This document shows, piece by piece, positions 1 to 64,000 of a DNA stretch of 64,000 nucleotides. Origin of the DNA: Shinella daejeonensis (GTDB taxonomy: Bacteria > Pseudomonadota > Alphaproteobacteria > Rhizobiales > Rhizobiaceae). The notes below the pieces were generated by a model that was not told where the DNA came from, did no database searches, and was given only the letters and a program-made list of their open reading frames with translations. The DNA lies in assembly GCF_024281235.1 (NCBI RefSeq), contig NZ_JAHWXY010000002.1, positions 744,001 to 808,000 of the forward strand, written 5' to 3'. Position 1 is the stretch's first letter. Every line of letters starts with the position of its first letter. The position numbers and the translations under genes were made by a program.

Positions 1-196
1 TCATCTCGCTTGCAAGGGACCGGTTCTCCATGTCCACCATCACGCGCTGGCGCAGCTTGATCCGGGTGAAGTCCTCTTCGTTGGCGCGATAGGTGCTCTC
101 GGTCCACGAGCCTGAATCGGCGTAGTCGAAAAACATCCGGGGCACACGCTTGCGGGCGCGGGCCTTGAGGTCGTCGATGGTAAGGGGCGGATGCAA
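1..196 (-). CDS. FMN-dependent alpha-hydroxy-acid dehydrogenase, N-terminal part
   Basis: The minus strand from 196 to the window edge encodes 65 residues beginning with a TTG start (HPPLTIDDLKARARKRVPRM follows). The segment RMFFDYADSGSW is typical of the N-terminus of the L-lactate dehydrogenase/glycolate oxidase (LldD) family, FMN enzymes that oxidise 2-hydroxy acids to 2-oxo acids. The start is supported by a GGAGAG sequence five bases upstream. It lies downstream of hyuB in the same direction, separated by a strong hairpin, so it may be its own unit. The catalytic region lies outside the window, so the substrate cannot be inferred. Confidence 0.85.
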   Translation of the reverse strand, partial: MHPPLTIDDLKARARKRVPRMFFDYADSGSWTESTYRANEEDFTRIKLRQRVMVDMENRSLASEM

Positions 197-260
197 AGTC
201 TCTCCTTTTCCGCGCTCGTGGATTGCGGACCGTCAAACTCGTCATGTGCGATAGATGCGT

Positions 261-286
261 GGACCGCGCGAAGGGGCGCGCGGTCC
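261..286 (-). terminator. Hairpin between hyuB and the hydroxy-acid dehydrogenase
   Basis: Perfect 10-bp inverted repeat GGACCGCGCG / CGCGCGGTCC with a six-base loop lies directly after the hyuB stop. It has no clear T-run on the minus strand, so it may be a factor-dependent terminator or an mRNA-stabilising hairpin. Confidence 0.5.
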
Positions 287-297
287 GGTTTACTCGA

Positions 298-2112
298 TCA
301 GGCCGCCGTTCTCAAAGCGTTTCGACGTTGCGTGGTCGCGGTGAGATCGATGGCGTAGCCGAGATCGTTTTCGGACGGGGTGAGCACGACGCCGTAGATG
401 TCGCGCGCGCGTTCCAGCGTCTCCCATCGCTCGGCAACGTCGTAGAGGACGCGCTGCGGATCGCGATCGAGCGGGTTGCCGTAGCCGCCGCCGGAATTGT
501 CGATGCCACGCAGCCATTCTCCGGGCGCAAGATCGACCTGGGCGACACCCGGAAGCCGCTCTTCATTGCCGTCCAGATCGATCTTGAAGGTTCTGGCGCC
601 GGGGCTGTCGTGGCCGCCGTTGACCCCCTTGGGCGGAAACACCTGCCCGTCGCAGGGAATGGCGACGGTCATCGTGTCCTTCTTCGGGCCGTAGACGAGT
701 TCGGCTCCGGGTGCGCCGCGGAATTTGCCCGGAGCACAGGTGCCCGGATGAATCTGGACGGATTTCATCTGGATCGGATGCTTGACCTCGACCAGTTCGA
801 CGGAGTCCCGGTAGATGAGGCCGGCTGCAACCGGAATGCCATAGGTCAGCCATCCGTCCGCAGACGGGCTTGCCGGGCCGCCGTTGCCGCCGACGAAGAG
901 CTGGTTGATGTAGACCTCGTTGTCGCGGCGGAAATCCCTGCCGGAGACGACAGCCCACCCGGCTCCCATGCCGACGCCGCCTTCCGCAAGCCCGTAACCG
1001 TCGCCGAGTTTGGCGAGCGCGGACTGGGTAAGATTGACCAGACGGTCGCCGACGTTGGTCGTCGCGATCGACGCGGAATGCGGAAAGCTCGTTCGCCCGA
1101 TGACGGCGCCGTCACGCAGCAGCACCCGCACGCGGCGGAAGATGCCGGCGCAGCGCGGAATGTCCGGATCGAGGCAGTTCATGACGCCGGCGATCGAATT
1201 GTTGATCGCGCAGGCCTCGCAAACGTTGAAGCCGTTGTCGAGGCAATCGATATTGTCCCGAAGATCGATCTCGATGGTCGCTTCGGCCGGATCGATGGTG
1301 ATCTTGCAGTTGATGGGAATGCCGTCGGGAAGGCCCGGCAGGGGATCATGCGCGCCATTGTGCGTAATGGTGGCCGCCGGCATCTTGCTGATGGCCTGGA
1401 TGGTGCGCTTTTCCGAATAGTCGATCCACTGCCTGATGAACGCCTTGACCTTGTCCTTGCCATACTTGCGGCAGAACTCCGCAAGACGGCGTTCGCCCAC
1501 CCGCGCGGATCCGACGGCGGCGAGGAAGTCACCGTACCACTGATCCGGTACGCGAATGCGCTTGCGGCACATGCGGATGATGTCGTCGACCATCTTGTAG
1601 TCTCGCTGGACCCGCACGCAGGGGAAGATCAGGCCGCCTTCTTCGTAAACGTCGCGGGCGTAGGGCGCATAGGTCGTGGGTGTCGAATTGCCGGTGTCGG
1701 CCTGATGGGATTTCGCGCAGACCGTGAACATGTGCTCCCCGTCGACGAAGACGGGCACGAGGATCGTATGATCCGCCGGGTGGGTGTTGCCCATATAGGG
1801 ATCATTGTGGAGGAAGGCGTCTCCCGGCGCCAGATCGTCATGCAGCTGCTGCATCGAGATCGTCTGTAGATGCGAGCCGAAAATGTGGACGGGAAGCCCT
1901 TCGGCGGTCGCCAGCAGTTCGTTGTCGCCCGTGACGATCGCGCAGGACATGTCGCGGGCGCTGGCGATGACCGCGGAGCGGGCGGCGCGCAACAGGGTGC
2001 TCGTCATCTCGCGCACGATGCCGTCGACCCGGTTGGCCATGATGGACAACAGCATCGGATCGATGGCTTCGGAAGCGGGCGACGGGGAGGGATTTACGGT
2101 GGGAGCGTTCAT
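298..2112 (-). CDS. hyuB: Hydantoinase B / 5-oxoprolinase-type beta subunit
   Basis: About 604 residues over the full HyuB (hydantoinase B/oxoprolinase) family length. Family-typical stretches include GDAFLHNDPYMGNTHPADH (near residue 100) and NGFNVCEACAINNS. HyuA/HyuB pairs are ATP-dependent amidohydrolases or carboxylases acting on hydantoins, 5-oxoproline or ketones such as acetone and acetophenone. Here the pair sits next to a GntR regulator and a binding protein, so a transported small molecule is likely. I chose ATG 2112, which has AAAGGG eight bases upstream; an ATG/TTG at 2143-2145 overlapping the hyuA stop is an alternative. Substrate unknown. Confidence 0.88.
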   Translation of the reverse strand: MNAPTVNPSPSPASEAIDPMLLSIMANRVDGIVREMTSTLLRAARSAVIASARDMSCAIVTGDNELLATAEGLPVHIFGSHLQTISMQQLHDDLAPGDAFLHNDPYMGNTHPADHTILVPVFVDGEHMFTVCAKSHQADTGNSTPTTYAPYARDVYEEGGLIFPCVRVQRDYKMVDDIIRMCRKRIRVPDQWYGDFLAAVGSARVGERRLAEFCRKYGKDKVKAFIRQWIDYSEKRTIQAISKMPAATITHNGAHDPLPGLPDGIPINCKITIDPAEATIEIDLRDNIDCLDNGFNVCEACAINNSIAGVMNCLDPDIPRCAGIFRRVRVLLRDGAVIGRTSFPHSASIATTNVGDRLVNLTQSALAKLGDGYGLAEGGVGMGAGWAVVSGRDFRRDNEVYINQLFVGGNGGPASPSADGWLTYGIPVAAGLIYRDSVELVEVKHPIQMKSVQIHPGTCAPGKFRGAPGAELVYGPKKDTMTVAIPCDGQVFPPKGVNGGHDSPGARTFKIDLDGNEERLPGVAQVDLAPGEWLRGIDNSGGGYGNPLDRDPQRVLYDVAERWETLERARDIYGVVLTPSENDLGYAIDLTATTQRRNALRTAA

Positions 2113-2141
2113 TTCAGGAACCCTTTGACTGTTCGCGGACA

Positions 2142-4208
2142 TCAAAGCGAGATGATGTAGTTGCTATTGGCGCTGACGCGGGCGGTGGACCCCGGATAGA
2201 CGACGACGGTGGTCGTCGGCTCCTCGATGATCGCCGGTCCGGTGATCGTGCATCCGATTTCGAGATCCTGCCCGCGGTAGACCGGCACATCGTCAATGGA
2301 ATCGCCGAAGTAGGATCTGCGCGTCCCGCTGGAGCCGCTTCCGCTTTCCGCCGTCTTCTCGCCGGCCCAGTTGGCTTTTCCGAGCGAGACGGTCATGCGG
2401 CCGCGCCAGTTGAGGCATTCGACCTGTGCGGTTTCGTCCCGAACGGCAAATACGCGCTCGTGCGACTGGTGAAATGCATCCACGAGTCCCAGGACGTCTT
2501 GCTCCCCTTCAATCCTGCGGCTGGGCAGGGCGGCGTCCAGCTCCCAGACCTGCGTCAGGTAGCGGGCTTCGACCGTATATTCACGCCGGATATTGCCGCC
2601 GGCCGCGATCTCCAGTTGCTCGGAAGCCTTGTCGAGCCGGGTATCGATTTCGTCGAGGGTGTTGCGCACGCCTTCGTAATCGAAGCGTCCGGTCGTGGTG
2701 ACGCAGTTGCCCGATTCCTCGAAGATGATATCGGAGAACTGCATGCCGCTTGCCGAGAGGGCGCTGGCGGTTTTGGGTAGGATGATCGTCCGCACGCCGA
2801 GTTCGCGTGCGATGGGAACGATGTTGATGCCGGCGGCGCCGCCGCCTGCGACAAGCGTCGATTCGCATGGATCGAAGCCCTCCGCGACGGTGATGTCCTG
2901 GATCGCATTGATCATGTGCTCGTTTGCGATGTTGATGATCGCAAAGGCCGCGCGTTCCAGCGAGATGCCGAGCTCCGTCGCCAGGGTCCCGACCGCCTTC
3001 TTCGCTGCGTCGACATCAAGTTTCATCCGCCCGCCGAGGAAGTAGGCGGGATCGATATAACCGAGAACCAGCGCCGCGTCGGTGACCGTCGCCTTGTCGC
3101 CGCCCTTGCCGTAGCAGGCTGGGCCGGGAACGGAACCGGCGGACATCGGCCCGACCCTGAGCAGGCCGCCATTGTCGATCCAGGCGATGGACCCGCCGCC
3201 AGCGCCGATCGACCGCACGTCGACGGACGAGATCGCCGTCAGATGGCCCATCCATTGGCCGCCGAGCCAGGTTTCGCGCGTATATTTGAGCTCGCCTTCG
3301 CGAACCAGCCCGACGTCGAAGGTGGTGCCGCCCGTATCGCAGATGATGACGTCGTCACCGAGATCTTCCATGCGCGAGAAGGCGCGCCCGGCGACCGGCG
3401 CCATGGCCGGGCCGGATTTGACGGTATGGACCGGTTTTTCGACAAGGTCCGCCACATGGGTGCAGCCGCCGGCGGAAGTGGACACCAGGATGTCTCCGGC
3501 AAAGCCTGCGGCCACCAGGTCCCGCTGCATTTCGCGCAGATGGTTCTGCATCAGCGGCTTGATGGAGGCGTCGATCGCCGTCGTCGAAGCGCGGCGATAT
3601 TCGCGCACGATCGGCACGAGCACATGGGACAAGGACACCGCGATGCCCGGTGCTTCTTCGGCGAGGATTTCACCCATGCGCAACTCGTGCAAGGGATTGG
3701 CGATGGACCAGAGGAAGCAGACGGCCGCCGCTTCGAAACCGTCCGACACCAGTCGCTTCGCCAGTTTGCGGGCCGCCGCCTCGTCGAGGCCGGTCACGAC
3801 CTCGCCTTCGGACGATATGCGTTCATCGACTTCGAACGTGTGGCGGCGGGCAATGTAGGGTCTGGGGAAGTCGTAGGAAAAATCATGCGGGCCGAACTTG
3901 CCGCCCTCGCGCGTCACCAGGATGTCCGGAAAGCCCCTGGTGGTCAGGAAGGCCGTCTTTGCGACCTTTCCCTGGACGATCGCGTTCGTGGAGTGGGTCG
4001 TTCCATAGATCAGCAGCCCCGCTTCGCCGAGGAGCGTCTCGACGGAAACACCGAGTTCCCCCGCCGCCATCTGCATGGCGCCGCGCATGCCGTGGAAAAT
4101 CCGGTCCGGCGTGGTCAGCGACTTGCCGATGACGACTTTTCCCCTGTCGTCCTGGACGACCACGTCGGTAAACGTCCCGCCGGTGTCGACTGATATCCTG
4201 TACTTCAT
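2142..4208 (-). CDS. hyuA: Hydantoinase A / 5-oxoprolinase-type alpha subunit (ATP-binding)
   Basis: 688 residues, full family length. The N-terminal DTGGTFTDVV motif (residues 8-17) is the phosphate-binding loop of the ASKHA-like HyuA fold, and GTTHSTNA and DTGGTTFDVG further in are also typical. HyuA phosphorylates the substrate carbonyl so that it can be hydrolysed or carboxylated together with HyuB. It ends where hyuB begins, so the two are translationally coupled, and the GntR gene lies 33 bp upstream. It could be an N-methylhydantoinase, oxoprolinase or acetone/acetophenone-carboxylase-type subunit; the sequence does not decide. Confidence 0.9.
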   Translation of the reverse strand: MKYRISVDTGGTFTDVVVQDDRGKVVIGKSLTTPDRIFHGMRGAMQMAAGELGVSVETLLGEAGLLIYGTTHSTNAIVQGKVAKTAFLTTRGFPDILVTREGGKFGPHDFSYDFPRPYIARRHTFEVDERISSEGEVVTGLDEAAARKLAKRLVSDGFEAAAVCFLWSIANPLHELRMGEILAEEAPGIAVSLSHVLVPIVREYRRASTTAIDASIKPLMQNHLREMQRDLVAAGFAGDILVSTSAGGCTHVADLVEKPVHTVKSGPAMAPVAGRAFSRMEDLGDDVIICDTGGTTFDVGLVREGELKYTRETWLGGQWMGHLTAISSVDVRSIGAGGGSIAWIDNGGLLRVGPMSAGSVPGPACYGKGGDKATVTDAALVLGYIDPAYFLGGRMKLDVDAAKKAVGTLATELGISLERAAFAIINIANEHMINAIQDITVAEGFDPCESTLVAGGGAAGINIVPIARELGVRTIILPKTASALSASGMQFSDIIFEESGNCVTTTGRFDYEGVRNTLDEIDTRLDKASEQLEIAAGGNIRREYTVEARYLTQVWELDAALPSRRIEGEQDVLGLVDAFHQSHERVFAVRDETAQVECLNWRGRMTVSLGKANWAGEKTAESGSGSSGTRRSYFGDSIDDVPVYRGQDLEIGCTITGPAIIEEPTTTVVVYPGSTARVSANSNYIISL

Positions 4209-4241
4209 TCTTATGGTTCCCCTTTGCTGAGCGGTTGTCCG

Positions 4242-4973
4242 CTAGGTCGTATTCAGGCGTTGGAAGTAGCGTTCGACCTCGAGATGGGTCGATTTGATAT
4301 GATCGGCCATGAGCTGGCCGGCGCGTTCCCTGTCTCCGGCGGCAATGGCATCGAGCATCGGCTCGTGGGCTGCCGCCGCATCCTCAAGCGTCGAGAAGAT
4401 CGTGCCCATCATTCCAAGCAGCATCCGAAGCTCGCCGTGGATTTCGTCGAATGCGCGCAGCGAGCGCCGGCTTCGGCTGATTTCGCAGATCGTGCGGTGG
4501 AATTCGGTGTCGAGCGCAAAGGTGGCGGCGATGTCGCCGGCGGCGGCGGCGGCATGCATGCGATCGAGAATATCGCGAAGGCGCGTGAGGTCGCGCGGGC
4601 TTCGGGTCGCGGCGGCCTCCCGGATGACGGCACATTCGATACCGGTCCGGAAGAACATGATGTCATCGGCCTCCTCGCGGCTGATCTCGCGAACGAAGCG
4701 GCCGCGCCGGGGATGGTTGACCAGAAGCCCGACACCTTCAAGGCGGCGGACGGCTTCGCGGATCGGATTCCGGCTGATCCGCAGCTGCTGGGCCAGCTTG
4801 ATCTCCGTGATCTTTTCACCCTGGGCGATCTTGCCGTTTATGATGTCGTTGCGCAGCAGCTCGAAAAGCTGGTCGACGAGGCTGTCGGATTTCAGGGTGT
4901 CTTCCCTGTAATCCGCATCCCCGGCCTCCTCGTCGTGGAGGGCCTTCTCGTTCAACGATCTCAAATACGCCAT
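4242..4973 (-). CDS. GntR-family transcriptional regulator (FCD type)
   Basis: 243 residues. Residues about 33-100 form a GntR winged helix (LRISRNPIREAVRRLEGVGL), followed by an all-helical FCD ligand domain with the metal-binding pattern D..FH near FALDTEFHRTICE and a later AAAHEPMLDAI segment. FadR/FCD regulators usually repress the operon they head and are released by a carboxylate intermediate. The gene is immediately upstream of hyuA in the same direction and downstream of the binding-protein gene, so it probably controls hyuAB. A palindrome just upstream of its ribosome-binding site suggests autoregulation. Confidence 0.9.
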   Translation of the reverse strand: MAYLRSLNEKALHDEEAGDADYREDTLKSDSLVDQLFELLRNDIINGKIAQGEKITEIKLAQQLRISRNPIREAVRRLEGVGLLVNHPRRGRFVREISREEADDIMFFRTGIECAVIREAAATRSPRDLTRLRDILDRMHAAAAAGDIAATFALDTEFHRTICEISRSRRSLRAFDEIHGELRMLLGMMGTIFSTLEDAAAAHEPMLDAIAAGDRERAGQLMADHIKSTHLEVERYFQRLNTT

Positions 4974-4984
4974 TTGCCTGTCCT

Positions 4985-4998
4985 TCTGAAAATTCAGA
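4985..4998. promoter_or_regulatory. Palindrome upstream of the GntR gene, candidate operator
   Basis: TCTGAA-AA-TTCAGA is a perfect 6-bp inverted repeat 12 bases upstream of the GntR start, abutting its AGAAGGA ribosome-binding site. Its position fits an autoregulatory operator; binding is inferred. Confidence 0.4.
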
Positions 4999-5100
4999 GC
5001 CTCATGGGTGGAGAATGCTCCAAACTTTCCCGATACGAAACCGCAGCACCAATGCTGTCGGCAGGTTCGTACCGTATCGGCGATGAGGATGTCTGCCCTT

Positions 5101-6315
5101 TTAGTTTGCCGTCAGGAGCTGCTCGATCGTCGGCACGATGGCGCTTCGATAGACTTCGACCGAACGGAAGCTGCCATCCCTGGTCTCCATGATGAGGAAC
5201 GGGCGGTTGAGCTGAATGTGAACGTCGGGCGTGAAGGTCGTCGGCCCGATCGTGAAGGGCTCGTCCCTGAAGGCGTTGAGCGCGTCAAGGACGGGCCGGG
5301 TTTCCGTCGTCCCGGCTTTTTCAACCGCACGCGCCCATTGTTCGATCATCGAGTAACCGGCGATCGCATAGGACGTCACCGGCGGTTCGTTCCAGCGCGC
5401 CTTGAACGCCTCGACGAAAGCGTTGAGTTCCGGGCGCGGGTCGTCGCCATAGAGCGACATCAGCGCGGGAACATAAAATCCGGATAGGCCGGGCGCCGCA
5501 TCGAGCCAGTAGTTGTCGCTCATCGCCGTATTGGAGAGGATCGGCTGCTGAATGCCGGCGGCCCTCAACTGGCGGACGGCGCTGGCGCCGCCGGGGGTCA
5601 CCGATGACAGGAAGATGAAGTCCGGCTGGACCGGCAGCTGTTTGATGCGGGTGATCTGCGAGGCGATGGAAGCGTCGGAATTGACGAATGTGTCTTCGCC
5701 GACGAGGGTCTCTGCGCCGGCCGCCTCGGACCAGCCGAGCCTGAAGCCCGCGGAGACCGACTTGGTGTACTGGATGAGCGTATCGGTCAGGAGATAGGCG
5801 GTCTTGTAGTTCTGCCCGGCGGCCCATTGCGCCATTGCGATACCTTCGGTCTGCGCGGCCCCGATGCCGGTGAAGGCGAGGGGGCCGACACCCTGGGCGC
5901 CCATCTTGGCATCGCCGGCGATCGAGCTGAAGGAGATGATGTCCGCCGAGGCGGCGGCAAGCGCGGCAGGCGCGCCGAAGTCATAGTCCCCCGAGACGAC
6001 GAGGAAATCGATGCCCGACGCGACAAGTTCCTGGCCAGCCGTGGCCGAGCCTTCGCGTTCGGTCTTGGTGTCGCGAACCTCGTATTCGATCTGCCGGCCA
6101 AGCAGGCCGCCGGCCTTGTTGATCTCCTCGATCTTCAGCACCGCAGCCCTGAAGGGCGCGCTGTCGTAGTTGGCCATCCATCCGGATTCGGCAATGGCAA
6201 AGCCGATTTTGACCGGTTCCCCGGCGGCGACGGCGTGTGTGCCGAAGGCGAGGGTTCCTGCGAGAAGGCTGGTCGAGAGCAGTAATGCCCGTCTTTTCAG
6301 AATTATCTGCGTCAT
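5101..6315 (-). CDS. ABC transporter substrate-binding protein, branched-chain amino-acid (LivJ/LivK) type
   Basis: 404 residues. A basic n-region and hydrophobic stretch (ALLLSTSLLAGTLAF) followed by AVAAGEPV gives a Sec signal peptide cleaved near residue 30. The mature part is a type-I periplasmic binding protein (KIGFAIAESGWMANYDSAPF; EINKAGGLLGRQIEYEVRDT). Start 6315 was chosen because AAAAGGGG lies upstream; the longer frame adds residues in front of the signal peptide. No permease adjoins it, so it may feed the LivFGMH system 3 kb upstream or an unlinked one. A TTGACA hexamer sits about 80 bp upstream, but its -10 is weak. The 291-bp space to 6606 shows no convincing gene. Confidence 0.88.
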   Translation of the reverse strand: MTQIILKRRALLLSTSLLAGTLAFGTHAVAAGEPVKIGFAIAESGWMANYDSAPFRAAVLKIEEINKAGGLLGRQIEYEVRDTKTEREGSATAGQELVASGIDFLVVSGDYDFGAPAALAAASADIISFSSIAGDAKMGAQGVGPLAFTGIGAAQTEGIAMAQWAAGQNYKTAYLLTDTLIQYTKSVSAGFRLGWSEAAGAETLVGEDTFVNSDASIASQITRIKQLPVQPDFIFLSSVTPGGASAVRQLRAAGIQQPILSNTAMSDNYWLDAAPGLSGFYVPALMSLYGDDPRPELNAFVEAFKARWNEPPVTSYAIAGYSMIEQWARAVEKAGTTETRPVLDALNAFRDEPFTIGPTTFTPDVHIQLNRPFLIMETRDGSFRSVEVYRSAIVPTIEQLLTAN

Positions 6316-6606
6316 GCATCGATCCCCTTTTATATTTTGTTCAATGCGGACTGTGGACAATTTTACTGTTGCCATTACCCCACCCTGTGTCAAGCGGAAA
6401 ATATGACGATGGGCTTGCCGGTGCGTTGCGATCGCCCTCGATGGCGGTCGATCGTGATGGGCGGGTTTGGGAGCCGATACGGCCGGCGGAGGAGGATCTA
6501 CCGTGTTGCCGGGCGGTCAGGCTCAGGCAATTGCGCACATAAACCCGGTCCGGGTTTTTGCAGGAATGGCTCTGATGTGACCTGGTATCGACGGGAATAG
6601 CCCGGT

Positions 6607-7371
6607 TTATCGGGCGAGATAGCCGCCATCCGCTTCGTAGCAGGCGCCGGTTACGAAGGATGCGGCGCCGGAGAGCAGGAAGAGGATCACATTCGTGATT
6701 TCGTCCGGCTGTCCGAGACGTTCCATCGGATGAAGCAATGCCGCCGCCCGTTTCTTCTCGTCACTCAGATGCGCAAGCAGCGGTGTCTCGATGAACCCGG
6801 GGGCGACCGCGTTAACGCGCACGCCCTGCGCCGCATGGTCGAGTGCGGCCGCCTTGGTGAGGCCGATCACGCCGTGCTTGGCCGCGGTATAGGAAGGCTG
6901 CCCGGCAAAGGCGCGAAATCCCATGATGGAGGCGACATTGACGATGGAACCCCCGCCGTTCGCGAGCATGGCTGGGATCTGGTAGCGAAGGCAATGGAAG
7001 ACGCCGGTCAGGTTGACAGCGATGACCCGGTCCCAGTCCTCGGCCGGATAGCATGCCGTCTCGCAGCGGGGCAGGTCGATCCCGGCGGAATTGACGGCGA
7101 GATCGAGACGCCCGAAATGACGGACCGCCTGCGCAATCGCTGCTTCCACGCCTGGGGCCGCCGTCACGTCCAGGTCGAGGGCCAGAACCTCGTCCGATCC
7201 GAGCGTTTTCGCAAATGCCGCAAGCCGCTCCCCGTCCCGGTCGGTCAGGATCAGCTTCGCTCCAAGGTCGGCGAGACGCGTAGCGGTCGCAGCGCCGATG
7301 CCCGAAGCCGCGCCGGAAAGGAAGGCGACCTTGCCCGCAAAGCCCGCGGGATCGAAAGGGGAAGATGACAT
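6607..7371 (-). CDS. Short-chain dehydrogenase/reductase (SDR)
   Basis: 254 residues, classical SDR. The cofactor motif SGAASGIGAATATRL is near residue 20, NSAGI near 94, and the catalytic S..Y..K set (ASIMG, then PSYTAAKHGVIG near 157-168) is intact. The acidic residue of LTDRDGERL after beta-2 suggests NAD(H) preference. It oxidises or reduces a hydroxyl/keto group of an unknown island substrate. It follows the XRE-cupin gene with a 19-bp gap and is probably co-transcribed with it from a promoter near 8000. Confidence 0.9.
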   Translation of the reverse strand: MSSSPFDPAGFAGKVAFLSGAASGIGAATATRLADLGAKLILTDRDGERLAAFAKTLGSDEVLALDLDVTAAPGVEAAIAQAVRHFGRLDLAVNSAGIDLPRCETACYPAEDWDRVIAVNLTGVFHCLRYQIPAMLANGGGSIVNVASIMGFRAFAGQPSYTAAKHGVIGLTKAAALDHAAQGVRVNAVAPGFIETPLLAHLSDEKKRAAALLHPMERLGQPDEITNVILFLLSGAASFVTGACYEADGGYLAR

Positions 7372-7390
7372 GGGGGCGTTGCGCTCTGCT

Positions 7391-7975
7391 CTATTTGTAG
7401 ACGCCGACCCAGATGATGATGGCCGGCTCGCTCTCGGAGGGATTGCGGGAGCGATAGGTCAGGGAACGGTCGAAACGGTAGCTGTCGCCTTCGACGAGTT
7501 CGAATTTTTCCTCATCCACCCACAGTTCCAGTCGGCCCTTGAGGATATAGCCGTATTCGGCGCCCGCGATCGGCACATGCTTGGCTTCGGTCTCCAGTCC
7601 GGGCTCGAAGGTCGACATCATGAACTCGACATCCGGATCGAGTTGCGGCGTCAGAAGCTCTGTCCTGGCCCCCCGGTGAAGCAGGAAACGGCGCTGACCG
7701 CTGCGCACGACAATGTCCTTCTCGCGCTCGGCTTCCGGCTGCTTTTCCTCCAGATCGACGAACCAGCTCATCGGCACGCCGAAAATCGTGCACGCGGCGT
7801 AGAGATCCTTCAGTGTCGGTTGCGACAACCCGCGTTCGAGCTGACTGACATAGCCGGTCGAACGGTTCAGCCCTTCGGCAAGCTGCTGGATCGTGATGCG
7901 CCGGGACCGCCGCAATTCACGCAGCGTCTTTCCCACGTGATCGGGAACCTTTGCATCAAGAATGAAATTGGACAT
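7391..7975 (-). CDS. XRE-family regulator with C-terminal cupin domain
   Basis: 194 residues. Residues about 15-70 form an XRE helix-turn-helix (GKTLRELRRSRRITIQQLAE, then NRSTGYVSQLERGLSQP), and residues about 115-192 a cupin_2 barrel (PIAGAEYGYILKGRLELWVD, then LVEGDSYRFDRSLTYRSRN). Such HTH-cupin proteins (PuuR/SutR-like) sense small metabolites in the barrel. It heads an operon with the SDR at 6607. One copy of the repeated TTCAT-N3-AGTGAT motif lies 19 bp from its start, so autoregulation and control of the whole island are plausible. Confidence 0.92.
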   Translation of the reverse strand: MSNFILDAKVPDHVGKTLRELRRSRRITIQQLAEGLNRSTGYVSQLERGLSQPTLKDLYAACTIFGVPMSWFVDLEEKQPEAEREKDIVVRSGQRRFLLHRGARTELLTPQLDPDVEFMMSTFEPGLETEAKHVPIAGAEYGYILKGRLELWVDEEKFELVEGDSYRFDRSLTYRSRNPSESEPAIIIWVGVYK

Positions 7976-7993
7976 CGCGCATAACCTGATAAA

Positions 7994-8007
7994 TTCATTT
8001 TAGTGAT
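7994..8007 (-). promoter_or_regulatory. Island motif TTCAT-N3-AGTGAT, copy C, upstream of the XRE-cupin gene
   Basis: TTCAT TTT AGTGAT on the plus strand, 19 bp upstream of the regulator start. The same 11 fixed bases with the same spacing and orientation occur at 13570 and 15204, each in front of a minus-strand operon head. Confidence 0.5.
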
Positions 8008-8094
8008 GGGATTGATAAGATACTTCACCAAAGTCAATGCAGGATAGCGACGGCATCGGCAACAGGATCGGTTCTCCCCATCTGCGGTCCCATG

Positions 8095-8865
8095 TCAACC
8101 GAAGGTTCCCGCCGTGGTGCCGCCGTCGAGCATATAGACCATGCCGTTGGCGTAGCTCGCCTGCGGCGACAGCAGATGCGAGATGGCATCCGCCACTTCC
8201 TCCGGCCGGGCGAAGCGGCCGAGCGGCACCCGACGTTCATAGAACGCGCGATCGTAGGCGCCGTCATTCTCCTTCAGAAGGCCGTCGGCCATCGGCGTTG
8301 CGACAAAACTCGGGCAAACCACGTTGCTGCGAAGGCCGCCCGGGCCATGATCGAGCGCCATACAGCGGATCAGTCCGACGACGCCGTGCTTGGAAGCGCT
8401 ATAGGCGGCATAGCCGCGCGATCCGCGTATGCCGGAATCCGAACTGACCGCGACGAAGGCGGAGGCGGGGTTTTTCAACAGGTGAGGGACGGCATGCCTC
8501 GCCAGCAGGAACGGCCCGGTAAGGTTCACGGCCAGCGTGACGTTCCAGATCTCGTCGGTCAACGCCGTGACATCGCCCTTGTGCGCGACGCCGGCGGCGG
8601 CGACCACGCCGGAAAGAAAACCATGCGTCTTGACGGCGCGCTCGACCGCCGTTTTCACATCGCTGTCCGAAGCGGCGTCGCCGGCGACGTCAAGCACATC
8701 GGCACCTTCCTGCCGGCAGGCGCCCGCGACGTCGAGCAACATTGCGGCATTGCGATCGAACAGGGTGAGCGCGACGCCGGCCTTTGCAAGCCCGAGCGCC
8801 GTCGCGCGTCCGATGCCGGATGCCGCGCCGGAGATCAGGATGGAGGCTGCCCGGGCTTTCGCCAT
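8095..8865 (-). CDS. Short-chain dehydrogenase/reductase (SDR)
   Basis: 256 residues. The Rossmann motif SGAASGIGRATALGL is at the N-terminus; catalytic residues appear as SSDSG followed by AAYSASKHGVVGLIR. LFDRNAAML after beta-2 suggests NAD specificity. ATG 8865 was chosen because GGAG lies eight bases upstream; a TTG four codons earlier is possible. It lies 42 bp downstream of livF and is probably the last gene of the transporter operon, so it may act on the transported compound or its first product. Confidence 0.9.
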   Translation of the reverse strand: MAKARAASILISGAASGIGRATALGLAKAGVALTLFDRNAAMLLDVAGACRQEGADVLDVAGDAASDSDVKTAVERAVKTHGFLSGVVAAAGVAHKGDVTALTDEIWNVTLAVNLTGPFLLARHAVPHLLKNPASAFVAVSSDSGIRGSRGYAAYSASKHGVVGLIRCMALDHGPGGLRSNVVCPSFVATPMADGLLKENDGAYDRAFYERRVPLGRFARPEEVADAISHLLSPQASYANGMVYMLDGGTTAGTFG

Positions 8866-8907
8866 GTCTTTCTCCAATCGGCTGTTTCTTTCCCGATTTG
8901 ACCGGTC

Positions 8908-9645
8908 TCAGGCCCCGAGATAGGCGGCCTTGAGATCGGGATCGTTGAGCACGTTGTGCGCGCCGCCTTCGACGGAGCAGCGTCCGGCATCGATCACATA
9001 GGCGTAGTCGGCGATTTCCAGCGCCACGGCCGCATTCTGTTCGACGACGATGAGGCTGATGCCGGACTTGGAGAGCGTGATGATGATCTCGAAGATCTGG
9101 TTGATGATCTTCGGCGCCAGACCGAGCGAGGGCTCGTCCAGCATGAGAAGCTCCGGTGTCGCCATCAGCGAGCGAGCAATCGCCAGCATCTGCTGCTGCC
9201 CGCCGCTCATGCGGCTGGCCAGCGAATGACGCCGCTCCTTCAGGATCGGGAACATATCGTAGGCTTGCGTGCGGATCTCGTCGAAGCTCCGCCCACGGCC
9301 CGGGATATAGCCTGCAAGCAGGTTTTCCTCGACGGTCAGCCGCTGGAGGATCTGGCGGCCTTCCGGGCAATGCGCCAGGCCGAGCCGGGTGATCTCCTCC
9401 GGCGGCCGGCCTTTGATGGCCTGCCCCTTGAACTCGATCTCACCGCCGTAGATCTGCGTCAGGCCGGAAATGGAGCGCAGCGTCGAGGTCTTGCCGGCGC
9501 CGTTCGCACCGATGATCGTCACGATCTCGCCGGAGCGGACCTCCAGATCAATGCCGAACAATACCTGCGTTCGACCGTAACCCGCCTTGAGCCCGGCGAC
9601 CTTGAGCAAGCTTGCGGATGGTGTCGAGTTCTTCCGTGGTTCCAA
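8908..9645 (-). CDS. livF: Branched-chain-type ABC transporter ATP-binding protein LivF
   Basis: About 245 residues with Walker A GANGAGKTS, signature MSGGQQQMLAIARSL and Walker B LLMLDEPSLGLAP. LivF is one of the two cytoplasmic ATPases of a HAAT-family importer. The start is decided by the ribosome-binding site: TTG 9645 is six bases after a perfect AGGAGG, giving LEPRKNSTPSASLLKVAGLK. This makes livF overlap the 3' end of livG by 98 bp in another frame, so translation is probably coupled. Confidence 0.9.
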   Translation of the reverse strand: MEPRKNSTPSASLLKVAGLKAGYGRTQVLFGIDLEVRSGEIVTIIGANGAGKTSTLRSISGLTQIYGGEIEFKGQAIKGRPPEEITRLGLAHCPEGRQILQRLTVEENLLAGYIPGRGRSFDEIRTQAYDMFPILKERRHSLASRMSGGQQQMLAIARSLMATPELLMLDEPSLGLAPKIINQIFEIIITLSKSGISLIVVEQNAAVALEIADYAYVIDAGRCSVEGGAHNVLNDPDLKAAYLGA

Positions 9646-10372
9646 GATAGGCCTCCTGCACTTTCTCATTGGTGCGCACCAGTTCCGGCGTGCCGGAGCA
9701 AAGCAGCTCGCCATAGTTCAGCACGTCGATCCGGTCGGAGATCGACATCACCATGTCCATGTCGTGCTCGACGAGAATGATCGCGCGGTCCGCGCGTTTC
9801 AGACTGGCGATCAACGCCGCCATGTCTTTCGTTTCGGTATGGTTGAGGCCGGCCGCCGGTTCGTCGAGCAGTACGATCGGCGCTTCGGTGACGAAGGCGC
9901 GGGCCAGTTCGAGTATCTTCTGGCGGCCGTAGGGCAGGTCGCCGGCAAGCGTGTCGGCCACATCCGAAAGGCCGAACCGTTCGAGGCACGCATGGCAGAT
10001 ATCGAGCCGCTCGCTCTTGCCCAGCCGTCTGGCGCCGGTCAGATACGTCAGCCAGGATTGCGGGAAGAAACAGACCTCCAGGTTTTCCAGCACGGTCATG
10101 CCGTCGAACAGGCGAAGGTTCTGATAGGTCCGCGCGATACCGAGTTGCGCCACGCGATGCTTGGGCAGCCTGTTGAGCACCGATGCGCCGAGGCGGATCG
10201 CGCCGGAGGTGACGCTATAGGATCCGGCGATCATATTCACGACCGTCGATTTTCCAGCGCCGTTCGGCCCGATGATCGAGTAGACCGAGCCGACGTCGAA
10301 GGTGAGCGACAGGTTCTTGATCGCGACCAGCGAGCCGAAATGCTTGCTTACGTTTTCGAGGGCGAGAGCCAT
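9548..10372 (-). CDS. livG: Branched-chain-type ABC transporter ATP-binding protein LivG
   Basis: 274 residues from ATG 10372 (MALALENVSKHFGSLVAIKN). Walker A GPNGAGKSTVV, signature-region LPYGRQKILELARA and Walker B IVLLDEPAAGLNHTE are present. The family-typical C-terminus (VQEAYLG) is followed by about 30 extra residues encoded by DNA that also encodes the LivF N-terminus. The start overlaps the 3' end of livM by 25 bp. It works with LivF on the LivH/LivM channel. Confidence 0.92.
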   Translation of the reverse strand: MALALENVSKHFGSLVAIKNLSLTFDVGSVYSIIGPNGAGKSTVVNMIAGSYSVTSGAIRLGASVLNRLPKHRVAQLGIARTYQNLRLFDGMTVLENLEVCFFPQSWLTYLTGARRLGKSERLDICHACLERFGLSDVADTLAGDLPYGRQKILELARAFVTEAPIVLLDEPAAGLNHTETKDMAALIASLKRADRAIILVEHDMDMVMSISDRIDVLNYGELLCSGTPELVRTNEKVQEAYLGTTEELDTIRKLAQGRRAQGGLRSNAGIVRH

Positions 10373-11343
10373 AGGTTCCGGACCTTTCGAATGATGAAGC
10401 TGAGGTTGAAGCGGGGCGAGACGAGACCGCCCGGGCGCAGCACGATGACGGTGACGAGGACGATGCCGTATATCAGCAGCCGGTACTGGGCGGCGAAGTG
10501 CAGCACCTCCGGCAGGACCACGAGCACGATGGCGCCGGCGATCACGCCGACGATATTGCCGACGCCGCCGATGATGATGATCAGCACGACGAGCAGCGAT
10601 TCCTGGAAGGTGAAGCTTTCCGGGCTGACGAACCGCTGGAACGAGCCGAAGATCACGCCGCCGGCGCCGCCGATCGCCGCGCTGAGCGCAAAGGCGAGCA
10701 GCTTCAGCGTCGTCGTGTTGATGCCGAGGCCGCGCACGACGTCCTGGTCTTCCCGCAGCGCCCGCCAGGCCTTGCCGAGGATCGAGCGCTCCATATAGTA
10801 GACGCTGGCGCATATGATGATCGCGAGCGCCAGCAGCAGCCAGTAGAAATGAACCGGGCTGGTGAGGGGCAGGCCGAAGAGGCTGGCACGGTCGAGGCCC
10901 GCGATGCCCTGCGGGCCGTTCGTCAGTTCGTCGGCATTGTTGATCGCGATGCGGATGATCTCGCCGAAACTGAGGGTGACGATGGCGAGATAGTCTCCCC
11001 GCAGCTTCAGGACCGGAAAGCCGAGCAGGACGCCGGCGATCGCTCCCGCCGCCGCCCCGATGAACAGGATCACGATGAACGGCAGATGGATGTCGAACTG
11101 GCCGCTGGCCAGGAAGGCATAGGCATAGGCGCCCACCGCATAGAAGGCGATGAAGCCCAGATCGAGCAGGCCGGCGTAGCCGACGACGAGGTTCAGGCCG
11201 ACGGCCAGGATGATATAGATCAGGATGCTGTCCGCGACGCGGACGTAATAGGGCGGAAGTTTCGGCACCAGCGCGAGCAGGATCACGCAGAGCGCGAGTG
11301 TTGCAAGCAGACCGGCCCGCCGTGCGATCACCGAGGTCCCCAT
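10348..11343 (-). CDS. livM: Branched-chain-type ABC transporter permease LivM
   Basis: 331 residues, strongly hydrophobic with about eight to ten membrane segments. Family-typical motifs are AVGLNLVVGYAGLLDLGFIAFYAVGA (split here only for description) near residue 50, LRGDYLAIVTLSFGEIIRI in the coupling region, and GVGNIVGVIAGAIV near the C-terminus. It pairs with LivH to form the inner-membrane channel. It starts three bases after livH stops, consistent with a single operon. Confidence 0.92.
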   Translation of the reverse strand: MGTSVIARRAGLLATLALCVILLALVPKLPPYYVRVADSILIYIILAVGLNLVVGYAGLLDLGFIAFYAVGAYAYAFLASGQFDIHLPFIVILFIGAAAGAIAGVLLGFPVLKLRGDYLAIVTLSFGEIIRIAINNADELTNGPQGIAGLDRASLFGLPLTSPVHFYWLLLALAIIICASVYYMERSILGKAWRALREDQDVVRGLGINTTTLKLLAFALSAAIGGAGGVIFGSFQRFVSPESFTFQESLLVVLIIIIGGVGNIVGVIAGAIVLVVLPEVLHFAAQYRLLIYGIVLVTVIVLRPGGLVSPRFNLSFIIRKVRNLWLSPSKT

Positions 11344-11346
11344 GGG

Positions 11347-12297
11347 TCAGTAATCCTTCTTTGCGACAGTCGTTTCTTCCGAGATCGTCTCGCCGAGCAG
11401 GCCGGCGGGCTTGAACAGAAGAACGAGGATGAGAACGGCGAAGGCGAAGACATCGCGGTATTCCGTGCCGATGAGCCCGCCGGACAGGATCGGCAGGAAG
11501 GCGGTGCCGAAGACTTCGATCGCGCCCAGCAGGAAGCCGCCGAGCATGGCGCCGGGAATGGAGCCGATGCCGCCGAGAATGGCTGCCGTGAAGGCCTTCA
11601 GGCCGATGACCGAGCCCATGGTGGGCTGCATGATGCCATAGTAGGATGCATACATGATGCCCGCCATGGCACCGAGGCCGGGGCCGATGAAGAAGACGAG
11701 GCTGACGGCGCGGTTGACGCGAATGCCGAGCAGGCTGGAGGTCGTCCAGCTTTCCGAGGCAGCACGGATCCAGATGCCGAGGCGCGTGCCGTTCACGAAC
11801 AGCGTCAGGCCGACCATGAGCAGGATGGCCGCGGCGAGAATGCCGAGTTGCATGGTCGTGACCATGCCGCCCAGCGCGGCGATCGGCTCGCTCGCCACGA
11901 TCGCCGGAAAGTGCACCGGCTGCGGGCCCACGGTCACACGCACCGCGCTTTGCAGCACGATCGACATGCCGAGCGCGCTCAGCATCGGCGCCAGCCGGCC
12001 ATAGGCGCGCAACGGCCGATAGGCGAAGCGTTCGATCGTCACCCCGAGCAGGCCGATGATCACGAAGCTCGCCACGATGGCCAGGGCCGAATCCAGCATC
12101 GGCGCCAGTCCGCCAAGGCCGACGAGCCCGCTGAAGACGAACGTGTAGACATAGGGGCCGAGCATGAAGAACTCGCCATGCGCGAAGTTGATCAGGCGCA
12201 TGACGCCATAGACCATCGTGTAGCCGAGCGCGATCAGCCCATAGATCGCACCGATCGCCAGCGCGAAGATCAGTTGTTGGAGAAAATAGTCGAACAA
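11347..12297 (-). CDS. livH: Branched-chain-type ABC transporter permease LivH
   Basis: 316 residues from a TTG start at 12297 (FDYFLQQLIFALAIGAIYGL follows), with GAGGCG about eight bases upstream; no ATG fits the family N-terminus. Hydrophobic throughout, with the conserved YGVMRLINFAHGEFFMLG near residue 30 and SSLLGIRVNRAV in the cytoplasmic coupling helix. It is the second gene after the binding protein at 12368 and forms the channel with LivM. Confidence 0.9.
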   Translation of the reverse strand: MFDYFLQQLIFALAIGAIYGLIALGYTMVYGVMRLINFAHGEFFMLGPYVYTFVFSGLVGLGGLAPMLDSALAIVASFVIIGLLGVTIERFAYRPLRAYGRLAPMLSALGMSIVLQSAVRVTVGPQPVHFPAIVASEPIAALGGMVTTMQLGILAAAILLMVGLTLFVNGTRLGIWIRAASESWTTSSLLGIRVNRAVSLVFFIGPGLGAMAGIMYASYYGIMQPTMGSVIGLKAFTAAILGGIGSIPGAMLGGFLLGAIEVFGTAFLPILSGGLIGTEYRDVFAFAVLILVLLFKPAGLLGETISEETTVAKKDY

Positions 12298-12367
12298 GGG
12301 AGATCGCCTCTGTGACGACGGACCGGCGCCATGCGCGCCGGTCCTGTTGAAAAGCGTCCGGCCGTTA

Positions 12368-13483
12368 TTATTTGACCAGTTCGAACTTGCCGTCCTTGAC
12401 GACGTAGAGATACATCGACGCCGTCGTATTCTCACCGTTTTCGTCAAAGGCGACCGGGCCGAGCAGGGTGTCGACCGTCACGCCGTGAAGTTGGGCGAGA
12501 ACGCCCTCGCGATCGAGCGTCTCCGCCTTCTCGACGGCCGCCGCCATGACCTGTGCGTTGGCGAAGCCGAGCGAGGCATAAGGGCCGGGCGCGCGGCCGA
12601 AGCGGGCCTGGTGACGCTCGGAGAAGTCGCGCAGCTCCGGCGAGGAATCATAGGGAGGAAGCTGGAAGGTCATCAGCGCGCCCTCTGCGGACGCCGCCCC
12701 GGCCTGGGTGATGAAATCGACGGTAAAGCCGATATCGGGACCGATGAACTGGGCTTGCAGGCTCTGTTCGCGCATCTGCTTGAGGAACAGGGCCAGTTGC
12801 GGCATGCCGGCGCCCATATAGACGACGTCGGGATTTTCGAGCTTGATCGAGGCGATCAGGGCGGAGAAATCCACATCTTCCGGATTGGCGCCGAACGTAC
12901 CGGCGATTTCCCCGCCGCCGGCTTCGAAATTGTCCTTGAACACGCCGGCGATGCCCTGGCCGAACACCGTCTTGTCATGCACGAGGACAGCCTTCTTCAG
13001 GCCGAGCGTCTCGGTGACGTATTTCGCGGGCAGCGCGCCCTGGACGAAGTCGTTCGCCACCGGGCGCACGACCGTCTCGAAACCCATGCGCATCAGCTCC
13101 GGATTGGTGGCGGGCACGACCTGCGCCATGCCGCATTCGGAATAGATGTCGAGTGCGGGCATGGTGACGCCGCTGTTCATATGGCCGATGACGCCGATGA
13201 CAGTGCTGTCATCGCAGAACTGCTGGGCGACGAGCGTTCCCTGCCGCGGATCGGCGCGGTCGTCGAGGGCCTTGAATACGATGTTGTTGCCCTTGATGCC
13301 GCCCTTTTCGTTGAGCTGGTCGAAATAGATCTGGGCGCCGTCGATCTGCGACTGGCCGAATTCGGCCTGCGCGCCGGACATCGGCGCACTGCCGCCGAGA
13401 ACGATGTCGTCGGCAACGGCGGGAAGGGCGCTGGACGCCAGCAACAGTGCGGCAGCCGAAAGAATTACACGGGTTCTGGTCAT
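12368..13483 (-). CDS. ABC transporter substrate-binding protein (LivK type)
   Basis: 371 residues. A signal peptide (MTRTRVILSAAALLLASSAL, cleavage near PAVA-DD) precedes a type-I periplasmic binding fold: VLGGSAPMSGAQAEFGQSQ, FDQLNEKGGIKGNNIVF, VIGVIGHMNSG. It heads the livHMGF operon and supplies its specificity. Ligand unknown; Liv-type proteins also bind aromatic acids, amides, ureas and short carboxylates. Motif copy A lies about 87 bp upstream of the start, so induction by the XRE-cupin regulator is plausible. The binding protein at 5101 is clearly different in sequence. Confidence 0.92.
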   Translation of the reverse strand: MTRTRVILSAAALLLASSALPAVADDIVLGGSAPMSGAQAEFGQSQIDGAQIYFDQLNEKGGIKGNNIVFKALDDRADPRQGTLVAQQFCDDSTVIGVIGHMNSGVTMPALDIYSECGMAQVVPATNPELMRMGFETVVRPVANDFVQGALPAKYVTETLGLKKAVLVHDKTVFGQGIAGVFKDNFEAGGGEIAGTFGANPEDVDFSALIASIKLENPDVVYMGAGMPQLALFLKQMREQSLQAQFIGPDIGFTVDFITQAGAASAEGALMTFQLPPYDSSPELRDFSERHQARFGRAPGPYASLGFANAQVMAAAVEKAETLDREGVLAQLHGVTVDTLLGPVAFDENGENTTASMYLYVVKDGKFELVK

Positions 13484-13569
13484 GAAGGTTCCCCTTTTTC
13501 ATCTTGTCGGGACTGGTTGCATGGAACGTCCGTTCGAGCAACACAATCGTGAAATTATTTCGCTCACTC

Positions 13570-13583
13570 TTCATGCGAGTGAT
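13570..13583 (-). promoter_or_regulatory. Island motif TTCAT-N3-AGTGAT, copy A, upstream of the liv operon
   Basis: TTCAT GCG AGTGAT on the plus strand, 87 bp upstream of the binding-protein start. It also forms TCACT-N9-AGTGA, an inverted repeat (13564-13582) suited to a dimeric regulator. Confidence 0.5.
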
Positions 13584-13620
13584 TTTATGCACGGCTATCT
13601 GAAGTTTTCGTCGGACCTCC

Positions 13621-14409
13621 TCATTTCGCAAGATAGCCACCGTCCACCGCCAGGACGTGGCCGGTGGTCATCGACGCGGCGGACCCGGCGAGGAAGACCA
13701 TGGCGAAGGCCACCTCTTCGGGTTCGGCAAGGCGTTTGAGCGGGGTCAGATCGCGGATTTTCTGCATCTGCGCCGCATCGGCCGCCAAATGTTCGATCAA
13801 CGGTGTCCGGACCCAGGTGGGCGCCACCGCATTGACGCGGATATCGTCGTCGGCCCATTCGACCGCGAGCGTGCGGGTGAGGTTCACCACGCCCGCCTTG
13901 GCCGATTGATAAGAGACGTTCGGATGAAGGCCGCCGCCTGAATAGCTCATGATCGAGGCGGTGTTGACGACCGTGCCCGCAACGCCCCGGGCGATCCAGG
14001 AGCGGGCGGCCGTCCGCGAGCACAGGAACATGCCCGTCAGATTGACCGAGACCACGCTGTTCCAGTCGGCCAGCGACAGTTCCGTCGAAGGACGGCGGAT
14101 CGATATCCCGGCATTGTTGATCAGGATATCGAAGCCGCCGGCGGTTTCTTCAGCGGCGGTGAAAGCCGAGATGACATCACTCTCGTCGGTGACATCGAGG
14201 GCGGCGGCGAACGCCGTGCCGCCCGCGTCCGCCACCTCGTTACCGACGGCTTGCGCCGCCGCAAGATCCCGGTCGAGAACCACGACATGCGCCCCGAAGG
14301 CGGCGAAGAGCAAAGCCGCCGAGCGACCGATCCCTCCACCGCCGCCGGTGATGAAGACCCGCTTTTCATCGAGCCTGAACATCTTTTCGGGTGCCTGTGC
14401 ACACGTCAT
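13621..14409 (-). CDS. Short-chain dehydrogenase/reductase (SDR)
   Basis: 262 residues. Glycine-rich TGGGGGIGRSAALLF, cofactor-selecting VLDRDLAAA, NNAGIS, and catalytic TASIMSYSG followed by SYQSAKAGVVNL are all present. The ADC-like gene lies just upstream with a 27-bp gap, so both probably form one unit led from motif copy B. It may produce or consume the keto acid used by the ADC-like enzyme. ATG 14409 was taken; an internal ATG ten codons later is an alternative. Confidence 0.88.
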   Translation of the reverse strand: MTCAQAPEKMFRLDEKRVFITGGGGGIGRSAALLFAAFGAHVVVLDRDLAAAQAVGNEVADAGGTAFAAALDVTDESDVISAFTAAEETAGGFDILINNAGISIRRPSTELSLADWNSVVSVNLTGMFLCSRTAARSWIARGVAGTVVNTASIMSYSGGGLHPNVSYQSAKAGVVNLTRTLAVEWADDDIRVNAVAPTWVRTPLIEHLAADAAQMQKIRDLTPLKRLAEPEEVAFAMVFLAGSAASMTTGHVLAVDGGYLAK

Positions 14410-14436
14410 GTGTACGGGTTCCTGTCTTGCGCCGTA

Positions 14437-15132
14437 TCAGCCGACGATCTTGCCGAAGCCGAGCACGAAATTGGCGACGATCATCTCCGCGCCGACGACC
14501 TCGCGGATCTGGAAATCGGAGAACGGGTCGCTCGCATTGCCGCCGACCCTGATGTCAGCCGTGCCGAAGGCGTGGCGCAGGGTCGTGGATTGGCCAAGCG
14601 AATTCTCGATGATCTGCGTTTCGACGGCGGCGCTTTCCGGCGAGGGAATGATGCGCGTCTGGAAGCGCGGATGCAGTGCGGGCTTTTCGAAATCCGGGCC
14701 GTCGGCCTTGAAATCGATCTCGATCAGCGACGTGCCACGACGCGACAGCGTCGCCGTAATGGCGCTGTCCGTCGCGTTCCAGGTGACGTCTCCCATCTTC
14801 TTCGGGTAGCCCCAGACTTCGCGGCCGACGGCCATGGAGTCGTCATTGGTCACGATCTCATAGAGGACGTGGCCGCCGGGCCGGCCCTGATAGCTCATCG
14901 GTACGACGATCCCGCCCTCGGCATAGGAGCCAAGCGAGCCGCCCGCCGGGACGTCCATGATGAAGAACTCGATCACGTCGCCCCTCAGCTCGAATTGCGA
15001 CGGCAGCGCCGCGCGGATCGCCGCCTCATCGACACGGCAGAACACGCTGACCTTGCTGAAGGCTTTGTAGTCGAAAGGCGGCGCCTGATAGAGGGGCGAG
15101 CGCTGCGGAATGGAATAGGCCTGCTGAGACAT
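14437..15132 (-). CDS. Acetoacetate decarboxylase family protein
   Basis: About 231 residues. GREVWGYPKKMGDV carries the lysine pair that in acetoacetate decarboxylase forms the Schiff base with a beta-keto acid, and FFIMDVPAGGSLGSYAEGG precedes it as in the family. The enzyme would decarboxylate a 3-oxo acid or, as some ADC-like homologues do, catalyse a hydrolase/aldolase step. Start 15132 matches the family N-terminus; ATG 15174 upstream is possible. It is followed by an SDR and preceded by motif copy B. Confidence 0.85.
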   Translation of the reverse strand: MSQQAYSIPQRSPLYQAPPFDYKAFSKVSVFCRVDEAAIRAALPSQFELRGDVIEFFIMDVPAGGSLGSYAEGGIVVPMSYQGRPGGHVLYEIVTNDDSMAVGREVWGYPKKMGDVTWNATDSAITATLSRRGTSLIEIDFKADGPDFEKPALHPRFQTRIIPSPESAAVETQIIENSLGQSTTLRHAFGTADIRVGGNASDPFSDFQIREVVGAEMIVANFVLGFGKIVG

Positions 15133-15203
15133 GGGGGATATTGTCTTTCCTGTCTGTTCACGTCCGGCGGACATTCACATAAATGAAGAAATCATGTCAA
15201 GAT

Positions 15204-15217
15204 TTCATATGAGTGAT
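15204..15217 (-). promoter_or_regulatory. Island motif TTCAT-N3-AGTGAT, copy B, upstream of the ADC-like gene
   Basis: TTCAT ATG AGTGAT on the plus strand, 72 bp upstream of the ADC-like start. A wider inverted repeat (GAAATCA ... TGATTTC) surrounds it. Confidence 0.5.
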
Positions 15218-15219
15218 TT

Positions 15220-16665
15220 CTACAGGTTTGTTTGTGAAACGAACTTGATCGTCTGGAAAGTCTCCAGCGCCTCCGGTCCGCCCTCGGAGCCATATCCGGA
15301 GTCCTTCACGCCGTTGAACGGAACTTCCGCATAGGCAAGTCCGTAATCGTTGACCGAGAGCATGCCGGTCTCGATTTCCTCGGCGAAACGCTGGGCGTTC
15401 TTCTGCGAGCGTGTGAAGGCGTAGGCGGCAAGTCCGAAAGGCAGCCGGTTCGCCTCGGTAATCGCCGCGTCGATCCCGGAAAAGCGGTTCACCACCGCGA
15501 CCGGACCGAACGGCTCCTCATTCATGATCGCGGCCTCCAGGGGCACATCGGCAAGCACGGTCGGCTCGAAGAAGAAGCCGGCGTTGCCAATCCGGTTGCC
15601 GCCCGACAGCAGGCGTCCGCCCCGGGCGACGGCATCGCCGATCAGCCGGTCCATGGCGTCGAGCCGGCGCGCATTCGCCATCGGCCCCATGTCCACGCCC
15701 TCGGAAAGTCCGTCGCCGACCTTCACGGCCCGGGCTGCGGAGATGAAATCTTCCAGGACGTTGTCGAAGACCGGTTCTTCCACAAGCACGCGGGTCGGCG
15801 CGATGCAGACCTGGCCGGCATTGTGGAACTTGTGTCCGGCCAGCATCGAAACCGCTGAGGAGAGATCCGCGTCGGCGCAGACGATATAGGGCGCGTGGCC
15901 GCCCAGCTCCATCGTCACGCGCTTCATATGCGCGCCGGCAAGCGCCGTCAGATGTTTGCCGACCGGCGTCGAACCCGTGAAGGAAACCTTGCGGATCGTC
16001 GGATGCGCGATGAGATATTCGGATATTTCCGACGGCACGCCGTAAAGAAGGTTGATCGCACTCTCCGGCAAGCCGGCATCGGCAAAGGCGCGGATCATCG
16101 CGGCGCAGGACGCCGGCGCTTCCTCGGCTGCCTTCAGGATGACGGTGCAACCGGCGGCAAGGGCGGCGCAAATCTTGCGGATGGCCTGGGCGACCGGATA
16201 ATTCCAGGGCGTGAAGGCCGCCACGACGCCGATCGGTTCCTTCATCACCATCTGCTGCACACCGGGCTTGCGCGCCGGAATGATGCGGCCATAGGAGCGG
16301 ATCGCCTCTTCGGCAAACCAGCGGATGACGTCATCGGCGTTCCGCAGCTCGGAACGGGCTTCGGCAAGCGGTTTGCCCTGCTCCATCGTCAGGATCGGCG
16401 CGATATCCTCGATGCGGGCGCGCAGATTGTCGGCTGCCGCATGCAGCAGCCGGGCGCGGTCGCGGGCCGGGGTCCTGCGCCATTGTCCGAAGGCGCTGGC
16501 GGCGGCGGCAAGCGCCCGGTCCATGTCGGCCTGCGTCGCCTTCGCCACGCGGCCGATCTCGTTGCCGGTGGCCGGGTTGAGGACGGGGAGCGTTTCAGCG
16601 CCGGTGCCATCGATCCATTTGCCTGCGATGAAGAGTTTTGTATCGGGATACATGGTCTGTCTCAT
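15220..16665 (-). CDS. NAD(P)-dependent aldehyde dehydrogenase
   Basis: 481 residues, full length for the superfamily. Catalytic residues are intact: FTPWNYP (Asn near 155), ELGG (Glu near 253) and HNAGQVCIAP (Cys near 287), with the cofactor motif FTGSTPVGK near 230. The MYPDTKLFIAGKWIDG start and overall pattern resemble succinate-semialdehyde/medium-chain aldehyde dehydrogenases. It is the last gene of the ECH-ligase-ADH-ALDH operon and would oxidise the aldehyde made by the preceding alcohol dehydrogenase to an acid for the CoA ligase. Confidence 0.93.
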   Translation of the reverse strand: MRQTMYPDTKLFIAGKWIDGTGAETLPVLNPATGNEIGRVAKATQADMDRALAAAASAFGQWRRTPARDRARLLHAAADNLRARIEDIAPILTMEQGKPLAEARSELRNADDVIRWFAEEAIRSYGRIIPARKPGVQQMVMKEPIGVVAAFTPWNYPVAQAIRKICAALAAGCTVILKAAEEAPASCAAMIRAFADAGLPESAINLLYGVPSEISEYLIAHPTIRKVSFTGSTPVGKHLTALAGAHMKRVTMELGGHAPYIVCADADLSSAVSMLAGHKFHNAGQVCIAPTRVLVEEPVFDNVLEDFISAARAVKVGDGLSEGVDMGPMANARRLDAMDRLIGDAVARGGRLLSGGNRIGNAGFFFEPTVLADVPLEAAIMNEEPFGPVAVVNRFSGIDAAITEANRLPFGLAAYAFTRSQKNAQRFAEEIETGMLSVNDYGLAYAEVPFNGVKDSGYGSEGGPEALETFQTIKFVSQTNL

Positions 16666-16679
16666 TCGGGTTCTTGCGG

Positions 16680-17783
16680 TCAGTGGTCGAAGCAGATGAG
16701 CGTACGGGCGAGGACCCCCTGCTCCAGCCAGCGGAAGGCGTCGTTGATCTGGTCAAGTCGCACGCGCTTGCCGATCTGGCGGTCGAGTTCGAAACGGCCG
16801 GCGCGGTAAAGGCCGAGGATGCGCTCGAAATCCCGCTCCGGCACGCCGCCGCCGTAGTTGCTGCCGATGATGCGCTTCTGGGTATTGGGAAGGGTGGAGG
16901 CCGGAAGGCAGACCATCTCGTCCTTCGCCGCGATGCCGACGGAAACAACCGTGCCGCCCGGCCGGACGCCGTCATAAGCCAGCGCGATCGCCGCTGGCCG
17001 CCCCGTGCAGTCGATCATGCTGTCGGGACCGCGGCCACGGCTCAGCGCCTTCAGTTCGGCGGCGACGTCCTGCGTGGCCGAATTGAGGAAATGCGTTGCG
17101 CCGAACGAACGGGCGAGCGCTTCCTTTTCCGGCTTGATGTCGATGGCGACCACCGCTTCGGCGCCTGCGACCGAAGCGGCGTGGATGGCATTGATGCCGA
17201 CACCGCCGACGCCGATAACGCCGACGATCTCACCGGCCTCGACGCGTGCGTCGTTGACCACCGCGCCGAAGCCGGTCGTCACCGCGCAGCCGACAAGCGC
17301 CGCGACTTCGAAGGGAATGTCCTTGTCGATCCTGGAGCAGCCGGATTCCGGCACGACGGCGAGTTCGGCAAAGCTTGAAACGCAGGTGAAATGATTGACG
17401 GGCTGTTGAGCGCTGCCAAGCCGGCGGGCGCCGTTCCAAAGCGTGCCGCCGCCGGCGGCTTCGCCATAGGTGTCGCACATGGTCGGCAGGCGCTTGTGGC
17501 AGTAGAAGCATTCGCCGCAGTTCGGAGCCCAGGAGAGGACGACGTGGTCGCCCTTGCGGACCTTGGAGACGGCCGAACCGGTGCGTTCGACGATGCCGGC
17601 CGCTTCATGTCCCAGGATGATCGGCAGTTTGGGCCGCGACTTGCCTCTGGCGGCGCTGAGATCGCTGTGGCAGACGCCGGTGGCAATGATGCGGACGAGG
17701 ACCTCGCGCTCGCCCGGATCGGCGATCGGCACATCCTCGATCACGAGGTCTTCGTTGTAGTTATAGAGAACGGCGGCCTTCAT
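16680..17783 (-). CDS. Zinc-dependent alcohol dehydrogenase (MDR family)
   Basis: 367 residues. Catalytic zinc ligands are in GVCHSD (Cys38) and GHE (His59-Glu60); the structural zinc site is the four cysteines at 89, 92, 95 and 103. The Rossmann motif is GVIGVGGVGINAIHAAS. The pattern is that of class III-like/long-chain alcohol dehydrogenases. It sits 14 bp upstream of the aldehyde dehydrogenase, so the pair would take a primary alcohol to a carboxylic acid. It could also be a formaldehyde or NDMA-type enzyme. Confidence 0.92.
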   Translation of the reverse strand: MKAAVLYNYNEDLVIEDVPIADPGEREVLVRIIATGVCHSDLSAARGKSRPKLPIILGHEAAGIVERTGSAVSKVRKGDHVVLSWAPNCGECFYCHKRLPTMCDTYGEAAGGGTLWNGARRLGSAQQPVNHFTCVSSFAELAVVPESGCSRIDKDIPFEVAALVGCAVTTGFGAVVNDARVEAGEIVGVIGVGGVGINAIHAASVAGAEAVVAIDIKPEKEALARSFGATHFLNSATQDVAAELKALSRGRGPDSMIDCTGRPAAIALAYDGVRPGGTVVSVGIAAKDEMVCLPASTLPNTQKRIIGSNYGGGVPERDFERILGLYRAGRFELDRQIGKRVRLDQINDAFRWLEQGVLARTLICFDH

Positions 17784-17833
17784 TCTGCTTTTCCTCCCCT
17801 CGGGGCATGTGTTCGTGTGTCCGGGACCGGCGC

Positions 17834-19360
17834 TTATCGGCCGAGGCCCTGCAATCTGTCCCAGCTGTCTTCGAGGGATGCCGGCAGGCGGTGTTTCATG
17901 ATGCGCTGGCTCGGGGTGCGCTCGAAATCGGCGACCACGGCGAGATAGCGCGGGTTCTGGAACGGGGCGAGCCTCCGGGCGAGCCAGTCGGAAAGGTCCG
18001 CATAGTCAACCTCGGCGCCGGCCTTCGGCTTGATGAAGAGCTTGATCTCCTGCTCGCCGACCTCTGCCTTGACGCCGATCATCGCGCAATCCTCCACCAT
18101 GGGATGGCCGCCGGCGATATGCTCGACTTCGAAGGCCGAGACGTTCTCGCCCTTCACCCGTACGCTGTCGGTCAGGCGACCGAGGAAGTAGAGATTGCCG
18201 TCGGCATCGATCATGCCGAGGTCGCCGGTATGAAAGCCGTCGGGCCGCAGCGCCTTTGCCGTCGCCTCCTCATTGCGGAAATAGCCCGCGAAGACCGCGC
18301 CTGCCTGGCGCGGGTGGACGACGATCTCGCCTTGTACGCCGGCCGCCACGGGCAAGCCCTGTTCGTCGTGTATTTCCACCGAAAGCCACGGCACGGGGGT
18401 GCCGACCGAGCCAAGCACGCCGTTCGCGTTGAAGGTCGTGATGCTGGAGGATTCGGTCATGCCGTAGCATTCGCGCAGCGGCGTGCCGAAGCGGTCCTCG
18501 AAGGCGCGCCAGATGTCACGCGGGCAGCCACCGCCCCAGGCGACGCGTACCTTATGATCGCGGTCGCGCTCGCTCTCCGGCTGCTTGAGCAGGATTTGCA
18601 GGACACCGCCGAGATAATGGATCTGTGTCGCGCCGCATTCGCGGACCTGATCCCAGAACCGGCTTGCACTGAAGCGCTGCACCATGGAAAGCGTGACGTC
18701 GCGCAGCAGGGGGATCGGAATGAGCTGGGCGCCGCCAATGTGATAGAGCGGTTCCCAGACGAAGAAGACGTCGCCGTCCCGCGCCTCCGAGCAGAGCATC
18801 GCCCCCTCGGCGGCGTAGCGCAGCATGCGGTGGGTCACGCGGACCCCTTTCGGGCGGCCGGTCGTGCCGGAGGTATAGTTCAGCGCGAAAAGATCGTCCG
18901 CTGACGGCAGTTCCTCGGAGAAGACATGACCGCCATCGGCCAGCCGATCCAGCGAATCCGCCTCTCCCGCCTCGGCGACGAGCCGGAAGGTCGTCACGTC
19001 GACGCCGCATCCCTGGATGTTCGGGAAGAGGTCGCGATCGGCAAAGACCACCTTCGGGTCGCAGTGCTCCAGAATGTATTTCAGTCCGTCACCAAGCAAC
19101 TGGACGTTCACCGGCACCCAGACGGCGCCGCATTTGGCTATGGCGAACAGCACGGCGAGGCTGTCGGGGCTGTTGCGCAGCATGAGCGCCACGCGATCCC
19201 CCTTGACGACACCGAGACGGCGAAGGGCGACTGCAACGCTGTCCGACTTGCGATGCAGGTCCGCAAAGCTGATCGGCGCGCCGTCGAACGTCGCATAGAT
19301 GGCGTCGGGAGCAATGGCGGCGCGGGCCGGCAGGCGGGAAATGAAACCTTGGTCTTGCAC
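17834..19360 (-). CDS. Acyl-CoA synthetase (AMP-forming), crotonobetaine/carnitine-CoA-ligase-like
   Basis: 508 residues of the ANL superfamily. The ATP-binding P-loop YTSGTTGRPKGVRVTH is near 165, ECYGMTESS near 290, and the hinge GDLGMIDADGNLYFLGRLTD near 400, with a C-terminal lysine in FERTPSQRIMKHRLP. It activates a carboxylic acid to its CoA thioester through an acyl-AMP. CaiC-like enzymes are the closest recognisable group, but specificity is not readable. It lies between the hydratase and alcohol dehydrogenase genes with about 50-bp gaps. Confidence 0.9.
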   Translation of the reverse strand: MQDQGFISRLPARAAIAPDAIYATFDGAPISFADLHRKSDSVAVALRRLGVVKGDRVALMLRNSPDSLAVLFAIAKCGAVWVPVNVQLLGDGLKYILEHCDPKVVFADRDLFPNIQGCGVDVTTFRLVAEAGEADSLDRLADGGHVFSEELPSADDLFALNYTSGTTGRPKGVRVTHRMLRYAAEGAMLCSEARDGDVFFVWEPLYHIGGAQLIPIPLLRDVTLSMVQRFSASRFWDQVRECGATQIHYLGGVLQILLKQPESERDRDHKVRVAWGGGCPRDIWRAFEDRFGTPLRECYGMTESSSITTFNANGVLGSVGTPVPWLSVEIHDEQGLPVAAGVQGEIVVHPRQAGAVFAGYFRNEEATAKALRPDGFHTGDLGMIDADGNLYFLGRLTDSVRVKGENVSAFEVEHIAGGHPMVEDCAMIGVKAEVGEQEIKLFIKPKAGAEVDYADLSDWLARRLAPFQNPRYLAVVADFERTPSQRIMKHRLPASLEDSWDRLQGLGR

Positions 19361-19410
19361 GCTGGAATCCTGGGAAACAATGGGTATGGAAAACGGCTCT
19401 CGCGTTCCGG

Positions 19411-20184
19411 TCAGCCGGATTTCACCTTGCCTTTTGCGGCGAGGAACTTCTCCATCATGCGATTGGGCTCGCCATCGCCATAGGCGATGCGCTGGTTGCG
19501 CACGCCGGCGGCAAGAGCATCGCGGAAGCGGGCTTCTGTGATTTCCTGAAAGCGTTGCTTGTTCAGCTTCATGGCGAGCCGGGGCTTGGCGGCAAGTTCT
19601 TCGCCCAGTTCAAGCGCGGCGGCAAGCACGTCTTCGCGCGGCACGATCCGGTTGATGAGACCGATCGCGACGCATTCCGCCGCCTCCATCATACGGCCGC
19701 TCAGCGTCAGGTCGGTGGTGCGCGCAAGCCCGATCATTTCCATCATGATCCACGGGCCGGTGGTGCTGGCGATGCCGGAGTTGATCTCCGGCTGCCCCAT
19801 CCTGACGCCCTCGTGGCCGATCCGGAAGTCGCCAAGCAAGGTCACCTGGAAGGCGGAGCCGGCGGCAAGGCCGTTCAGCGCCATGATCAGCGGCTTGGTC
19901 AGGCTGCGAATGCGGTCGTAGAGGCGTTCCCATTCGCCGATCCAAAGCTCCGCCCGGTCGGGATCGAAGGTCTTGGTTTCGTTGAGGTCCTGTCCTGCGC
20001 CGAACGCGCGCTCGCCGGCGCCCGTGAGGATGATCGCACCGACTGCCGCATCCTGCTCGGCCGCCTCCAGCGCCTCTATGAGATCGGAACGCATCGGGGA
20101 ATGCCAGGCGTTGAGAACCTCCGGGCGGTTCAGCGTGATCACGCGGCATGCGCCGCGCTGTTCTGTCAGGATGAAATTTGCCAT
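19411..20184 (-). CDS. Enoyl-CoA hydratase/isomerase family protein
   Basis: About 257 residues from ATG 20184 (MANFILTEQRGACRVITLNR). The crotonase fold is shown by GAGERAFGAGQDLNE (first oxyanion segment), ALNGLAAGSAFQVTLLGDFR and GQPEINSGI, whose glutamate matches one catalytic Glu. It hydrates or isomerises an enoyl-CoA. It is the first gene of the operon running to the aldehyde dehydrogenase, and a palindromic operator lies 24 bp upstream of its start. Confidence 0.9.
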   Translation of the reverse strand: MANFILTEQRGACRVITLNRPEVLNAWHSPMRSDLIEALEAAEQDAAVGAIILTGAGERAFGAGQDLNETKTFDPDRAELWIGEWERLYDRIRSLTKPLIMALNGLAAGSAFQVTLLGDFRIGHEGVRMGQPEINSGIASTTGPWIMMEMIGLARTTDLTLSGRMMEAAECVAIGLINRIVPREDVLAAALELGEELAAKPRLAMKLNKQRFQEITEARFRDALAAGVRNQRIAYGDGEPNRMMEKFLAAKGKVKSG

Positions 20185-20207
20185 CAAAGTATTCCGTATC
20201 ACATTGC

Positions 20208-20225
20208 AATACGAAATATCGTATT
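20208..20225. promoter_or_regulatory. Palindromic operator upstream of the enoyl-CoA hydratase operon
   Basis: AATACGA-TATT-TCGTATT on the minus strand is a perfect 7-bp inverted repeat with a four-base centre. A related half-site (ATACGGAATA) lies a few bases downstream. A TetR-, IclR- or GntR-type dimer would fit; the regulator is unknown. Confidence 0.5.
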
Positions 20226-20324
20226 TTAATATATGAAAATGTCAACGGGATTCTTCACGGCGCGAGAATTATCAGCCGGAGAACGGAATGATGCTGAAAG
20301 GGCGGGATCGCCGTGCAGGAACGG

Positions 20325-21350
20325 TCAGCGAACCCCGAACAGGCGATGCGACCGGCGCAGTCTTGCGGGTGTGACATGGTAGGAGCGCCGGAACCAGTGG
20401 ATGAAGTGGGCGCAATCGGTGAAGCCGCATTCATAGGCGATCTGCGCTATGGAACGGTCGCTGTTGAGAAGCATCCATTTCGCCGCTTTCAGCCGCATCT
20501 GACGCCAGTAGCGGGCCGGCGAAACCTGTAGATGCTTGCGGAACAGCCGGCTCAACTCCCGCTCGGACGTGCCGATGCTTGCCGCGATATCCGAGATGGG
20601 GCAAAGCTCGTACATCTTCTGGCGCATGATCCCGATGGCGTTCACCACGCGGCGATCCCCGCATTTCAGGCCGAGATCGAATTCCTCCGCCGCCTTGGTC
20701 CTGTCGAAGCCGTGGTCGCCGAGAAGATAGTGGACCGCCTTGTGGGCGCGCGATTCTCCGCAGGCCTGCGCGACGAGGAACATGGCCAGATTGATCGCGG
20801 CAAGGCCGCCCGGCGAGGTGATGATGTTGCCGTCCGAAACGACGGGCGTGTCGGTGACCGCGATGACATCGGGAAAATATTGCCGGAGCGCCCCGGCGAC
20901 CGAGAAATGTACCGCGCAGCGCTTGCCCGCAAGCAATCCCGCTTCTGCAAGAATAAAGCTGCCGGTGCAGCTTCCGACAAGGGGAACGTCCTTGCCCGCG
21001 GCCTTGCGCAGGAAATCATAAAGGGCGGGGGCGGGTTTTTCCGTGCTGTGCAGGATGCCGCCGTGCACGACGATATAATCGTAGTCGGCCGGATCACCGA
21101 AAGCCTTGTCCGGCTGTATCGTCATGCCGCAACTCGCGCGAATGGGAGATGTGTCGTGCGAAAGGAAATCCCAGGTGCAATAGATCTGGCGGCTGAAATC
21201 GCTTTCGTCGCCGGCAAGGCGCAGGAAGTCCACGAAACAGGCGAGCGGCATCAAGGTGAAGTGCGGGACCGGCACGATGCCGATCCGCAGCGGCGTCTCG
21301 ATGAGCGGGGGCGGTTTGGCGGGGCCGAGGTGAGAATAATCCCGATGCAA
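20325..21350 (-). CDS. GlxA-type AraC-family regulator with DJ-1/PfpI-like domain
   Basis: About 341 residues. The N-terminal half is a class-I glutamine-amidotransferase-like (DJ-1/PfpI) sensor with VGSCTGSFILAEAGLLAG holding the nucleophile-position cysteine. The C-terminal 100 residues are a double AraC helix-turn-helix (IGTSERELSRLFRKHLQVSP, then IAYECGFTDCAHFIHWFRR). TTG 21350 was chosen because GGAGG lies eight bases upstream and the length fits the family. It diverges from a betaine-type binding-protein gene; GbdR-like members control betaine/dimethylglycine catabolism, matching the next two genes. Confidence 0.88.
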   Translation of the reverse strand: MHRDYSHLGPAKPPPLIETPLRIGIVPVPHFTLMPLACFVDFLRLAGDESDFSRQIYCTWDFLSHDTSPIRASCGMTIQPDKAFGDPADYDYIVVHGGILHSTEKPAPALYDFLRKAAGKDVPLVGSCTGSFILAEAGLLAGKRCAVHFSVAGALRQYFPDVIAVTDTPVVSDGNIITSPGGLAAINLAMFLVAQACGESRAHKAVHYLLGDHGFDRTKAAEEFDLGLKCGDRRVVNAIGIMRQKMYELCPISDIAASIGTSERELSRLFRKHLQVSPARYWRQMRLKAAKWMLLNSDRSIAQIAYECGFTDCAHFIHWFRRSYHVTPARLRRSHRLFGVR

Positions 21351-21528
21351 GCGGCCCGCCTCCGGCTTCCGACGAAAATTGTCCGAAACGTACAATACGC
21401 GCACTCTCACGGCAACTAGCCTGCGTTGCGTGGGAGAAACGGGAACGGTGGACAGGCAGAACAACAAGGCAAGCCTTGCACCGCGCTCGGCGTATTGACG
21501 CAGCAAGACATCCTGAGGGGGAGCGGAC

Positions 21529-22524
21529 ATGAGGAATCTTCTGGCATTTGGGATCATCGGCATGACTGCGGGCTTCGCCGCGCCGGCAAGCGCGGAGTGC
21601 GGTACGATCACCGTGGCGAACATGAACTGGCAAAGCGGCGAACTGCTCGCGCATGTGGACAAGATCGTCCTTGAGCGCGGCTTCGGCTGTCAGGTCGATT
21701 TCATACCCGGTGATACGGTGCCGACCATCACATCCATGGTGGAAAAGGGAGCGCCGGACATCGCGGGCGAGGCCTGGGTGGACCTCGTTCCCGAAATCGT
21801 GAAGCGCGGAACGGACGAAGGCCGGATTGTACAAATCGGACAGGCTTTGTCCGAGGGCGGCGTGCAGGGCTGGTTCGTTCCGAAATATGTCGTCGACGCC
21901 AATCCGCAGATCAAGACGGTCGATGACGCCTTCGCCCATCCGGAACTCTTTCCCCATCCGGAAGACCCGTCGAGGGGCGCGGTCTTCAATGGTCCGAGCG
22001 GTTCGGGCGGCTCGGTGGTGAGCGCGCAGCTTTTCAACGCCTACGGCGGCCCCTCGAAGAACTTCGGTCTCGTCGATCCCGGCACGCAGGCCGGTCTCGA
22101 CGGGGCGATGGCGAAGGCAAACGAGCGCAAGGAGGGATGGCTCGGCTATTACTGGTCGCCCACCGCCCTTCTCGGCAAATACGCCATGGTTCGGCTGGAG
22201 GCGGGCGTGCCGCATGACGCAGCGGAATGGAAGCGGTGCAACACCGTTGCCGATTGTCCGGATCCGCAGCGGAACGAATGGCCGAAGGACAATGTCGTGA
22301 CGCTCGTCACGAAGCGGCTGGCGGACGGCAGCCATCCGGAGGTGGCGGATTACCTCGGCAAACGCGCCTGGGACAACCAGACCGTCAGTTCGGTCATGGC
22401 CTGGATGACGGACACGCAGGCAAGCGGCGAGGAAGGTGCGATCCACTTCTTCAGGGAACATCCCGATCTCTGGAAGACATGGCTTCCGGCCGACGTCGCG
22501 GCCAAGATCGAAACCGCCCTCTAG
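21529..22524 (+). CDS. ABC transporter substrate-binding protein, glycine betaine/proline-betaine (OpuAC) type
   Basis: 331 residues. A signal peptide (MRNLLAFGIIGMTAGFAAPA, cleavage near SAE-C) precedes an OpuAC-like fold. TITVANMNWQSGELLAHVD and GEAWVDLVPEIV supply residues of the quaternary-amine binding cage, and WLGYYWSPTALLGKYAMV is also typical. GGGGGAGC lies upstream of the start. No permease or ATPase is adjacent, so it must work with an unlinked ProV/ProW-type transporter. It precedes the demethylase gene by 53 bp. Confidence 0.88.
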   Translation: MRNLLAFGIIGMTAGFAAPASAECGTITVANMNWQSGELLAHVDKIVLERGFGCQVDFIPGDTVPTITSMVEKGAPDIAGEAWVDLVPEIVKRGTDEGRIVQIGQALSEGGVQGWFVPKYVVDANPQIKTVDDAFAHPELFPHPEDPSRGAVFNGPSGSGGSVVSAQLFNAYGGPSKNFGLVDPGTQAGLDGAMAKANERKEGWLGYYWSPTALLGKYAMVRLEAGVPHDAAEWKRCNTVADCPDPQRNEWPKDNVVTLVTKRLADGSHPEVADYLGKRAWDNQTVSSVMAWMTDTQASGEEGAIHFFREHPDLWKTWLPADVAAKIETAL

Positions 22525-22577
22525 CAACGCGGCTCCGGTGCGGGCATCCGTCCGCGCCGCCCGCTTCGGATAGTCAG

Positions 22578-24563
22578 ATGACGAGCAAGTTCCCGAAAAT
22601 CTTCTCCGAGATCGCCCTCGGTCCGCATCGCCTGAAAAACCGGGTCGTCTTCGGCGCGCATACCGCCAATATGTCCGAGAACGGCCTGCCCGGCGATCAG
22701 CATATCGCCTATTACGTGGAGCGGGCGCTGGGCGGCGCGGCGATGATCGTCGTCGAACCGATGCCGGTCCATCCGGCGGCGGTTCTCACGCGCGGCAATT
22801 TCCGCACCTGCGACGATGCGGTGATCCCGGCCTTCCGCCGGCTGACGGATGCGGTCAAGGCGCATGGCGCGGTGGTGCTCCAGCAGCTCTATCATGTCGG
22901 CAGTCATGGCGATTCCGATCTGTCCTATCATGCCCACTGGTCGCCCTCCGGCGGTCCGAGCTACCATGACAGCGATGGCTCGCATGCGATGACGGAAAGC
23001 GAGATCGAGGAGACCGTCGAAGCCTTCGTGAAGGCTGCCGAACGCTGCCGGGCCTCGGGCTTCGACGGGGTCGAGGTCTGGGCGGCTTATGGCGGTCTGG
23101 TCGACCAGTTCTGGACGCCATTCTACAACCGGCGCGAGGATCGCTGGGGCGGGGCGCTTGAAAACCGCATGCGCTTTTCACGCGAGATCCTTGGTCGCAT
23201 CCGCGCGCGCTGCGGGCCGGAATTCGTTATCGGCCTGACGGTCAGCGACGAGCCGGGCTGTCCCACCGCGCTGACGCGCGACCAGCTTGCCGAGATCGTC
23301 GGGCTGCTCGATGGCGAGCGTCTCATCGATTATGTGACCTGCGGCTCCGGCGGCTATTTCGACTACGGCAGCCTGATGCCGACGTTCCTTTATCCCGAGC
23401 GGCTCGGCGCGGAACTGTCGGCGCGGCTGAAGACGGTGGTCCACAACGCGCTGGTGATTGCCGAAAGCCATATCCGCACGCCGGAAAACGCGGAAATCAC
23501 GCTGGGCGAGGGTGCGGCGGACCTCGTTTCGATCGTGCGTGGCCAGATCGCCGATCCCCATCTCGTCAACAAGGCGCGCGATGGCGTGCCGGAGGATATC
23601 CGCGGCTGTCTGTCCTGCAACCAGATGTGCTGGGGCCGTCGCTCCCGCGACTACTGGATAAGCTGTCTCATCAATCCCTCGGTCGGCCGGGAGGCGGAAT
23701 GGGGCGGGGATCGCCTGAGCCCCGCCGAAAGGCCGAAATCGGTTCTGGTGGTCGGCGGTGGGCCGGCAGGACTGGAAGCGGCGCGCGTCGCCGCCGAGCG
23801 CGGTCATCGCGTCGTTCTCGCGGAGGCCTCGGACCGGCTTGGCGGAGCCTTCCGTCTTGCCGGCGAGCAGCCGCGCCGTGCGCAGATCCTCGATCTCATC
23901 GGCTGGTACGAGACGCGGTTCGAAAAGCTCGGCGTGGAGGTTCGCCTCAACGCCTATATGGAGGCGGCGGACGTCGCGGCGCACGGGGCGGATGCGGTTG
24001 TCGTGGCGACGGGCTCGCTGCCGCCGGAGACCGGATTCCAGAAGGCGCTGCCGGAGCGTCCCGGCCTGCCGGGACTGGAAAACGGCAATGTCTTTTCCGC
24101 TGAAAGTGTCATGGCGCGCGCGGCGCGTCCCGGAAGGCGGATCGTACTGCTCGATGAAACGGGCGGATGGAAGGGCTGCGGCACAGCCTGGAAACTTGCC
24201 GAACAGGGACATGAGGTGCTGCTCGTCACGCCGGACGCCCTCGTCGGCAAGGAATTGCAGCGCACTGCCGCGGATGTGGCGCTGCGGCGGACCTTGAGGA
24301 AACTCGGCGTGCAGTTCTTCACGGAAACCAGCGTCGATCGCTGGCAGGGCGATGCTGCCGTGCTGATCTCGCATCTGACGGGCGCTGTGGAGACCGTCGC
24401 GGCCGATAGCCTGGTGATGGCCACGACGAACGAAGCGGCGAACTGGCTCGCCCTCGAACTTGCCGGGGAAGGCGTCGATTTTATCGAGATCGGCGATGGA
24501 GTCGCGCCGCGCCAGGCACCCTACGCTTTCTACGAGGGGCGCAGGGCTGGAATGAGCCTCTGA
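22578..24563 (+). CDS. NADH:flavin oxidoreductase / N-demethylase (dimethylglycine or stachydrine type)
   Basis: About 661 residues from ATG 22578. Residues 1-370 form an OYE-like FMN TIM barrel (FGAHTANMSENGLPGDQHI; VDQFWTPFYNRREDRWGG). CLSCNQMCWGRR followed by a fourth Cys binds a 4Fe-4S cluster (C-x2-C-x3-C-x11-C). From about 395 an FAD/NAD(P) domain begins (VVGGGPAGLEAARVAAERGH). The layout matches trimethylamine-dehydrogenase relatives, of which DgcA and StcD demethylate dimethylglycine or stachydrine. The betaine-type binding protein and GlxA-type regulator support that role. Confidence 0.85.
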   Translation: MTSKFPKIFSEIALGPHRLKNRVVFGAHTANMSENGLPGDQHIAYYVERALGGAAMIVVEPMPVHPAAVLTRGNFRTCDDAVIPAFRRLTDAVKAHGAVVLQQLYHVGSHGDSDLSYHAHWSPSGGPSYHDSDGSHAMTESEIEETVEAFVKAAERCRASGFDGVEVWAAYGGLVDQFWTPFYNRREDRWGGALENRMRFSREILGRIRARCGPEFVIGLTVSDEPGCPTALTRDQLAEIVGLLDGERLIDYVTCGSGGYFDYGSLMPTFLYPERLGAELSARLKTVVHNALVIAESHIRTPENAEITLGEGAADLVSIVRGQIADPHLVNKARDGVPEDIRGCLSCNQMCWGRRSRDYWISCLINPSVGREAEWGGDRLSPAERPKSVLVVGGGPAGLEAARVAAERGHRVVLAEASDRLGGAFRLAGEQPRRAQILDLIGWYETRFEKLGVEVRLNAYMEAADVAAHGADAVVVATGSLPPETGFQKALPERPGLPGLENGNVFSAESVMARAARPGRRIVLLDETGGWKGCGTAWKLAEQGHEVLLVTPDALVGKELQRTAADVALRRTLRKLGVQFFTETSVDRWQGDAAVLISHLTGAVETVAADSLVMATTNEAANWLALELAGEGVDFIEIGDGVAPRQAPYAFYEGRRAGMSL

Positions 24564-24582
24564 AGCGGAACACAAAGAGATA

Positions 24583-24619
24583 GAGCGATTTCGCGCTTCG
24601 GAGAAAAGCGGAATTGCTC
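24583..24619. repeat. Imperfect palindromic repeat between convergent genes
   Basis: GAGCGATTTCGC / GCGGAATTGCTC separated by 13 bases forms an imperfect hairpin between two convergent genes. It resembles dispersed palindromic elements of rhizobial genomes and could terminate both transcripts. Only one copy is in the window. Confidence 0.4.
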
Positions 24620-24632
24620 CAGCTGTGGGCTT

Positions 24633-25520
24633 TCAGGAGGTTGTCGAGGGCGGGCTCTCGATGCCGAGACGGCTTTCTCGCCAGACGGTGAACAGGCCGG
24701 CGCCGACGACGATCAGGGCGCCGATCACCATGTTGAATGTCAGGCTCTCGCCAAAGAAGACGATAGCGACGCCGACGCTGAGAACGAGCTGGAGATAGGT
24801 CAGCGGCTGCACCTCCGAGGCGCTCAGCAATCCGTAAGCCTTGATCAGGAAGTAGTGGCTGAGAGCGCCGCACACGCAGAGCGCGGCCATCGCCGGCCAG
24901 TCACTCATTGGAATGGGCGTCCAGTAGAACGGACCGACGAGGGTGATGGCGAGCGCGCCCATGACGCCGGCGTAGAGGACGCTGGTTACGGCGGAATCCT
25001 GACGGCTGACCGCCCGGGTGGCGATGCCGTAAAAAGCATACATGATGCCCGCGACAAGCGGCAGCAGAAGCCGGATGTCGAAATGGACGTTCAGGGGATT
25101 GAGGATCACCAGAACGCCGATGAGGCCGACGACGACCGCAAGGCCCCGTCGCCAGCCAACCTTTTCACCGAGCAGCGGGACCGAGAGGATGGTGATGATC
25201 AGCGGCGTGACCTGGAGGATCGCCTGACTCATCGCCAGTCCGGCGGTGGTGAAGGCAAAGATGACGATGACGATTTCGGTCGCCAGCAAGACGCCGCGGA
25301 TGGTCTGAAGGACGGGCTGCCGCGTCACGAAGGCGCGACGCAGGCCACCCGGCGACGACGCCGCCAGCAGGGCGACGAAACCCGCGAACGCCCAGAAGCG
25401 GATCATGGTGACCACGATCGGCGGATATTTTTCGCCTAGCAGTTTGGAAAACCCGTCCTGGCCGGCAAAGATCGTGACGGCCAGGAGCACATAGACGTAG
25501 CCCAGTGTTTTGCTTTTCAT
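24633..25520 (-). CDS. EamA/DMT-family transporter
   Basis: About 295 residues with ten hydrophobic segments in two EamA repeats (ILQVTPLIITILSVPLLGEK in the first; YLQLVLSVGVAIVFFGESL in the second). DMT proteins usually export amino acids, metabolites or drugs. ATG 25520 gives the normal family length; the longer frame adds a charged extension unlike the family. It is convergent with the demethylase gene. Substrate unknown. Confidence 0.85.
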   Translation of the reverse strand: MKSKTLGYVYVLLAVTIFAGQDGFSKLLGEKYPPIVVTMIRFWAFAGFVALLAASSPGGLRRAFVTRQPVLQTIRGVLLATEIVIVIFAFTTAGLAMSQAILQVTPLIITILSVPLLGEKVGWRRGLAVVVGLIGVLVILNPLNVHFDIRLLLPLVAGIMYAFYGIATRAVSRQDSAVTSVLYAGVMGALAITLVGPFYWTPIPMSDWPAMAALCVCGALSHYFLIKAYGLLSASEVQPLTYLQLVLSVGVAIVFFGESLTFNMVIGALIVVGAGLFTVWRESRLGIESPPSTTS

Positions 25521-25825
25521 GGATGCGCGAACTTTATCTTCAGGGGTCTGGCGAGGCGACGGTGTCAGGGCAGGTTTAGCGTTAGCGGTAAGGGAACGCC
25601 ACAGCCCTCGGCGTTTCTTCTCCATTCGTCCGATGGCTATTCCGCCGGCAAGCCGTTTCCCGCGATGAAATCCGCGGCTTTTCCCTGCCTGCCCAGGCGT
25701 CGGGTTGCAGGAGGGCATCCTCGATCAATATAGCCATCGGAACCGGACATGCCACTCAAGAAAGACTTGAACGCGCCCGATCCGGCAAATAGCTTCGCGT
25801 CGGTGAGTATGCGGCAGGATTGGGA
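25521..25825. other. Divergent intergenic region
   Basis: 305 bp between divergent genes. It must hold promoters for both, but I see no clear -35/-10 pair, palindrome or small gene with a ribosome-binding site. Confidence 0.4.
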
Positions 25826-27379
25826 ATGCGGCTTGTCTGGATAATCGTTCTTTTCGTGATCCTGTTCGGTCTGGCATCGCTGGCGGCGATCTATTCCTAC
25901 GGACGTTTCGTCGAACGCAGCCGGGGCACGCCGTCCATGGCCTTGCCGGTCGCGGAGGGCGATACCTCGCTCGACCGCCTGATCGTGCCGAAGCTCCAGG
26001 CGCATGCGGGCCAGAGCGGTCTGATGCTGGTCGCGAGCAATCTTCAGGCATTCGCGATCCGCGCCATGGCGGCGCGCAGCGCCGAGCGCAGCCTCGACGT
26101 GCAATATTATTACTGGAAGGATGATCTGACGGGCGGCCTGCTGGCGCGCGAACTGATCGCCGCGGCCGATCGCGGCGTCCGGGTGCGGCTGCTTCTCGAC
26201 GATATCAACACGAAAGGTGACGATTCCACCTATCTGGCCATCGACAGCCATCCCGGCATCGAGGTTCGGTTGTTCAATCCCTCGCGCAGCCGCACCAACG
26301 TGTTGCAGCGGGGCGTCGAGATGGCGCTTCGCGCCTTCAGCGTGACGCGGCGGATGCATAACAAGGCTTGGATCACCGATGGCCGCATGGCGGTCGTCGG
26401 AGGACGCAATATCGGAGACGCCTATTTCGATGCGGCGGACACCGCGAACTTCCGCGATATGGACCTCCTGCTGCTCGGGCCGGTGGTGCAGCAGGCCGAA
26501 ACCGTTTTCGACGAATACTGGAACAGCGGGGCGGTGCTGCCCATCACGTCGCTTTCAAAGGCCCGCAAGGGCGATCTGGCAAAAACGAGAGCGAAGCTGG
26601 AAGCGCTGCTGTCCAGCGGCGACGCCCAGCCATACCTACAACGGCTGCATGAGGAAAAAGGCACCGAAGCGGTATTGAGCCGGCAACAGGCGATCCACTG
26701 GACGGCCGATGCGAGGATCGTGGCCGACCCTGCTGAGAAAGCCAGGGGCTCCGGCGCAGAAAGCTGGCTGGCGAACACCATTTTCCCGATCATCGCCGCG
26801 GCGACGCGCGAATTGCATATCATCTCGCCCTACTTCATTCCCGGGGATCAGGGGGTTGCGACATTGCGCAATCTGGCAGGCGCGGGCGCGGACGTCTCCG
26901 TGCTGACGAACTCGCTTGCGGCAACGGATGTCGCCGCCGTACATGGCGCCTATGCCCGATATCGCGAGCCGCTCCTGGCCGGCGGTGTCGATCTCTACGA
27001 GTTGCGGCCCCGGATGGTCGGTGGAGACATCTCCCTGTTCGGATCGAGTGGCGCCAGCCTGCACACCAAGGCCTTCACCGTCGATGGGAAATCCGGCTTC
27101 ATCGGTTCCTTCAACTTTGATCCGCGTTCTATTTCACTCAACACCGAGATGGGCGTCCTGTTTGGAGACCCGGCCCTGACGCAGGAAGTGAACGCCGTGT
27201 TCGCCGATGAGATATCCCCGGCAAGCAGCTATCGGCTTTCGTTGCAAGACGGCGCGATCGCCTGGCAGGACGGGGAAGGTCCGGAGGCGAAGATGCTGGT
27301 CCGCGAGCCCGAGGCCGGTATCTGGCGGCGCATCGCCGCCACCGTCATCGGCTGGTTGCCGATCGAGTCGCAATTATAA
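25826..27379 (+). CDS. Phospholipase D family protein, cardiolipin-synthase C-like
   Basis: 517 residues with an N-terminal membrane anchor (LVWIIVLFVILFGLASLAAI) and two HKD motifs: MHNKAWITDGRMAVVGGRN near 182 and LHTKAFTVDGKSGFIGSFN near 415. The two-HKD layout with AARSAERSLDVQYYYWKDD in front is that of ClsC/YmdC-type cardiolipin synthases and related membrane phospholipases. It would transfer or hydrolyse phosphatidyl groups at the inner membrane. AGGA upstream of ATG 25826 supports the start; TTG 25820 is an alternative. Confidence 0.9.
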   Translation: MRLVWIIVLFVILFGLASLAAIYSYGRFVERSRGTPSMALPVAEGDTSLDRLIVPKLQAHAGQSGLMLVASNLQAFAIRAMAARSAERSLDVQYYYWKDDLTGGLLARELIAAADRGVRVRLLLDDINTKGDDSTYLAIDSHPGIEVRLFNPSRSRTNVLQRGVEMALRAFSVTRRMHNKAWITDGRMAVVGGRNIGDAYFDAADTANFRDMDLLLLGPVVQQAETVFDEYWNSGAVLPITSLSKARKGDLAKTRAKLEALLSSGDAQPYLQRLHEEKGTEAVLSRQQAIHWTADARIVADPAEKARGSGAESWLANTIFPIIAAATRELHIISPYFIPGDQGVATLRNLAGAGADVSVLTNSLAATDVAAVHGAYARYREPLLAGGVDLYELRPRMVGGDISLFGSSGASLHTKAFTVDGKSGFIGSFNFDPRSISLNTEMGVLFGDPALTQEVNAVFADEISPASSYRLSLQDGAIAWQDGEGPEAKMLVREPEAGIWRRIAATVIGWLPIESQL

Positions 27380-27475
27380 GGCGTCCTGCTGCATGGCGCG
27401 CATCGCCGGCCGCGCCGCGGACGGGACCTGCCCGATATCCATCAACGCTCTCTTGTGATGCCGGTCGACGCCGGC

Positions 27476-27664
27476 TCACAAGGGGTGCGACCGCATCTGC
27501 TTTGGAGGTTCGTCGTTCTCGTCGGGATTGGGATTGGGCTCCTCGTCCGGCAGGCGGTCGGGCTCCGGCTCCCTGATCGGCGGTGCCGGCTTGTCGATCG
27601 GCGGCAGATCCGGAACGGGACCGGGGCCGGGGGCGGGATTCGGATCGTTTGGAATGATGGCCAT
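27476..27664 (-). CDS. Small proline-rich acidic protein, unknown function
   Basis: 62 residues, over a quarter proline, with repeated PNP/PEP/PGP motifs (MAIIPNDPNPAPGPGPVPDL at the start) and no signal peptide. AGGAGA lies eight bases upstream of ATG 27664. It is divergent from the SDR at 27805. Low complexity predicts disorder; no function can be assigned. Confidence 0.55.
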   Translation of the reverse strand: MAIIPNDPNPAPGPGPVPDLPPIDKPAPPIREPEPDRLPDEEPNPNPDENDEPPKQMRSHPL

Positions 27665-27804
27665 AGCTGTCTCCTTCGCAACCAACCTTCGCCATCCGCA
27701 AAAGTTCCACCGGTTTCCGCCCCGCCGACGCAGGCACAGGAATGGGGAACATCATCGGCCACGGGCGAGTTCAGCCATCTGAAGCCTTTCCAGTGGAGGT
27801 TAAG

Positions 27805-28674
27805 ATGAACAGAACCGATGGGGATCGTCCCTTTCCGCGTCAGCCCGCACAGGAACAAAGCCCGCCCGGCTTGACCGATACCATGATCCCCCGTCCCGAC
27901 CACGGGGAGGAAAGCTACGTCGGCGCAGGACGCCTTAAGGACAAGGTGGCGTTGATCACCGGTGCGGATTCCGGCATTGGCCGCGCGGTCGCTATCGCCT
28001 TCGCGCGGGAAGGCGCCGATATCGTCATTTCCTATCTGAGCGAGGATCAGGATGCTCAGGAAACAAACCGCTGGATAGCGGCGGCGGGGCGGAGGTCCCT
28101 CGCGGTTCGGGGCGATATCACCCGCGAGGACCATTGCGAAAATCTGGTGCGCCAGTGTCTGGAAAACTTCGGACGGCTTGACATCCTCGTGAACAATGCG
28201 GGTTTTCAGCGAACCTACGCGGAAATCGGCGATATCAGTACCGAGGAATGGGACCTGACTTTCCGGACCAATATCTATGCGCCGTTCTTTCTCTCGCGCG
28301 CGGCTATCCCGCATATGAAGCCCGGCAGTTCCATCATCAATACGACCTCGATCCAGTCTCGCCAGCCGTCCGGGCATCTTCTCGCCTACGCATCGACGAA
28401 GGGCGCGATTTCCAATTTTACCGCGGGTCTTGCGGAAATGGTCGCGGAGAAAGGCATTCGGGTGAACGCCGTTGCGCCGGGGCCGATCTGGACCCCCCTC
28501 ATTCCTTCGACGATGCCATCTGAAAAGACCAGGGTCTTCGGCAAGCAGACGCTCCTCGGGCGGGCGGGCCAGCCGGCTGAACTGGCCGGAGCCTACGTCT
28601 TGCTCGCCTCGGAACTCGGCAGTTACATGACGGGGGCGATTATCCCGGTTACCGGTGGGGAAATCATGATCTGA
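27805..28674 (+). CDS. SDR oxidoreductase, YghA/general-stress type
   Basis: 289 residues from ATG 27805, four bases after GGAGGT. A 50-residue proline-rich N-terminal extension (DTMIPRPDHGEESYVGAGRL) precedes the Rossmann core, typical of YghA/Ygh-GspA39-like SDRs. Motifs: TGADSGIGRAVAIAF, NNAGFQ, catalytic TTSIQSRQPSG and AYASTKGAISNF. The subfamily is induced by osmotic and general stress; its substrate is poorly known. It stands alone. Confidence 0.9.
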   Translation: MNRTDGDRPFPRQPAQEQSPPGLTDTMIPRPDHGEESYVGAGRLKDKVALITGADSGIGRAVAIAFAREGADIVISYLSEDQDAQETNRWIAAAGRRSLAVRGDITREDHCENLVRQCLENFGRLDILVNNAGFQRTYAEIGDISTEEWDLTFRTNIYAPFFLSRAAIPHMKPGSSIINTTSIQSRQPSGHLLAYASTKGAISNFTAGLAEMVAEKGIRVNAVAPGPIWTPLIPSTMPSEKTRVFGKQTLLGRAGQPAELAGAYVLLASELGSYMTGAIIPVTGGEIMI

Positions 28675-28858
28675 GGCAGGGAATATTCCGGCTGCTTTCC
28701 AGGCGAACCGCGACGGGCAAGGGGTGACGGAGAAAGGAAACTGTTCCTTTCGGATCAATTCGGGTATCCCCGTTCTTGCGGAATGATATCGGGGATCGTC
28801 CGGGCTTGTATAACGAGGCTCAATCGTTTCCTCCCGTAAACCGTGACGAGAGGGACCC

Positions 28859-29380
28859 ATGCGACGGCTCATGCTCCTGCGCCATACCAAATCCGATTGG
28901 CCGAGCGGTGTGGATGACCATGAAAGACCATTGGCACGTCGCGGCCGGCACGCAGGCCCGCTGATGGGCAATTACATGGCGCGCGAAGGGTTGCTGCCTG
29001 ATCTCGCCGTCATTTCGACGGCGCGCCGGACCCGGGAAACCTGGGAACTGGTGTGCCCGGCCTTTGCGGAGCCGATTGCCGAGCTTGACGAGCGCCGCAT
29101 CTACGAGGCTCCGGCGGGATCGATCATCGATGTCATCCATGAAACAGGTATCGACATTCATACGCTGCTGTTGGTCGGACACAATCCGGGACTTCAGGAT
29201 CTGACTCTTGATCTGATCGGAAGAGCCGACGGAAACGATCTGGGCCGGCTCAGGGAAAAATACCCGACGGGCGGGCTCGCGGTGATCGATTTCGATATCG
29301 GAAGCTGGAGCGAGGTGGCCGCGCGCGCCGGCCGTCTGGAGCGCTTCAGGACGCCGAAGACGCTTGACCTACCCGCCTGA
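28859..29380 (+). CDS. Histidine phosphatase family protein, SixA-like
   Basis: 173 residues. The RHG-type motif is LRHTKSDWPSG (Arg8-His9, nucleophile), with conserved STARRTRETWEL and a second catalytic His in LLVGHNPGLQDL. Its small size matches SixA, which dephosphorylates phosphohistidine in phosphotransfer proteins, but the target here is unknown. AGGGACCC precedes the ATG. Monocistronic by spacing. Confidence 0.88.
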   Translation: MRRLMLLRHTKSDWPSGVDDHERPLARRGRHAGPLMGNYMAREGLLPDLAVISTARRTRETWELVCPAFAEPIAELDERRIYEAPAGSIIDVIHETGIDIHTLLLVGHNPGLQDLTLDLIGRADGNDLGRLREKYPTGGLAVIDFDIGSWSEVAARAGRLERFRTPKTLDLPA

Positions 29381-29453
29381 TCCCGACGATCTGCTCCGCG
29401 CGCCATAAGGCGTTTTTTGCCGTGGGGCGGGGAAACCCCCGGCAGGATGCCGG

Positions 29454-29909
29454 CTATCGCCCGGACAGGGCAAGCGCCTTGTTCTTGTAGCGCTTGTCCT
29501 GCGTGACCTCCCTGCCGAACCAGCGCGGCGGGTCGAAGGCGCTTGCCGCTTCCTCTGATGGAAACTCGACCTCGACCAGTGTCAAAGGCGCAAGATGTCC
29601 GCCAAAGACGTCAAGTTCGAATTCCTGACCTCCGGGCAATGTCCCGTGATGGCGGTTCTTTTCCACGCGGCGGCCTTCGGTGGCGGGCCAGAGGGTTTCG
29701 AACTGCGTGATCTCGATTGCGATCTCATATTCCTCGCGGACCAGGTCGCCATCGGATTTCAGCGTCAGGAAATAATCGCCGCCTTTCTGCCGCAACCGGA
29801 CTTCCACCGAATCCGAGGTGGCTGTCAGATAACCTTGGCGAATCGGCTCGAAGGGCAGTCCCTGCGGCACCGGACCCTCGACCAGGAATTTCCGTTCGAT
29901 TTCTTTCAT
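29454..29909 (-). CDS. CYTH domain protein (inorganic triphosphatase-like)
   Basis: 151 residues, a single CYTH domain. EIERKFLV (residues 3-10) supplies the ExExK signature; VEVRLRQKGGDYFLTLKSDG and FELDVFGGHLAPLTLVEVEF provide the basic and acidic residues lining the triphosphate tunnel. Bacterial members hydrolyse tripolyphosphate or act on phosphate chains with Mg2+. Its ATG overlaps the ParA stop by four bases. The CHAD protein in the same operon points to polyphosphate as the shared theme. Confidence 0.9.
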   Translation of the reverse strand: MKEIERKFLVEGPVPQGLPFEPIRQGYLTATSDSVEVRLRQKGGDYFLTLKSDGDLVREEYEIAIEITQFETLWPATEGRRVEKNRHHGTLPGGQEFELDVFGGHLAPLTLVEVEFPSEEAASAFDPPRWFGREVTQDKRYKNKALALSGR

Positions 29910-30655
29910 CGCTCCAACCGCTGCTCCAGTTCATCGAACAGCCCCTGATACGCCTTGCCGGCCGTGCTGTTGGGCGCCGTGACGAGAATGGGCGCGCGGG
30001 TCATCCCCATGCGTTCTATTTCCGACGCGAAAGGAATCTGGGCCGACATGAAGCGCTTGGGATGCGTTCGCGTCATCTCGACGACCATGTCGCCATGCAG
30101 GCTCTTGCTGCGCTGAACCATCGAGAAGAAGGCGTGTATCTTGCGGGCCGGCAGATCGTTGTCGCGGAAAAATTCCAGCAGTTGCTCGAAGGTGCGTTGC
30201 GACAGCGTCGTCGGAATGACCGGCACGATCACCGCATCCGCCGCCCGCAGGACGTTTTCCGACAACATCGAGATGTTGGGCGGGCAATCGAGAACCACGG
30301 TGTCGTAATCGGCCTTGACCGCCTTCAGCGCTTTTTTTAACCGCGAACGGCTGTTCTTCATTCTCGACAGGAAAATATCGAAGTCGCGAAAGCTCATATT
30401 CGACGGCAGAATGTCGAGATTGGCGTAGTCGCTGCCCCGGATTGCCCGGGTGAAACGCTCGACATCCTCGAAGAAGCGGGCTTCGGTCAGTTTCTTCGAA
30501 GGCTTCACGCGGTAATAGAAGCTCGATGCGCCCTGCGGGTCGAGATCGCACAGCAACGTCCGCTTGCCCGATGCGGCGAAAGCATAGGCGAGATTCGCGG
30601 CGGTCGCGGATTTACCGACGCCGCCCTTGTTGGAATAGCAGGCGATGATCTGCAT
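29906..30655 (-). CDS. ParA-family partition ATPase, orphan
   Basis: 249 residues. The deviant Walker A SNKGGVGKSATAANLAYAF (residues 8-26) with its signature lysine, DLDPQGASSF, and Walker B YDTVVLDCPPNISML define a ParA/Soj-type ATPase that forms gradients on the nucleoid to place a cargo. No ParB or centromere sits beside it. It is translationally coupled to the CHAD gene upstream (one-base overlap) and to the CYTH gene downstream (ATGA overlap), so its cargo may be a polyphosphate body. Confidence 0.92.
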   Translation of the reverse strand: MQIIACYSNKGGVGKSATAANLAYAFAASGKRTLLCDLDPQGASSFYYRVKPSKKLTEARFFEDVERFTRAIRGSDYANLDILPSNMSFRDFDIFLSRMKNSRSRLKKALKAVKADYDTVVLDCPPNISMLSENVLRAADAVIVPVIPTTLSQRTFEQLLEFFRDNDLPARKIHAFFSMVQRSKSLHGDMVVEMTRTHPKRFMSAQIPFASEIERMGMTRAPILVTAPNSTAGKAYQGLFDELEQRLER

Positions 30656-32172
30656 CAGGCTTCCTTCCCGTCATGAAACAGCTGGCGGAAAGTCCTCTGC
30701 ACGCGGTCGCTGTTGAAATGCGCGAAGGCAGCCACGATCCTCTCGCGTTCCGCGGCCTGTTGCCGGTGCAGCACGAGGACCAGCGCACCGACGCTCTGCG
30801 CGATCTCAAGCTTGCGGGGCTCGTCGCCGAGGCTGTCGGCAAAGGCCGTGAGAGCGGTCTGCTGGACCGCGCAATCATTGAACAGGCCCAGAGAATCCTG
30901 TAATTTTTTCAGTGGCTTGAGAATTTTCCTGAACGCATCCTGCGGAAAGACCGGGGCGAAGAACTCCATAAGGTAACGGAGTTTCTTGCATTCGATCCGC
31001 AGCGCATGGACGTCGTCGTCGGGGGTCTCGGTGGTCAGGCTTGCTGCGATGCGGCGGATCCTGCGGTATCGCTTCCAGATCAGTTCACAGGCGAAATCGT
31101 AGGAACTGCGGCGGGCGTTCGGGCCTGGCGCGAGCTTGTGCCGCCTGGCGAACAGCTTCGCCAGCGCCTTGATGTCCTTCCTGTAGCGTTCGCCACGGAA
31201 ATGATCGGCAAGGCTTGCCTGTTCCATGGCCCGCCGCTCGCCAAGCAGCGTGAACATCCCCTCCAACCCGGCATGCATCGTGGAGGGAACAAGATCGAAG
31301 AAGCTCCGCTGTTCCAGCAGATAGACGTCGAGATCGCGCAGCCGCCCCGTCGGCGCCATCAGGGCGGAGAACCGCGCCTTCAACCCGGCCGTCTGTTCCG
31401 GGCTGTAGACGCCCTTGAACAGGCTCAGGACCGAGCGGATCTTGCGCAGCGCGATGCGGTAATCGTGCAGGAACTCGGTGTCCAGATCCAGGACGATGCC
31501 CTCTTCATTCGCGCGGGCGACGGGGAGATAGGCGTCGATGATGTCGCTTGCCGCATCGAAGGCGGTTTCCTCGCGGCCGACCTCGATGCTCGGCTTTGCG
31601 CTATAGCGGGCGCTGGCCGGGTCGATCATCCGGTAGAGATTGCCGGCGGCAAGCGGCGTCCCGCCGCAATCCCGGATGCGTGCGACGAGATCGCCGAGGG
31701 CTCCGTCATAGCCGCGCAGGCCCTGCGTCGTCAGCACCACCACGGTGTTGCCGCTGACCGGCTCCAGTTCGCGCAGACAGGCGCGCACGCGGGTTTTGCC
31801 TTCGTCGTCGATCAATGCAAGCTGACCCGACCGTGCGGTGCCGGTGATAACGGGCAGGAGCGCCCGCAGCGGCGACAGGTCCGCCAGCGCGGCCTTGACC
31901 GGCCCGTCGGCGAAATCGGCGACAAAGCGGGCCTCGGGGGTTGCGTGCTGGCTCAGGGCGGTGCCGCTGGCCGGCAACAGGACCATGCGGTCGTCCTCCA
32001 CCAGAAGGAGCCGCTGCGTAGAGCGCAGATTGTGGTCGAAACAGTCAAGGATCGTGAAGGGTCGGACCTCTTCGGCCCATTCCAGAACCGGCGTCAGCCT
32101 GTGGACGTCGCTTTCGGCCAGATCGGCCGCCCGCTTCGCCGGCATGTAACAGGTTTCGTCGGTGACGGTCAT
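30655..32172 (-). CDS. CHAD domain protein (polyphosphate-binding type)
   Basis: 505 residues. The N-terminal 210 residues match no family I recognise. From about 225 a CHAD domain begins (DTEFLHDYRIALRKIRSVLS), with conserved LRDLDVYLLE and a second repeat DVHALRIECKKLRYLMEFFA and LQDSLGLFNDC; its basic histidine/lysine helices bind polyphosphate. CHAD proteins localise to polyphosphate granules. It is the first gene of the CHAD-ParA-CYTH operon, and a Pho-box-like repeat lies about 130 bp upstream. Confidence 0.9.
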   Translation of the reverse strand: MTVTDETCYMPAKRAADLAESDVHRLTPVLEWAEEVRPFTILDCFDHNLRSTQRLLLVEDDRMVLLPASGTALSQHATPEARFVADFADGPVKAALADLSPLRALLPVITGTARSGQLALIDDEGKTRVRACLRELEPVSGNTVVVLTTQGLRGYDGALGDLVARIRDCGGTPLAAGNLYRMIDPASARYSAKPSIEVGREETAFDAASDIIDAYLPVARANEEGIVLDLDTEFLHDYRIALRKIRSVLSLFKGVYSPEQTAGLKARFSALMAPTGRLRDLDVYLLEQRSFFDLVPSTMHAGLEGMFTLLGERRAMEQASLADHFRGERYRKDIKALAKLFARRHKLAPGPNARRSSYDFACELIWKRYRRIRRIAASLTTETPDDDVHALRIECKKLRYLMEFFAPVFPQDAFRKILKPLKKLQDSLGLFNDCAVQQTALTAFADSLGDEPRKLEIAQSVGALVLVLHRQQAAERERIVAAFAHFNSDRVQRTFRQLFHDGKEA

Positions 32173-32302
32173 CCCCTCTGCTTTCGTATTCGCTTGCCCG
32201 CTTCATCTTCGGGCACCCTGATCTTCAGCATTCGTCCCGGCAGGCGCAGAGCCTTGTCCTTCTCCTGACTTCCCGCTTCTGACGCCACTCGATCCGCGTT
32301 TC

Positions 32303-32320
32303 ATGACGGCGTGATGACAG
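32303..32320 (-). promoter_or_regulatory. Pho-box-like direct repeat upstream of the CHAD operon
   Basis: On the minus strand CTGTCAT-CACG-CCGTCAT gives two 7-mers with the 11-bp period of a PhoB box (7/7 and 6/7 matches to CTGTCAT). A weaker third repeat (TTGTAAC) lies 11 bp before them. No good -10 follows at the usual distance, so PhoB control is only suggested. Confidence 0.45.
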
Positions 32321-32416
32321 TTTTGTTACAATACAGGAAATCCGCCGGAAACGACGCACGCGTCCCGACGGCGAGGCCGCCGATCCAGAGATTTCAACGA
32401 TTTCAAGGGGAAACGA

Positions 32417-32463
32417 TGGTGCTGCTAGAGAGATTTGAACTCTCGGCCTCTCCCTTACCAAGG
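32417..32463 (-). other. attL: 3' half of tRNA-Thr(GGT)
   Basis: The minus strand reads from an anticodon loop TTGGTAA (anticodon GGT at 32457-32459) through a T-arm GAGAG-TTCAAAT-CTCTC and acceptor TAGCAGC to ACCA. The 5' half is absent. Only two of the five bases on the 5' side of the anticodon stem fit GGGAG well and a mismatch follows, so the core probably ends near 32463. This is the usual outcome of integration into a tRNA 3' end, with the whole tRNA restored at attR. Confidence 0.85.
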
Positions 32464-32486
32464 TAAGGTGCTGAATCGTAGATTTG

Positions 32487-33521
32487 TCAGTGTTTCCCGA
32501 ACCTTCTGCGTTGCCGCTTTATCGACTGTGCCGCCTTTGTGTCAATCGGCCCTTTTTGCTCGTCAAAAATGGCGGCGACGGCCTTCCCAGCCTCATTGCT
32601 GTGAACGTAGGTCTCCATAAAAAGTTTTGCCGATTTCCAGCCCCCGGCCTCCATGGCGTCTTTCACCTTCGCGCCGCCGGCCATGACGTTCGTCCCGAAT
32701 GAGTGACGGCCGGCAGAGTGCGTTGTACGAGCCTCGATGCCGGCTCTTTTTGCTACGGCCTTCATTCTCCGGTTTACGGCCTTCGGGTCTGTGTAGGAAA
32801 ACACACGCTCTCCTTCGCGCGGGTTCAACCCGGCGATCCTCCCCACCAGTTCTGCCGTCAGGCTCCTGACGGAATCCTCTTCCGTCTTCGTTTTAGCCAG
32901 CACCGCTATGCGACGACCTAGATCGACGCATTCGCCCGTCAAGTTCACGGCCTCTGCTACGCGAGCGCCTGTCTGGTGCATGAATAGCACTATGGCCGAT
33001 AAATGAGGGAGCTTGCTTCTGTCCGCCTCGGCCATGAAGGCGTCCAGCCACTTGCGATCAACGGGTTTGTGCTTTCGGCTTTTAGGGACCTCGAAGCCCT
33101 TGACCTTGATCGGCGAGCACCAGCCGCGGTCTGCGCCATGATTGATGACGCTTACGGCTGGCGTGATAGCCTGTCGGTTTCGGGTGGCATTTGCGGCGCT
33201 CGGATAGAGAGTGACCGCCATATCGCGAACGTCACCTGGCTTTATCCTACCTAGGGCATGGCCTTTGAAGTGTTTTAGGATTTTCGGGAGGAACCGCCCT
33301 TCGCCTCCCTGCCTCAGGTAACTTTCGGCGGCTTCCTCGAATGTGCGGACGGCTTCCTCGCCATAGGAATGACGTTTCCAGATCCTCGCTTCGAAGAGCG
33401 CGCATTGCTCTTCGGCCCTTTTGCGGTCGCGAGTGCCAAGGCTCTTTCGTATGCGCTCTCCGTTGACGGTTCCAACGGCGTACCAGATGCCGTCTCGTTC
33501 TTTGATTTCGAGGTTGGACAC
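32487..33521 (-). CDS. int: Tyrosine-type phage integrase
   Basis: 344 residues from a GTG start (GGGAAG seven bases upstream). The C-terminal catalytic domain shows the Arg of HQTGARVAEAVNLTGE, the His/Arg box THSAGRHSFGTNVMAGG and the nucleophile Tyr in LFMETYVHSN. The N-terminal half includes a SAM-like core-binding region (TFEEAAESYLRQGGEGRFL). It lies 23 bp from the half-tRNA, the standard arrangement. Its first 208 bp overlap the preceding helix-turn-helix gene in another frame. Confidence 0.95.
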   Translation of the reverse strand: MSNLEIKERDGIWYAVGTVNGERIRKSLGTRDRKRAEEQCALFEARIWKRHSYGEEAVRTFEEAAESYLRQGGEGRFLPKILKHFKGHALGRIKPGDVRDMAVTLYPSAANATRNRQAITPAVSVINHGADRGWCSPIKVKGFEVPKSRKHKPVDRKWLDAFMAEADRSKLPHLSAIVLFMHQTGARVAEAVNLTGECVDLGRRIAVLAKTKTEEDSVRSLTAELVGRIAGLNPREGERVFSYTDPKAVNRRMKAVAKRAGIEARTTHSAGRHSFGTNVMAGGAKVKDAMEAGGWKSAKLFMETYVHSNEAGKAVAAIFDEQKGPIDTKAAQSIKRQRRRFGKH

Positions 33522-33709
33522 TTGAGAGCTTCCCTAAGCAATGCGATGTGTTCTGGATAGAATACCTTCCGGTTGCCGCGCGGCTCATAATGCCGATGCT
33601 CGCGGATTACGTCCACCAGGAACCGGCGCGATACGCCCAGAAGGATTGCGGCTTCATCCATCCCAACCGGGACAAGCGCATTTGCCCATGATGGTAGCGC
33701 TCTGCTCAT
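33314..33709 (-). CDS. Helix-turn-helix protein overlapping the integrase (excisionase-like position)
   Basis: 131 residues. Residues about 15-65 (VGMDEAAILLGVSRRFLVDV, then RKVFYPEHIALLREAL) look like a MerR/excisionase-type DNA-binding domain. The last 68 codons run through the start of the integrase gene in a different frame and look unlike a folded domain. Its position directly upstream of int suggests a role in integration or excision. A -1/+1 frameshift into int is conceivable but no slippery signal was recognised. Confidence 0.65.
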   Translation of the reverse strand: MSRALPSWANALVPVGMDEAAILLGVSRRFLVDVIREHRHYEPRGNRKVFYPEHIALLREALKCPTSKSKNETASGTPLEPSTESAYERALALATAKGPKSNARSSKRGSGNVIPMARKPSAHSRKPPKVT

Positions 33710-34089
33710 GTCCTGCCTCCGAACTCGATAATCTCGACGCCAGCGGCCCGCGCACGGCGCACCATGTCGGCAGTTCCGCGACCGCCCGGGAACGCGATGA
33801 CAAGGTCGGGCTTGCCTTCATCGAGCATTCGTTGATTGCGGATCGGGCCGGCTGCTTTGCCGTGGGTGGCCCAGTCGGCGGGGAACCTCTTCAGATCGAG
33901 CCAATTGACGACGGCATATTCGTCGGCAAGATGATCTGCGCCAGTTGGGCATGCGCCGTGGATGAGCGTTCCTACCGGCAGGTAATTGCCGTATGCGTCC
34001 GGTTCCGAAATCGGGAACACGCCGTCCAGCGTCCGCCACACCTTATCATTGTCGGTAAAGTCTCGCCCGCCGCAGACGAGGACTCTCAT
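33706..34089 (-). CDS. DUF2493 / YspA-type SLOG-family protein
   Basis: 127 residues. MRVLVCGGRDFTD at the N-terminus, HGACPTGADHLADEYA in the middle and FPGGRGTADMVRRARAAGV near the end are hallmarks of the DUF2493 (cpYpsA-related SLOG) family, a Rossmann-like nucleotide-binding fold. Phage members have no defined function; nucleotide or ADP-ribose-derivative binding is inferred for the family. Its stop overlaps the start of the HTH gene. Confidence 0.85.
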   Translation of the reverse strand: MRVLVCGGRDFTDNDKVWRTLDGVFPISEPDAYGNYLPVGTLIHGACPTGADHLADEYAVVNWLDLKRFPADWATHGKAAGPIRNQRMLDEGKPDLVIAFPGGRGTADMVRRARAAGVEIIEFGGRT

Positions 34090-34364
34090 GTCCTGCCTCC
34101 GGGGCCGGTGACTTCTGGCGCGATAGGCCAGCGTCTCGCGGCGAGGGGTTCATATGGTTCCCATGCGTGGACGTAGCAGCCGTTACCTACTTTGCCGTGA
34201 TCGAGAAGCTGGACTCGGCGAATATCAAAGCCGACGCGCTCCGCCGTGGCCGTCCCACCTTGCCATCTGATGCGCCTGACGCGGCGACTTCCGTCGTGAT
34301 CGACAAGAACCACCCACGCCGTCCCGAACAGGACGGTTGCAAGGTATCGAAGAATGTCGCTCAC
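34086..34364 (-). CDS. Hypothetical phage protein
   Basis: 92 residues. A short hydrophobic N-terminus (ILRYLATVLFGTAWVVLVDH) is followed by a basic, Gly/Arg-rich part. It overlaps the next gene by four bases (ATGA type) as do its neighbours, which supports translation. I do not recognise a family. Confidence 0.6.
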   Translation of the reverse strand: MSDILRYLATVLFGTAWVVLVDHDGSRRVRRIRWQGGTATAERVGFDIRRVQLLDHGKVGNGCYVHAWEPYEPLAARRWPIAPEVTGPGGRT

Positions 34365-34588
34365 CTCTCCCCTCCCTTGCTTGCGAGGGCTTGGCGGCCG
34401 GAGGGTGTGATCTCGTAGTGGTAGTCCATCACCGTGCGAAGATCACCGCGTAAAGCCGCCGCCGAGACCTGCATGTAATGGTGGCCGCGAGAATGAAGCT
34501 GAGACCATGTGGCCTTACCGCCAAAGCGCTCTTCCATGTCGTGCAGGATGGCAATCCGGGCCTCTTGTTGCTGGGCGGTAAGCTTCAT
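34361..34588 (-). CDS. Hypothetical phage protein, possible winged-helix
   Basis: 75 residues from ATG 34588 with GGGAGGAAGG just upstream. HDMEERFGGKATWSQLHSRG followed by YEITPSGRQALASKG resembles the recognition helix and wing of small winged-helix phage proteins, but no family is certain. Confidence 0.65.
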   Translation of the reverse strand: MKLTAQQQEARIAILHDMEERFGGKATWSQLHSRGHHYMQVSAAALRGDLRTVMDYHYEITPSGRQALASKGGER

Positions 34589-34851
34589 GCCTTCCTCCCG
34601 AGGGCGCGGACGAGGGAGCAGAGCGCGTGCCAATCGGCTGGGCGCAACTTCACCGACTGTTTCGCCGGCAGCGTCCCAGCACCTTCTTCCGCCTTGGAAA
34701 TCGCCCGCTGGAGCGCCGAGACTTCATCCGGGCCGAGGATGCGTAAGCCGGCGGCGTGAAAGCTGTCTATGACGGCATCCGCCAGCCCGAAGCAAACTTC
34801 TGCGCTCGATCCCGGTATCTGGTGCGCAATGATCTCCCGTGCGTCAGTCAT
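34585..34851 (-). CDS. Hypothetical phage protein
   Basis: 88 residues from ATG 34851 (MTDAREIIAHQIPGSSAEVC). A helical N-terminus is followed by ILGPDEVSALQRAISKAEEG, a segment common in small phage proteins of unknown function. Four-base overlap with the next gene. Confidence 0.6.
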   Translation of the reverse strand: MTDAREIIAHQIPGSSAEVCFGLADAVIDSFHAAGLRILGPDEVSALQRAISKAEEGAGTLPAKQSVKLRPADWHALCSLVRALGRKA

Positions 34852-35338
34852 GGGCGCAATCCTTCCACAGCTCGCCGGATGCAATCATAGAAATATTTGA
34901 CCGACTGACATTGAATGCATCGGCAATTTCTTTCTTTGTCGTGATGTCAGCCGCCACAATCTTGCGGATCAGTTTTACAGCGTCACGAGACAGCACCGCT
35001 TTTGGATTGGCTTCACCAGATCTGGCACCCGCCCACCGGTGGAGGCGTCCTTTCCTTTTTGCGTCAAGGATATTCTCCCGGGTCGTTCCGAGGAAAAGAT
35101 GATCCGGGTTAACGCATGAGCGGACATCGCATTTGTGGCAGACAAATAGCCCATCTGTGATATCGCCGTTATGAATTGAGTAAGCCACGCGGTGAGCACC
35201 AAGCCTGCGGCTTCTCACTGACATGATGCCGTAACCACTGCCGTTTAGCCTCTTTGCCCAAAGCCAGCATCCTGAATTGGGCTCTGGCTGGTAGCTGTCG
35301 TGGAAGCGTTCAATGTCTGATGGCGTAAGGTTCATCAT
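34844..35338 (-). CDS. HNH endonuclease with C-terminal helix-turn-helix
   Basis: 164 residues. CWLWAKRLNGSGYGIM, then LFVCHKCDVRSCVNPDHLFLG, forms the zinc-stabilised HNH nuclease of free-standing phage homing endonucleases. The C-terminal 50 residues (LIRKIVAADITTKKEIADAF, then NVSRSNISMIASGE) are a helix-turn-helix likely to provide DNA recognition. The ATG overlaps the preceding stop, and the gene sits between two small hypothetical genes, as mobile HNH genes often do. Confidence 0.85.
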   Translation of the reverse strand: MMNLTPSDIERFHDSYQPEPNSGCWLWAKRLNGSGYGIMSVRSRRLGAHRVAYSIHNGDITDGLFVCHKCDVRSCVNPDHLFLGTTRENILDAKRKGRLHRWAGARSGEANPKAVLSRDAVKLIRKIVAADITTKKEIADAFNVSRSNISMIASGELWKDCAHD

Positions 35339-36210
35339 CCTCCTGCCTCCATAGCGGCCTTGAGGGCGTCCAGAAGCCGTGCCTCATTGTCGGACCAGTC
35401 ACGATCTCCGGGACTATCGACGTATCCGCATGAGTAGGCCAGCCGCAGAATATCGACCATCGCCTCTGTCACCGCCTGTTCTGAGGGGCGGGCGTAGAGG
35501 GGCAAGCACTCATAGACACCACTGTCACCGGCCGGCTTATCTGATAAGAAAACGGTTTCGCCATTGGCATAGGTGACGCGCCACGCCGATACGTCCTGAC
35601 ACCCTTCACCAAACTCTATCGGCTGAGCAGATAGAGCAGAGATGATGTCTTCCGAAACCTTCCTAACAACAATGCGCTGCCACTGGGGGTGGCCTTCGGG
35701 GAAACCCCAAACGCCCAACACCTCGCCAAGAATGTCGATGCCTCTCGCTGCGTTCACGGCGAATTTGGTGAGACGTGCCACCGCCTCTTGCCGTCCTTCC
35801 GGTGATGGATCGCAGCGGCACGTTCCGCCGTTCCCATTCACGCAAGCGTCACACACATACGGCAGGTCGCCTTCCTGTGTGGCTGGCGAATGACCCCATG
35901 TCTCCGGGTCAACCCCGCGCTTCACCTTCACCGCGCCTGTGCGGGAGAGGGCTTCGGCACAGCGTTTTGCTTTGGATTGCTGTTCGATGGCGGCCTTCAT
36001 CCACCCGTCACGGTCGCTCGTCAGCCGCTCGTTCTCTGCCTCCAGTTCGGCATAAAGGTCCGCATAAAGGTCGGCGCGAACGTACTCAGTGGCTCCCGGT
36101 CGCGCTGGATTCTCGGACCAGCCACCAACCATCATCCTGCGTCCATTGCTGGGATTACGGACGGTAGGCCCCCGCAGAGAGGCATGTATTCTTTCCGGCA
36201 TATCAACCAT
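35335..36210 (-). CDS. Hypothetical phage protein with Cys-rich segment
   Basis: 291 residues. A coiled segment (ADLYAELEAENERLTSDRDG) near 55 is followed by YVCDACVNGNGGTCRCDPS, whose four cysteines could bind a metal, and a C-terminal helical part (DWSDNEARLLDALKAAMEAG). The pattern resembles the Ea22-like accessory proteins of temperate phages. No function assigned. Confidence 0.65.
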   Translation of the reverse strand: MVDMPERIHASLRGPTVRNPSNGRRMMVGGWSENPARPGATEYVRADLYADLYAELEAENERLTSDRDGWMKAAIEQQSKAKRCAEALSRTGAVKVKRGVDPETWGHSPATQEGDLPYVCDACVNGNGGTCRCDPSPEGRQEAVARLTKFAVNAARGIDILGEVLGVWGFPEGHPQWQRIVVRKVSEDIISALSAQPIEFGEGCQDVSAWRVTYANGETVFLSDKPAGDSGVYECLPLYARPSEQAVTEAMVDILRLAYSCGYVDSPGDRDWSDNEARLLDALKAAMEAGG

Positions 36211-36595
36211 TCTTCCCTCCTGTCAGTGCGCGGCGGGCGGCGCGTTCGATGGCGGCCAGCCTCCCAACTAGAGAGAGTGCGAAGCCTCGCTGAGCGTCCT
36301 TGCTGGCGTTTACTGTCGGCATCGCTTCGCGCGTCCGCGCCTCAATGCGCACGACATTCAGCGCCTTCAACGCTTCGTCGCGTTGGGCTTCGGTGGTTTT
36401 CATTTTGTCGATCAGGGATTCCACGACGCCCTCGTGATAATCGCGCATGTCTCCGTCTGAGCCGGTGAGCGCTTCGTAAGCCGCAATCAGTTCTTCAAGC
36501 GCCTGCCTGGACACGCCGACTTCGCAGCCGTCCATATCAAGCTGGCGCCGGCTGCTTTTGAGGCTTTCGAGGGCTGCTGGATTAAGCATCGTCAT
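36203..36595 (-). CDS. Hypothetical phage protein
   Basis: 130 residues from ATG 36595 (MTMLNPAALESLKSSRRQLD); the longer open frame runs into the TnpB element and is unlikely to be native. Mostly helical, with LIDKMKTTEAQRDEALKALN predicted as coiled coil. Its upstream side was probably altered by insertion of the TnpB unit. Confidence 0.6.
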   Translation of the reverse strand: MTMLNPAALESLKSSRRQLDMDGCEVGVSRQALEELIAAYEALTGSDGDMRDYHEGVVESLIDKMKTTEAQRDEALKALNVVRIEARTREAMPTVNASKDAQRGFALSLVGRLAAIERAARRALTGGKNG

Positions 36596-36710
36596 ACACC
36601 TCTCGCTTGATGTGGGCGGTAAGGGATGGTACAAAAAGCGAACGCGCCGCAGGGCTGGCACCCGGCGACGCGCTCTTGATCGGCCCTGATTGAAGCAGGA
36701 CGGACACGAA

Positions 36711-37781
36711 GTGAGCATCATCACATTCAGATTCCGCGTCAAGGATTCCGTCACTGGCAAGCACCTGTCTCGCCACGCGGTCGCCTGTAATCAGGTATGG
36801 AACTTCTGCGTTGCCACGCAGCGCGAAGCTGAGCGACGCCGAAAGGGCGGCCTGCCTATCCGTTGGCCTACAGCATTCGACCTCATCAAACTCTGCACCG
36901 GCAGCGCTGCCGAACTCGGCCTGCATTCCGATACTGTGCAGACGATCTGCCGCCAGTTTGCCGCATCGCGTGATCTTCACCGCCGATGCCCGCGCTTTCG
37001 CGCCAGTTTCGGTGCCAAGCGCGCGCTCGGATGGATACCGTTCATCCCGCGCGCCATGAGGATCGACGGAGATGCCGCCGTCTATCTCAAGCGCCGCTTC
37101 CGCTTCTGGAAGTCGCGAGAAATCGAAGGTGACTTCAAGGCAGGCTCTTTCGTCCAAGACGCGCGCGGGCGGTGGTACGTTTGCTTCCAATGCGAGGTCG
37201 CGGACGACCTTTCGGCCGGTAATGGTGAAATTGGCATCGACCTCGGCCTGAAAATACTGGCAACATGCAGCGACGGAACAGAAGTCCCGGCGCTGCGACA
37301 CTATCGGCAATACGAGCGTGCACTCGGCAAGGCCCAGCGCGCAGGGCGGAAGAAACTGGCCCGCGCTATCCAGGCCAAGATCGCCAACGCGAGGAAGCAT
37401 CACCTTCACGTCGCCAGCAGAAGACTGGCGGACGCCAACAGTTTGATCGTCGTCGGCAATGTGAACGCGGCGCAGCTTGCAAAAACCAACATGGCGAAAT
37501 CTGTGTTGGACGCGAGCTGGTCGACGTTCAGAAATATGCTGCGGTACAAGGCTGCCAGAAGGCAGGCGGTATATGTCGAAGCTGACGAACGATGGACCTC
37601 GCAGACCTGTTCCGAGTGCGGAAGCCTCGGCGGCCCGAAAGGGTTGAAGGGTCTCGAAGTGAGACATTGGGTTTGCAACGAGTGCGGGGCGCATCATGAT
37701 CGTGATGTCAACTCTGCTCGGTTAATCCTGATGTCGGGGCGGAACGTCGCCCTCCAATCGACGGGAATCCTCTCCGGTTAG
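36711..37781 (+). CDS. tnpB: TnpB RNA-guided nuclease with rearranged RuvC site
   Basis: 356 residues from GTG 36711, preceded by AGGACGG. RuvC-I is EIGIDLGLKIL with Asp177. At the usual RuvC-II glutamate the sequence reads LIVVGNVNAAQ with Gly249; a glutamate in VEADERWTSQTC (Glu290 or Glu293) lies about 45 residues later. RuvC-III is HHDRDVNSARLI (Asp332). The zinc ribbon uses Cys300, Cys303, Cys322 and Cys325. TnpB cuts DNA guided by an omega-RNA from its own 3' end. The shifted glutamate matches the TnpB subset related to eukaryotic Fanzor. It should be active unless the N-terminal region is defective. Confidence 0.9.
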   Translation: MSIITFRFRVKDSVTGKHLSRHAVACNQVWNFCVATQREAERRRKGGLPIRWPTAFDLIKLCTGSAAELGLHSDTVQTICRQFAASRDLHRRCPRFRASFGAKRALGWIPFIPRAMRIDGDAAVYLKRRFRFWKSREIEGDFKAGSFVQDARGRWYVCFQCEVADDLSAGNGEIGIDLGLKILATCSDGTEVPALRHYRQYERALGKAQRAGRKKLARAIQAKIANARKHHLHVASRRLADANSLIVVGNVNAAQLAKTNMAKSVLDASWSTFRNMLRYKAARRQAVYVEADERWTSQTCSECGSLGGPKGLKGLEVRHWVCNECGAHHDRDVNSARLILMSGRNVALQSTGILSG

Positions 37782-37824
37782 GGAGTGGCGGACGTTACAC
37801 ACCTCCCCGGTGTGAGGGTTGAAA
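37722..37824 (+). ncRNA. Candidate omega-RNA (reRNA) overlapping the tnpB 3' end
   Basis: Consecutive hairpins span the tnpB stop: GGCG/CGCC around 37738-37751, a CTCC/GGGAG hairpin near 37772-37785, and CACACC-TCCCC-GGTGTG at 37798-37814 followed by AGGGTTGAA. TnpB guide RNAs are known to cover this region with the guide starting after the right end. Exact ends are inferred. Confidence 0.45.
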
Positions 37825-38228
37825 GAGGCGCGCGAAACCTTGCCGCGCTGGATATTGTTGATAACCAGCATTGCGCGCTCACGGTTGGGATAGGCGGCGT
37901 AGAGGAAGGCAGCGATCACGCATGGATCGATGCCAACTGACCTCCAGTATTCGCGCTCTCCCATGGAATGTTGGCGGCGGTGTTCGTCGGGATGCAGCGG
38001 TAGCGTCCAGCAATCGCTTTCCTTCGATGCCTTGCCGCGTCCGAGTTTCCCGGCGCGCGGCTCTGCATAGGAGACATGGGCAGCTTCGACCGGCTCACGC
38101 TTTGTCACGATACAGGGCAGGGAGCGGATGAAGTCGAGATATGCCGGCTTCTCGACGCGCTTCGACGCTTTGCCGGTCGGCTGGCGCGAGAAGGCTTCGG
38201 AGTGGCGAGGGAGACGAAATGCCATCAA
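37722..38228 (-). CDS. DUF968-like putative HNH-type nuclease, C-terminus replaced by the TnpB element
   Basis: 168 residues. AYLDFIRSLPCIVTKREPVE, then AAHVSYAEPRAGKLGRG and LPLHPDEHRRQHSMGEREYW, match the phage DUF968/Ref-like recombination nucleases with their His-rich metal site. The last 35 or so codons (after INNIQRGKVSR) lie in the right end of the TnpB element, so the native C-terminus was probably lost. Upstream NinB and RecT support a recombination role. Confidence 0.75.
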   Translation of the reverse strand: MMAFRLPRHSEAFSRQPTGKASKRVEKPAYLDFIRSLPCIVTKREPVEAAHVSYAEPRAGKLGRGKASKESDCWTLPLHPDEHRRQHSMGEREYWRSVGIDPCVIAAFLYAAYPNRERAMLVINNIQRGKVSRASFNPHTGEVCNVRHSLTGEDSRRLEGDVPPRHQD

Positions 38229-38665
38229 GCGGCCCTCCCTTCGTTTTCTCCATCATGGAAACCACCGCGGATGGTCTCGGTAAGACGAACGTCGTTCGCA
38301 TCGCAGAAGGCAATGGCGTAGGTAATGAGGCTGGCGGCCCGATTTACCGACATGCGGGCAGTACTCTCACGGATGTTTACGAACTCGCCCTCAAGGCCGG
38401 GAACGAACTCGACCTCACCTTCCGTCGCCTTAGTGTGGCCGGAGACGAGAAGAACCTTCCATTCTTCTGCGGAGCGGCGCTTCCCGGCCCATGTCAGTGG
38501 GGAATTGGCAATGTCGGTGCAGATCGCGTGAAACTTCGCGTTCTGATCCAGGCTGCGGGTTGCCGCGCCGACCGTCACAGCGCTGCCGGCGGCGGCTCGT
38601 ATGACAGCGTCTACGGCATTCCGGCGAACTCTGTCGTTGATGAGGATGAAGCGCTGCTTTTCCAT
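38225..38665 (-). CDS. ninB: NinB-family recombination protein
   Basis: 146 residues. ATRSLDQNAKFHAICTDIAN is the characteristic NinB core, with FVPGLEGEFVNIRESTARMS and a C-terminal ITYAIAFCDANDVRL. Lambda NinB (Orf) is a recombination mediator that helps load strand-exchange proteins on SSB-coated DNA. It is coupled by overlap to the DUF968-like gene and lies downstream of RecT. Confidence 0.85.
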   Translation of the reverse strand: MEKQRFILINDRVRRNAVDAVIRAAAGSAVTVGAATRSLDQNAKFHAICTDIANSPLTWAGKRRSAEEWKVLLVSGHTKATEGEVEFVPGLEGEFVNIRESTARMSVNRAASLITYAIAFCDANDVRLTETIRGGFHDGENEGRAA

Positions 38666-38673
38666 GGTCGCCC

Positions 38674-38997
38674 TCAGCTAAAGTGAGAGAAAAGGACGAG
38701 GGAGAATTCAGCCGGCTCTATCGACTTTTCGAATGCCGTTGACACCTTCGATGCCAATTCGGCCTTGTCGATATTGATCGTCTCCGGATCGATCCGATGG
38801 AGCGTGAATCCTTCATAGGCATCACTCTTGGCAATGATCTTGCCAGCCATGCAGTATTCGCCCGACATCCCGTCGTAGACGATGTCGAACCTTCTATCCG
38901 GGCGACCTTCGCCCTCGGCTGCGTGTTTGTCCCAATCGAATGCTGTAGCTCCTACATCGGTAGCCAGCATCAGGTAGTCTGTTCGTTCGGTTCCCAT
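38674..38997 (-). CDS. Hypothetical phage protein
   Basis: 107 residues (MGTERTDYLMLATDVGATAF at the start). Acidic N-terminal half, beta-rich middle (DGMSGEYCMAGKIIAKSD). Located between recT and ninB with short gaps, so probably part of the recombination operon. Not recognised. Confidence 0.6.
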   Translation of the reverse strand: MGTERTDYLMLATDVGATAFDWDKHAAEGEGRPDRRFDIVYDGMSGEYCMAGKIIAKSDAYEGFTLHRIDPETINIDKAELASKVSTAFEKSIEPAEFSLVLFSHFS

Positions 38998-38999
38998 GG

Positions 39000-39854
39000 T
39001 CAGCCCCCGTTATACGGTTCGAGCTTCGCATACGCCCGGTCGCGTATGGCGAACGCCGTGTCGATCATGTCGGCATGACCAGCACTTTCCAGCACCGCCG
39101 GCGCGTCGTAGTCGCTCCAGATCTCGGCAGCCGAGGCGGAATCCTTCGCCGTCGCCAGCGAGGTCTCCAGTTCTTCGAGAAACCCGCCGAGGTCGAAATC
39201 GGTTTCGGTCGGCTGCTCTTCCGTCGGCGGATCGGCCTCGATGACCTTGGCGGTCGGCGGCGCGGGTGGGGCCGGAGGCTTCGGAGGGGTAGGGCGCTCT
39301 GCGGGTGTGATGTCGCGCGCCTCGGCGATTTTGGAGCCCTCATCTTCGTCGTAGATCCCGGCAAATCCAAACGCGTATCGTGCCGCCTGAATCATCGCTT
39401 TGTGACGAAGCATCCGATGCTTCATCTTCCACGGATCGGTGCTGCGCACGCATTCCGACAGGTACTCTGTGACTTCAACCGGGCGGCTGCGGTCCTTGCG
39501 GAAAATCCGGCAGGTGCATGAGACGAGGCTCTTGGCGTCGTCGTGGTCGAAATCGAACTCGACGCCATCGAACTGCGGGTGTGAGTTGATCAGGTTCACC
39601 CAACCATCGATCGACACGATGGGGACGATGCCACCGCCCTTCGCAGGAAAGGCGTAAATCTCCTTCAGGATCGGATCGAGATCGTACTTGCTCGCCACCA
39701 GCATCAGGGCGGCGAACTGCTCGTTTGTGTGGTTCGCTGGCATGACGGTCGCGCGGACGGTCTTGGCGAACTGTTCGGGGTCCATGTTCCGCTGCGATGC
39801 CATCATGGTGATGAGCGACGGGCGGAGCTGTTCGACTTTGGCGACGGCGTTCAT
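39000..39854 (-). CDS. recT: RecT-family single-strand annealing protein
   Basis: 284 residues from ATG 39854 (MNAVAKVEQLRPSLITMMAS). The core shows ALMLVASKYDLDPILKEIYA, IVPIVSIDGWVNLINSHPQF and MLRHKAMIQAARYAFGFAG, all RecT/Bet family hallmarks. The C-terminal 90 residues are Pro/Glu-rich (PTPPKPPAPPAPP) and probably flexible. It anneals homologous single strands during phage recombination. No partner exonuclease is evident nearby. Confidence 0.92.
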   Translation of the reverse strand: MNAVAKVEQLRPSLITMMASQRNMDPEQFAKTVRATVMPANHTNEQFAALMLVASKYDLDPILKEIYAFPAKGGGIVPIVSIDGWVNLINSHPQFDGVEFDFDHDDAKSLVSCTCRIFRKDRSRPVEVTEYLSECVRSTDPWKMKHRMLRHKAMIQAARYAFGFAGIYDEDEGSKIAEARDITPAERPTPPKPPAPPAPPTAKVIEADPPTEEQPTETDFDLGGFLEELETSLATAKDSASAAEIWSDYDAPAVLESAGHADMIDTAFAIRDRAYAKLEPYNGG

Positions 39855-39856
39855 GA

Positions 39857-40333
39857 TTATGCGGCCCTCTTTTTGAAGTGCTTGCGAAGGGGATGGGTGA
39901 GTGCGTCTTCGGCTGTCATGCCGCGATCGATGCGCGTGGCGACCATTTTCCGGTTGAGACCAAGGCGCTTGCATGCCTCGGTAAGGCTGAGGCTTTCGCC
40001 GTCCACCATCACCCGTCGCGTGACGTCGCGGTTGGATACCTGCTTGGCCCGGGTCGCCCATCGGCAATTCTCCGGGCTGTAGTGACCGTCGTTGTCGATC
40101 CGGTCGATGGTCATGCCTTTCGGGCGCGACCCCATGTCCAGCAAGAAGCATTCAAACCCGGAGGTGACACCGTCACCATGGACCCAGCGATCACAAACGG
40201 TGATGCCGCGACCGCCGTACCGAGCATAATGCTCGGTCTTCGGGTTGAGGCACCGCTGCTTCATGTCGAGCCAGCATTGATATTCTGGCGTTCTCCGATC
40301 GGTGAAGCTGTGCCCATGAGTGACGCGAGGCAT
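39857..40333 (-). CDS. HNH homing-type endonuclease
   Basis: 158 residues. EYQCWLDMKQRCLNPKTEHY and YGGRGITVCDRW lead into MTIDRIDNDGHYSPENCRWA, the HNH catalytic core of free-standing phage endonucleases. The C-terminus (LSLTEACKRLGLNRKMVATR) is a NUMOD-like helix-turn-helix. It lies between recT and a large hypothetical gene with minimal spacing. Confidence 0.88.
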   Translation of the reverse strand: MPRVTHGHSFTDRRTPEYQCWLDMKQRCLNPKTEHYARYGGRGITVCDRWVHGDGVTSGFECFLLDMGSRPKGMTIDRIDNDGHYSPENCRWATRAKQVSNRDVTRRVMVDGESLSLTEACKRLGLNRKMVATRIDRGMTAEDALTHPLRKHFKKRAA

Positions 40334-41319
40334 CAGACGGCCCTCTTCTCTTCCACCTTCTCGACGCCGGCCAGTTCGATACCGGCCTTGATGGTCCGGT
40401 TGGCGAGTTGGTCGATAACGGCCTTAAGGTCGGGATGATTGGCATCCAGAAGCGCCAGAGCGGCGGCGCGGTAGTCCGTCACCCGGGCAGACACGAATGT
40501 CCGCAATGACACTTTCGCTCCGGTCCTTCCGGCGCTTGCGTTGCGCTCAACAGCTCGCTTGTCTGCCTCTGCCGCCTGACGCAGCAATTCCGCGCTCTCC
40601 ATCTCGGCCTTTTGGTCGCTTTCTGCTGATTTTCGAGCGGCTTCCTCGGCCTGACGGCGTAACTCCGCTGCTTCCTGCGCTGCCTTACGTGCTCGCTCCT
40701 CCTCCGCGCGTCTCTGCGCGATGAGGAAAGGCTCGACATGGAGTTTCAGAGCCGTTGCAAGGTCTTTCGCCTCGGCAATAGGGCCGCGCCACTTGTTGTC
40801 GACTTCCCGACTGGCGACAAGGTGCGGTTCCTTCTCGTCGGCGCGAAGATTGTCGGCGCGTTTGGCAAGGTCAGAAAGACGCTTCGACCAAATACCGGCT
40901 TTGTTCGCGGCCTCCTGAGTTTCCACCGGAGACGCCAAGAATTCCCGCGCCATCTCCTTTTCGCCAGCAAGCTCAAGGTTGATGGCGTCGAGCGGGTCTC
41001 TTGACCCGCTGTTGTGCCCGATAGCGGGTGCCGGAGGCTCGTCGTCCCACCCGCCGCCATTGATAGCCTTCTCCCATGCCTCGACAGTCACAGGATGCGT
41101 CCGGCAGAAGTTCCAGAGATCACCAACATCATCGACCATCTTGTCGCCGCGGCGGCCAAGCCATTCACCGTCATCGCCGCGCCACAGCGCAACAGGCTCC
41201 CACTGTCCACCCTTGAACCGGGTGCGATAGTATCCCTGCTGCGGCTCTCCCTCGTGCATCGGGCCGAAATTGCCTTCGAGGGCGGCTTGCCACCAAGCCC
41301 AAGCGTTATCGGTAGACAT
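40333..41319 (-). CDS. Hypothetical phage protein with long coiled coil
   Basis: 328 residues. The N-terminus (WWQAALEGNFGPMHEGEPQQ) resembles early phage proteins preceding RecT. Residues about 210-270 form a charged coiled coil rich in Glu, Arg and Ala (QRRAEEERARKAAQEAAELR). Its place upstream of recT suggests a DNA-metabolism role, possibly replacing an exonuclease partner, but that is inference. Confidence 0.7.
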   Translation of the reverse strand: MSTDNAWAWWQAALEGNFGPMHEGEPQQGYYRTRFKGGQWEPVALWRGDDGEWLGRRGDKMVDDVGDLWNFCRTHPVTVEAWEKAINGGGWDDEPPAPAIGHNSGSRDPLDAINLELAGEKEMAREFLASPVETQEAANKAGIWSKRLSDLAKRADNLRADEKEPHLVASREVDNKWRGPIAEAKDLATALKLHVEPFLIAQRRAEEERARKAAQEAAELRRQAEEAARKSAESDQKAEMESAELLRQAAEADKRAVERNASAGRTGAKVSLRTFVSARVTDYRAAALALLDANHPDLKAVIDQLANRTIKAGIELAGVEKVEEKRAV

Positions 41320-41478
41320 TCAAACTCTCCCTTCGATTTCATAAGCCCGCGCAACACGCGGAAAGCTCTCACTCGCAACAGCGATCACACCGGCAACGAC
41401 GACAGCAAAAGCAATCAGGCAAAGACAAAGGTCTCTGGTCGTCGTGCCGTAGAGGGTGGGTAGGTCGGGGCGTGACAT
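41320..41478 (-). CDS. Small membrane protein
   Basis: 52 residues from ATG 41478 (MSRPDLPTLYGTTTRDLCLC). One transmembrane segment (LIAFAVVVAGVIAVAS) follows a short polar N-terminus. It fits between two genes with almost no spacing. Unknown function. Confidence 0.5.
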   Translation of the reverse strand: MSRPDLPTLYGTTTRDLCLCLIAFAVVVAGVIAVASESFPRVARAYEIEGRV

Positions 41479-41480
41479 GG

Positions 41481-41870
41481 TCAGCGCCCGAACTGCTGGC
41501 GGTGGTTGAGTGTGCCGTGGCTGCGCCGCGTGAAGGCAAGACCGTTCTCGACGGTGAAGTCCGAACACCAGTCATCCCATGCCTGCGAGGACAGGACGTA
41601 GGCCGGGAGTTGGTCTTCATCCTCCGGCGACCCCTTGAAGGTCGTCAGCCACTCGGCGGCGAAATCCTCGGTAACGTCCTCGGCCGTCAGGGTATCGAGG
41701 TCGAAGCGCAGGTAGGCCGAGGCGTTATCTGCGGTCAGGCGCGTTACGGCGTGACGGACGGTTTCGTGAACCTTGCCGTGCGTGTCGCCTTCCTCGAAGT
41801 AGGTCCCCGTGGAAATCACGAGCTTGATCAGGATCGTCTCGCGAGAAGTGCAGAACTGAGTGCGGTGCAT
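41481..41870 (-). CDS. Hypothetical phage protein
   Basis: 129 residues from ATG 41870, seven bases after GGAGGT. Acidic, with LDTLTAEDVTEDFAAEWLTT and a C-terminal SHGTLNHRQQFGR. Not recognised; the operon position places it among early genes. Confidence 0.65.
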   Translation of the reverse strand: MHRTQFCTSRETILIKLVISTGTYFEEGDTHGKVHETVRHAVTRLTADNASAYLRFDLDTLTAEDVTEDFAAEWLTTFKGSPEDEDQLPAYVLSSQAWDDWCSDFTVENGLAFTRRSHGTLNHRQQFGR

Positions 41871-41929
41871 TTCAACCTCCATGATCTCTTTCGATATCGC
41901 CTCCGGTGGGGAGGCGATGCCGAAGGGGA

Positions 41930-42568
41930 TCACGTTGTGATTCTTTCGAGGGCTTCGAGGAAGCGCTTCTTCTCGGCGGCGAGGAAAGACTTGTGGCTGG
42001 CCTCGATAGCGGAGCGGACCTCGACAATGGCCGAGTTCGTCGCCTTTTCGATCTCACGCTTGAAAGCCGTCTCCATGTACTTCTCAACGAGGAACTGGAT
42101 GCGGCTCTTGTCGTGGTATCCAGAGCGATCGGTTGTCTTTCCCATGCCGTCGACACGCTCGGCGAGATACTGGCGACCCGTCAGGCCAATGAACTCGCGC
42201 ATAGTGACCGGTGTGGCTTCGGGCTTGCTGTAACCGAACTTCGGAAGGATGGGCTGGTCGATGATTTCAGCCGTCACAGCTTCAAGCGCCTTGTCAGCCT
42301 TGGCCGTGACGAGGGTAATCGTCTTAGCCTCGATCTCCTTCGCCAGTCGGTCGTTCCCGAACTTTCCGACGAGTTGTTGGGCGGCTGCTTCAATGATCAG
42401 CGTTTCCATGTCACGCAGGGTGTAGTCGCGCATGGACACGTGAAACTCGATGCCCTTGCCTTCCGCGTCCTTCGTCGCGACCATGTCGGTATCGACATCC
42501 TGCGGCTCGGTCTGTCCGTCCCATTCACGCTCGGCAATCTCGTGCGTGCTGACGATCTCGTTCGCCAT
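41930..42568 (-). CDS. Hypothetical phage early protein (first gene of the leftward operon)
   Basis: 212 residues from ATG 42568 (MANEIVSTHEIAEREWDGQT). Largely helical and charged, ending in a coiled-coil-like AAEKKRFLEALERITT. GAGGAG lies nine bases upstream, and promoter PL with its operator ends about 40 bp before the start, so this is the first product of the leftward transcript. Confidence 0.75.
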   Translation of the reverse strand: MANEIVSTHEIAEREWDGQTEPQDVDTDMVATKDAEGKGIEFHVSMRDYTLRDMETLIIEAAAQQLVGKFGNDRLAKEIEAKTITLVTAKADKALEAVTAEIIDQPILPKFGYSKPEATPVTMREFIGLTGRQYLAERVDGMGKTTDRSGYHDKSRIQFLVEKYMETAFKREIEKATNSAIVEVRSAIEASHKSFLAAEKKRFLEALERITT

Positions 42569-42608
42569 TTCCTTGCTCCTCATCACCTGTGTTTGTGGGT
42601 GTGAGGAG

Positions 42609-42636
42609 AGAATACACGCCATAGCGTGCACGTCAA
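42609..42636 (-). promoter_or_regulatory. Leftward early promoter PL
   Basis: Minus strand TTGACG (42636-42631), 16-bp spacer, TATTCT (42614-42609). Operator OL1 fills the spacer. The same TTGAC-N16 layout occurs at the rightward promoter, so one repressor would shut off both. Confidence 0.7.
42615..42628. promoter_or_regulatory. Operator OL1
   Basis: CACGC-CATA-GCGTG, a 5-bp inverted repeat lying exactly between the -35 and -10 of PL. Confidence 0.7.
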
Positions 42637-42645
42637 GCATTAATT

Positions 42646-42659
42646 CACGCGAAAGCGTG
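42646..42659. promoter_or_regulatory. Operator OL2
   Basis: CACGC-GAAA-GCGTG, 31 bp centre-to-centre from OL1 (about three helical turns), identical to the operator at 44507. It allows cooperative repressor binding. Confidence 0.7.
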
Positions 42660-42978
42660 CATCAAGATTGCCCCCGCCACCAAACCTGCTAGAATCACCA
42701 ACGCAAGAAGCCCCCGGAGGGTACCGAGGGCTTCGAGGTCAGAGAGCACTTTCAGGATGGCAGCGAGCAGGCGGTTGGGAATGACCGACGCGCCTGCTCG
42801 CAAAAATCAAATGGAATTTTTCTCAGGGCATAAACAGAAAAGCCCTGCCGGTTAGGGCAGGGCTCTATCTGACACCACAATTAGCTTGGCTTCGCACATG
42901 TGGTGGCCCTTGCGGGACTTAAATCCCGGATATCTCCGGGGCCACCCCCAATATGGGGATTCGTCACAAAAAGTCAAA
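42660..42978. other. Hairpin-rich intergenic region
   Basis: 319 bp between PL and the toxin gene with no credible coding frame. It holds a GAAGCCC/GGGCTTC hairpin near 42709-42738, the toxin-side terminator at 42837-42864 and a GGTGGCCC/GGGCCACC element at 42902-42946. Confidence 0.5.
42837..42864 (-). terminator. Intrinsic terminator of the PemK/MazF transcript
   Basis: AGCCCTGCC-N6-GGCAGGGCT is a perfect 9-bp stem; on the minus strand it is followed by TTTT. It ends leftward transcription of the toxin region before PL. Confidence 0.8.
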
Positions 42979-43383
42979 TTACATCCCCAGAGAGTGGCGG
43001 ATGCAGGCTCGGATTTCTTCGATCTTCTCGGGTGGCAACACACGCACATCGTAGATACGTTGACCGGCGTTGTCCTTTCCTCGGTCCAAGAGTTTTAGCC
43101 GATGGAATGCAACGCACATCAGCATGTCTGCCTTAATCCACATGCGGCCCGCATTGTACGGGAAGGGCAGCGGCGGGTCTAGATCCAGGACACAGTTGTA
43201 TGGCTGCATTGGGTTTGGGGCTGTCGTGCTCAACGGTACAATAGTGCAGAGCTTGTCCCTGCCGGACAGCTTCGGAGACATTACGATCGCGGGCCGACGC
43301 TTGCGCATTTCAGGAATGCGGAACCCATCGTTCAAGTCAACGCGCAGAATAGTGCCAACCTGTGGGTGAGAAAGAAGACTCAT
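42979..43383 (-). CDS. PemK/MazF-family toxin
   Basis: 134 residues. GTILRVDLNDGFRIPEMRKR, RPAIVMSPKLSGRD and CTIVPLSTTAP are hallmarks of MazF/PemK mRNA interferases; the loop Arg/Pro of KRRPAIV and the Thr/Ser of PLST are at the expected active-site positions. Chromosomal and phage members cleave mRNA and are neutralised by a small antitoxin encoded upstream. The only small gene upstream is at 43424. Confidence 0.85.
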   Translation of the reverse strand: MSLLSHPQVGTILRVDLNDGFRIPEMRKRRPAIVMSPKLSGRDKLCTIVPLSTTAPNPMQPYNCVLDLDPPLPFPYNAGRMWIKADMLMCVAFHRLKLLDRGKDNAGQRIYDVRVLPPEKIEEIRACIRHSLGM

Positions 43384-43423
43384 GCCAGCAATGTTATCAA
43401 CCGGGCCTAATTCCGCAAGCCGC

Positions 43424-43618
43424 TCAGATGGTCGGCCCTTCAGCTTTCACCCTTTCCCATTCCTCCGGCGAAAGCGCTGCTTTCAGCACCACGTCCACCT
43501 CCGGCAACAGGCTTTCCCACATAGGGCGGCCTTCGAACTTCGTGTTCTCGGGCAGCCCTCTCGACGTGCATAGGGCGCGGGCGGCGCGTTCGCGGGGAGG
43601 CTTGGGGGCTCTTGGCAT
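43424..43618 (-). CDS. Small protein upstream of the toxin, candidate antitoxin
   Basis: 64 residues from ATG 43618 with GAGGAAAG upstream. A basic N-terminus (MPRAPKPPRERAARAL) is followed by an acidic helical C-terminus (LKAALSPEEWERVKAEGP). It does not match MazE/PemI by eye, but its position 40 bp upstream of the toxin and its two-part charge pattern are typical of antitoxins. Confidence 0.5.
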   Translation of the reverse strand: MPRAPKPPRERAARALCTSRGLPENTKFEGRPMWESLLPEVDVVLKAALSPEEWERVKAEGPTI

Positions 43619-43797
43619 AAGGCTTTCCTCTCGTAGCCACGATACCTTGATTCCCTGCCAGCACAACAGATTGCCCCGCGTATGGGTAGCATCGGCAAGA
43701 CCTAGTAGCCGTATGCGCGTGGGACTGGATTCCTAAAATGTTCTTGTTCCGTTCTCTTTTCCGAGTCATCATGGGCTTAGAAAAAGGGAGAATGAAC

Positions 43798-44049
43798 ATG
43801 GCATTGTTTTTCGTGGTCCAGTCCTTCTCGCCGGCCAAGCGCGGCGCGATGAAAGCCGACGTGCCGGTGCAGGCAACCAGTATGATGCACGCAAGGCGTA
43901 TGGCCGAGCGCCTGGCACAGCAGAAGCCGATGGTCTTTGCCACCGTTATCGATGCGGATCCCGAGGCGGGAGATTACGGAGATCCAAAGCTGATCTTTGC
44001 GCACGGCGAGGATCTGCCGGAAGAGATCATGGGAATGGAAAAGGTTTAA
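43798..44049 (+). CDS. Hypothetical phage protein
   Basis: 83 residues from ATG 43798, seven bases after AGGGAG. MALFFVVQSFSPAKRGAMKA then ATSMMHARRMAERLAQQKPM; the ending is acidic. Lies between the toxin region and the repressor. Not recognised. Confidence 0.65.
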   Translation: MALFFVVQSFSPAKRGAMKADVPVQATSMMHARRMAERLAQQKPMVFATVIDADPEAGDYGDPKLIFAHGEDLPEEIMGMEKV

Positions 44050-44061
44050 AGAGGGGGCGAA

Positions 44062-44217
44062 ATGAGCGAGGCCTTTAGGCTCTTCGATTGCTGGTATCGT
44101 CTTCCGCCACAGGAGCGCCTGGCGATTGTGCATCTAATGAAGGAGACCCTAAGGAAGCAAGGGCTTCCCGCACCACCTTCTTCCCTTGATCGTCGAGAGA
44201 AAGAGCGAGGCGAATAA
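44062..44217 (+). CDS. Possible 51-residue protein antisense to the repressor 3' end
   Basis: ATG 44062 follows GAGGGGGCGA and opens a 51-codon frame (MSEAFRLFDCWYRLPPQERL at the start) 12 bp after the preceding gene. It overlaps the 3' end of the repressor gene by 143 bp on the other strand. The ribosome-binding site and helical composition favour it; the overlap and short length count against it. Confidence 0.4.
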   Translation: MSEAFRLFDCWYRLPPQERLAIVHLMKETLRKQGLPAPPSSLDRREKERGE

Positions 44218-44446
44218 AAGCCTCCGCTTCCGGGGTGAGCTTCATCCCGGAGGTCACATAAAGAGTTGCGGTCGATCCCAGCACGTCAAGCACAGAAGCA
44301 AGCTTCGGGAATGAGGGATCTTTCCCATCCTTAAACATCTGAGATAGGAAATTTGGGCCAGTTCCGGCCTTCAGGCTAATGGCGCGCAGGCTGCGCCCAT
44401 CTGCCTTCAACATCTCTTCTAGCCGGTCTTTCCACCCCTCAATCAT
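44075..44446 (-). CDS. XRE-family prophage repressor
   Basis: 123 residues. Residues about 8-55 form a helix-turn-helix (LRAISLKAGTGPNFLSQMFK, then PSFPKLASVLDVL). The remainder is helical without a LexA-like peptidase, so induction is unlikely to be by self-cleavage. It is transcribed leftwards from a weak promoter whose -10 (TATAAC, 44491-44486) overlaps a degenerate operator, consistent with autoregulation. It most likely binds the CACGC-N4-GCGTG sites at 42615, 42646 and 44507. Confidence 0.85.
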   Translation of the reverse strand: MIEGWKDRLEEMLKADGRSLRAISLKAGTGPNFLSQMFKDGKDPSFPKLASVLDVLGSTATLYVTSGMKLTPEAEAFIRLALSLDDQGKKVVREALASLGSPSLDAQSPGAPVAEDDTSNRRA

Positions 44447-44482
44447 GCTGGGTTTCTAGCATTCCGAGCGATAGTTGGCTCG

Positions 44483-44496
44483 AACGTTATAGCGTG
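44483..44496. promoter_or_regulatory. Degenerate operator OR2 over the repressor promoter
   Basis: AACGT-TATA-GCGTG keeps the right half-site of the operator consensus and overlaps the repressor -10 hexamer TATAAC. Weaker binding here would give autoregulation. Confidence 0.5.
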
Positions 44497-44498
44497 CA

Positions 44499-44526
44499 TT
44501 GACATACACGCGAAAGCGTGCAAAAT
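44499..44526 (+). promoter_or_regulatory. Rightward early promoter PR
   Basis: TTGACA (44499-44504), 16-bp spacer, CAAAAT (44521-44526). The operator at 44507 fills the spacer. The predicted start of transcription falls at or next to the ATG at 44534. Confidence 0.7.
44507..44520. promoter_or_regulatory. Operator OR1
   Basis: CACGC-GAAA-GCGTG, identical to OL2, between the -35 and -10 of PR. Confidence 0.75.
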
Positions 44527-44533
44527 CGCCTGC

Positions 44534-44749
44534 ATGACCAACGACCTGCTTTTAGACATCGAGAAATTCATCGAGCTGGAGAAAATCGGCGAACACCGAT
44601 TTGGCATCCTGGCAGCGAACAATGGCCGCCTCGTTGAGAGGTTGCGTTCTGGTGGGAGGGTTTGGCCCGAAACGGCCGAGCAGGTGAAGGGCTTCATGGC
44701 CAGCCGCCGCCCCGACATCTTCGCCCCCTCCAAGGAGGAGACGAGATGA
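44534..44749 (+). CDS. Cro-like small regulator, probably leaderless
   Basis: 71 residues. FGILAANNGRLVERLRSGGR with a following VWPETAEQVKGFMASRR matches a small phage helix-turn-helix family found at the head of rhizobial early operons. The ATG is eight bases after the -10, so the mRNA is probably leaderless and no ribosome-binding site is visible. As first gene from PR it likely plays the Cro role. Confidence 0.75.
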   Translation: MTNDLLLDIEKFIELEKIGEHRFGILAANNGRLVERLRSGGRVWPETAEQVKGFMASRRPDIFAPSKEETR

Positions 44750-45012
44750 GCGCCGACGCACACAGCATTCCCGAATTGACCAACGCCATGAAGGCCGCTC
44801 TCAAGTGGCTCTGCAACCGCAATGCCGATGGCGTGTTCGATAAGCACCAAGTTCTCACCGCCGCTGGCGAGCGTGCCCCCGTGATGCGTTCGACGTGGTC
44901 GAGGCTCGAACGTGCAGGGATGGTCGAGCGATATCTCAGCAATCGGCGGATGAGAGTGACAGCTTCTGGTCATGCGATCGACCTCCGCGACATACGGGAG
45001 TCACAGCCATGA
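44746..45012 (+). CDS. Small winged-helix-like phage protein
   Basis: 88 residues, ATGA-coupled to the gene before. ALKWLCNRNADGVFDKHQVL, then STWSRLERAGMVERYLSNRR and MRVTASGHAIDL, suggests a small winged helix. It starts with MSADAHSI, encoded by DNA repeated at 45009. Confidence 0.65.
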   Translation: MSADAHSIPELTNAMKAALKWLCNRNADGVFDKHQVLTAAGERAPVMRSTWSRLERAGMVERYLSNRRMRVTASGHAIDLRDIRESQP

Positions 45013-45092
45013 GCGCCGACGCACACAGCATCGCTGACGATCAGGTCCGCTCCGCCTTCCAGTGCTGGAAGAACCTCGAAGAGAGGTTTTAG
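45009..45092 (+). CDS. 27-residue peptide beginning with the repeated MSADAHSI tag
   Basis: ATGA-coupled to the preceding stop. It repeats the first 23 bases of the gene at 44746 and then reads DDQVRSAFQCWKNLEERF. It could be a real short peptide, or the remnant of a duplication of the start region of the preceding gene. Confidence 0.4.
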   Translation: MSADAHSIADDQVRSAFQCWKNLEERF

Positions 45093-45095
45093 CCG

Positions 45096-45389
45096 ATGCG
45101 TGACTTTGACACTCCGGCCGAGTTCGCTCAGCGAATGAAAAACCATGACGCCGATGTGCGCAGTCTCGTCGGTCGCCTCGTTTCGATCGAAGAGCGAATG
45201 GATGAGCAAAACCGGTTGAAGAGCCTCGTTTTTGCCGAGGCGCGCGTGGCGAACATCGATATCGCGGCTTTGAAGGCGGTCGTCCGCATCAACCGATCGC
45301 TCTCGTACAGCAACTCTACTGATCTCGAAGGGCTCACTGGTGAAGTGAAGCGATACCTCGATCTCATCAACACGAAGCCGGGAGCGTAA
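45096..45389 (+). CDS. GapR-like (DUF2312-like) small protein
   Basis: 97 residues. LVSIEERMDEQNRLKSLVFA followed by NIDIAALKAVVRINRS parallels the GapR helices of the next protein ([14 protein letters not shown] ... [15 protein letters not shown]) in order and spacing, ending in YLDLI like GapR's YMAAL. This suggests a divergent GapR relative, made as a separate protein directly upstream of the GapR-ParB fusion. No other function is visible. Confidence 0.6.
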   Translation: MRDFDTPAEFAQRMKNHDADVRSLVGRLVSIEERMDEQNRLKSLVFAEARVANIDIAALKAVVRINRSLSYSNSTDLEGLTGEVKRYLDLINTKPGA

Positions 45390-45392
45390 CCA

Positions 45393-46742
45393 ATGTCTGA
45401 CGCACACGCAGTAACCCGAGCCGAACTCCGCCAGCTTATCGAGCGGATAGAGCGCTTGGAAGAAGAGAAAGCCTCGATCAGCGACGACATCAAGGACGTC
45501 TACGGCGAGGCGAAGGGACGCGGCTACGACACCAAGGCGATGCGGACCATCGTCCGGCTGCGCAAGAAGGACGCCAATGAGCGCCTCGAGGAAGAAAGCA
45601 TCCTGCAAACCTATATGGCCGCTCTCGGCATGATCGAGCAGCCGGGGTTCTTCGATGATGAGCCGAGGCAGACGGCCCAAGTCGATCGCAAGGCTCGCGC
45701 CGCCGTCCGGACTTCCGAAGCTATGGACGACAACAAGGCGTTCTCCGCCGAGCTTGTCGCCGCTGGCCTTATTTCCGAAGAAGCTCATGCCGAAAACATC
45801 GCCCTGTCCGATGCCATCGCCCGCAAGTACGGCGCTGGCGTCATCGATACCGAGTCCGGCGAAATCCTTGATGATTCCCGCCGCTCCGACGCCGGCCTTT
45901 CCATCGTCACCAAGCACGAAGACATCAGAACAGCGCCGGTAACGGCGGAAGAATCCCCGCGCAAGGCGGCGGAGGCGGTATCCGAGAGGACCGCATTCAC
46001 GGACGCAACTGTAGCGCCCGTTTTGGTCGAAGCCGAGAAGGCCGAGGCTGTGGCTGGGGGATTGGGGCAACCCGATGCGATCCCAGCTCTGACCGTCCAG
46101 CATGACGGCGTGAACGTCGGCGGCCTCGAAAGGGCAGGCGTGACGGCGGGAGAGACCGCAACCATTCCCCAATCGGACGACGGCGCAATCGTTGCAGTGA
46201 ACGCAAGAGACGGACTGGCGGACGCCATTGGCGTCGAACCGTCGTCGTCCGGCCAGTGCGCGGCACCTGAAAAGGACGCCGCAGCGGACGAGCGTAGTGT
46301 TGAAGCTACGGTGGAACAGCGCTCGTCCGCGCTCACCTCTAGCCGGCCCGACGTGATGATCGAAGACGTCCCGCCGACGTCGATGAAGCGGCTGCCCTAT
46401 GCGCACTGCTTCCCGGAGCTGTCGAATGCGGACTACCGCGCTCTGGAAGTCAGCGTCATCGCTATCGGCGTCTCCACACCAATCATCCGCATGGGCGACA
46501 TGATCGTGGACGGATGGGCTCGTTACAACATCGCCAGAAACTTGGGCATCTCCTATCCGGTCGCAAACTATCGGGGCGATGACGTCCTGATCGACCTGAT
46601 CGGCTGGCAGCGCGCTTCCCGAAATTTCACGCCATCGCAGGAAAGGAAGATCGCCGCCGAGTTGGCGAAGGAACTTCCCGACCGTGCCGACGAGATCATG
46701 GCCGCCTTCGGGCTGGCCGAAGCTTTGGAGGCCGCGGAATGA
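45393..46742 (+). CDS. GapR-domain / ParB-like fusion protein
   Basis: 449 residues. Residues 1-80 are a clear GapR/DUF2312 domain ([55 protein letters not shown]). GapR is an alphaproteobacterial nucleoid protein that clamps overtwisted DNA. A 240-residue low-complexity linker follows. Residues about 325-430 resemble the ParB/sulfiredoxin N-domain ([20 protein letters not shown], then [16 protein letters not shown]). The gene lies just before an ORF pair leading to a PAPS-reductase-like enzyme. I know of no described GapR-ParB fusion. Confidence 0.88.
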
Positions 46743-46873
46743 AGCGTGGACCCGAAACTGAAACCGAAGACGCTGTAGCCGCCGCGATAGATTCCGCTGC
46801 GCAGTCGACAATCGAGGCAGTGCGAGGCGCTGATCCTTTCGTCCGCTCCACCCACCCGAGGAAGTCACCATGA
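46739..46873 (+). CDS. 44-residue acidic protein
   Basis: ATGA-coupled to the GapR-ParB stop; encodes [20 protein letters not shown] and 24 more residues. Coupling at both ends (it overlaps the next start by four bases) supports translation. Unknown function. Confidence 0.5.
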
Positions 46874-47046
46874 CCCCGCTTATCGCTCTCTCCATTGGCT
46901 GTGCGGCCTTCATCGTTGGGTTTTCGTTGGGCCTCGCGGCGTTCGCCATCGTCTGGCAGTTCTTGAACTCGCCGCTCGACGAAGAAGACAGCGGAGCGCC
47001 GGAAGGTGCTCTTCCGATCGGTCAGGACGGTTCCTCCTCCGTCTGA
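46870..47046 (+). CDS. Small single-pass membrane protein
   Basis: 58 residues ([20 protein letters not shown] at the start) with one long transmembrane segment to AIVWQFL and an acidic C-terminal tail. AGGAAG lies just upstream. It is followed by a terminator-like hairpin, so it may end the first early transcript segment. Confidence 0.6.
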   Translation: MTPLIALSIGCAAFIVGFSLGLAAFAIVWQFLNSPLDEEDSGAPEGALPIGQDGSSSV

Positions 47047-47052
47047 TCGGCA

Positions 47053-47091
47053 GAGGGGCGCGGTTCACCCTCCTCACAATCCGCGCCCCTC
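47053..47091 (+). terminator. Terminator-like hairpin after the small membrane protein
   Basis: GAGGGGCGCGG / CCGCGCCCCTC, a perfect 11-bp stem with a 17-base loop, followed by CATTACTTT. The weak T-run suggests partial termination. Confidence 0.55.
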
Positions 47092-47101
47092 ATTACTTTC
47101 A

Positions 47102-47158
47102 CCCTCGGGAACTGTCCTCGAAGCCGCAAAACCACGGCTCGGACAGGAACGGCGAGGG
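47102..47158. other. Nested hairpin in the 286-bp gap 47047-47332
   Basis: Three nested helices: CCCTCG/CGAGGG, CTGTCC/GGACAG and AGCCG/CGGCT. With the preceding terminator-like stem it makes this gap unusually structured. No coding frame with a good start is visible here. Confidence 0.4.
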
Positions 47159-47332
47159 GAACAAATCCGCCCTGCGGCGGGCCTGCGGAGGCGGCGGGTT
47201 TCCTGGCATCTGTCCCGTCGCCTCCCTCGAAATTTGAAGTTCGTCTCATGTGTATCCCTTCGGGCCTGAACATCCCGAAATAAGCACGGAGACTGTGTCT
47301 TGCGTAACAAATCTAATGTCGTGGAAGACAAA

Positions 47333-47719
47333 ATGAATGTCGCGTACGTCAACGATGCAAAGGCTATGAGCGAATGGCTCCTGCGCCGCGAATATCGCGG
47401 CCTTGGAGACACGCAAGAAGCTGCTGCCGGGCGCGCCGAGACCAAGTGGGGCGCTCCGGCGGCCGCACTTCTTCGTCTTCGTCACCGCGAAATCACCGAC
47501 ATGAAGCTCAGTACCTGGGCGTCAATACTTGAGGCATTTCAGCGCGCGGGCGGACGTATCGACGCGCTGTACGAAGAGGAGCGGTCCCGCCATGGCGAAA
47601 GCAATTCGGCGCTTGTTCGCCTTGCTGATTTTGTTGCTGGCGAGAGGCCGAAGTCAATTTCTGGAATGGATGCGGCGTCGATTGAAGAGGCAGAAGCCTC
47701 TGACGCCGGAACTCCGTGA
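47333..47719 (+). CDS. Hypothetical phage protein
   Basis: 128 residues from ATG 47333 with GGAAGA upstream. YRGLGDTQEAAAGRAETKWG then ITDMKLSTWASILEAFQRAG suggests a helix-turn-helix-like helical core; the C-terminus is acidic and probably disordered. TTG 47300 is an alternative start. Not recognised. Confidence 0.65.
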   Translation: MNVAYVNDAKAMSEWLLRREYRGLGDTQEAAAGRAETKWGAPAAALLRLRHREITDMKLSTWASILEAFQRAGGRIDALYEEERSRHGESNSALVRLADFVAGERPKSISGMDAASIEEAEASDAGTP

Positions 47720-47741
47720 CGAGATCGGGGAGGGAGAATAA
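47592..47741 (+). CDS. Possible 49-residue membrane-associated protein overlapping the preceding gene
   Basis: ATG 47592 with GAGGAG upstream opens a second frame inside the previous gene (MAKAIRRLFALLILLLARGR) and ends two bases before the next start. The hydrophobic helix plus basic residues is credible; the overlap makes it uncertain. Confidence 0.35.
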   Translation: MAKAIRRLFALLILLLARGRSQFLEWMRRRLKRQKPLTPELRDEIGEGE

Positions 47742-47743
47742 CC

Positions 47744-48754
47744 GTGGGGCGTCTCAATCACGTTGTATCCGTCTCAGGTGGCAAGGATAGCACGGCTCTC
47801 TATCTTCGAGCGCTGGAGCGTGGGCTGCCGTTTACCGCCGTGTTTGCCGATACTGGTAATGAGCATGAGTGGACCTACGACTTCGTGCGCGAACTCCCTA
47901 GCCGTACCGGTGGTCCTGAAATTACATGGGTCAAGGCTGACTTCAGCGAAAGGCTCGCTAAGAAGCGCGAATATGTCGCGAAGGTTTGGCCGACCGAAGG
48001 TGTTTCGGCCGTAAAGGTGGAGAGAGCGGTTTCGTTACTACATCCAACCGGGAATCCGTTTCTCGATCTATGCCTTTGGAAAACGCGGTTTCCATCGTCA
48101 AAGACCAGATTTTGCACCGATGAACTGAAAATTGCTCCGATGTTCGATGCGGTGCAAAAGCCAATTTTCGAACGCGGCGGCGCTCTAATCTCGTGGCAAG
48201 GTGTCCGAAGCGAAGAAAGTTTGGCTCGGTCTGGCTTGCCTCGCCTTCAGCGGATCAACCCAGTTCCGTTCTCTCTGCCGGCCTCAATGCGTCGACTTGG
48301 GGAGAGTTGGACGGCTTATGCCTACCGCCCCCTGATAGACTGGAAAACTCAAGAAGTATTCGCCTACCACCGTCGGCACGGCGTTGCTTGGAACCCGCTG
48401 TACGACAACGGCATGGGGCGCGTTGGATGCATGCCTTGTATCATGTGTCGGAAAGACGAGATGCGCTCCATCGCAGATCGGTTCCCCGAGCACGTTGATA
48501 AGATCGAAGAATGGGAAGCTCTTGTAAGCGCCGTCTCGAAGCGGGGAAACTCAACCTTCTTCAGTGTGACGGATGATCCGGCATTGTCGAATGGTTGGGA
48601 TAAAGACGACTACGACTGGTCGCTATCCCGAACAGGAATTCGAGCTCGCGTCGAGTGGTCTAAGACCTCCCGCGGTGGTCTTCAGTACGACGGGCTGGCC
48701 CTCATGCAGGCGGATTTCAACACGACCTGCAATCAGTGGGGAGCGTGCGAATGA
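47744..48754 (+). CDS. PAPS-reductase / PP-loop family protein
   Basis: 336 residues from GTG 47744, preceded by GGGAGGGAG. The PP-loop SVSGGKDSTALY (residues 9-20) binds ATP or adenylate. GCMPCIMCRKDEM and a C-terminal TTCNQWGACE give cysteines that could hold an Fe-S cluster or do sulfur chemistry. Relatives include PAPS reductases, DndC and IbrA. In phages and genomic islands such proteins are often beside ParB-like proteins (IbrA/IbrB), as here. Likely nucleotide or nucleic-acid modification; the exact reaction is unknown. Confidence 0.88.
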   Translation: MGRLNHVVSVSGGKDSTALYLRALERGLPFTAVFADTGNEHEWTYDFVRELPSRTGGPEITWVKADFSERLAKKREYVAKVWPTEGVSAVKVERAVSLLHPTGNPFLDLCLWKTRFPSSKTRFCTDELKIAPMFDAVQKPIFERGGALISWQGVRSEESLARSGLPRLQRINPVPFSLPASMRRLGESWTAYAYRPLIDWKTQEVFAYHRRHGVAWNPLYDNGMGRVGCMPCIMCRKDEMRSIADRFPEHVDKIEEWEALVSAVSKRGNSTFFSVTDDPALSNGWDKDDYDWSLSRTGIRARVEWSKTSRGGLQYDGLALMQADFNTTCNQWGACE

Positions 48755-48936
48755 ACGACATCACCCTCATCAAGGAAGAAATCAAAGAGCAGGAAGAAGA
48801 CATCTTCCGTCTTCGCGGCTCGATGCAGCGTGCCGACAACGGCGTCAAGCTCCACCGGATAGCGGTTAGAGTGCGCACCGTCTCCCGGTTGAAGGACATT
48901 CTTGCTGTCCTTGAGAACAGGAGGGCGAGCGCATGA
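48751..48936 (+). CDS. Small coiled-coil phage protein
   Basis: 61 residues, ATGA-coupled on both sides. LIKEEIKEQEEDIFRLRGSM followed by VRTVSRLKDILAVLENRR predicts a helical hairpin or coiled coil. It may be an accessory subunit of the flanking enzymes. Confidence 0.65.
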   Translation: MNDITLIKEEIKEQEEDIFRLRGSMQRADNGVKLHRIAVRVRTVSRLKDILAVLENRRASA

Positions 48937-49499
48937 CGTGGTTCTTCGACCCGCTTATCCCGCTCCACTACGAACTGATGGTCATCGATATCCCGTGGCC
49001 GTTCGACCTTTACAGCGAGGCCGGAGCAAAGAAGTCGGCGTCGGCGCAATACGATGTCATGACCGCTGAGCAGATACTGGCGTTGCCGATCGGTCAGCTC
49101 GCGAGCATGAACAGCCTTGTTTATTCGTACGCGACCGCGCCGCTCTTGCCGTTTGCGATCCAGGCTCTTCAGGCGTGGGGCTTCACCTACAAGAGCTTCA
49201 TGGCTTGGCGAAAGACGACGCCGGCGGGCAAGGTCCGCATGGGCACTGGTTATCGCGTCCGCACGACTGCCGAAATCATTCTCGTCGGCACGCTCGGCAA
49301 TCCGCGTCAGTCTTATGTCCCGCCGACAGTCTTCGACGGGATCGCCCGCGAGCATAGCCGCAAGCCGGACGAGTTCTATTCCATCTGCGATCGTGTCATG
49401 CCCCACGCTCGCCGGGCTGATATTTTTGCACGTGAGAGCCGCGCTGGCTGGCATAGCTTCGGCAACGAGGCGACCAAATTCGACGGGGTGGCGGCATGA
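48933..49499 (+). CDS. MT-A70-type DNA adenine N6-methyltransferase
   Basis: 188 residues. The catalytic motif is MVIDIPWPF (DIPW at 19-22, a DPPW variant). YDVMTAEQILALPIGQLA, LQAWGFTYKSFMAWRKT and GTGYRVRTTAEIILVGT follow in the order of MT-A70 enzymes, and the SAM-binding tail is RADIFARESRAGWHSFGNE. Such phage enzymes methylate adenine in DNA, often to evade host restriction. It overlaps both neighbours by four bases. Confidence 0.9.
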   Translation: MTWFFDPLIPLHYELMVIDIPWPFDLYSEAGAKKSASAQYDVMTAEQILALPIGQLASMNSLVYSYATAPLLPFAIQALQAWGFTYKSFMAWRKTTPAGKVRMGTGYRVRTTAEIILVGTLGNPRQSYVPPTVFDGIAREHSRKPDEFYSICDRVMPHARRADIFARESRAGWHSFGNEATKFDGVAA

Positions 49500-49888
49500 C
49501 AGGTGCGATCCGAATCCCCATCAGCAATATGCCGCCATCAGCGAATGCCATGCGCTCGCACTTCTATGATGGAGAGAAGGTCCGCAGCACGAAGAGCAAG
49601 CCCTATGCTGCTTGGAAGAAGGCCACAGCGTGGGAGATTGCCGGGGCGCGACCGGGACGCATAGACGGTCCGTACCGCCTGTACATCGCCGTCCAGCGCC
49701 ATTGGCGGTCCAAGCGCGCCCGCGACATCGACAACATCATCAAGCCGGTCTCCGACGCGCTGGTTGCTGCTGGCGTCATCTCCGACGACAACCTGGCGGA
49801 AGAGGTTAACGCGAAGTGGGCCGATAATCTGGGCGGCCCTGCTGTTGTCGTTCTGATCTGCGCCGCCGAACAGGAACTAGCGGCATGA
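49496..49888 (+). CDS. rusA: RusA-family Holliday junction resolvase
   Basis: 130 residues. RDIDNIIKPVSDALVAAGVI followed by SDDNLAEEV carries the catalytic acidic residues of RusA, and PPSANAMRSHFYDGEKVRS matches the family N-terminus. It resolves branched DNA before packaging. ATGA-coupled to the methylase upstream and to the next gene. Confidence 0.92.
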   Translation: MTGAIRIPISNMPPSANAMRSHFYDGEKVRSTKSKPYAAWKKATAWEIAGARPGRIDGPYRLYIAVQRHWRSKRARDIDNIIKPVSDALVAAGVISDDNLAEEVNAKWADNLGGPAVVVLICAAEQELAA

Positions 49889-50607
49889 GCGACGTTGCTG
49901 CCCTCATCGCCGATATGGTGCGCGCTGGCGTCGACCCTGAATTGATCGGGAGGACTGCCGCAGCGCTTGCGAACACGCCGACGGTCCCGGCAAAGACAGC
50001 CAGACAAGAGCGGAATGCGCGCTACTATCAGAAGAGGGCGTCTGAAAAGCGTCTTAATAAGACGGATCAAGACGTTTCAGACGCTACCGACGGCCTTTCT
50101 TCCCCTGAAGGTTCTTCCCCCACACCCCCTTCTCCTAAACCCCTTCAATCCATACCCCCTTCGCCCCCTAAAGGGGGCTCTTCCCCCACGGATCGGGCGA
50201 TTGAGGTTTTTTCTGAGCAGGCTTCCAGAGCCGGTCTTCCCGTGCCTCGGAAGATCACCGCTGATCGCCGCCGCAAGGTCGAGGCTCGACTTCGGGAGCA
50301 CGGTGAACCCGTTTGGGCTGAGGCCTGCCGGAAGATGGCGGAAAGCTCGTTTTGCCGGGGCGAGAATGATCGAGGCTGGCGCGCCGATCTGGATTTCCTT
50401 TGCCAGCCGAAAAGCTTCAATGGGCTGATCGAGGGAAAGTACGACGACCGTCCCCGCCAGCAATCCCAGGCCCCTCCCAGACAATCCGCTTTCCGCCAGC
50501 ACCAAGACGAAATTTACCGAAAACTGAAACGCGAGACCGGAGATACCGATGACCAATTTACCGGCACAACTCTCGACCTTGGATCAGGAGATTTCCGCCC
50601 TCACTGA
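49885..50607 (+). CDS. Phage protein, possible replication-associated
   Basis: 240 residues. A basic region (TARQERNARYYQKRASEKRL) near 40 is followed by a Ser/Pro-rich linker and a helical C-terminal part (KITADRRRKVEARLREHGEP, then GWRADLDFLCQPKSFNGLIE). That C-terminal pattern resembles phage proteins next to replication genes, but assignment is uncertain. The 3' end overlaps the next gene by 59 bp. Confidence 0.6.
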   Translation: MSDVAALIADMVRAGVDPELIGRTAAALANTPTVPAKTARQERNARYYQKRASEKRLNKTDQDVSDATDGLSSPEGSSPTPPSPKPLQSIPPSPPKGGSSPTDRAIEVFSEQASRAGLPVPRKITADRRRKVEARLREHGEPVWAEACRKMAESSFCRGENDRGWRADLDFLCQPKSFNGLIEGKYDDRPRQQSQAPPRQSAFRQHQDEIYRKLKRETGDTDDQFTGTTLDLGSGDFRPH

Positions 50608-51013
50608 GCAGCTTTCTCCGGCAGGGCCTGACGACATCGCCAAGGCGATCGCCTGGCTGATGGATGGCGGCATGCTCTTCCCGGCCTCGATCAAGGCCGC
50701 CGATCCGGTCGAGGAATATCGGATCGTGCTTAAGGGCGTTCCGACCTTCGGGCTTCGGGCCGCTTTCTCGAAGATCAAGCGTGGCGAATACACTGATCTC
50801 AATCCGGATTTCATCCCGCTCCCTGCGGCACTCGCTCGCTTGGCTCGTCAGGAGGCGTTGCCGAAGATGGAGCTTCGCCGCATGGCCGCAGATCGCCGGA
50901 GAGGCATTGAGGAAAGTGCGAAGGTCATGGCTGAAAGGCAGATCGTGTCGCAAGTCAAGAAGCGCAGAGCGGCCGACATTATCGCCAGTGTCACCGCGGC
51001 GCGAAGGGCATAG
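50549..51013 (+). CDS. Hypothetical phage protein
   Basis: 154 residues. Helical with IAKAIAWLMDGGMLFPASIK and FGLRAAFSKIKRGEYTDLNP; basic C-terminus. Located in the replication/recombination segment. Not recognised. Confidence 0.65.
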   Translation: MTNLPAQLSTLDQEISALTEQLSPAGPDDIAKAIAWLMDGGMLFPASIKAADPVEEYRIVLKGVPTFGLRAAFSKIKRGEYTDLNPDFIPLPAALARLARQEALPKMELRRMAADRRRGIEESAKVMAERQIVSQVKKRRAADIIASVTAARRA

Positions 51014-51022
51014 GAGCGCGGC

Positions 51023-51475
51023 ATGAACCTCCAGTTCAGCGCGAAAGATTTCAAGAGCGGAGCGGAGATTGTCGCGAATGCGGCCGCTGTCCGCCGTCGG
51101 CTTCTCTCGCCGTCCGTGCGCCCACGGATTGCCTCGGCTCCAGAAATACGCTCGACGTTGAAGCCAGCCCGTTACCGAGAATACGACGCCCACGTGAAAG
51201 CATGGCAGCGATGGAAGGCGTCGGCGGGATCACCGCTCAAAAACTACATCGTGTCCAGATGCGATGAGCTTGGCCTCTCCTACGAAGAGATGATCGGGCC
51301 GCGAAAGACGGATGAAATTGCTCGCGCTCGGCACATGCTCATGTGGGAGATCAAGACCCACGTGAAGCCATCGATCTCGCTTCCCGAGCTAGGCCGGCTC
51401 TTTGGCGGGCGCGATCATACGACGGCTCTCCATGGCGTGCGCCGTCATACGGCAAGATTGAGCGGCCAGCCATGA
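51023..51475 (+). CDS. DnaA domain IV-like protein lacking the ATPase
   Basis: 150 residues. Residues about 75-147 match DnaA domain IV: IARARHMLMWEIKTHVKPSI, SLPELGRLFGGRDHTTALHG and VRRHTARL, including the GGRDHTT signature that reads DnaA boxes. The first 70 residues are unrelated and basic, and no AAA+ domain is present. It may bind host or phage DnaA boxes to steer or block initiation. AGGAGCG lies upstream of the ATG. Confidence 0.85.
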   Translation: MNLQFSAKDFKSGAEIVANAAAVRRRLLSPSVRPRIASAPEIRSTLKPARYREYDAHVKAWQRWKASAGSPLKNYIVSRCDELGLSYEEMIGPRKTDEIARARHMLMWEIKTHVKPSISLPELGRLFGGRDHTTALHGVRRHTARLSGQP

Positions 51476-51672
51476 CCTGCCCGCTGACCGCCCAACAGAA
51501 GGAAATCGTCCATTGGCTATCCCTCGGTAAGACCGGGATGGAGATTGAGGAGATCATCGGCATCAGCAGTCGGGCGATACAGCGTCGTATTGACCGAGCT
51601 TATCAGGCCACCGGTGCGAGCACTCGTTACGGGTTGGTCGCCCTAGCTCTCAGGAAAGGATGGATCGAATGA
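51472..51672 (+). CDS. LuxR/GerE-type helix-turn-helix protein
   Basis: 66 residues. LTAQQKEIVHWLSLGKTGME, IEEIIGISSRAIQRRIDRAY and YGLVALALRKGWIE form a stand-alone LuxR-type DNA-binding domain without a sensor. ATGA-coupled to the DnaA-like gene. Possibly the activator of late genes. Confidence 0.8.
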   Translation: MTCPLTAQQKEIVHWLSLGKTGMEIEEIIGISSRAIQRRIDRAYQATGASTRYGLVALALRKGWIE

Positions 51673-51917
51673 AGATGGTGGAGAAGGCTGCACGCAAGAT
51701 TTACGAGCGCCGCAACGGGCATGGATGCAAGCCATGGTCCCGGCTGCCTAGGTCGCATCAGGAGCCGTATCTGACCGACGCCAGCGCCGCCATAGAGGCC
51801 ATGCGGGAACCGACAGAGGTGATGTCAGAAGTGGGCAGGGACCACAACTTCAATCGGTACGCCGAACCAGCCTGGCAAGCCATGATCGACGCCGCCCTTA
51901 ACGAGGTGGCGGGATGA
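51669..51917 (+). CDS. Hypothetical phage protein
   Basis: 82 residues from ATG 51669 (MKMVEKAARKIYERRNGHGC). WSRLPRSHQEPYLTDASAAI then EPAWQAMIDAALNEVAG is a pattern common to small phage proteins of unknown role. ATGA-coupled on both sides. Confidence 0.65.
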   Translation: MKMVEKAARKIYERRNGHGCKPWSRLPRSHQEPYLTDASAAIEAMREPTEVMSEVGRDHNFNRYAEPAWQAMIDAALNEVAG

Positions 51918-52054
51918 GTGGTGCAACGGCATGCGGCCTCATCGGTCTTGCGGCAGTAGCCGCAGCATATTTCTCCAAGAACGATGAGAGCCATAGCGGG
52001 ATTTTCTTTTGGGCTCTCGCGGTATTCGCGCTCATCGGCGCGGCAAACTCCTGA
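51914..52054 (+). CDS. Small membrane protein
   Basis: 46 residues with two short hydrophobic segments (LIGLAAVAAAYF and IFFWALAVFALIGAA) separated by a polar loop. ATGA-coupled to the preceding gene. Unknown function. Confidence 0.55.
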   Translation: MSGATACGLIGLAAVAAAYFSKNDESHSGIFFWALAVFALIGAANS

Positions 52055-52079
52055 ACGGCGGAACACGAGGAACAGCACA

Positions 52080-52685
52080 ATGGCAAGAGCAAAAGCAGGA
52101 CGTAAGAGAGATGCTGGGGCAATGCGGACCCCAAGCGGGCAGAAGTCGAGATCGAAAGAAAGCCTCAGATTGACGGAGCGGCTTGAGCTTGAGGCGGCAA
52201 CCTGGAAGCGGCGAAGAGATAACCCCGGCATCACAGTTTCGGAGGCTCGCCTTCCCGAGTACGGATCGGTCATTGAGCGATGGCATCAGGAATGGCTTCG
52301 CATGATGAAGAAGAGCCCGGACAAGGCGCACATCAACATGTTCTCGCAGATGCACAAGGATGCGGCGGAGCGTTACCAGGAACTGCATCGACGATGGCTT
52401 GCTGTCTTTGGTGCAACTGGGCAGCGGTCAGCGACTGATTTTGACGAGGCTGGTGGCTATGACGGCAGCGATCCTTTCGAGCAGAGTAGGGCTGAGCGGG
52501 ATGGCAGAATAGAGGCAGACTTTAAGGCCGCCCGGACAGCTATTCTCGAATCCGGCCCCTTTGGCATGATGGCGATCGAAGCCATCGTGATTGAAAACCA
52601 ACCCGTCGAGAGTTTGCGCGGAGATTTGCGTCTCGCCCTCAACAGATTGGCCGTTTTGTGGAAAATGATGGCTGAGGCGGCTTGA
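52080..52685 (+). CDS. Hypothetical phage protein, basic N-terminus
   Basis: 201 residues from ATG 52080. A basic start (MARAKAGRKRDAGAMRTPSG) is followed by helical segments (IERWHQEWLRMMKKSPDKAH, then AAERYQELHRRWLAVFGATG). It resembles small-terminase-like or DNA-binding phage proteins in layout, but a typical small terminase lies at 55335. Last gene of the rightward early operon. Confidence 0.65.
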   Translation: MARAKAGRKRDAGAMRTPSGQKSRSKESLRLTERLELEAATWKRRRDNPGITVSEARLPEYGSVIERWHQEWLRMMKKSPDKAHINMFSQMHKDAAERYQELHRRWLAVFGATGQRSATDFDEAGGYDGSDPFEQSRAERDGRIEADFKAARTAILESGPFGMMAIEAIVIENQPVESLRGDLRLALNRLAVLWKMMAEAA

Positions 52686-52702
52686 CAAAGCCTTCGGCTT
52701 TG
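52686..52702 (+). terminator. Short hairpin directly after the early operon
   Basis: CAAAGCC-TTC-GGCTTTG starts at the base after the stop. It has no T-run and precedes a stronger terminator at 52717. Confidence 0.45.
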
Positions 52703-52716
52703 CGCATGAAATGAGA

Positions 52717-52754
52717 AAAGGCGATTTGTGGCTTTGGGGCCAGGTCGCCTTTTT
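52717..52754 (+). terminator. Intrinsic terminator of the rightward early operon
   Basis: AAAGGCGA / TCGCCTTT stem with a further inner TGGC/GCCA helix, followed by TT on top of the stem T's. It should stop early transcription from PR. Confidence 0.8.
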
Positions 52755-52859
52755 GATTCTCAGATCGGGAAGGCGGGCACGGCGCGTAGCCGGTTCGTAC
52801 AGGCAGACGGAGAATGTTCCCTGCCGTTCCTTCTCGAGAAATTCGCCGAAAGGCAAACG

Positions 52860-53175
52860 AGATCGGGAAGGCGAGATTGTCGGATATCTCGAAATGGGAG
52901 TGGGGTGCTGCCGACAGCGCTCCCGCTGGAAACGGTGAAACGGCGTAAAGCGCCCGACCCTTCCCGACCCCATACGGCATAGCCGTAACAGTTCAGGACG
53001 CCGGATCGCAGCCGAGCGTGGTGAAAACCTGCGAAAGAACGCCACGCCAGTCGGTTAAACGGCAGGGGAAAGCCCGCGTAGACTGCCACCCTTCGGGGCC
53101 GACTACGGTGCGTCCTGAAATCCATAGCGCCAGAGAGAGCCCACCCCGGAGTTTGTCGCCCGGCGGTGGGCTTTC
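52860..53175 (+). ncRNA. Candidate structured noncoding RNA, unknown family
   Basis: No credible coding frame in 490 bp, but a nested set of helices. P0: 52861-52871 with 52959-52969 (10 of 11). P0a: GGGAG/CTCCC (52896/52920) enclosing GCTG/CAGC. A TACGGC-ATA-GCCGTA hairpin at 52973. P1: TTCAGGACGC/GCGTCCTGAA (52992/53110) enclosing P2 GCGTGG/CCACGC (53016/53042) and P3 AGTCGG/CCGACT (53049/53099), the latter holding P4 GGCAG/CTGCC (53061/53083) and a CCC-TTCG-GGG hairpin (53089). A terminator-like stem closes it at 53138. GAAA-type loops and the TTCG loop favour the plus strand. Confidence 0.55.
53138..53174 (+). terminator. Terminator-like stem at the end of the structured region
   Basis: AGCCCACC / GGTGGGCT, perfect 8-bp stem with an inner CCGG/CCGG pairing, followed by TT. 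The T-run is short. Confidence 0.5.
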
Positions 53176-53177
53176 AT

Positions 53178-53639
53178 CTAGGGAAAGGGTCGTTTCGTTT
53201 TCTGCCCTGCTCTGGTGTTGACGCCTTTTCGTGCTTCGCTTGCCTCCAACCTAACCCCGAGGCGACTTTCTTGACCCGCTGGTCGGCCGGTGGTGGGGCG
53301 GATATTCTCCCGGCCGATCGCGCCCTGGTCGCGGTCTAGCGCGGCTTCACGCTGTTTGTCCTTCATCGCTGGCGGCCAAAGTGACCGCGTACGCGGGAGG
53401 CCATACAGTCCCTTGTACGAGCGAGCATCCAGGCCGTGCGTGCGGAAGTGCATGTTCAGGTTCCCGAACCATTCGCCGCAGGAATGGCATTGCACCTGCG
53501 TTCCGTCTGCGGAAAAAACAACGACGCCCCTCGGAGGAAGAGAGGCGTCAGGCTGCGCTTCAGGTTCGGGCGACGGCCGATTCTTGAGTTTCCATGCCCG
53601 CAAATATGCGAGCCGTTGCTCACGGTCCTTGTGTGGCAT
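53178..53639 (-). CDS. Ros/MucR-like zinc-finger protein
   Basis: 153 residues. VQCHSCGEWFGNLNMHFRTH is a prokaryotic C2H2 zinc finger (Cys, Cys, His, His), and LDARSYKGLYGLPRTRSLWP continues as in Ros/MucR proteins. The long basic tail is unusual. Ros/MucR proteins are alphaproteobacterial repressors of surface and phage genes; here it may regulate late genes or host functions. It is transcribed towards the structured RNA. Confidence 0.8.
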   Translation of the reverse strand: MPHKDREQRLAYLRAWKLKNRPSPEPEAQPDASLPPRGVVVFSADGTQVQCHSCGEWFGNLNMHFRTHGLDARSYKGLYGLPRTRSLWPPAMKDKQREAALDRDQGAIGRENIRPTTGRPAGQESRLGVRLEASEARKGVNTRAGQKTKRPFP

Positions 53640-53863
53640 CAGGGCGTCGACGCCCGCTTCAACTCGTCCGCAAGGTCTTCCAGCGTTGCAGTCCTCTCGA
53701 GTGCAATTCGCCAGAGATCGAGAGCCATGCCAGGTTTCAGCGGCTGTTCACCAGCCGCCATGCGGCGAACATGCCGGTCCGAGACATCGAGATCGCGGGC
53801 AATGGCCGATTGCCATTGAGGACCATAGAGGGCCTCGCCGGTACGTTTCAGAAGGTCGCTCAT
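53639..53863 (-). CDS. Small XRE-like helix-turn-helix protein
   Basis: 74 residues. WQSAIARDLDVSDRHVRRMA is a helix-turn-helix with PGMALDLWRIALERTATLED after it. It overlaps the stop of the ParB-like gene by one base and the next start by one base, forming a three-gene leftward operon. It may bind the palindrome at 54227. Confidence 0.75.
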   Translation of the reverse strand: MSDLLKRTGEALYGPQWQSAIARDLDVSDRHVRRMAAGEQPLKPGMALDLWRIALERTATLEDLADELKRASTP

Positions 53864-54177
53864 TACCAGACAGCCTTTCCGGTTGCGATGTGGCGATATT
53901 CGCCATCGATAAGGTGAAGTTCGAGGAAGTCTTCGATGCGTCCCTGGTCGAGAAGGGCGATCGTGTCATTGTCGCGGGCTGACTGGACTTCGAATTCCGG
54001 TTCAACACCGGCCTGAACAGCTGCCTCATAAGAGTGGTGGCCATCAACAACGACCTGATATTCTTCGCCGCCAATCTCAAAGACGGGGGAGAGGAATACC
54101 GTGAAGTCAGCCGCAGCAAGCTTTTCAGCGACAGTGGCTTCGTTGCGGTATTCCTGCGCAGAGATGATGTGAGCCAT
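53863..54177 (-). CDS. Small ParB-like-domain protein
   Basis: 104 residues from ATG 54177 (MAHIISAQEYRNEATVAEKL). YQVVVDGHHSYEAAVQAGVE matches the DGHHR motif of the ParB/sulfiredoxin fold, but the rest is short, so this may be a minimal ParB-like nuclease or CTPase relative. First gene of the leftward trio headed by a palindromic promoter. Confidence 0.65.
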   Translation of the reverse strand: MAHIISAQEYRNEATVAEKLAAADFTVFLSPVFEIGGEEYQVVVDGHHSYEAAVQAGVEPEFEVQSARDNDTIALLDQGRIEDFLELHLIDGEYRHIATGKAVW

Positions 54178-54226
54178 GATGTTCGGGCCTCCTTGCCCAG
54201 ATCGGCGGGACTTTTCCCTTCCGTTC

Positions 54227-54246
54227 ATGTCCTATAATTAGGACAT
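54227..54246 (-). promoter_or_regulatory. Palindromic operator at the promoter of the leftward regulatory trio
   Basis: ATGTCCTA-TAAT-TAGGACAT is a perfect 8-bp inverted repeat. On the minus strand a TTGACG sits 17 bp before it, so it would cover the -10; on the plus strand it contains TATAAT. A repressor here could control both directions. Confidence 0.55.
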
Positions 54247-54302
54247 TTCATGTGCGCCGTCAACCACTATTTTCGCCTCCACCCCAGCAGAAAGGAAATA
54301 GT

Positions 54303-54614
54303 ATGCGCATGATCCGAAGTCTGATCGTCGCTGGCATCGCCCTTGCGGCAATGGCCATCGCCTCTATCATACCGGCCGTCGCGGTCACGCCCACCGACCC
54401 AGGCATCTACGAAGCCGTCAAGGCATCGACCGAAACGCCGGCCATTATCCAGGTCCATGATGATCACGCCGCGCTGACCTGCGAAGCCCCGGCTGCCACC
54501 ATGGCCCGCGCCGCCGGCCGAAGTTCGATCGAACCGTCGAGCATGAACGTTGCCAGTACGCCCGTCGCCGTCGCCGCCTACGAGCACATCGACCCCGACA
54601 TCCGAGCGGCGTAA
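54303..54614 (+). CDS. Small exported protein
   Basis: 103 residues with AGAAAGGAAA upstream of the ATG. A signal peptide (MRMIRSLIVAGIALAAMAIA, cleavage after AVAVT region near residue 29) is followed by a short polar domain (ETPAIIQVHDDHAALTCEAP). Probably periplasmic; may be a lysogenic-conversion factor. Not recognised. Confidence 0.65.
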   Translation: MRMIRSLIVAGIALAAMAIASIIPAVAVTPTDPGIYEAVKASTETPAIIQVHDDHAALTCEAPAATMARAAGRSSIEPSSMNVASTPVAVAAYEHIDPDIRAA

Positions 54615-54645
54615 CGCTCCCGCCCACCCAAAACGAGAGCCGGGC

Positions 54646-55026
54646 TTAGGTCCGGCTGCTTAGCCTCCGTGTGGCAGGTCCGTTCAAGACTCCTCGATCT
54701 CTGATATGAACCGCTTCCCGGTCGTTCAGTTCGCTTGGTGAGCAGTTCTCGAGAATGATCAAAGTGATTTGGCGGCGCTCCAGGTGAGCAGCGAAGAGGG
54801 CGCGGTGGATAGCCCGAAACTTATCGGGCTTCGCGGGGCGATAAGGTTTGCCGTTCATCAGCTTGAGGACATTCCGCTCGTATTCCTTGAACGGTCGCGA
54901 ACTGCGGGTATAGCGGCCAATGTAACTGCCAACTCCTTCGATCCTCCACTCATAGATTCCCGGGAGATTGATATCGACGCCGGCCGAAATCTCGCAGGTG
55001 TACCAGTTCTGTAGTTGGTCTATCAT
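54646..55026 (-). CDS. GIY-YIG-like nuclease
   Basis: 126 residues. PGIYEWRIEGVGSYIGRYTR gives the GIY and YIG strands with the following Arg, and ITLIILENCSPSELNDREAV supplies the catalytic-region glutamate and helix. Small stand-alone GIY-YIG enzymes in phages are often homing endonucleases. It lies on the opposite strand to the packaging genes. Confidence 0.75.
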   Translation of the reverse strand: MIDQLQNWYTCEISAGVDINLPGIYEWRIEGVGSYIGRYTRSSRPFKEYERNVLKLMNGKPYRPAKPDKFRAIHRALFAAHLERRQITLIILENCSPSELNDREAVHIRDRGVLNGPATRRLSSRT

Positions 55027-55080
55027 ACCGTCCTCAGATGCTTCTCTCTGTATCCTCGGTGGAGGGTAGATACGGGGGCT

Positions 55081-55311
55081 TCAGTCGAGTTCCTTCAGTC
55101 TTTCATCGATGTCGGCGATGATATCCTGATAAGTCTTCTGGCTACGCCTGGCCATATCACGCATCTGTCCCGTACGATCTTCCCAAGGGCCATCGCCGTT
55201 TCTCCCTTGCATGCTGAATGTGCCGCTCTCAAGCAACGCAAGGGACTCTTCAACGTCTTGCAGCTCTTCCACATACCCAGCGCGTCGCGCCAAAAGCTGT
55301 TCGCGATCCAT
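55081..55311 (-). CDS. Small coiled-coil phage protein
   Basis: 76 residues from ATG 55311 with GGGAGG upstream. Two helices (LLARRAGYVEELQDVEESLA and MARRSQKTYQDIIADIDERL) predict an antiparallel coiled coil. Divergent from the terminase operon. Unknown function. Confidence 0.6.
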   Translation of the reverse strand: MDREQLLARRAGYVEELQDVEESLALLESGTFSMQGRNGDGPWEDRTGQMRDMARRSQKTYQDIIADIDERLKELD

Positions 55312-55334
55312 TACCACCCTCCCAAGGTTAGCCC

Positions 55335-55733
55335 ATGCCAGTTTTGAAAAATGCCCGGCATGAGAAGTTCGCGCAGGCTCTCGCCAAAGGCAAGACGGCA
55401 GATGAGGCTTATCAGGAAGCGGGGTATAAGCCGAACCGTGGGAACGCGGCTACGCTTAAAGCAAATCAAAGCATTTCAGACAGGGTTGCTGAGTTGCAGG
55501 CTGGGGCGGCTGCCAAGGCCCAATGGACGGCTGCTGACAGGCTCAAGACGCTTTCAGAGATCGTTGAGCGCACTGCGATGACAGACCCGCGTGTGGCCGT
55601 CTCTGCCATTTCCGAAGCGAACAAGATGCAGGGCTCGCATGCGCCGGCAAAGACTGAGGTTAGCGAGCCGGGCGGATGGGAGCAGGCGGAAGACAAGACA
55701 TGGCGGCAGGTGCTGCGAAGCGAAAAGAGCTAG
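55335..55733 (+). CDS. terS: Terminase small subunit
   Basis: 132 residues. ARHEKFAQALAKGKTADEAY followed by GYKPNRGNAATLKANQSISD is the helix-turn-helix of terminase_2-type small subunits, with a central coiled coil and C-terminal segment contacting the large subunit. It recognises the packaging site. It overlaps the large-subunit start by 34 bp. Confidence 0.88.
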   Translation: MPVLKNARHEKFAQALAKGKTADEAYQEAGYKPNRGNAATLKANQSISDRVAELQAGAAAKAQWTAADRLKTLSEIVERTAMTDPRVAVSAISEANKMQGSHAPAKTEVSEPGGWEQAEDKTWRQVLRSEKS

Positions 55734-57151
55734 ACGCCACAACGCACCTCACAAATCCGGCGCTATTCGATTTTTGGGAACAGGTCTTTCTTGGCAATGC
55801 GGATATTGCCGTTCTGCATGGCGGGCGCTCAAGTTCAAAGACGCGAGACACAGCCTGCCAGCTGGTGCGCCTGGTCGATCATGTCGGCGTCAGAATGCGG
55901 GTTCTGTGCATCCGGCGCTTCCAGAACCGCATTCAGGAATCGGTCTACACCGAACTGAAATGGGCGGTTGCTCACCTGGGCCTGCAAGCCGCGTTCGACG
56001 TTCAAAAGACGACGATCATCCATAGGGCGACTGGTTCGGAGTTCATTTTCTACGGAATCGAGCGGAACCTTGAAGACATCAAGGGAACGTCCGACGTTGA
56101 CATTCTCTGGGTCGAAGAAGCCGAAAAGCTTACTGAGGATCAATGGACTGTCATCGGCCCGACGATCCGCAAGGAAGACAGCCTGGCGATCCTGCTGTTC
56201 AACCCGAAGCTGGTCACCGATTACGTCTGGAAGCATTTCGTCGTCAACACGCCGCCGCATACGGTGGTGCGGAAGATCGACTACACAGAAAACCCGTTCC
56301 TGTCGCAGAAGGCGCTGCGCGACATCGCTGCAATGCAGGAAAGCAATCCGGAGAAATTCGAGCACGTTTACGGCGGTGTGCCGCTGGGCGAGGGCGAGCT
56401 TTCCATCTTCAAGCGCCGCTGGCTGGATGCTTGCGTTGACGCGCACAAGCTGTTGAAGATCGACCTGACCGGTCGGAACATCATCGGCTTTGACCCGGCC
56501 GATGACGGCGAAGATAAGTCAGCCACGGCAGACAAGATCGAAGGCGTCTTCGTGGATGCCGAGGATTGGTCGTCTGGTAAGGATGAACTGGTCCAGAACG
56601 CAAAGCGGGTTTGGGCGAAGGCTAAACTTCTCAACGCCACGGTCTCCTACGATACCATCGGTATCGGGGCATTCGTCGGCGGCTACATCGATGAACAAAA
56701 CCAAGCCAGCGCCGCAAAGGTCGAGCACTTCGCGTTCCATGCTGGTGGCGCTGTCATGGATGCTGACAAGCCGAGCGATCCGCAGAACAGTAATAGCCCG
56801 CTCAACAAGGACGAGTATCTGAACCTCAAGGCGCAGGCATGGGCTAATACTGCCCGCCGCGCCATGCTGACCTTCAACGCCGTCACGCGCGGGCAGTCGA
56901 TCAAGCCCGAAGACGTTCTGTCGTTCTCGTCTGCCATGGGAAAGGAAAAGCTCGATGCGCTGTTCACCGAACTGTGCGTCCCGTGGTGGGTCGAAAGCGA
57001 GGGAAAGAAGCGCGTCGTGCCGAAGGTCAAGCTCAAGAAGGATTTGGGTGTGAAGTCGCACAACCTGGCTGACGCGGTGATCGCGGCGGACAACGTGAAC
57101 ATCGTCCGAAGTGGGCCGGCAGCCTCCGCCGAGTTCAGGGGTTTTTATTGA
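55700..57151 (+). CDS. terL: Terminase large subunit
   Basis: 483 residues from ATG 55700. The ATPase shows VLHGGRSSSKTRDTACQLVR (Walker A variant GGRSSSKT) and DVDILWVEEAEKLTEDQW (Walker B with catalytic Glu). The C-terminal RNase H-like nuclease starts at NIIGFDPADDGEDKSATADK and includes VSYDTIGIGAFVGGYI. This is the PBSX/terminase_3 type that pumps DNA into proheads. Confidence 0.93.
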   Translation: MAAGAAKRKELDATTHLTNPALFDFWEQVFLGNADIAVLHGGRSSSKTRDTACQLVRLVDHVGVRMRVLCIRRFQNRIQESVYTELKWAVAHLGLQAAFDVQKTTIIHRATGSEFIFYGIERNLEDIKGTSDVDILWVEEAEKLTEDQWTVIGPTIRKEDSLAILLFNPKLVTDYVWKHFVVNTPPHTVVRKIDYTENPFLSQKALRDIAAMQESNPEKFEHVYGGVPLGEGELSIFKRRWLDACVDAHKLLKIDLTGRNIIGFDPADDGEDKSATADKIEGVFVDAEDWSSGKDELVQNAKRVWAKAKLLNATVSYDTIGIGAFVGGYIDEQNQASAAKVEHFAFHAGGAVMDADKPSDPQNSNSPLNKDEYLNLKAQAWANTARRAMLTFNAVTRGQSIKPEDVLSFSSAMGKEKLDALFTELCVPWWVESEGKKRVVPKVKLKKDLGVKSHNLADAVIAADNVNIVRSGPAASAEFRGFY

Positions 57152-58590
57152 TGGCTTTCGACATCGCAGTGCACCATCCCCTGTATGACGAATTTCTCCC
57201 GTCATGGACGCTGATGAGGGATTCCTTTGACGGCGAAGACCAGATCAAGAGCAGGGCGGAAGCCTATCTGCCAACAAAGACCGGAATTGAGGCGCTGGCG
57301 CTGAAAGACCCGGCCCGGGCGGCTAAGGCCTACGATGCCTATAAACTACGAGCTGAGTTCCCTGACCTTGTCGCCCTTACGGTTCGCGGTGCGGTCGGCA
57401 CGATGCTCGACAAAGCAGCGGTGATCGAACTGCCGGGCGAGCTTGAGCCGCTGCGCGAGAAGGCCACGAGGGACGGCCTGACGCTGGAGGCATTGCACAG
57501 GCGGATTGCCACGGAAGTTATGCTGACCGGCCGCTACGGCGTGCTACCCGGCATTGGGCTTGATGGCTCCCCGTACCTTGCGGGCTACGTTGCCGAAAGC
57601 ATCATCAACTGGGACCAGGACGATAATAACGTTGCTGATTTCGTGGTGCTGGACGAAAGCGGCTATGTTCGTGATCGCGAAACGAATGAGTGGGATTCTG
57701 TCGAGCGCTACCGTGAGTGCTTTGTCGAGAATGGGCGCTATGGCGCTCGGGTCTGGACGAAGGATGAAAAGGGCTGGGAAGCGGGCGAGGTGGTTGAGGC
57801 CGCGGATCGCAAGCGCCGACCGCTGACGTTCCTACCTTTCGTTTTCATCAGCACGGCAGACCTGACGCCTTCGCCGGATGATGTGCCGCTCTATGGCCTC
57901 GCCAAGTTGGCCGTCCGAATTTACCGGATGGACGCCGATCTCACCACGTCGCTGCATATGACGGCCGAGCCGACGCCGATGGTTTCGGGCTATGACGATC
58001 CGGCACAGGCGATCAAGGACGGAAAGGTTCCGCAGGGCATCGGCGCATCAACACTTTGGGTGCTGCCACAGGGTGGTGACGGCAAGTTTCTGGAATTCAA
58101 CGGCCCTGGCATTCAGAAGCAAGAGGATGTGATCCAGAAGAACTACGACCGGGCGGTCATGTTCGGCGCTCAGATGCTCGCCGATGAGGGCAGGGCGCAG
58201 GAAAGTGGGGAAGCCAAGCGCGTTCGCCTCGATAGCCAGCACGCCACGCTCAAGGGCATTGCCATGACCTCGGCCGCCGGGCTGGAAAAGGCGCTGAAGA
58301 ATGTCGCGACATGGATCGGCGCTGATCCCGAGAAAGTGAAGGTTACGCCGAACCTCGATTTCTTCGATCACACCTTGAGCGGACAGGAAATCGACGCTGT
58401 CGTTCGTGGGTGGCAAGCGGGCAGTTATAGTTGGAAGACAGCCTTTGAGCGCCTTCAGAAGGGCGGCATCATCCCCGAGGACCGAACCCCTGAAGAAGAG
58501 CTTGAGCTGATCGACAAGGACGAGGTGGAGCGCGAAGACGATCTGACCTCAGTCATACTGCCTAACCGGCAGCCAAACGAACAGGAATAA
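57151..58590 (+). CDS. Portal protein, DUF4055 type
   Basis: 479 residues. YKLRAEFPDLVALTVRGAVG, LEALHRRIATEVMLTGRYGV and VAESIINWDQDDNNVADFVV are DUF4055 portal hallmarks. The dodecameric portal is the DNA entry gate and docks the terminase, whose stop overlaps this start by one base. A strong terminator follows. Confidence 0.9.
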   Translation: MAFDIAVHHPLYDEFLPSWTLMRDSFDGEDQIKSRAEAYLPTKTGIEALALKDPARAAKAYDAYKLRAEFPDLVALTVRGAVGTMLDKAAVIELPGELEPLREKATRDGLTLEALHRRIATEVMLTGRYGVLPGIGLDGSPYLAGYVAESIINWDQDDNNVADFVVLDESGYVRDRETNEWDSVERYRECFVENGRYGARVWTKDEKGWEAGEVVEAADRKRRPLTFLPFVFISTADLTPSPDDVPLYGLAKLAVRIYRMDADLTTSLHMTAEPTPMVSGYDDPAQAIKDGKVPQGIGASTLWVLPQGGDGKFLEFNGPGIQKQEDVIQKNYDRAVMFGAQMLADEGRAQESGEAKRVRLDSQHATLKGIAMTSAAGLEKALKNVATWIGADPEKVKVTPNLDFFDHTLSGQEIDAVVRGWQAGSYSWKTAFERLQKGGIIPEDRTPEEELELIDKDEVEREDDLTSVILPNRQPNEQE

Positions 58591-58601
58591 CGATTTCACT
58601 G

Positions 58602-58624
58602 CCCGCCCACTGAGGCGGGTTTTT
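58602..58624 (+). terminator. Intrinsic terminator after the portal gene
   Basis: CCCGCC-CACTGA-GGCGGG followed by TTTTT. It may lower transcription between portal and scaffold/capsid or act as a processing site. Confidence 0.8.
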
Positions 58625-58662
58625 CATGCCGGCAGTGCCGGTTCCAGCAAAGGAGAAAGCCA

Positions 58663-59418
58663 GTGGCTCTCAAAGCATTCGTAGAAAGCCTCGACAGTGT
58701 CGATGAGGCCCTTCGCGACCATTACACCGAGCGTGACGGTGGGTTTCACCTCGCTCTTGAGGACTTCGGCAAGCACTACGGCGCAGTGTCGCTGAAAAGC
58801 ACGCTGAACAAGGTCAACAAGGACAAGGAAACGCTCGCCGCCAAGGTGACGGAACTGGAGGGCAAGGTCGAGAACCTGCCCGACGACTTCGATCCTGACG
58901 AATGGACGCGCCTGAAGGCTGGTGAAGGCGGAAAGCCCGATGAAGCCGTCCAGGCGCTCAAAGACCAGCACGCCCGCGCTGTCGAGGCGCTGAAGGCGAA
59001 GCATGCGAAAGACCTGGCCGAGAAGGATGCTCTGATCGGCGAGCGCGACGGCTATATCGATCGCACGCTGATCGATGGTGGCCTCAAGGACGCATTGCTC
59101 GACGTGGGCGTGAACCCCGATCTGCTTGATGGCGCTCTCGCTAGCCTTCGCGGAAACGTGAAGGTCCAGAAAGCTGATGACGGCGGTCGCGCTGCCCTTG
59201 TCGAAACGGACCTCGGCGATGTGCCAGTGACCGATTTCGTCAAGGAATGGGCTGGCGGCAAAGGCAAGGCCTATCTCGGCAAGGCGACCGGCCCCGGCGG
59301 CGAGGGCAACAACGGCAACCGCGGCGGCATCAAGACACAAGGTGGCGATTTCGGCGGCGACAAGACCGCACGGACGAAGGCCATCGCCAGCAAGTTCCCG
59401 GAGTTGGCCCAAAACTAA
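58663..59418 (+). CDS. Phage scaffolding-like protein
   Basis: 251 residues from GTG 58663 with GGAGAAAG upstream. A long charged helix (LKSTLNKVNKDKETLAAKVT, then VEALKAKHAKDLAEKDALIG) precedes a small C-terminal domain with a Gly/Asn-rich linker (GPGGEGNNGNRGGIKTQGGD). Position between portal and capsid and this composition fit a scaffolding protein. It should be removed during head maturation. Confidence 0.8.
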   Translation: MALKAFVESLDSVDEALRDHYTERDGGFHLALEDFGKHYGAVSLKSTLNKVNKDKETLAAKVTELEGKVENLPDDFDPDEWTRLKAGEGGKPDEAVQALKDQHARAVEALKAKHAKDLAEKDALIGERDGYIDRTLIDGGLKDALLDVGVNPDLLDGALASLRGNVKVQKADDGGRAALVETDLGDVPVTDFVKEWAGGKGKAYLGKATGPGGEGNNGNRGGIKTQGGDFGGDKTARTKAIASKFPELAQN

Positions 59419-59528
59419 GGGCCTTCTCTCCCGCCTCGCCAGTGGCGCGGCAACTTCTCCCGTCACGCGAGAACTGACGGGCATTCGGGCAGTGCCCATC
59501 ATCAATCCGCGACGCAAAGGAGATCATC

Positions 59529-60518
59529 ATGTCGCTTTCCCAGATGACTGTTTTCAATAAGTACTTCATGCCCGCGACCATCGAGACGCTGGCGCAACTC
59601 GTTGACAAGTTCAACGGTGCTTCCGGCGGTGCAATCCGCCTGACCACGGAAGGCTTTGAGGGCGACTTCCTTCAGGAATCGTTCTACGCCGCCATCCACT
59701 CGGCACGTCGCCGCGTTGACCGCTACGCATCCAATGCGGCAGCCAGCCCGACCGACCTGACGCAACTCAAGCATTCTTCGGTGAAGGTTGCGGGTGGCTT
59801 TGGGCCGGTTCGTTATGAGCCGTCGCAGATGACTTGGCTCAACAAGCCGACCGCCGAGGGCGTCGAAGTTGCATCGCGCAATTTCGCCGAGGCGCTGCTT
59901 CAGGACCAACTCAACACGGCGGTTGCGGCCCTTGTGGCAGCGATCGGCAATCAGAGCACGGCAACCACGGTCGATGTCTCGACCGGCTCCGGTGCCAAGA
60001 AGGTCGATTATCTGGCGGTGAATGAAAGCCATGCCAAGTTCGGCGATCATTCCAGCCTGATCGTTGCGCAGGTGATGGATGGCGCGGCCTATCACAACTT
60101 CATCGGCCTCAACCTCACCAACACCAGCACGCTGTTCCAGGCTGGCAACGTCCGCGTTGTCGACATTCTGGGCCGTGTTGCAGTGGTGACCGACGCCCCA
60201 GCGCTCTACACCGCGCCGGTTGTGTCGCCCGCCACGCCGGCAAAGCGCCGCGTTCTTTCGCTTGTTGCGGGTGCTGCGACTGTCACCGACAGCCGCGACA
60301 TTATCTCGAACATCGAGACGTCGAACGGCAAGGAGCGCATCGAGACCACGCTGCAGCTGGATTACAGCTTCGGTCTGGGCCTCAAGGGCTTCACATGGGA
60401 TGAAGGAAATGGCGGCAAATCCCCCACGGACGTCGAACTGGCGACCGGAAGCAACTGGGATAAAATCGCCAGCGATATCAAACATACCGCAGGGGTCATG
60501 GCAGTTGGCCTTGCGTAA
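59529..60518 (+). CDS. Major capsid protein
   Basis: 329 residues. MSLSQMTVFNKYFMPATIET and VKVAGGFGPVRYEPSQMTWL are typical of capsid proteins following DUF4055 portals. The C-terminal part (IETTLQLDYSFGLGLKGFTW) is beta-rich as in the HK97-like fold. GGAGATCATC lies before the ATG. A GAGCCGCC/GGCGGCTC hairpin follows the gene. Confidence 0.85.
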   Translation: MSLSQMTVFNKYFMPATIETLAQLVDKFNGASGGAIRLTTEGFEGDFLQESFYAAIHSARRRVDRYASNAAASPTDLTQLKHSSVKVAGGFGPVRYEPSQMTWLNKPTAEGVEVASRNFAEALLQDQLNTAVAALVAAIGNQSTATTVDVSTGSGAKKVDYLAVNESHAKFGDHSSLIVAQVMDGAAYHNFIGLNLTNTSTLFQAGNVRVVDILGRVAVVTDAPALYTAPVVSPATPAKRRVLSLVAGAATVTDSRDIISNIETSNGKERIETTLQLDYSFGLGLKGFTWDEGNGGKSPTDVELATGSNWDKIASDIKHTAGVMAVGLA

Positions 60519-60542
60519 AGGCTGAAACCTCTTAGAATCAAC

Positions 60543-60578
60543 GAGCCGCCATCGGTTTGCAGACCTTTGGCGGCTCTG
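60543..60578 (+). terminator. Hairpin after the capsid gene
   Basis: GAGCCGCC / GGCGGCTC with a loop of about 20 bases. T-run absent, so attenuation or RNA stability is as likely as termination. Confidence 0.45.
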
Positions 60579-60606
60579 ACCAAGCCCCACCTGTAAGGAG
60601 GTAGAG

Positions 60607-61134
60607 ATGGCTAAATGCGAGATTATCTCGCCGCGTGATCTCACGCAATCCAAGCTCAAAGAAGCTCTGGAATATAACCCTGTCACTGGCGAGTTCCGGT
60701 GGCTGGTAACGAATTCACACAGGCGCGTAGCTGGCAGCGATGCTGGCGGCTTCGGTTACAACGGATATTGGCGAGTAAGCGTATTCGGACATCGCTACTA
60801 CGCGCATCGGCTCGCTTGGTTCTACATGACCGGCGAATGGCCGAAACAGCACATCGATCACGTCAATCTCGATAAGCGAGACAACAGGTTCGCGAACCTT
60901 CGGCTGGCGAGCCCGATGCAGAACAATGCCAACACCGGCCTCAAGGGGAGTAACACCAGCGGTTTCGTTGGGGTGAACTTTGACCGCCGATCAGGGAAGT
61001 GGTTGGCGCGCGTGCGGGCGAATGGAAAGAGGGTGAACCTTGGCCTATTCGATACAGCAGAAGAAGCAGCGCGGGCGAGAGACGACTACGCTAAGCGCAA
61101 TCACGGCGAATTCTTCCGCCCGGCGATCCAATAG
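60607..61134 (+). CDS. HNH endonuclease with AP2 DNA-binding domain
   Basis: 175 residues, AAGGAGGTAG upstream. Residues 25-115 form an HNH core (YYAHRLAWFYMTGEWPKQHI, then DHVNLDKRDNRFANLRLASP); residues 125-170 an AP2/ERF-like domain (GFVGVNFDRRSGKWLARVRA). This architecture is typical of phage homing endonucleases. It sits between the capsid gene and a gene that seems to have lost its own start, pointing to insertion here. Confidence 0.9.
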   Translation: MAKCEIISPRDLTQSKLKEALEYNPVTGEFRWLVTNSHRRVAGSDAGGFGYNGYWRVSVFGHRYYAHRLAWFYMTGEWPKQHIDHVNLDKRDNRFANLRLASPMQNNANTGLKGSNTSGFVGVNFDRRSGKWLARVRANGKRVNLGLFDTAEEAARARDDYAKRNHGEFFRPAIQ

Positions 61135-62041
61135 GGGCAAAACTGCACTCTGCCTTGGCGGCGCGGCTGGCGTTCAAGATGAATGGACCGCCGCGCTGGC
61201 AATGGCCGATTTCGATTTCGTCGTCGCCTGCAATGACGTGGGCACGATCTGGCCCGGCAGGCTGGACGCGTGGGTTACGCTGCATCCGGAACATATCACT
61301 CGCTGGCGCGACCAGCGACGCGCAAACGGGCATCCTGATGCTGCGCGCTATCTCGTTCACGGCGACTATCCGCCTGAATGGACCGAATTGGTCGAGTTCC
61401 GGTTTCCGGGGCAGGGTGACAGTGGGTCGTCCGGGCTATTCACGGCCAAAGCGGCGCTGATCGATATGGGAGCCGACAGCGCGGTGCTTGCGGGCATTCC
61501 CCTGGTTCGCAGCTCGCATTACTTCGATGCCGTCCAGTGGGAAGCCGCAGGCGGGTATCGCGCGGTCTGGGAAGCGCTTCGGCCTGAATACCGTGCCCGC
61601 ATACGTTCGATGAGCGGTTGGACTGCGCATTTCTTCGGGCTTCCGACAACCGAATGGCTGGCGACCGGCTCGACTGATGCCGATGTGCCGGCCCCAACTC
61701 TGGAGAGCGCCAGAATGAGCAAGGTCAAACTGACGAAGATCGCCTATGAGCCGCACCCGGTTTCGCTGGAGCGCAAGCGCGAATTGAACGCCAAGGGTTA
61801 CAAGATCATCGATGCACGGTTTGCGCCAGCAGATGTTGCCAAGCTGGAGAATGAGGAAGGCAAGATCGACCTCGGCACGGACAGCGGCGATCAGCTCTCC
61901 GAGCATGAACTGCGCAAGATCATCGAGCAGGAAACGGGCAAAGCCCCACACCCGGCAGCCAAGTACGAAACGCTGGTGGCGAAATATAACGAGTTGAACG
62001 CTATAGCGTCTGCTGCTCCCTCCTTCTCTCAGCAATTCTAG
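61040..62041 (+). CDS. Phage protein with start region displaced by the HNH gene
   Basis: 333 residues if TTG 61040 is used (AGAGGG eight bases upstream). The first 35 or so codons lie inside the HNH gene in another frame, and family-like sequence (TALCLGGAAGVQDEWTAALA, then GRLDAWVTLHPEH) begins only at about 61140 without a normal start. From about residue 225 a second part begins (MSKVKLTKIAYEPHPVSLER) at ATG 61715, which has GGAGAG upstream and could be made separately. Functions unknown; the second part may be a connector-region protein. Confidence 0.7.
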   Translation: MAYSIQQKKQRGRETTTLSAITANSSARRSNRGKTALCLGGAAGVQDEWTAALAMADFDFVVACNDVGTIWPGRLDAWVTLHPEHITRWRDQRRANGHPDAARYLVHGDYPPEWTELVEFRFPGQGDSGSSGLFTAKAALIDMGADSAVLAGIPLVRSSHYFDAVQWEAAGGYRAVWEALRPEYRARIRSMSGWTAHFFGLPTTEWLATGSTDADVPAPTLESARMSKVKLTKIAYEPHPVSLERKRELNAKGYKIIDARFAPADVAKLENEEGKIDLGTDSGDQLSEHELRKIIEQETGKAPHPAAKYETLVAKYNELNAIASAAPSFSQQF

Positions 62042-62390
62042 CTCTGTTTAAAGCAATTGCTTGCGGTGTTGGGGTCCAGTCTTGGCACCATTCGGACGGC
62101 AGACCGTCCAGTAGAGCCAAGGGGTTGTCATATTGAGGCTGGTAGCCTCTCGCTCGCATCTCCTGAACCAGTGAGACCTGTCGCCGTGCGAGATAACCCA
62201 ACCGGCAATAGAAGAACCGGACATGGCCCGCACCAAGGCGATATTCCTGCGGATTTCGTGGGTCATCCGGCCTTTCGCCTCGCGCGATAGCAGCGCGCAC
62301 CAACGCAAACACGCGCGGAAGTTCTCGGTACTCAGCAACAAGATGCGGTCCACTAAGTTCGCTCACTGGAATGCAGTTTATCCGGGTCAT
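62001..62390 (-). CDS. denV: Pyrimidine-dimer DNA glycosylase, T4 endonuclease V type
   Basis: 129 residues. MTRINCIPVSELSGPHLVAE, then YRELPRVFALVRAAI, aligns without gaps to T4 DenV, with Thr2 (Schiff-base nucleophile after Met removal), Arg3, Arg22, Glu23 (catalytic) and Arg26 all conserved, followed by RLGAGHVRFFYCRLGYLARR. It cuts at UV-induced pyrimidine dimers. It is transcribed against the head operon and overlaps the preceding gene's 3' end by 41 bp, as an accessory gene. Confidence 0.9.
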   Translation of the reverse strand: MTRINCIPVSELSGPHLVAEYRELPRVFALVRAAIARGERPDDPRNPQEYRLGAGHVRFFYCRLGYLARRQVSLVQEMRARGYQPQYDNPLALLDGLPSEWCQDWTPTPQAIALNRARIAERRREQQTL

Positions 62391-62420
62391 TGGCCTTTGA
62401 ATTTCGACAGGGGGCGATTC

Positions 62421-62840
62421 ATGCTGTCATACACCGAAGCCGCTGTAACACCAGCCGAGGCCAGCGCCTATGCCGAGGCGCGCGGATGGTCGAACTGGAC
62501 CGGCTCGGATACGGTGAAGGCCGCAGCGATCCGTCGTTCGCAGGACTACATTGCAGGAGAGTACAATGGCCGCTGGAAGGATGACTGGGAGAACGATGAC
62601 GCACCGGAGGGGGTGAAATTCGCCATCATCGAGGGCGCGCGGCGCGAACTCGTGTCGCCCGGATCGCTAGAGAAGGATTTGAAACGGGGCGGAAAAATCA
62701 AAGCGGTTGGGGCCGGCTCCGCTCGCGTCGAGTATATGGACGGCGCTCCGGGCTATGACACGTTCACAGCGATTGATAAACGCCTTGCGCCCTATATCAC
62801 GGCGCTGTCCGGCGGCTCGATCGATCTTCTGAGGGTTTGA
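62421..62840 (+). CDS. Head-completion/connector protein
   Basis: 139 residues from ATG 62421 (AGGGGGCGA upstream). MLSYTEAAVTPAEASAYAEA, then AAAIRRSQDYIAGEYNGRWK and VKFAIIEGARRELVSPGSLE, is the pattern of the DnaT-like/head-tail connector family that follows capsid genes. It probably joins portal and tail. Confidence 0.75.
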   Translation: MLSYTEAAVTPAEASAYAEARGWSNWTGSDTVKAAAIRRSQDYIAGEYNGRWKDDWENDDAPEGVKFAIIEGARRELVSPGSLEKDLKRGGKIKAVGAGSARVEYMDGAPGYDTFTAIDKRLAPYITALSGGSIDLLRV

Positions 62841-62843
62841 CCG

Positions 62844-63218
62844 ATGTCGCTTCTCGAAGGTGAACTGGCCGAGATTATCGGCGACGCACTCGTCGCAGCG
62901 GATATCCCCTACGACATGACGATCCCGCGCCTGCATCAGGAGCCGCCGCCGGACGATTGGCCTTCGTGGCAGGAGTGGCTGGCTCCAATCACGGTTGTCG
63001 AGCATGAGTTTCAGGGCTTCATCGACACATACGATGCGCGGTTGATCGCGGCCGGCGTTGTGAATGTCGGCGACGTGAAAATCGTCATCATCCAGCAGGG
63101 CATGCCGTTCCGGCCCGATCTGACGGACACGATCACGGCAAGGGGCGCGACCTACACCATTCTGGACATTGCCGAAGACCCGGCCCGCGCCACGCTTGAG
63201 GTGAGGGCGAAGCGCTAA
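62844..63218 (+). CDS. Phage head-tail joining protein (putative)
   Basis: 124 residues, three bases after the preceding stop. VVNVGDVKIVIIQQGMPFRP followed by DTITARGATYTILDIAEDPA is a beta-rich pattern seen in phage stopper-like proteins. Assigned by position; function unproven. Confidence 0.65.
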   Translation: MSLLEGELAEIIGDALVAADIPYDMTIPRLHQEPPPDDWPSWQEWLAPITVVEHEFQGFIDTYDARLIAAGVVNVGDVKIVIIQQGMPFRPDLTDTITARGATYTILDIAEDPARATLEVRAKR

Positions 63219-63219
63219 A

Positions 63220-63729
63220 TCAGTGCGCCTCCAGCATCGAATTTGTGACTTCGCGCCCGGTATGTTTCGGAGCGATCAGCTGCGACAGGTCAAAACCTTG
63301 GCGGCGAGCTTCATCGAGATATTCGTCACGGGTTGATTGAGGAAGGTCCGGTGAACGGGCAAGAACCCAAAGGAACTTTCGATCAGGCGTCCCGACGAGG
63401 CTGACCTGATAGTCTGGATCGATTTTCAGAACCCAATAGTCGCCTTCGGTGAACGGAATCCATCGCAAGCCCTTGGGCAAGAAAGATACTTTGAGCTTTG
63501 CGTTCGTATCATCCACCGGTGACGCTTCGCCCAGCGCTTGTGTCGGTTCGTTTTCGGCGTTGAAACACCGGTTATCAACCCTGACTTTCCCGTTCTCGTT
63601 GAGAGAATAGGTCGCGGTGATGTCGGTGGCGGTTTCATCCTCGTATTTGAGGGGAAGGCGGCAAATCTCGTACCAGCGGCCGAGATAGCGATCGAGGTCG
63701 AGGGTCGGAACAGCAGTCACATCGTTCAT
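63220..63729 (-). CDS. Lipocalin family protein without signal peptide
   Basis: 169 residues. YLGRWYEICRLPLKYE carries the lipocalin GxW motif; VRVDNRCFNAENE and GDYWVLKIDPDYQVSLVGTP supply later strands, and FLWVLARSPDLPQ a third conserved region. Bacterial Blc-type lipocalins bind lipids in the outer membrane, but this one has no signal peptide or lipobox. It lies antisense within the head module, so it is a cargo (moron) gene. Confidence 0.85.
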   Translation of the reverse strand: MNDVTAVPTLDLDRYLGRWYEICRLPLKYEDETATDITATYSLNENGKVRVDNRCFNAENEPTQALGEASPVDDTNAKLKVSFLPKGLRWIPFTEGDYWVLKIDPDYQVSLVGTPDRKFLWVLARSPDLPQSTRDEYLDEARRQGFDLSQLIAPKHTGREVTNSMLEAH

Positions 63730-63799
63730 ATTGGGTTCTCCATGAGCCCATCAACGTCAAGCTTTCGAGCAAGTTCCAGAGAGGGGGCGTTAGGACGCT

Positions 63800-64000
63800 A
63801 TGTTACGCAGATTGACGCCTCGCGAGTTGCTGGAACAAATCGCTGCTGATTGGCAGCCACAGATCAGGGCCGCGTGGGTCGAGGCAATTGATCGCATCCG
63901 GTCCAACATCGTCCTGAAGCGCATTGTCGAGCGGCTAGAACGCGGTGACGTGGCCGGCGCGGTCGCTGATCTGGGCATAGAAGACGGCGTTTTGGCGAAG
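63800..64000 (+). CDS. Phage morphogenesis protein, N-terminal part
   Basis: ATG 63800 (AGGA five bases upstream) opens a frame of at least 67 codons to the window edge: MLRRLTPRELLEQIAADWQP, then AIDRIRSNIVLKRIVERLER. Helical start similar in style to MuF-like head morphogenesis proteins, but too little is present to be sure. Confidence 0.6.
   Translation, partial: MLRRLTPRELLEQIAADWQPQIRAAWVEAIDRIRSNIVLKRIVERLERGDVAGAVADLGIEDGVLAK

What the first reader, a model, noticed from the sequence alone, without database searches (positions are those of the whole stretch)
45393..46742. GapR-ParB fusion encoded by a prophage
The first 80 residues are a clear GapR/DUF2312 domain, the last 110 resemble the ParB/sulfiredoxin N-domain, and a 240-residue disordered-looking linker joins them. 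Known: GapR clamps overtwisted DNA in alphaproteobacteria; ParB-like domains are CTPases, nucleases or sulfiredoxin-fold enzymes. Inference: GapR may deliver the ParB-like part to positively supercoiled DNA, for example ahead of phage replication forks. I know of no described protein with this architecture.
Basis: partly seen in the sequence, partly recalled or inferred. Interest (0 to 1): 0.8.

Follow-up and report, generated by a model that had tools for sequence, protein, structure and literature searches.

The report
Mix-and-match phage GapR–ParB protein
A virus dormant in a bacterial chromosome carries a protein that joins a DNA-encircling clamp to what looks like a nucleotide-binding switch domain, and its relatives in other viruses swap the two ends like interchangeable tools, which suggests a modular way of adapting how virus DNA is handled.

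Summary
The fusion is real. The 449-aa ORF at 45393-46742 has a full GapR domain (PF10073, E 8.5e-33) and a C-terminal ParB/sulfiredoxin fold. PF02195 misses that fold, but the AlphaFold model (pLDDT 88) matches KorB, ParB and Noc at VIA Z 8.9-10.3. It is not a sequencing error: 43 distinct ParB-tailed proteins (the window's own included) were found, 32 of them with a GapR head.

First, only residues ~164-318 are disordered; residues 99-145 form a helical module under the strongest purifying selection measured. Second, the gene is one state of a combinatorial phage family: among 85 distinct proteins, three of four head types occur with both a ParB tail and a Cys-rich, zinc-finger-like tail, and head and ParB-tail distances are almost uncorrelated (r 0.11). 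Two homologues carry complete tRNA genes in frame in the linker.

Best reading: an early-operon DNA clamp. GapR supplies DNA binding and probably multimerisation; a ParB-type tail (GxxR in 43 of 43) without HTH or dimerisation domain acts as switch or partner arm, probably in replication or adenine methylation. Architecture is near certain; mechanism is inferred.

The parts
45393..46742 (+). GapR-ParB fusion gene, 449 aa
   Evidence: relatives
45408..45635 (+). GapR head, residues 6-81; basic residues at 7 of 8 DNA-contact positions of Caulobacter GapR (the K60 position is T52)
   Evidence: PF10073 E 8.5e-33; solved UPF0335/GapR chains, best E 7.6e-26; residue map
45687..45872 (+). helical 'S' module, residues 99-160 (helices 99-123 and 129-145)
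   Evidence: block pLDDT 82-96 over 101-150; dN/dS 0.06-0.12 in four pairs
45882..46346 (+). disordered mosaic linker, residues 164-318
   Evidence: nearly all pLDDT<50; 96-aa block from residue 163 at dS 0.05 (dN/dS 0.45) to L130 while the ParB domain of the same pair is at dS 0.78
46350..46739 (+). ParB/Srx-fold tail, residues 320-449, no HTH after it
46512..46523 (+). Box II P-motif G374-W-A-R377 (GxxR)
   Evidence: present in 43 of 43 distinct domains; motif definition from PMC12704722
45096..45389 (+). diverged GapR-like paralogue directly upstream (97 aa)
   Evidence: PF10073 E 0.037, below cut-off; hhalign probability 93.5% to GapR heads; same tandem in L005/L083
48933..49499 (+). stand-alone MT-A70 adenine methyltransferase, no ParB domain
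   Evidence: PF05063 E 1.4e-26; PHROG 21315 positions 240-411
44075..44446 (-). repressor-like gene from which the rightward early operon diverges
   Evidence: phrog_4268 transcriptional repressor E 2.4e-4
49496..50607 (+). RusA-like resolvase and O/DnaD-like replication initiator of the same early operon

Best explanation
An early-lytic-operon phage DNA clamp with an NTP-binding arm. The GapR head assembles as GapR does and encircles phage DNA, preferring overtwisted stretches (inferred from the conserved residues). A short helical module and a disordered tether of about 155 residues hang a ParB-type domain from each subunit. That domain keeps the Box II phosphate-binding motif but has lost the canonical Box III residues, the HTH and the dimerisation domain. 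It therefore probably binds a nucleotide without recognising a parS-like site; GapR takes over DNA binding and multimerisation. The nucleotide-bound tail would then recruit or release a phage partner, most likely in replication or adenine methylation. Shown: architecture, predicted folds, motif status, operon position, modular swapping. Inferred: tetramer on DNA, nucleotide binding, partner, timing.
For: GapR domain and DNA-contact residues. ParB fold. GxxR in 43 of 43 distinct tails; the position of the canonical 'EN' pair of Box III reads WQ in 30, WN in 11, RQ in 1 of 43, with 1 truncated (the canonical pair is recalled). The fused proteins end 5-13 residues after the domain hit. Disordered tether. 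Purifying selection on head (dN/dS 0.21-0.32), module (0.06-0.12) and tail (0.17-0.39). Early-operon position between a divergent repressor-like gene and RusA, O-like and MTase genes; family members are the second rightward gene after an S24 repressor in Rhizobium phages RHph_N28_2 and RHph_TM3_3_3 and the third after the repressor in phiLM21. Independent GapR/ParB linkage: in 9 of 33 GapR loci without a recognised tail a ParB-MT-A70 gene follows on the same strand, from up to 126 bases of frame overlap to 1.9 kb away, none upstream; 0 of 27 RusA-anchored loci without GapR have ParB or MT-A70 by my profiles. In the phage record PQ394074 a gene annotated ParB/sulfiredoxin follows gapR with 29 bases between.
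Against: No biochemical data. Box III is degenerate, and in PMC12704722 only 11 of 28 purified ParB-fold proteins bound any NTP (passages), so the tail may bind none. Across the 32 GapR-headed ParB proteins several contact positions are not uniformly basic (K59 position G in 13, R63 position basic in 7; partly an alignment effect). The swap to a Cys-rich tail shows that NTP binding is not essential to the family's shared role. MT-A70 within 6 kb downstream is no commoner with ParB tails (6 of 38) than with Cys tails (7 of 36). In the GapR/ParB-MT-A70 count five of nine overlap gapR and look like related phages, one of the 33 (L069) has a Cys-tail-like end, the ParB calls for L044, L045, L046 and L060 rest on a profile seeded with L044, Pfam ParB_N gave only L044 at 3.7e-4 (below cut-off) among five such proteins tested and nothing for the PQ394074 gene at 1e-3, and the control loci are unmatched and often short.
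Confidence: 0.42

Rival explanations
1. Transcription factor: the protein rings DNA near early or late promoters and the exchangeable tail contacts RNA polymerase or a regulator, in the way suggested for T4 DsbA, which PMC7824862 calls a GapR homologue.
For: Early-operon position close to the repressor; DsbA statement (passage); tail type goes with the immediate downstream gene (12 of 36 Cys-tail loci against 0 of 38 ParB-tail loci).
Against: No RNA polymerase-binding feature was found or searched for; replication and MTase genes share the operon.
Confidence: 0.22
2. Targeting subunit for the phage adenine methyltransferase: the ParB tail docks the MT-A70 or GANTC MTase encoded downstream and GapR keeps it on phage DNA.
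For: ParB-like and MT-A70 domains are one polypeptide next to gapR in 9 of 33 loci; PHROG 21315 and several of the nearest relatives join ParB and MT-A70; MT-A70 follows in the window; phiLM21 has a GANTC-specific MTase downstream (PMC5537653, passages and section 3.4).
Against: MT-A70 lies within 6 kb downstream in 6 of 38 ParB-tail and 7 of 36 Cys-tail loci, so it does not go with the ParB tail. My MT-A70 profile does not hit phiLM21_p027, and its relatives phi2LM21_p21 and phi3LM21_p21 methylate GANTC in E. coli without it.
Confidence: 0.12
3. Host takeover: the phage GapR head mixes with host GapR and brings the tail to the host chromosome to disturb topology or ParABS.
For: The genome has its own gapR (C11:1010887) and a ParB beside a ParA-type ATPase (C32).
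Against: No ParA-binding motif in the protein; no direct support.
Confidence: 0.1
4. Artefact: two genes joined by a sequencing error.
For: None found.
Against: 43 distinct proteins with the same order, full-length relatives with intact frames.
Confidence: 0.01

Closest known systems
GapR (PF10073/DUF2312), Caulobacter nucleoid-associated protein
   Same: Head aligns over the whole domain; 7 of 8 DNA-contact positions basic; structural residues R65, E28, D68, Y82 kept
Phage ParB proteins with HTH, many joined to MT-A70 (PHROG 21315 type)
   Same: Nearest relatives of the tail outside the family: L089 (no MT-A70 found, E 2.3e-13), L090-L093 (ParB-MT-A70, 3e-8 to 3e-7) and Acidovorax phage AP1; DGxxR Box II before a TxxQ helix
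   Different: They continue for 150 residues or more after the ParB domain; here the protein ends there and GapR is at the front
ParB-CTPase-fold fusions surveyed in PMC12704722 (PNAS 2025)
   Same: ParB fold fused to a lineage-specific partner in phages and prophages
   Different: The main text has 0 mentions of GapR; its Fig. 4 counts PF02195 proteins, and PF02195 does not hit this tail. Supplements not seen
Erythrobacter phage R34L1 ORF28 (GapR) and ORF29 (ParB/sulfiredoxin), PQ394074
   Same: The two domains as neighbouring genes (the record itself is titled vB_EliS-R22L)
   Different: Unfused; the paper treats them separately (passages); ParB is the annotators' call, Pfam found nothing at 1e-3

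Membership tests
GapR (PF10073) | Profile match above gathering score over the whole domain | tested here: met
   112.2 bits against 22.6, positions 2-72 of 72
GapR (PF10073) | Basic DNA-contact residues | tested here: met
   7 of 8 positions basic in the window protein (list from PMC7498317 passage)
GapR (PF10073) | Tetramer encircling overtwisted DNA | not testable with these tools
   needs biochemistry
GapR equivalog NF052541 (nucleoid-associated protein GapR) | Score above curated cut-off | tested here: not met
   91.6 bits against 140
ParB/Srx (ParB-CTPase) fold | Fold | tested here: met
   predicted model, pLDDT 88.3; VIA Z 8.9-10.3 to KorB, ParB, Noc; best Foldseek E 6.9e-4
ParB/Srx (ParB-CTPase) fold | PF02195 profile match | tested here: not met
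   no hit at E<=1; own-genome scan at E<=10 gives two other places only
ParB/Srx (ParB-CTPase) fold | Box II GxxR | tested here: met
   43 of 43 distinct domains
ParB/Srx (ParB-CTPase) fold | Box III (EN.QR type, recalled) | tested here: not met
   WQ or WN in 41 of 43; [quoted passage not shown]
Canonical ParB of ParABS | HTH and C-terminal dimerisation domain after the fold | tested here: not met
   window protein ends 10 residues after the domain hit
Canonical ParB of ParABS | ParA-binding motif and neighbouring parA | tested here: not met
   motif absent; the one ParA-type gene in the window is 29906-30655, beyond the integrase
CTPase | Nucleotide binding and hydrolysis | not testable with these tools
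   needs DRaCALA and hydrolysis assays

The most novel reading that the evidence does not exclude
Alphaproteobacterial phages run a combinatorial nucleoid-protein system: one early gene whose DNA-ring head, helical spacer and effector tail (NTP-binding ParB fold or Cys-rich, zinc-finger-like) are exchanged in frame through a disordered linker that can also take in whole tRNA genes and a homing-type endonuclease. In the ParB form GapR replaces the HTH, giving a supercoil-sensing, NTP-gated DNA clamp.
Probability: 0.3. Interest if true: 0.85.

Novelty: new variant of a known kind. Interest (0 to 1): 0.62.

Why it matters
It joins two mechanically different DNA-encircling families in one polypeptide and shows that phages recombine them freely, so the separate roles of head and tail can be tested by simple swaps. 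If the tail binds NTP, this would be a topology-directed counterpart of the parS-directed ParB clamp. The inducible phage phiLM21 encodes a ParB-tailed member (with a GapR-like type C head), and the Rhizobium phages RHph_N28_2 and RHph_TM3_3_3 encode GapR-headed, Cys-tailed members, so tests can start in phages of root-nodule bacteria.

Tried and rejected
Sequencing-error or two-gene origin: rejected by the relatives. Canonical ParABS: rejected on HTH, ParA motif and parA distance. Linker modules as dispersed genomic repeats: the 240-aa linker and a 106-base hairpin-forming piece each match only themselves in the own genome, and the matching piece of L063 was found in 0 of 40 other related genomes (in most genomes at most 21 first-look candidates were scored). 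Linker module as decayed tRNA: no tRNA hit in window 45000-47300 at E<=1 or in L063 6300-6800 at E<=5; the one L063 hit was a miRNA family below cut-off, read as a plain hairpin. Folding of the four window pieces is not unusual (z -0.28 to -1.57); the L063 piece gives -2.28. Weak sRNA hits near 47016 are below gathering scores. PDB sequence search with the tail profile gave SbnI at E 0.042 as best, not significant. Head types E and F showed no GapR relation by hhalign (3.8% and 0.2%). Fold search with the full-length model gave ParB chains for the tail and nothing convincing for the S module. PADLOC: no hit for the fusion at E<=0.01. Tail-linked operon content: 25 clusters tested, only the immediate downstream gene (p 5.7e-5) survives correction. 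Tail-linked MT-A70: 6 of 38 against 7 of 36, no link. tRNA enrichment is suggestive only: 2 of 4 ARAGORN tRNAs in 1.65 Mb of loci (some overlapping) lie in family ORFs of 200 aa or more (111 kb). A paper search for tRNA genes inside prophage reading frames gave 5 papers, none of them on this subject by title (listing only).

Full report
Observation. The ORF at 45393-46742 (+, 449 aa) is intact. Its start is an unambiguous GapR domain. Its end has no PF02195 match, but a model of residues 320-449 folds with pLDDT 88.3 and matches KorB, ParB, Noc and sulfiredoxin structures well above the unrelated rows. In the viral library 41 matches have E<=0.001; of the rows shown many carry no name, the top one is named L-ectoine synthase, and most of the named ones are ParB-like. 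A full-length model from 45 sequences shows three ordered parts: GapR helices 6-77, a two-helix module at 99-145, and the ParB fold 321-448 (block pLDDT 93-97 up to residue 440), with a disordered stretch at about 164-318. pTM is 0.40, so relative placement is not meaningful.

Surroundings. The gene lies in a prophage: integrase (32487-33521 -), HNH, NinB, RecT/Bet and exonuclease genes on the left arm, a repressor-like gene at 44075-44446 (-), then a rightward early operon with a diverged GapR paralogue, the fusion, a PAPS-reductase-like gene, MT-A70, RusA and an O/DnaD-like initiator, followed by terminase, portal, scaffold and major head genes. The genome has a second gapR and its own parB elsewhere.

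Relatives. Searches of IMG/VR, GTDB contigs, phages and related genomes gave 58 ParB-tailed ORF records, 43 distinct proteins with the window's own. Named records are Shinella, Ensifer, Devosia and Rhizobiales and Sinorhizobium phage phiLM21. In 297 genomes of the family 8 match the tail: our own, two close ones with the fusion architecture, one ParB-like protein without MT-A70 (L089) and four ParB-MT-A70 proteins. In 150 genomes of the order, 141 have GapR, and among the rows listed only the window ORF and one 313-aa frame exceed 229 aa (some rows not shown). Within these surveys the fusion is rare and, where I saw the context, phage-borne.

A mosaic family. Counting ParB-tailed and Cys-tailed ORFs together, 85 distinct proteins fall into head types G (GapR; 32 ParB, 35 Cys tail), C (6 ParB), E (1 ParB, 5 Cys), F (4 ParB, 1 Cys), plus one headless fragment with a Cys tail. 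Type C is GapR-like by hhalign (91.8%); E and F are not. Behind the head sits module S (19), module K (39), both (1) or neither (26). Among the 32 GapR-headed ParB proteins head and tail distances are nearly uncorrelated (Mantel r 0.11; 57 of 1000 permutations as high). Examples: L094/L095 tails 98% and heads 40% identical; L097/L110 heads 99% and tails 65% identical. A 96-aa linker block is at dS 0.05 to L130 while the ParB domain of the same pair is at dS 0.78. So modules are exchanged in frame, most simply by recombination in or next to the linker. The Cys tail has a C-C-C-C pattern in 42 of 42 distinct hits, which is partly circular because the profile was built from such sequences; zinc binding is inferred. 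RHph_N28_2 and RHph_TM3_3_3 carry the Cys tail behind GapR heads.

Insertions in the linker. L111 (5799-5872) and L118 (2067-2142) carry complete tRNA-Gln(UUG) and tRNA-Arg(UCU) genes in frame within the family ORF (ARAGORN; Rfam 57.1 and 59.5 bits against a gathering score of 29). L118 also carries HNH_3 and AP2 domains in the linker. No tRNA was found in the window.

Selection. dN/dS is 0.21-0.32 for the head (5 pairs), 0.17-0.39 for the tail (7 pairs), 0.06-0.12 for module S (4 pairs) and 0.45 for the linker block (1 pair, very few changes). Many pairs are strongly diverged at synonymous sites, so values are rough, but they point to a protein under constraint on the + strand.

How it may work. 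The head keeps 7 of 8 basic DNA-contact positions of Caulobacter GapR (positions from PMC7498317 passages; mutational support in PMC7373187 passages; numbering through the alignment). The tail keeps Box II GxxR in 43 of 43; the Box III pair reads WQ or WN in 41 of 43. PMC12704722 (abstract, passages and its section on nucleotide specificity) reports that changing the Box II arginine abolished NTP binding in the controls, that Box III is often divergent in orphans, that some orphans bind ATP or GTP, and that 17 of 28 purified proteins bound nothing. The tail has no HTH and no dimerisation domain after it. The simplest model is that GapR provides the ring and the multimer, the linker gives reach, and the tail is a nucleotide-dependent partner arm. 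In 9 of 33 GapR loci without a recognised tail a ParB-MT-A70 gene follows on the same strand, and in none does it precede; 0 of 27 RusA-anchored loci without GapR carry either. Five of the nine overlap gapR and look like related phages, four of the nine ParB calls rest on a profile seeded with one of them, L069 among the 33 has a Cys-tail-like end, and Pfam supports ParB_N in only one of five such proteins tested, below its cut-off. In PQ394074 gapR and a gene annotated ParB/Srx are 29 bases apart (the authors discuss them separately, passages). Against a tight link of the ParB tail to MT-A70 stands the count (6 of 38 ParB-tail, 7 of 36 Cys-tail loci). GapR, ParB fold and adenine MTase thus recur together in different splits; this suggests a shared process without proving it.

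Known and new. GapR in phages and ParB-fold fusions in phages are both in print (PMC12185513, PMC7824862: passages; PMC12704722). Text searches: at least two of GapR, DUF2312, phage 26 papers; GapR with ParB and phage 3; MT-A70 with ParB and phage 2; DUF2312 with ParB 0. Of these I opened PMC12185513, PMC7824862 and PMC12704722; the rest I know from the listing only, PMC7556043 among them. PMC12704722 does not name GapR in its main text, and supplements could not be searched. Within those limits I found no description of a GapR-ParB protein or of the exchange of heads and tails. phiLM21_p022 is annotated as hypothetical, and the main texts of PMC12429752 and PMC5537653 contain none of the terms p022, ParB or DUF2312. 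I therefore class it as a new variant of a known kind, with a strong evolutionary pattern and an untested mechanism.

Noticed in passing
L111 5799-5872; L118 2067-2142: Complete tRNA-Gln(UUG) and tRNA-Arg(UCU) genes lie in frame inside the linker of GapR/ParB-family ORFs, so the same DNA could encode protein linker and tRNA.
   Followed up: partly
L118 ORF 1512-3311: HNH_3 and AP2 domains (homing-endonuclease-like) sit in frame in the linker of a ParB-tailed protein.
   Followed up: partly
window 45096-45389: A diverged GapR paralogue directly precedes the fusion gene; the same tandem occurs in L005/L083, and L031 has a GapR-headed ORF before a Cys-tailed one.
   Followed up: partly
window 46168-46261; L063 6561-6654: A piece of about 90 bases in the linker forms a 12-13-bp hairpin and is 83-88% identical to L063, to Rhizobium phage RHph_TM3_3_3 and to an R. 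leguminosarum plasmid record; no dispersed copies in the genomes searched.
   Followed up: partly
L051 6704-6982 and relatives: A small gene follows Cys-tailed family genes in 12 of 36 loci and ParB-tailed ones in 0 of 38; tail and next gene seem to travel together.
   Followed up: no
window 42979-43383 (-): MazF-like growth inhibitor near the repressor region (phrog_1936 E 1.4e-5; best hit phrog_15698, unknown function).
   Followed up: no
window 29906-30655 (-): ParA-like ATPase next to a CHAD-domain gene, beyond the integrase and so probably outside the prophage.
   Followed up: partly
L090 1438-3282: A ParB-MT-A70 ORF goes on into linker pieces resembling those of the GapR-ParB family (seen by eye), as if the modules move between genes.
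   Followed up: no
phage record PQ394074: The paper (PMC12185513) gives this accession for Erythrobacter phage R34L1, while the record is titled vB_EliS-R22L.
   Followed up: no
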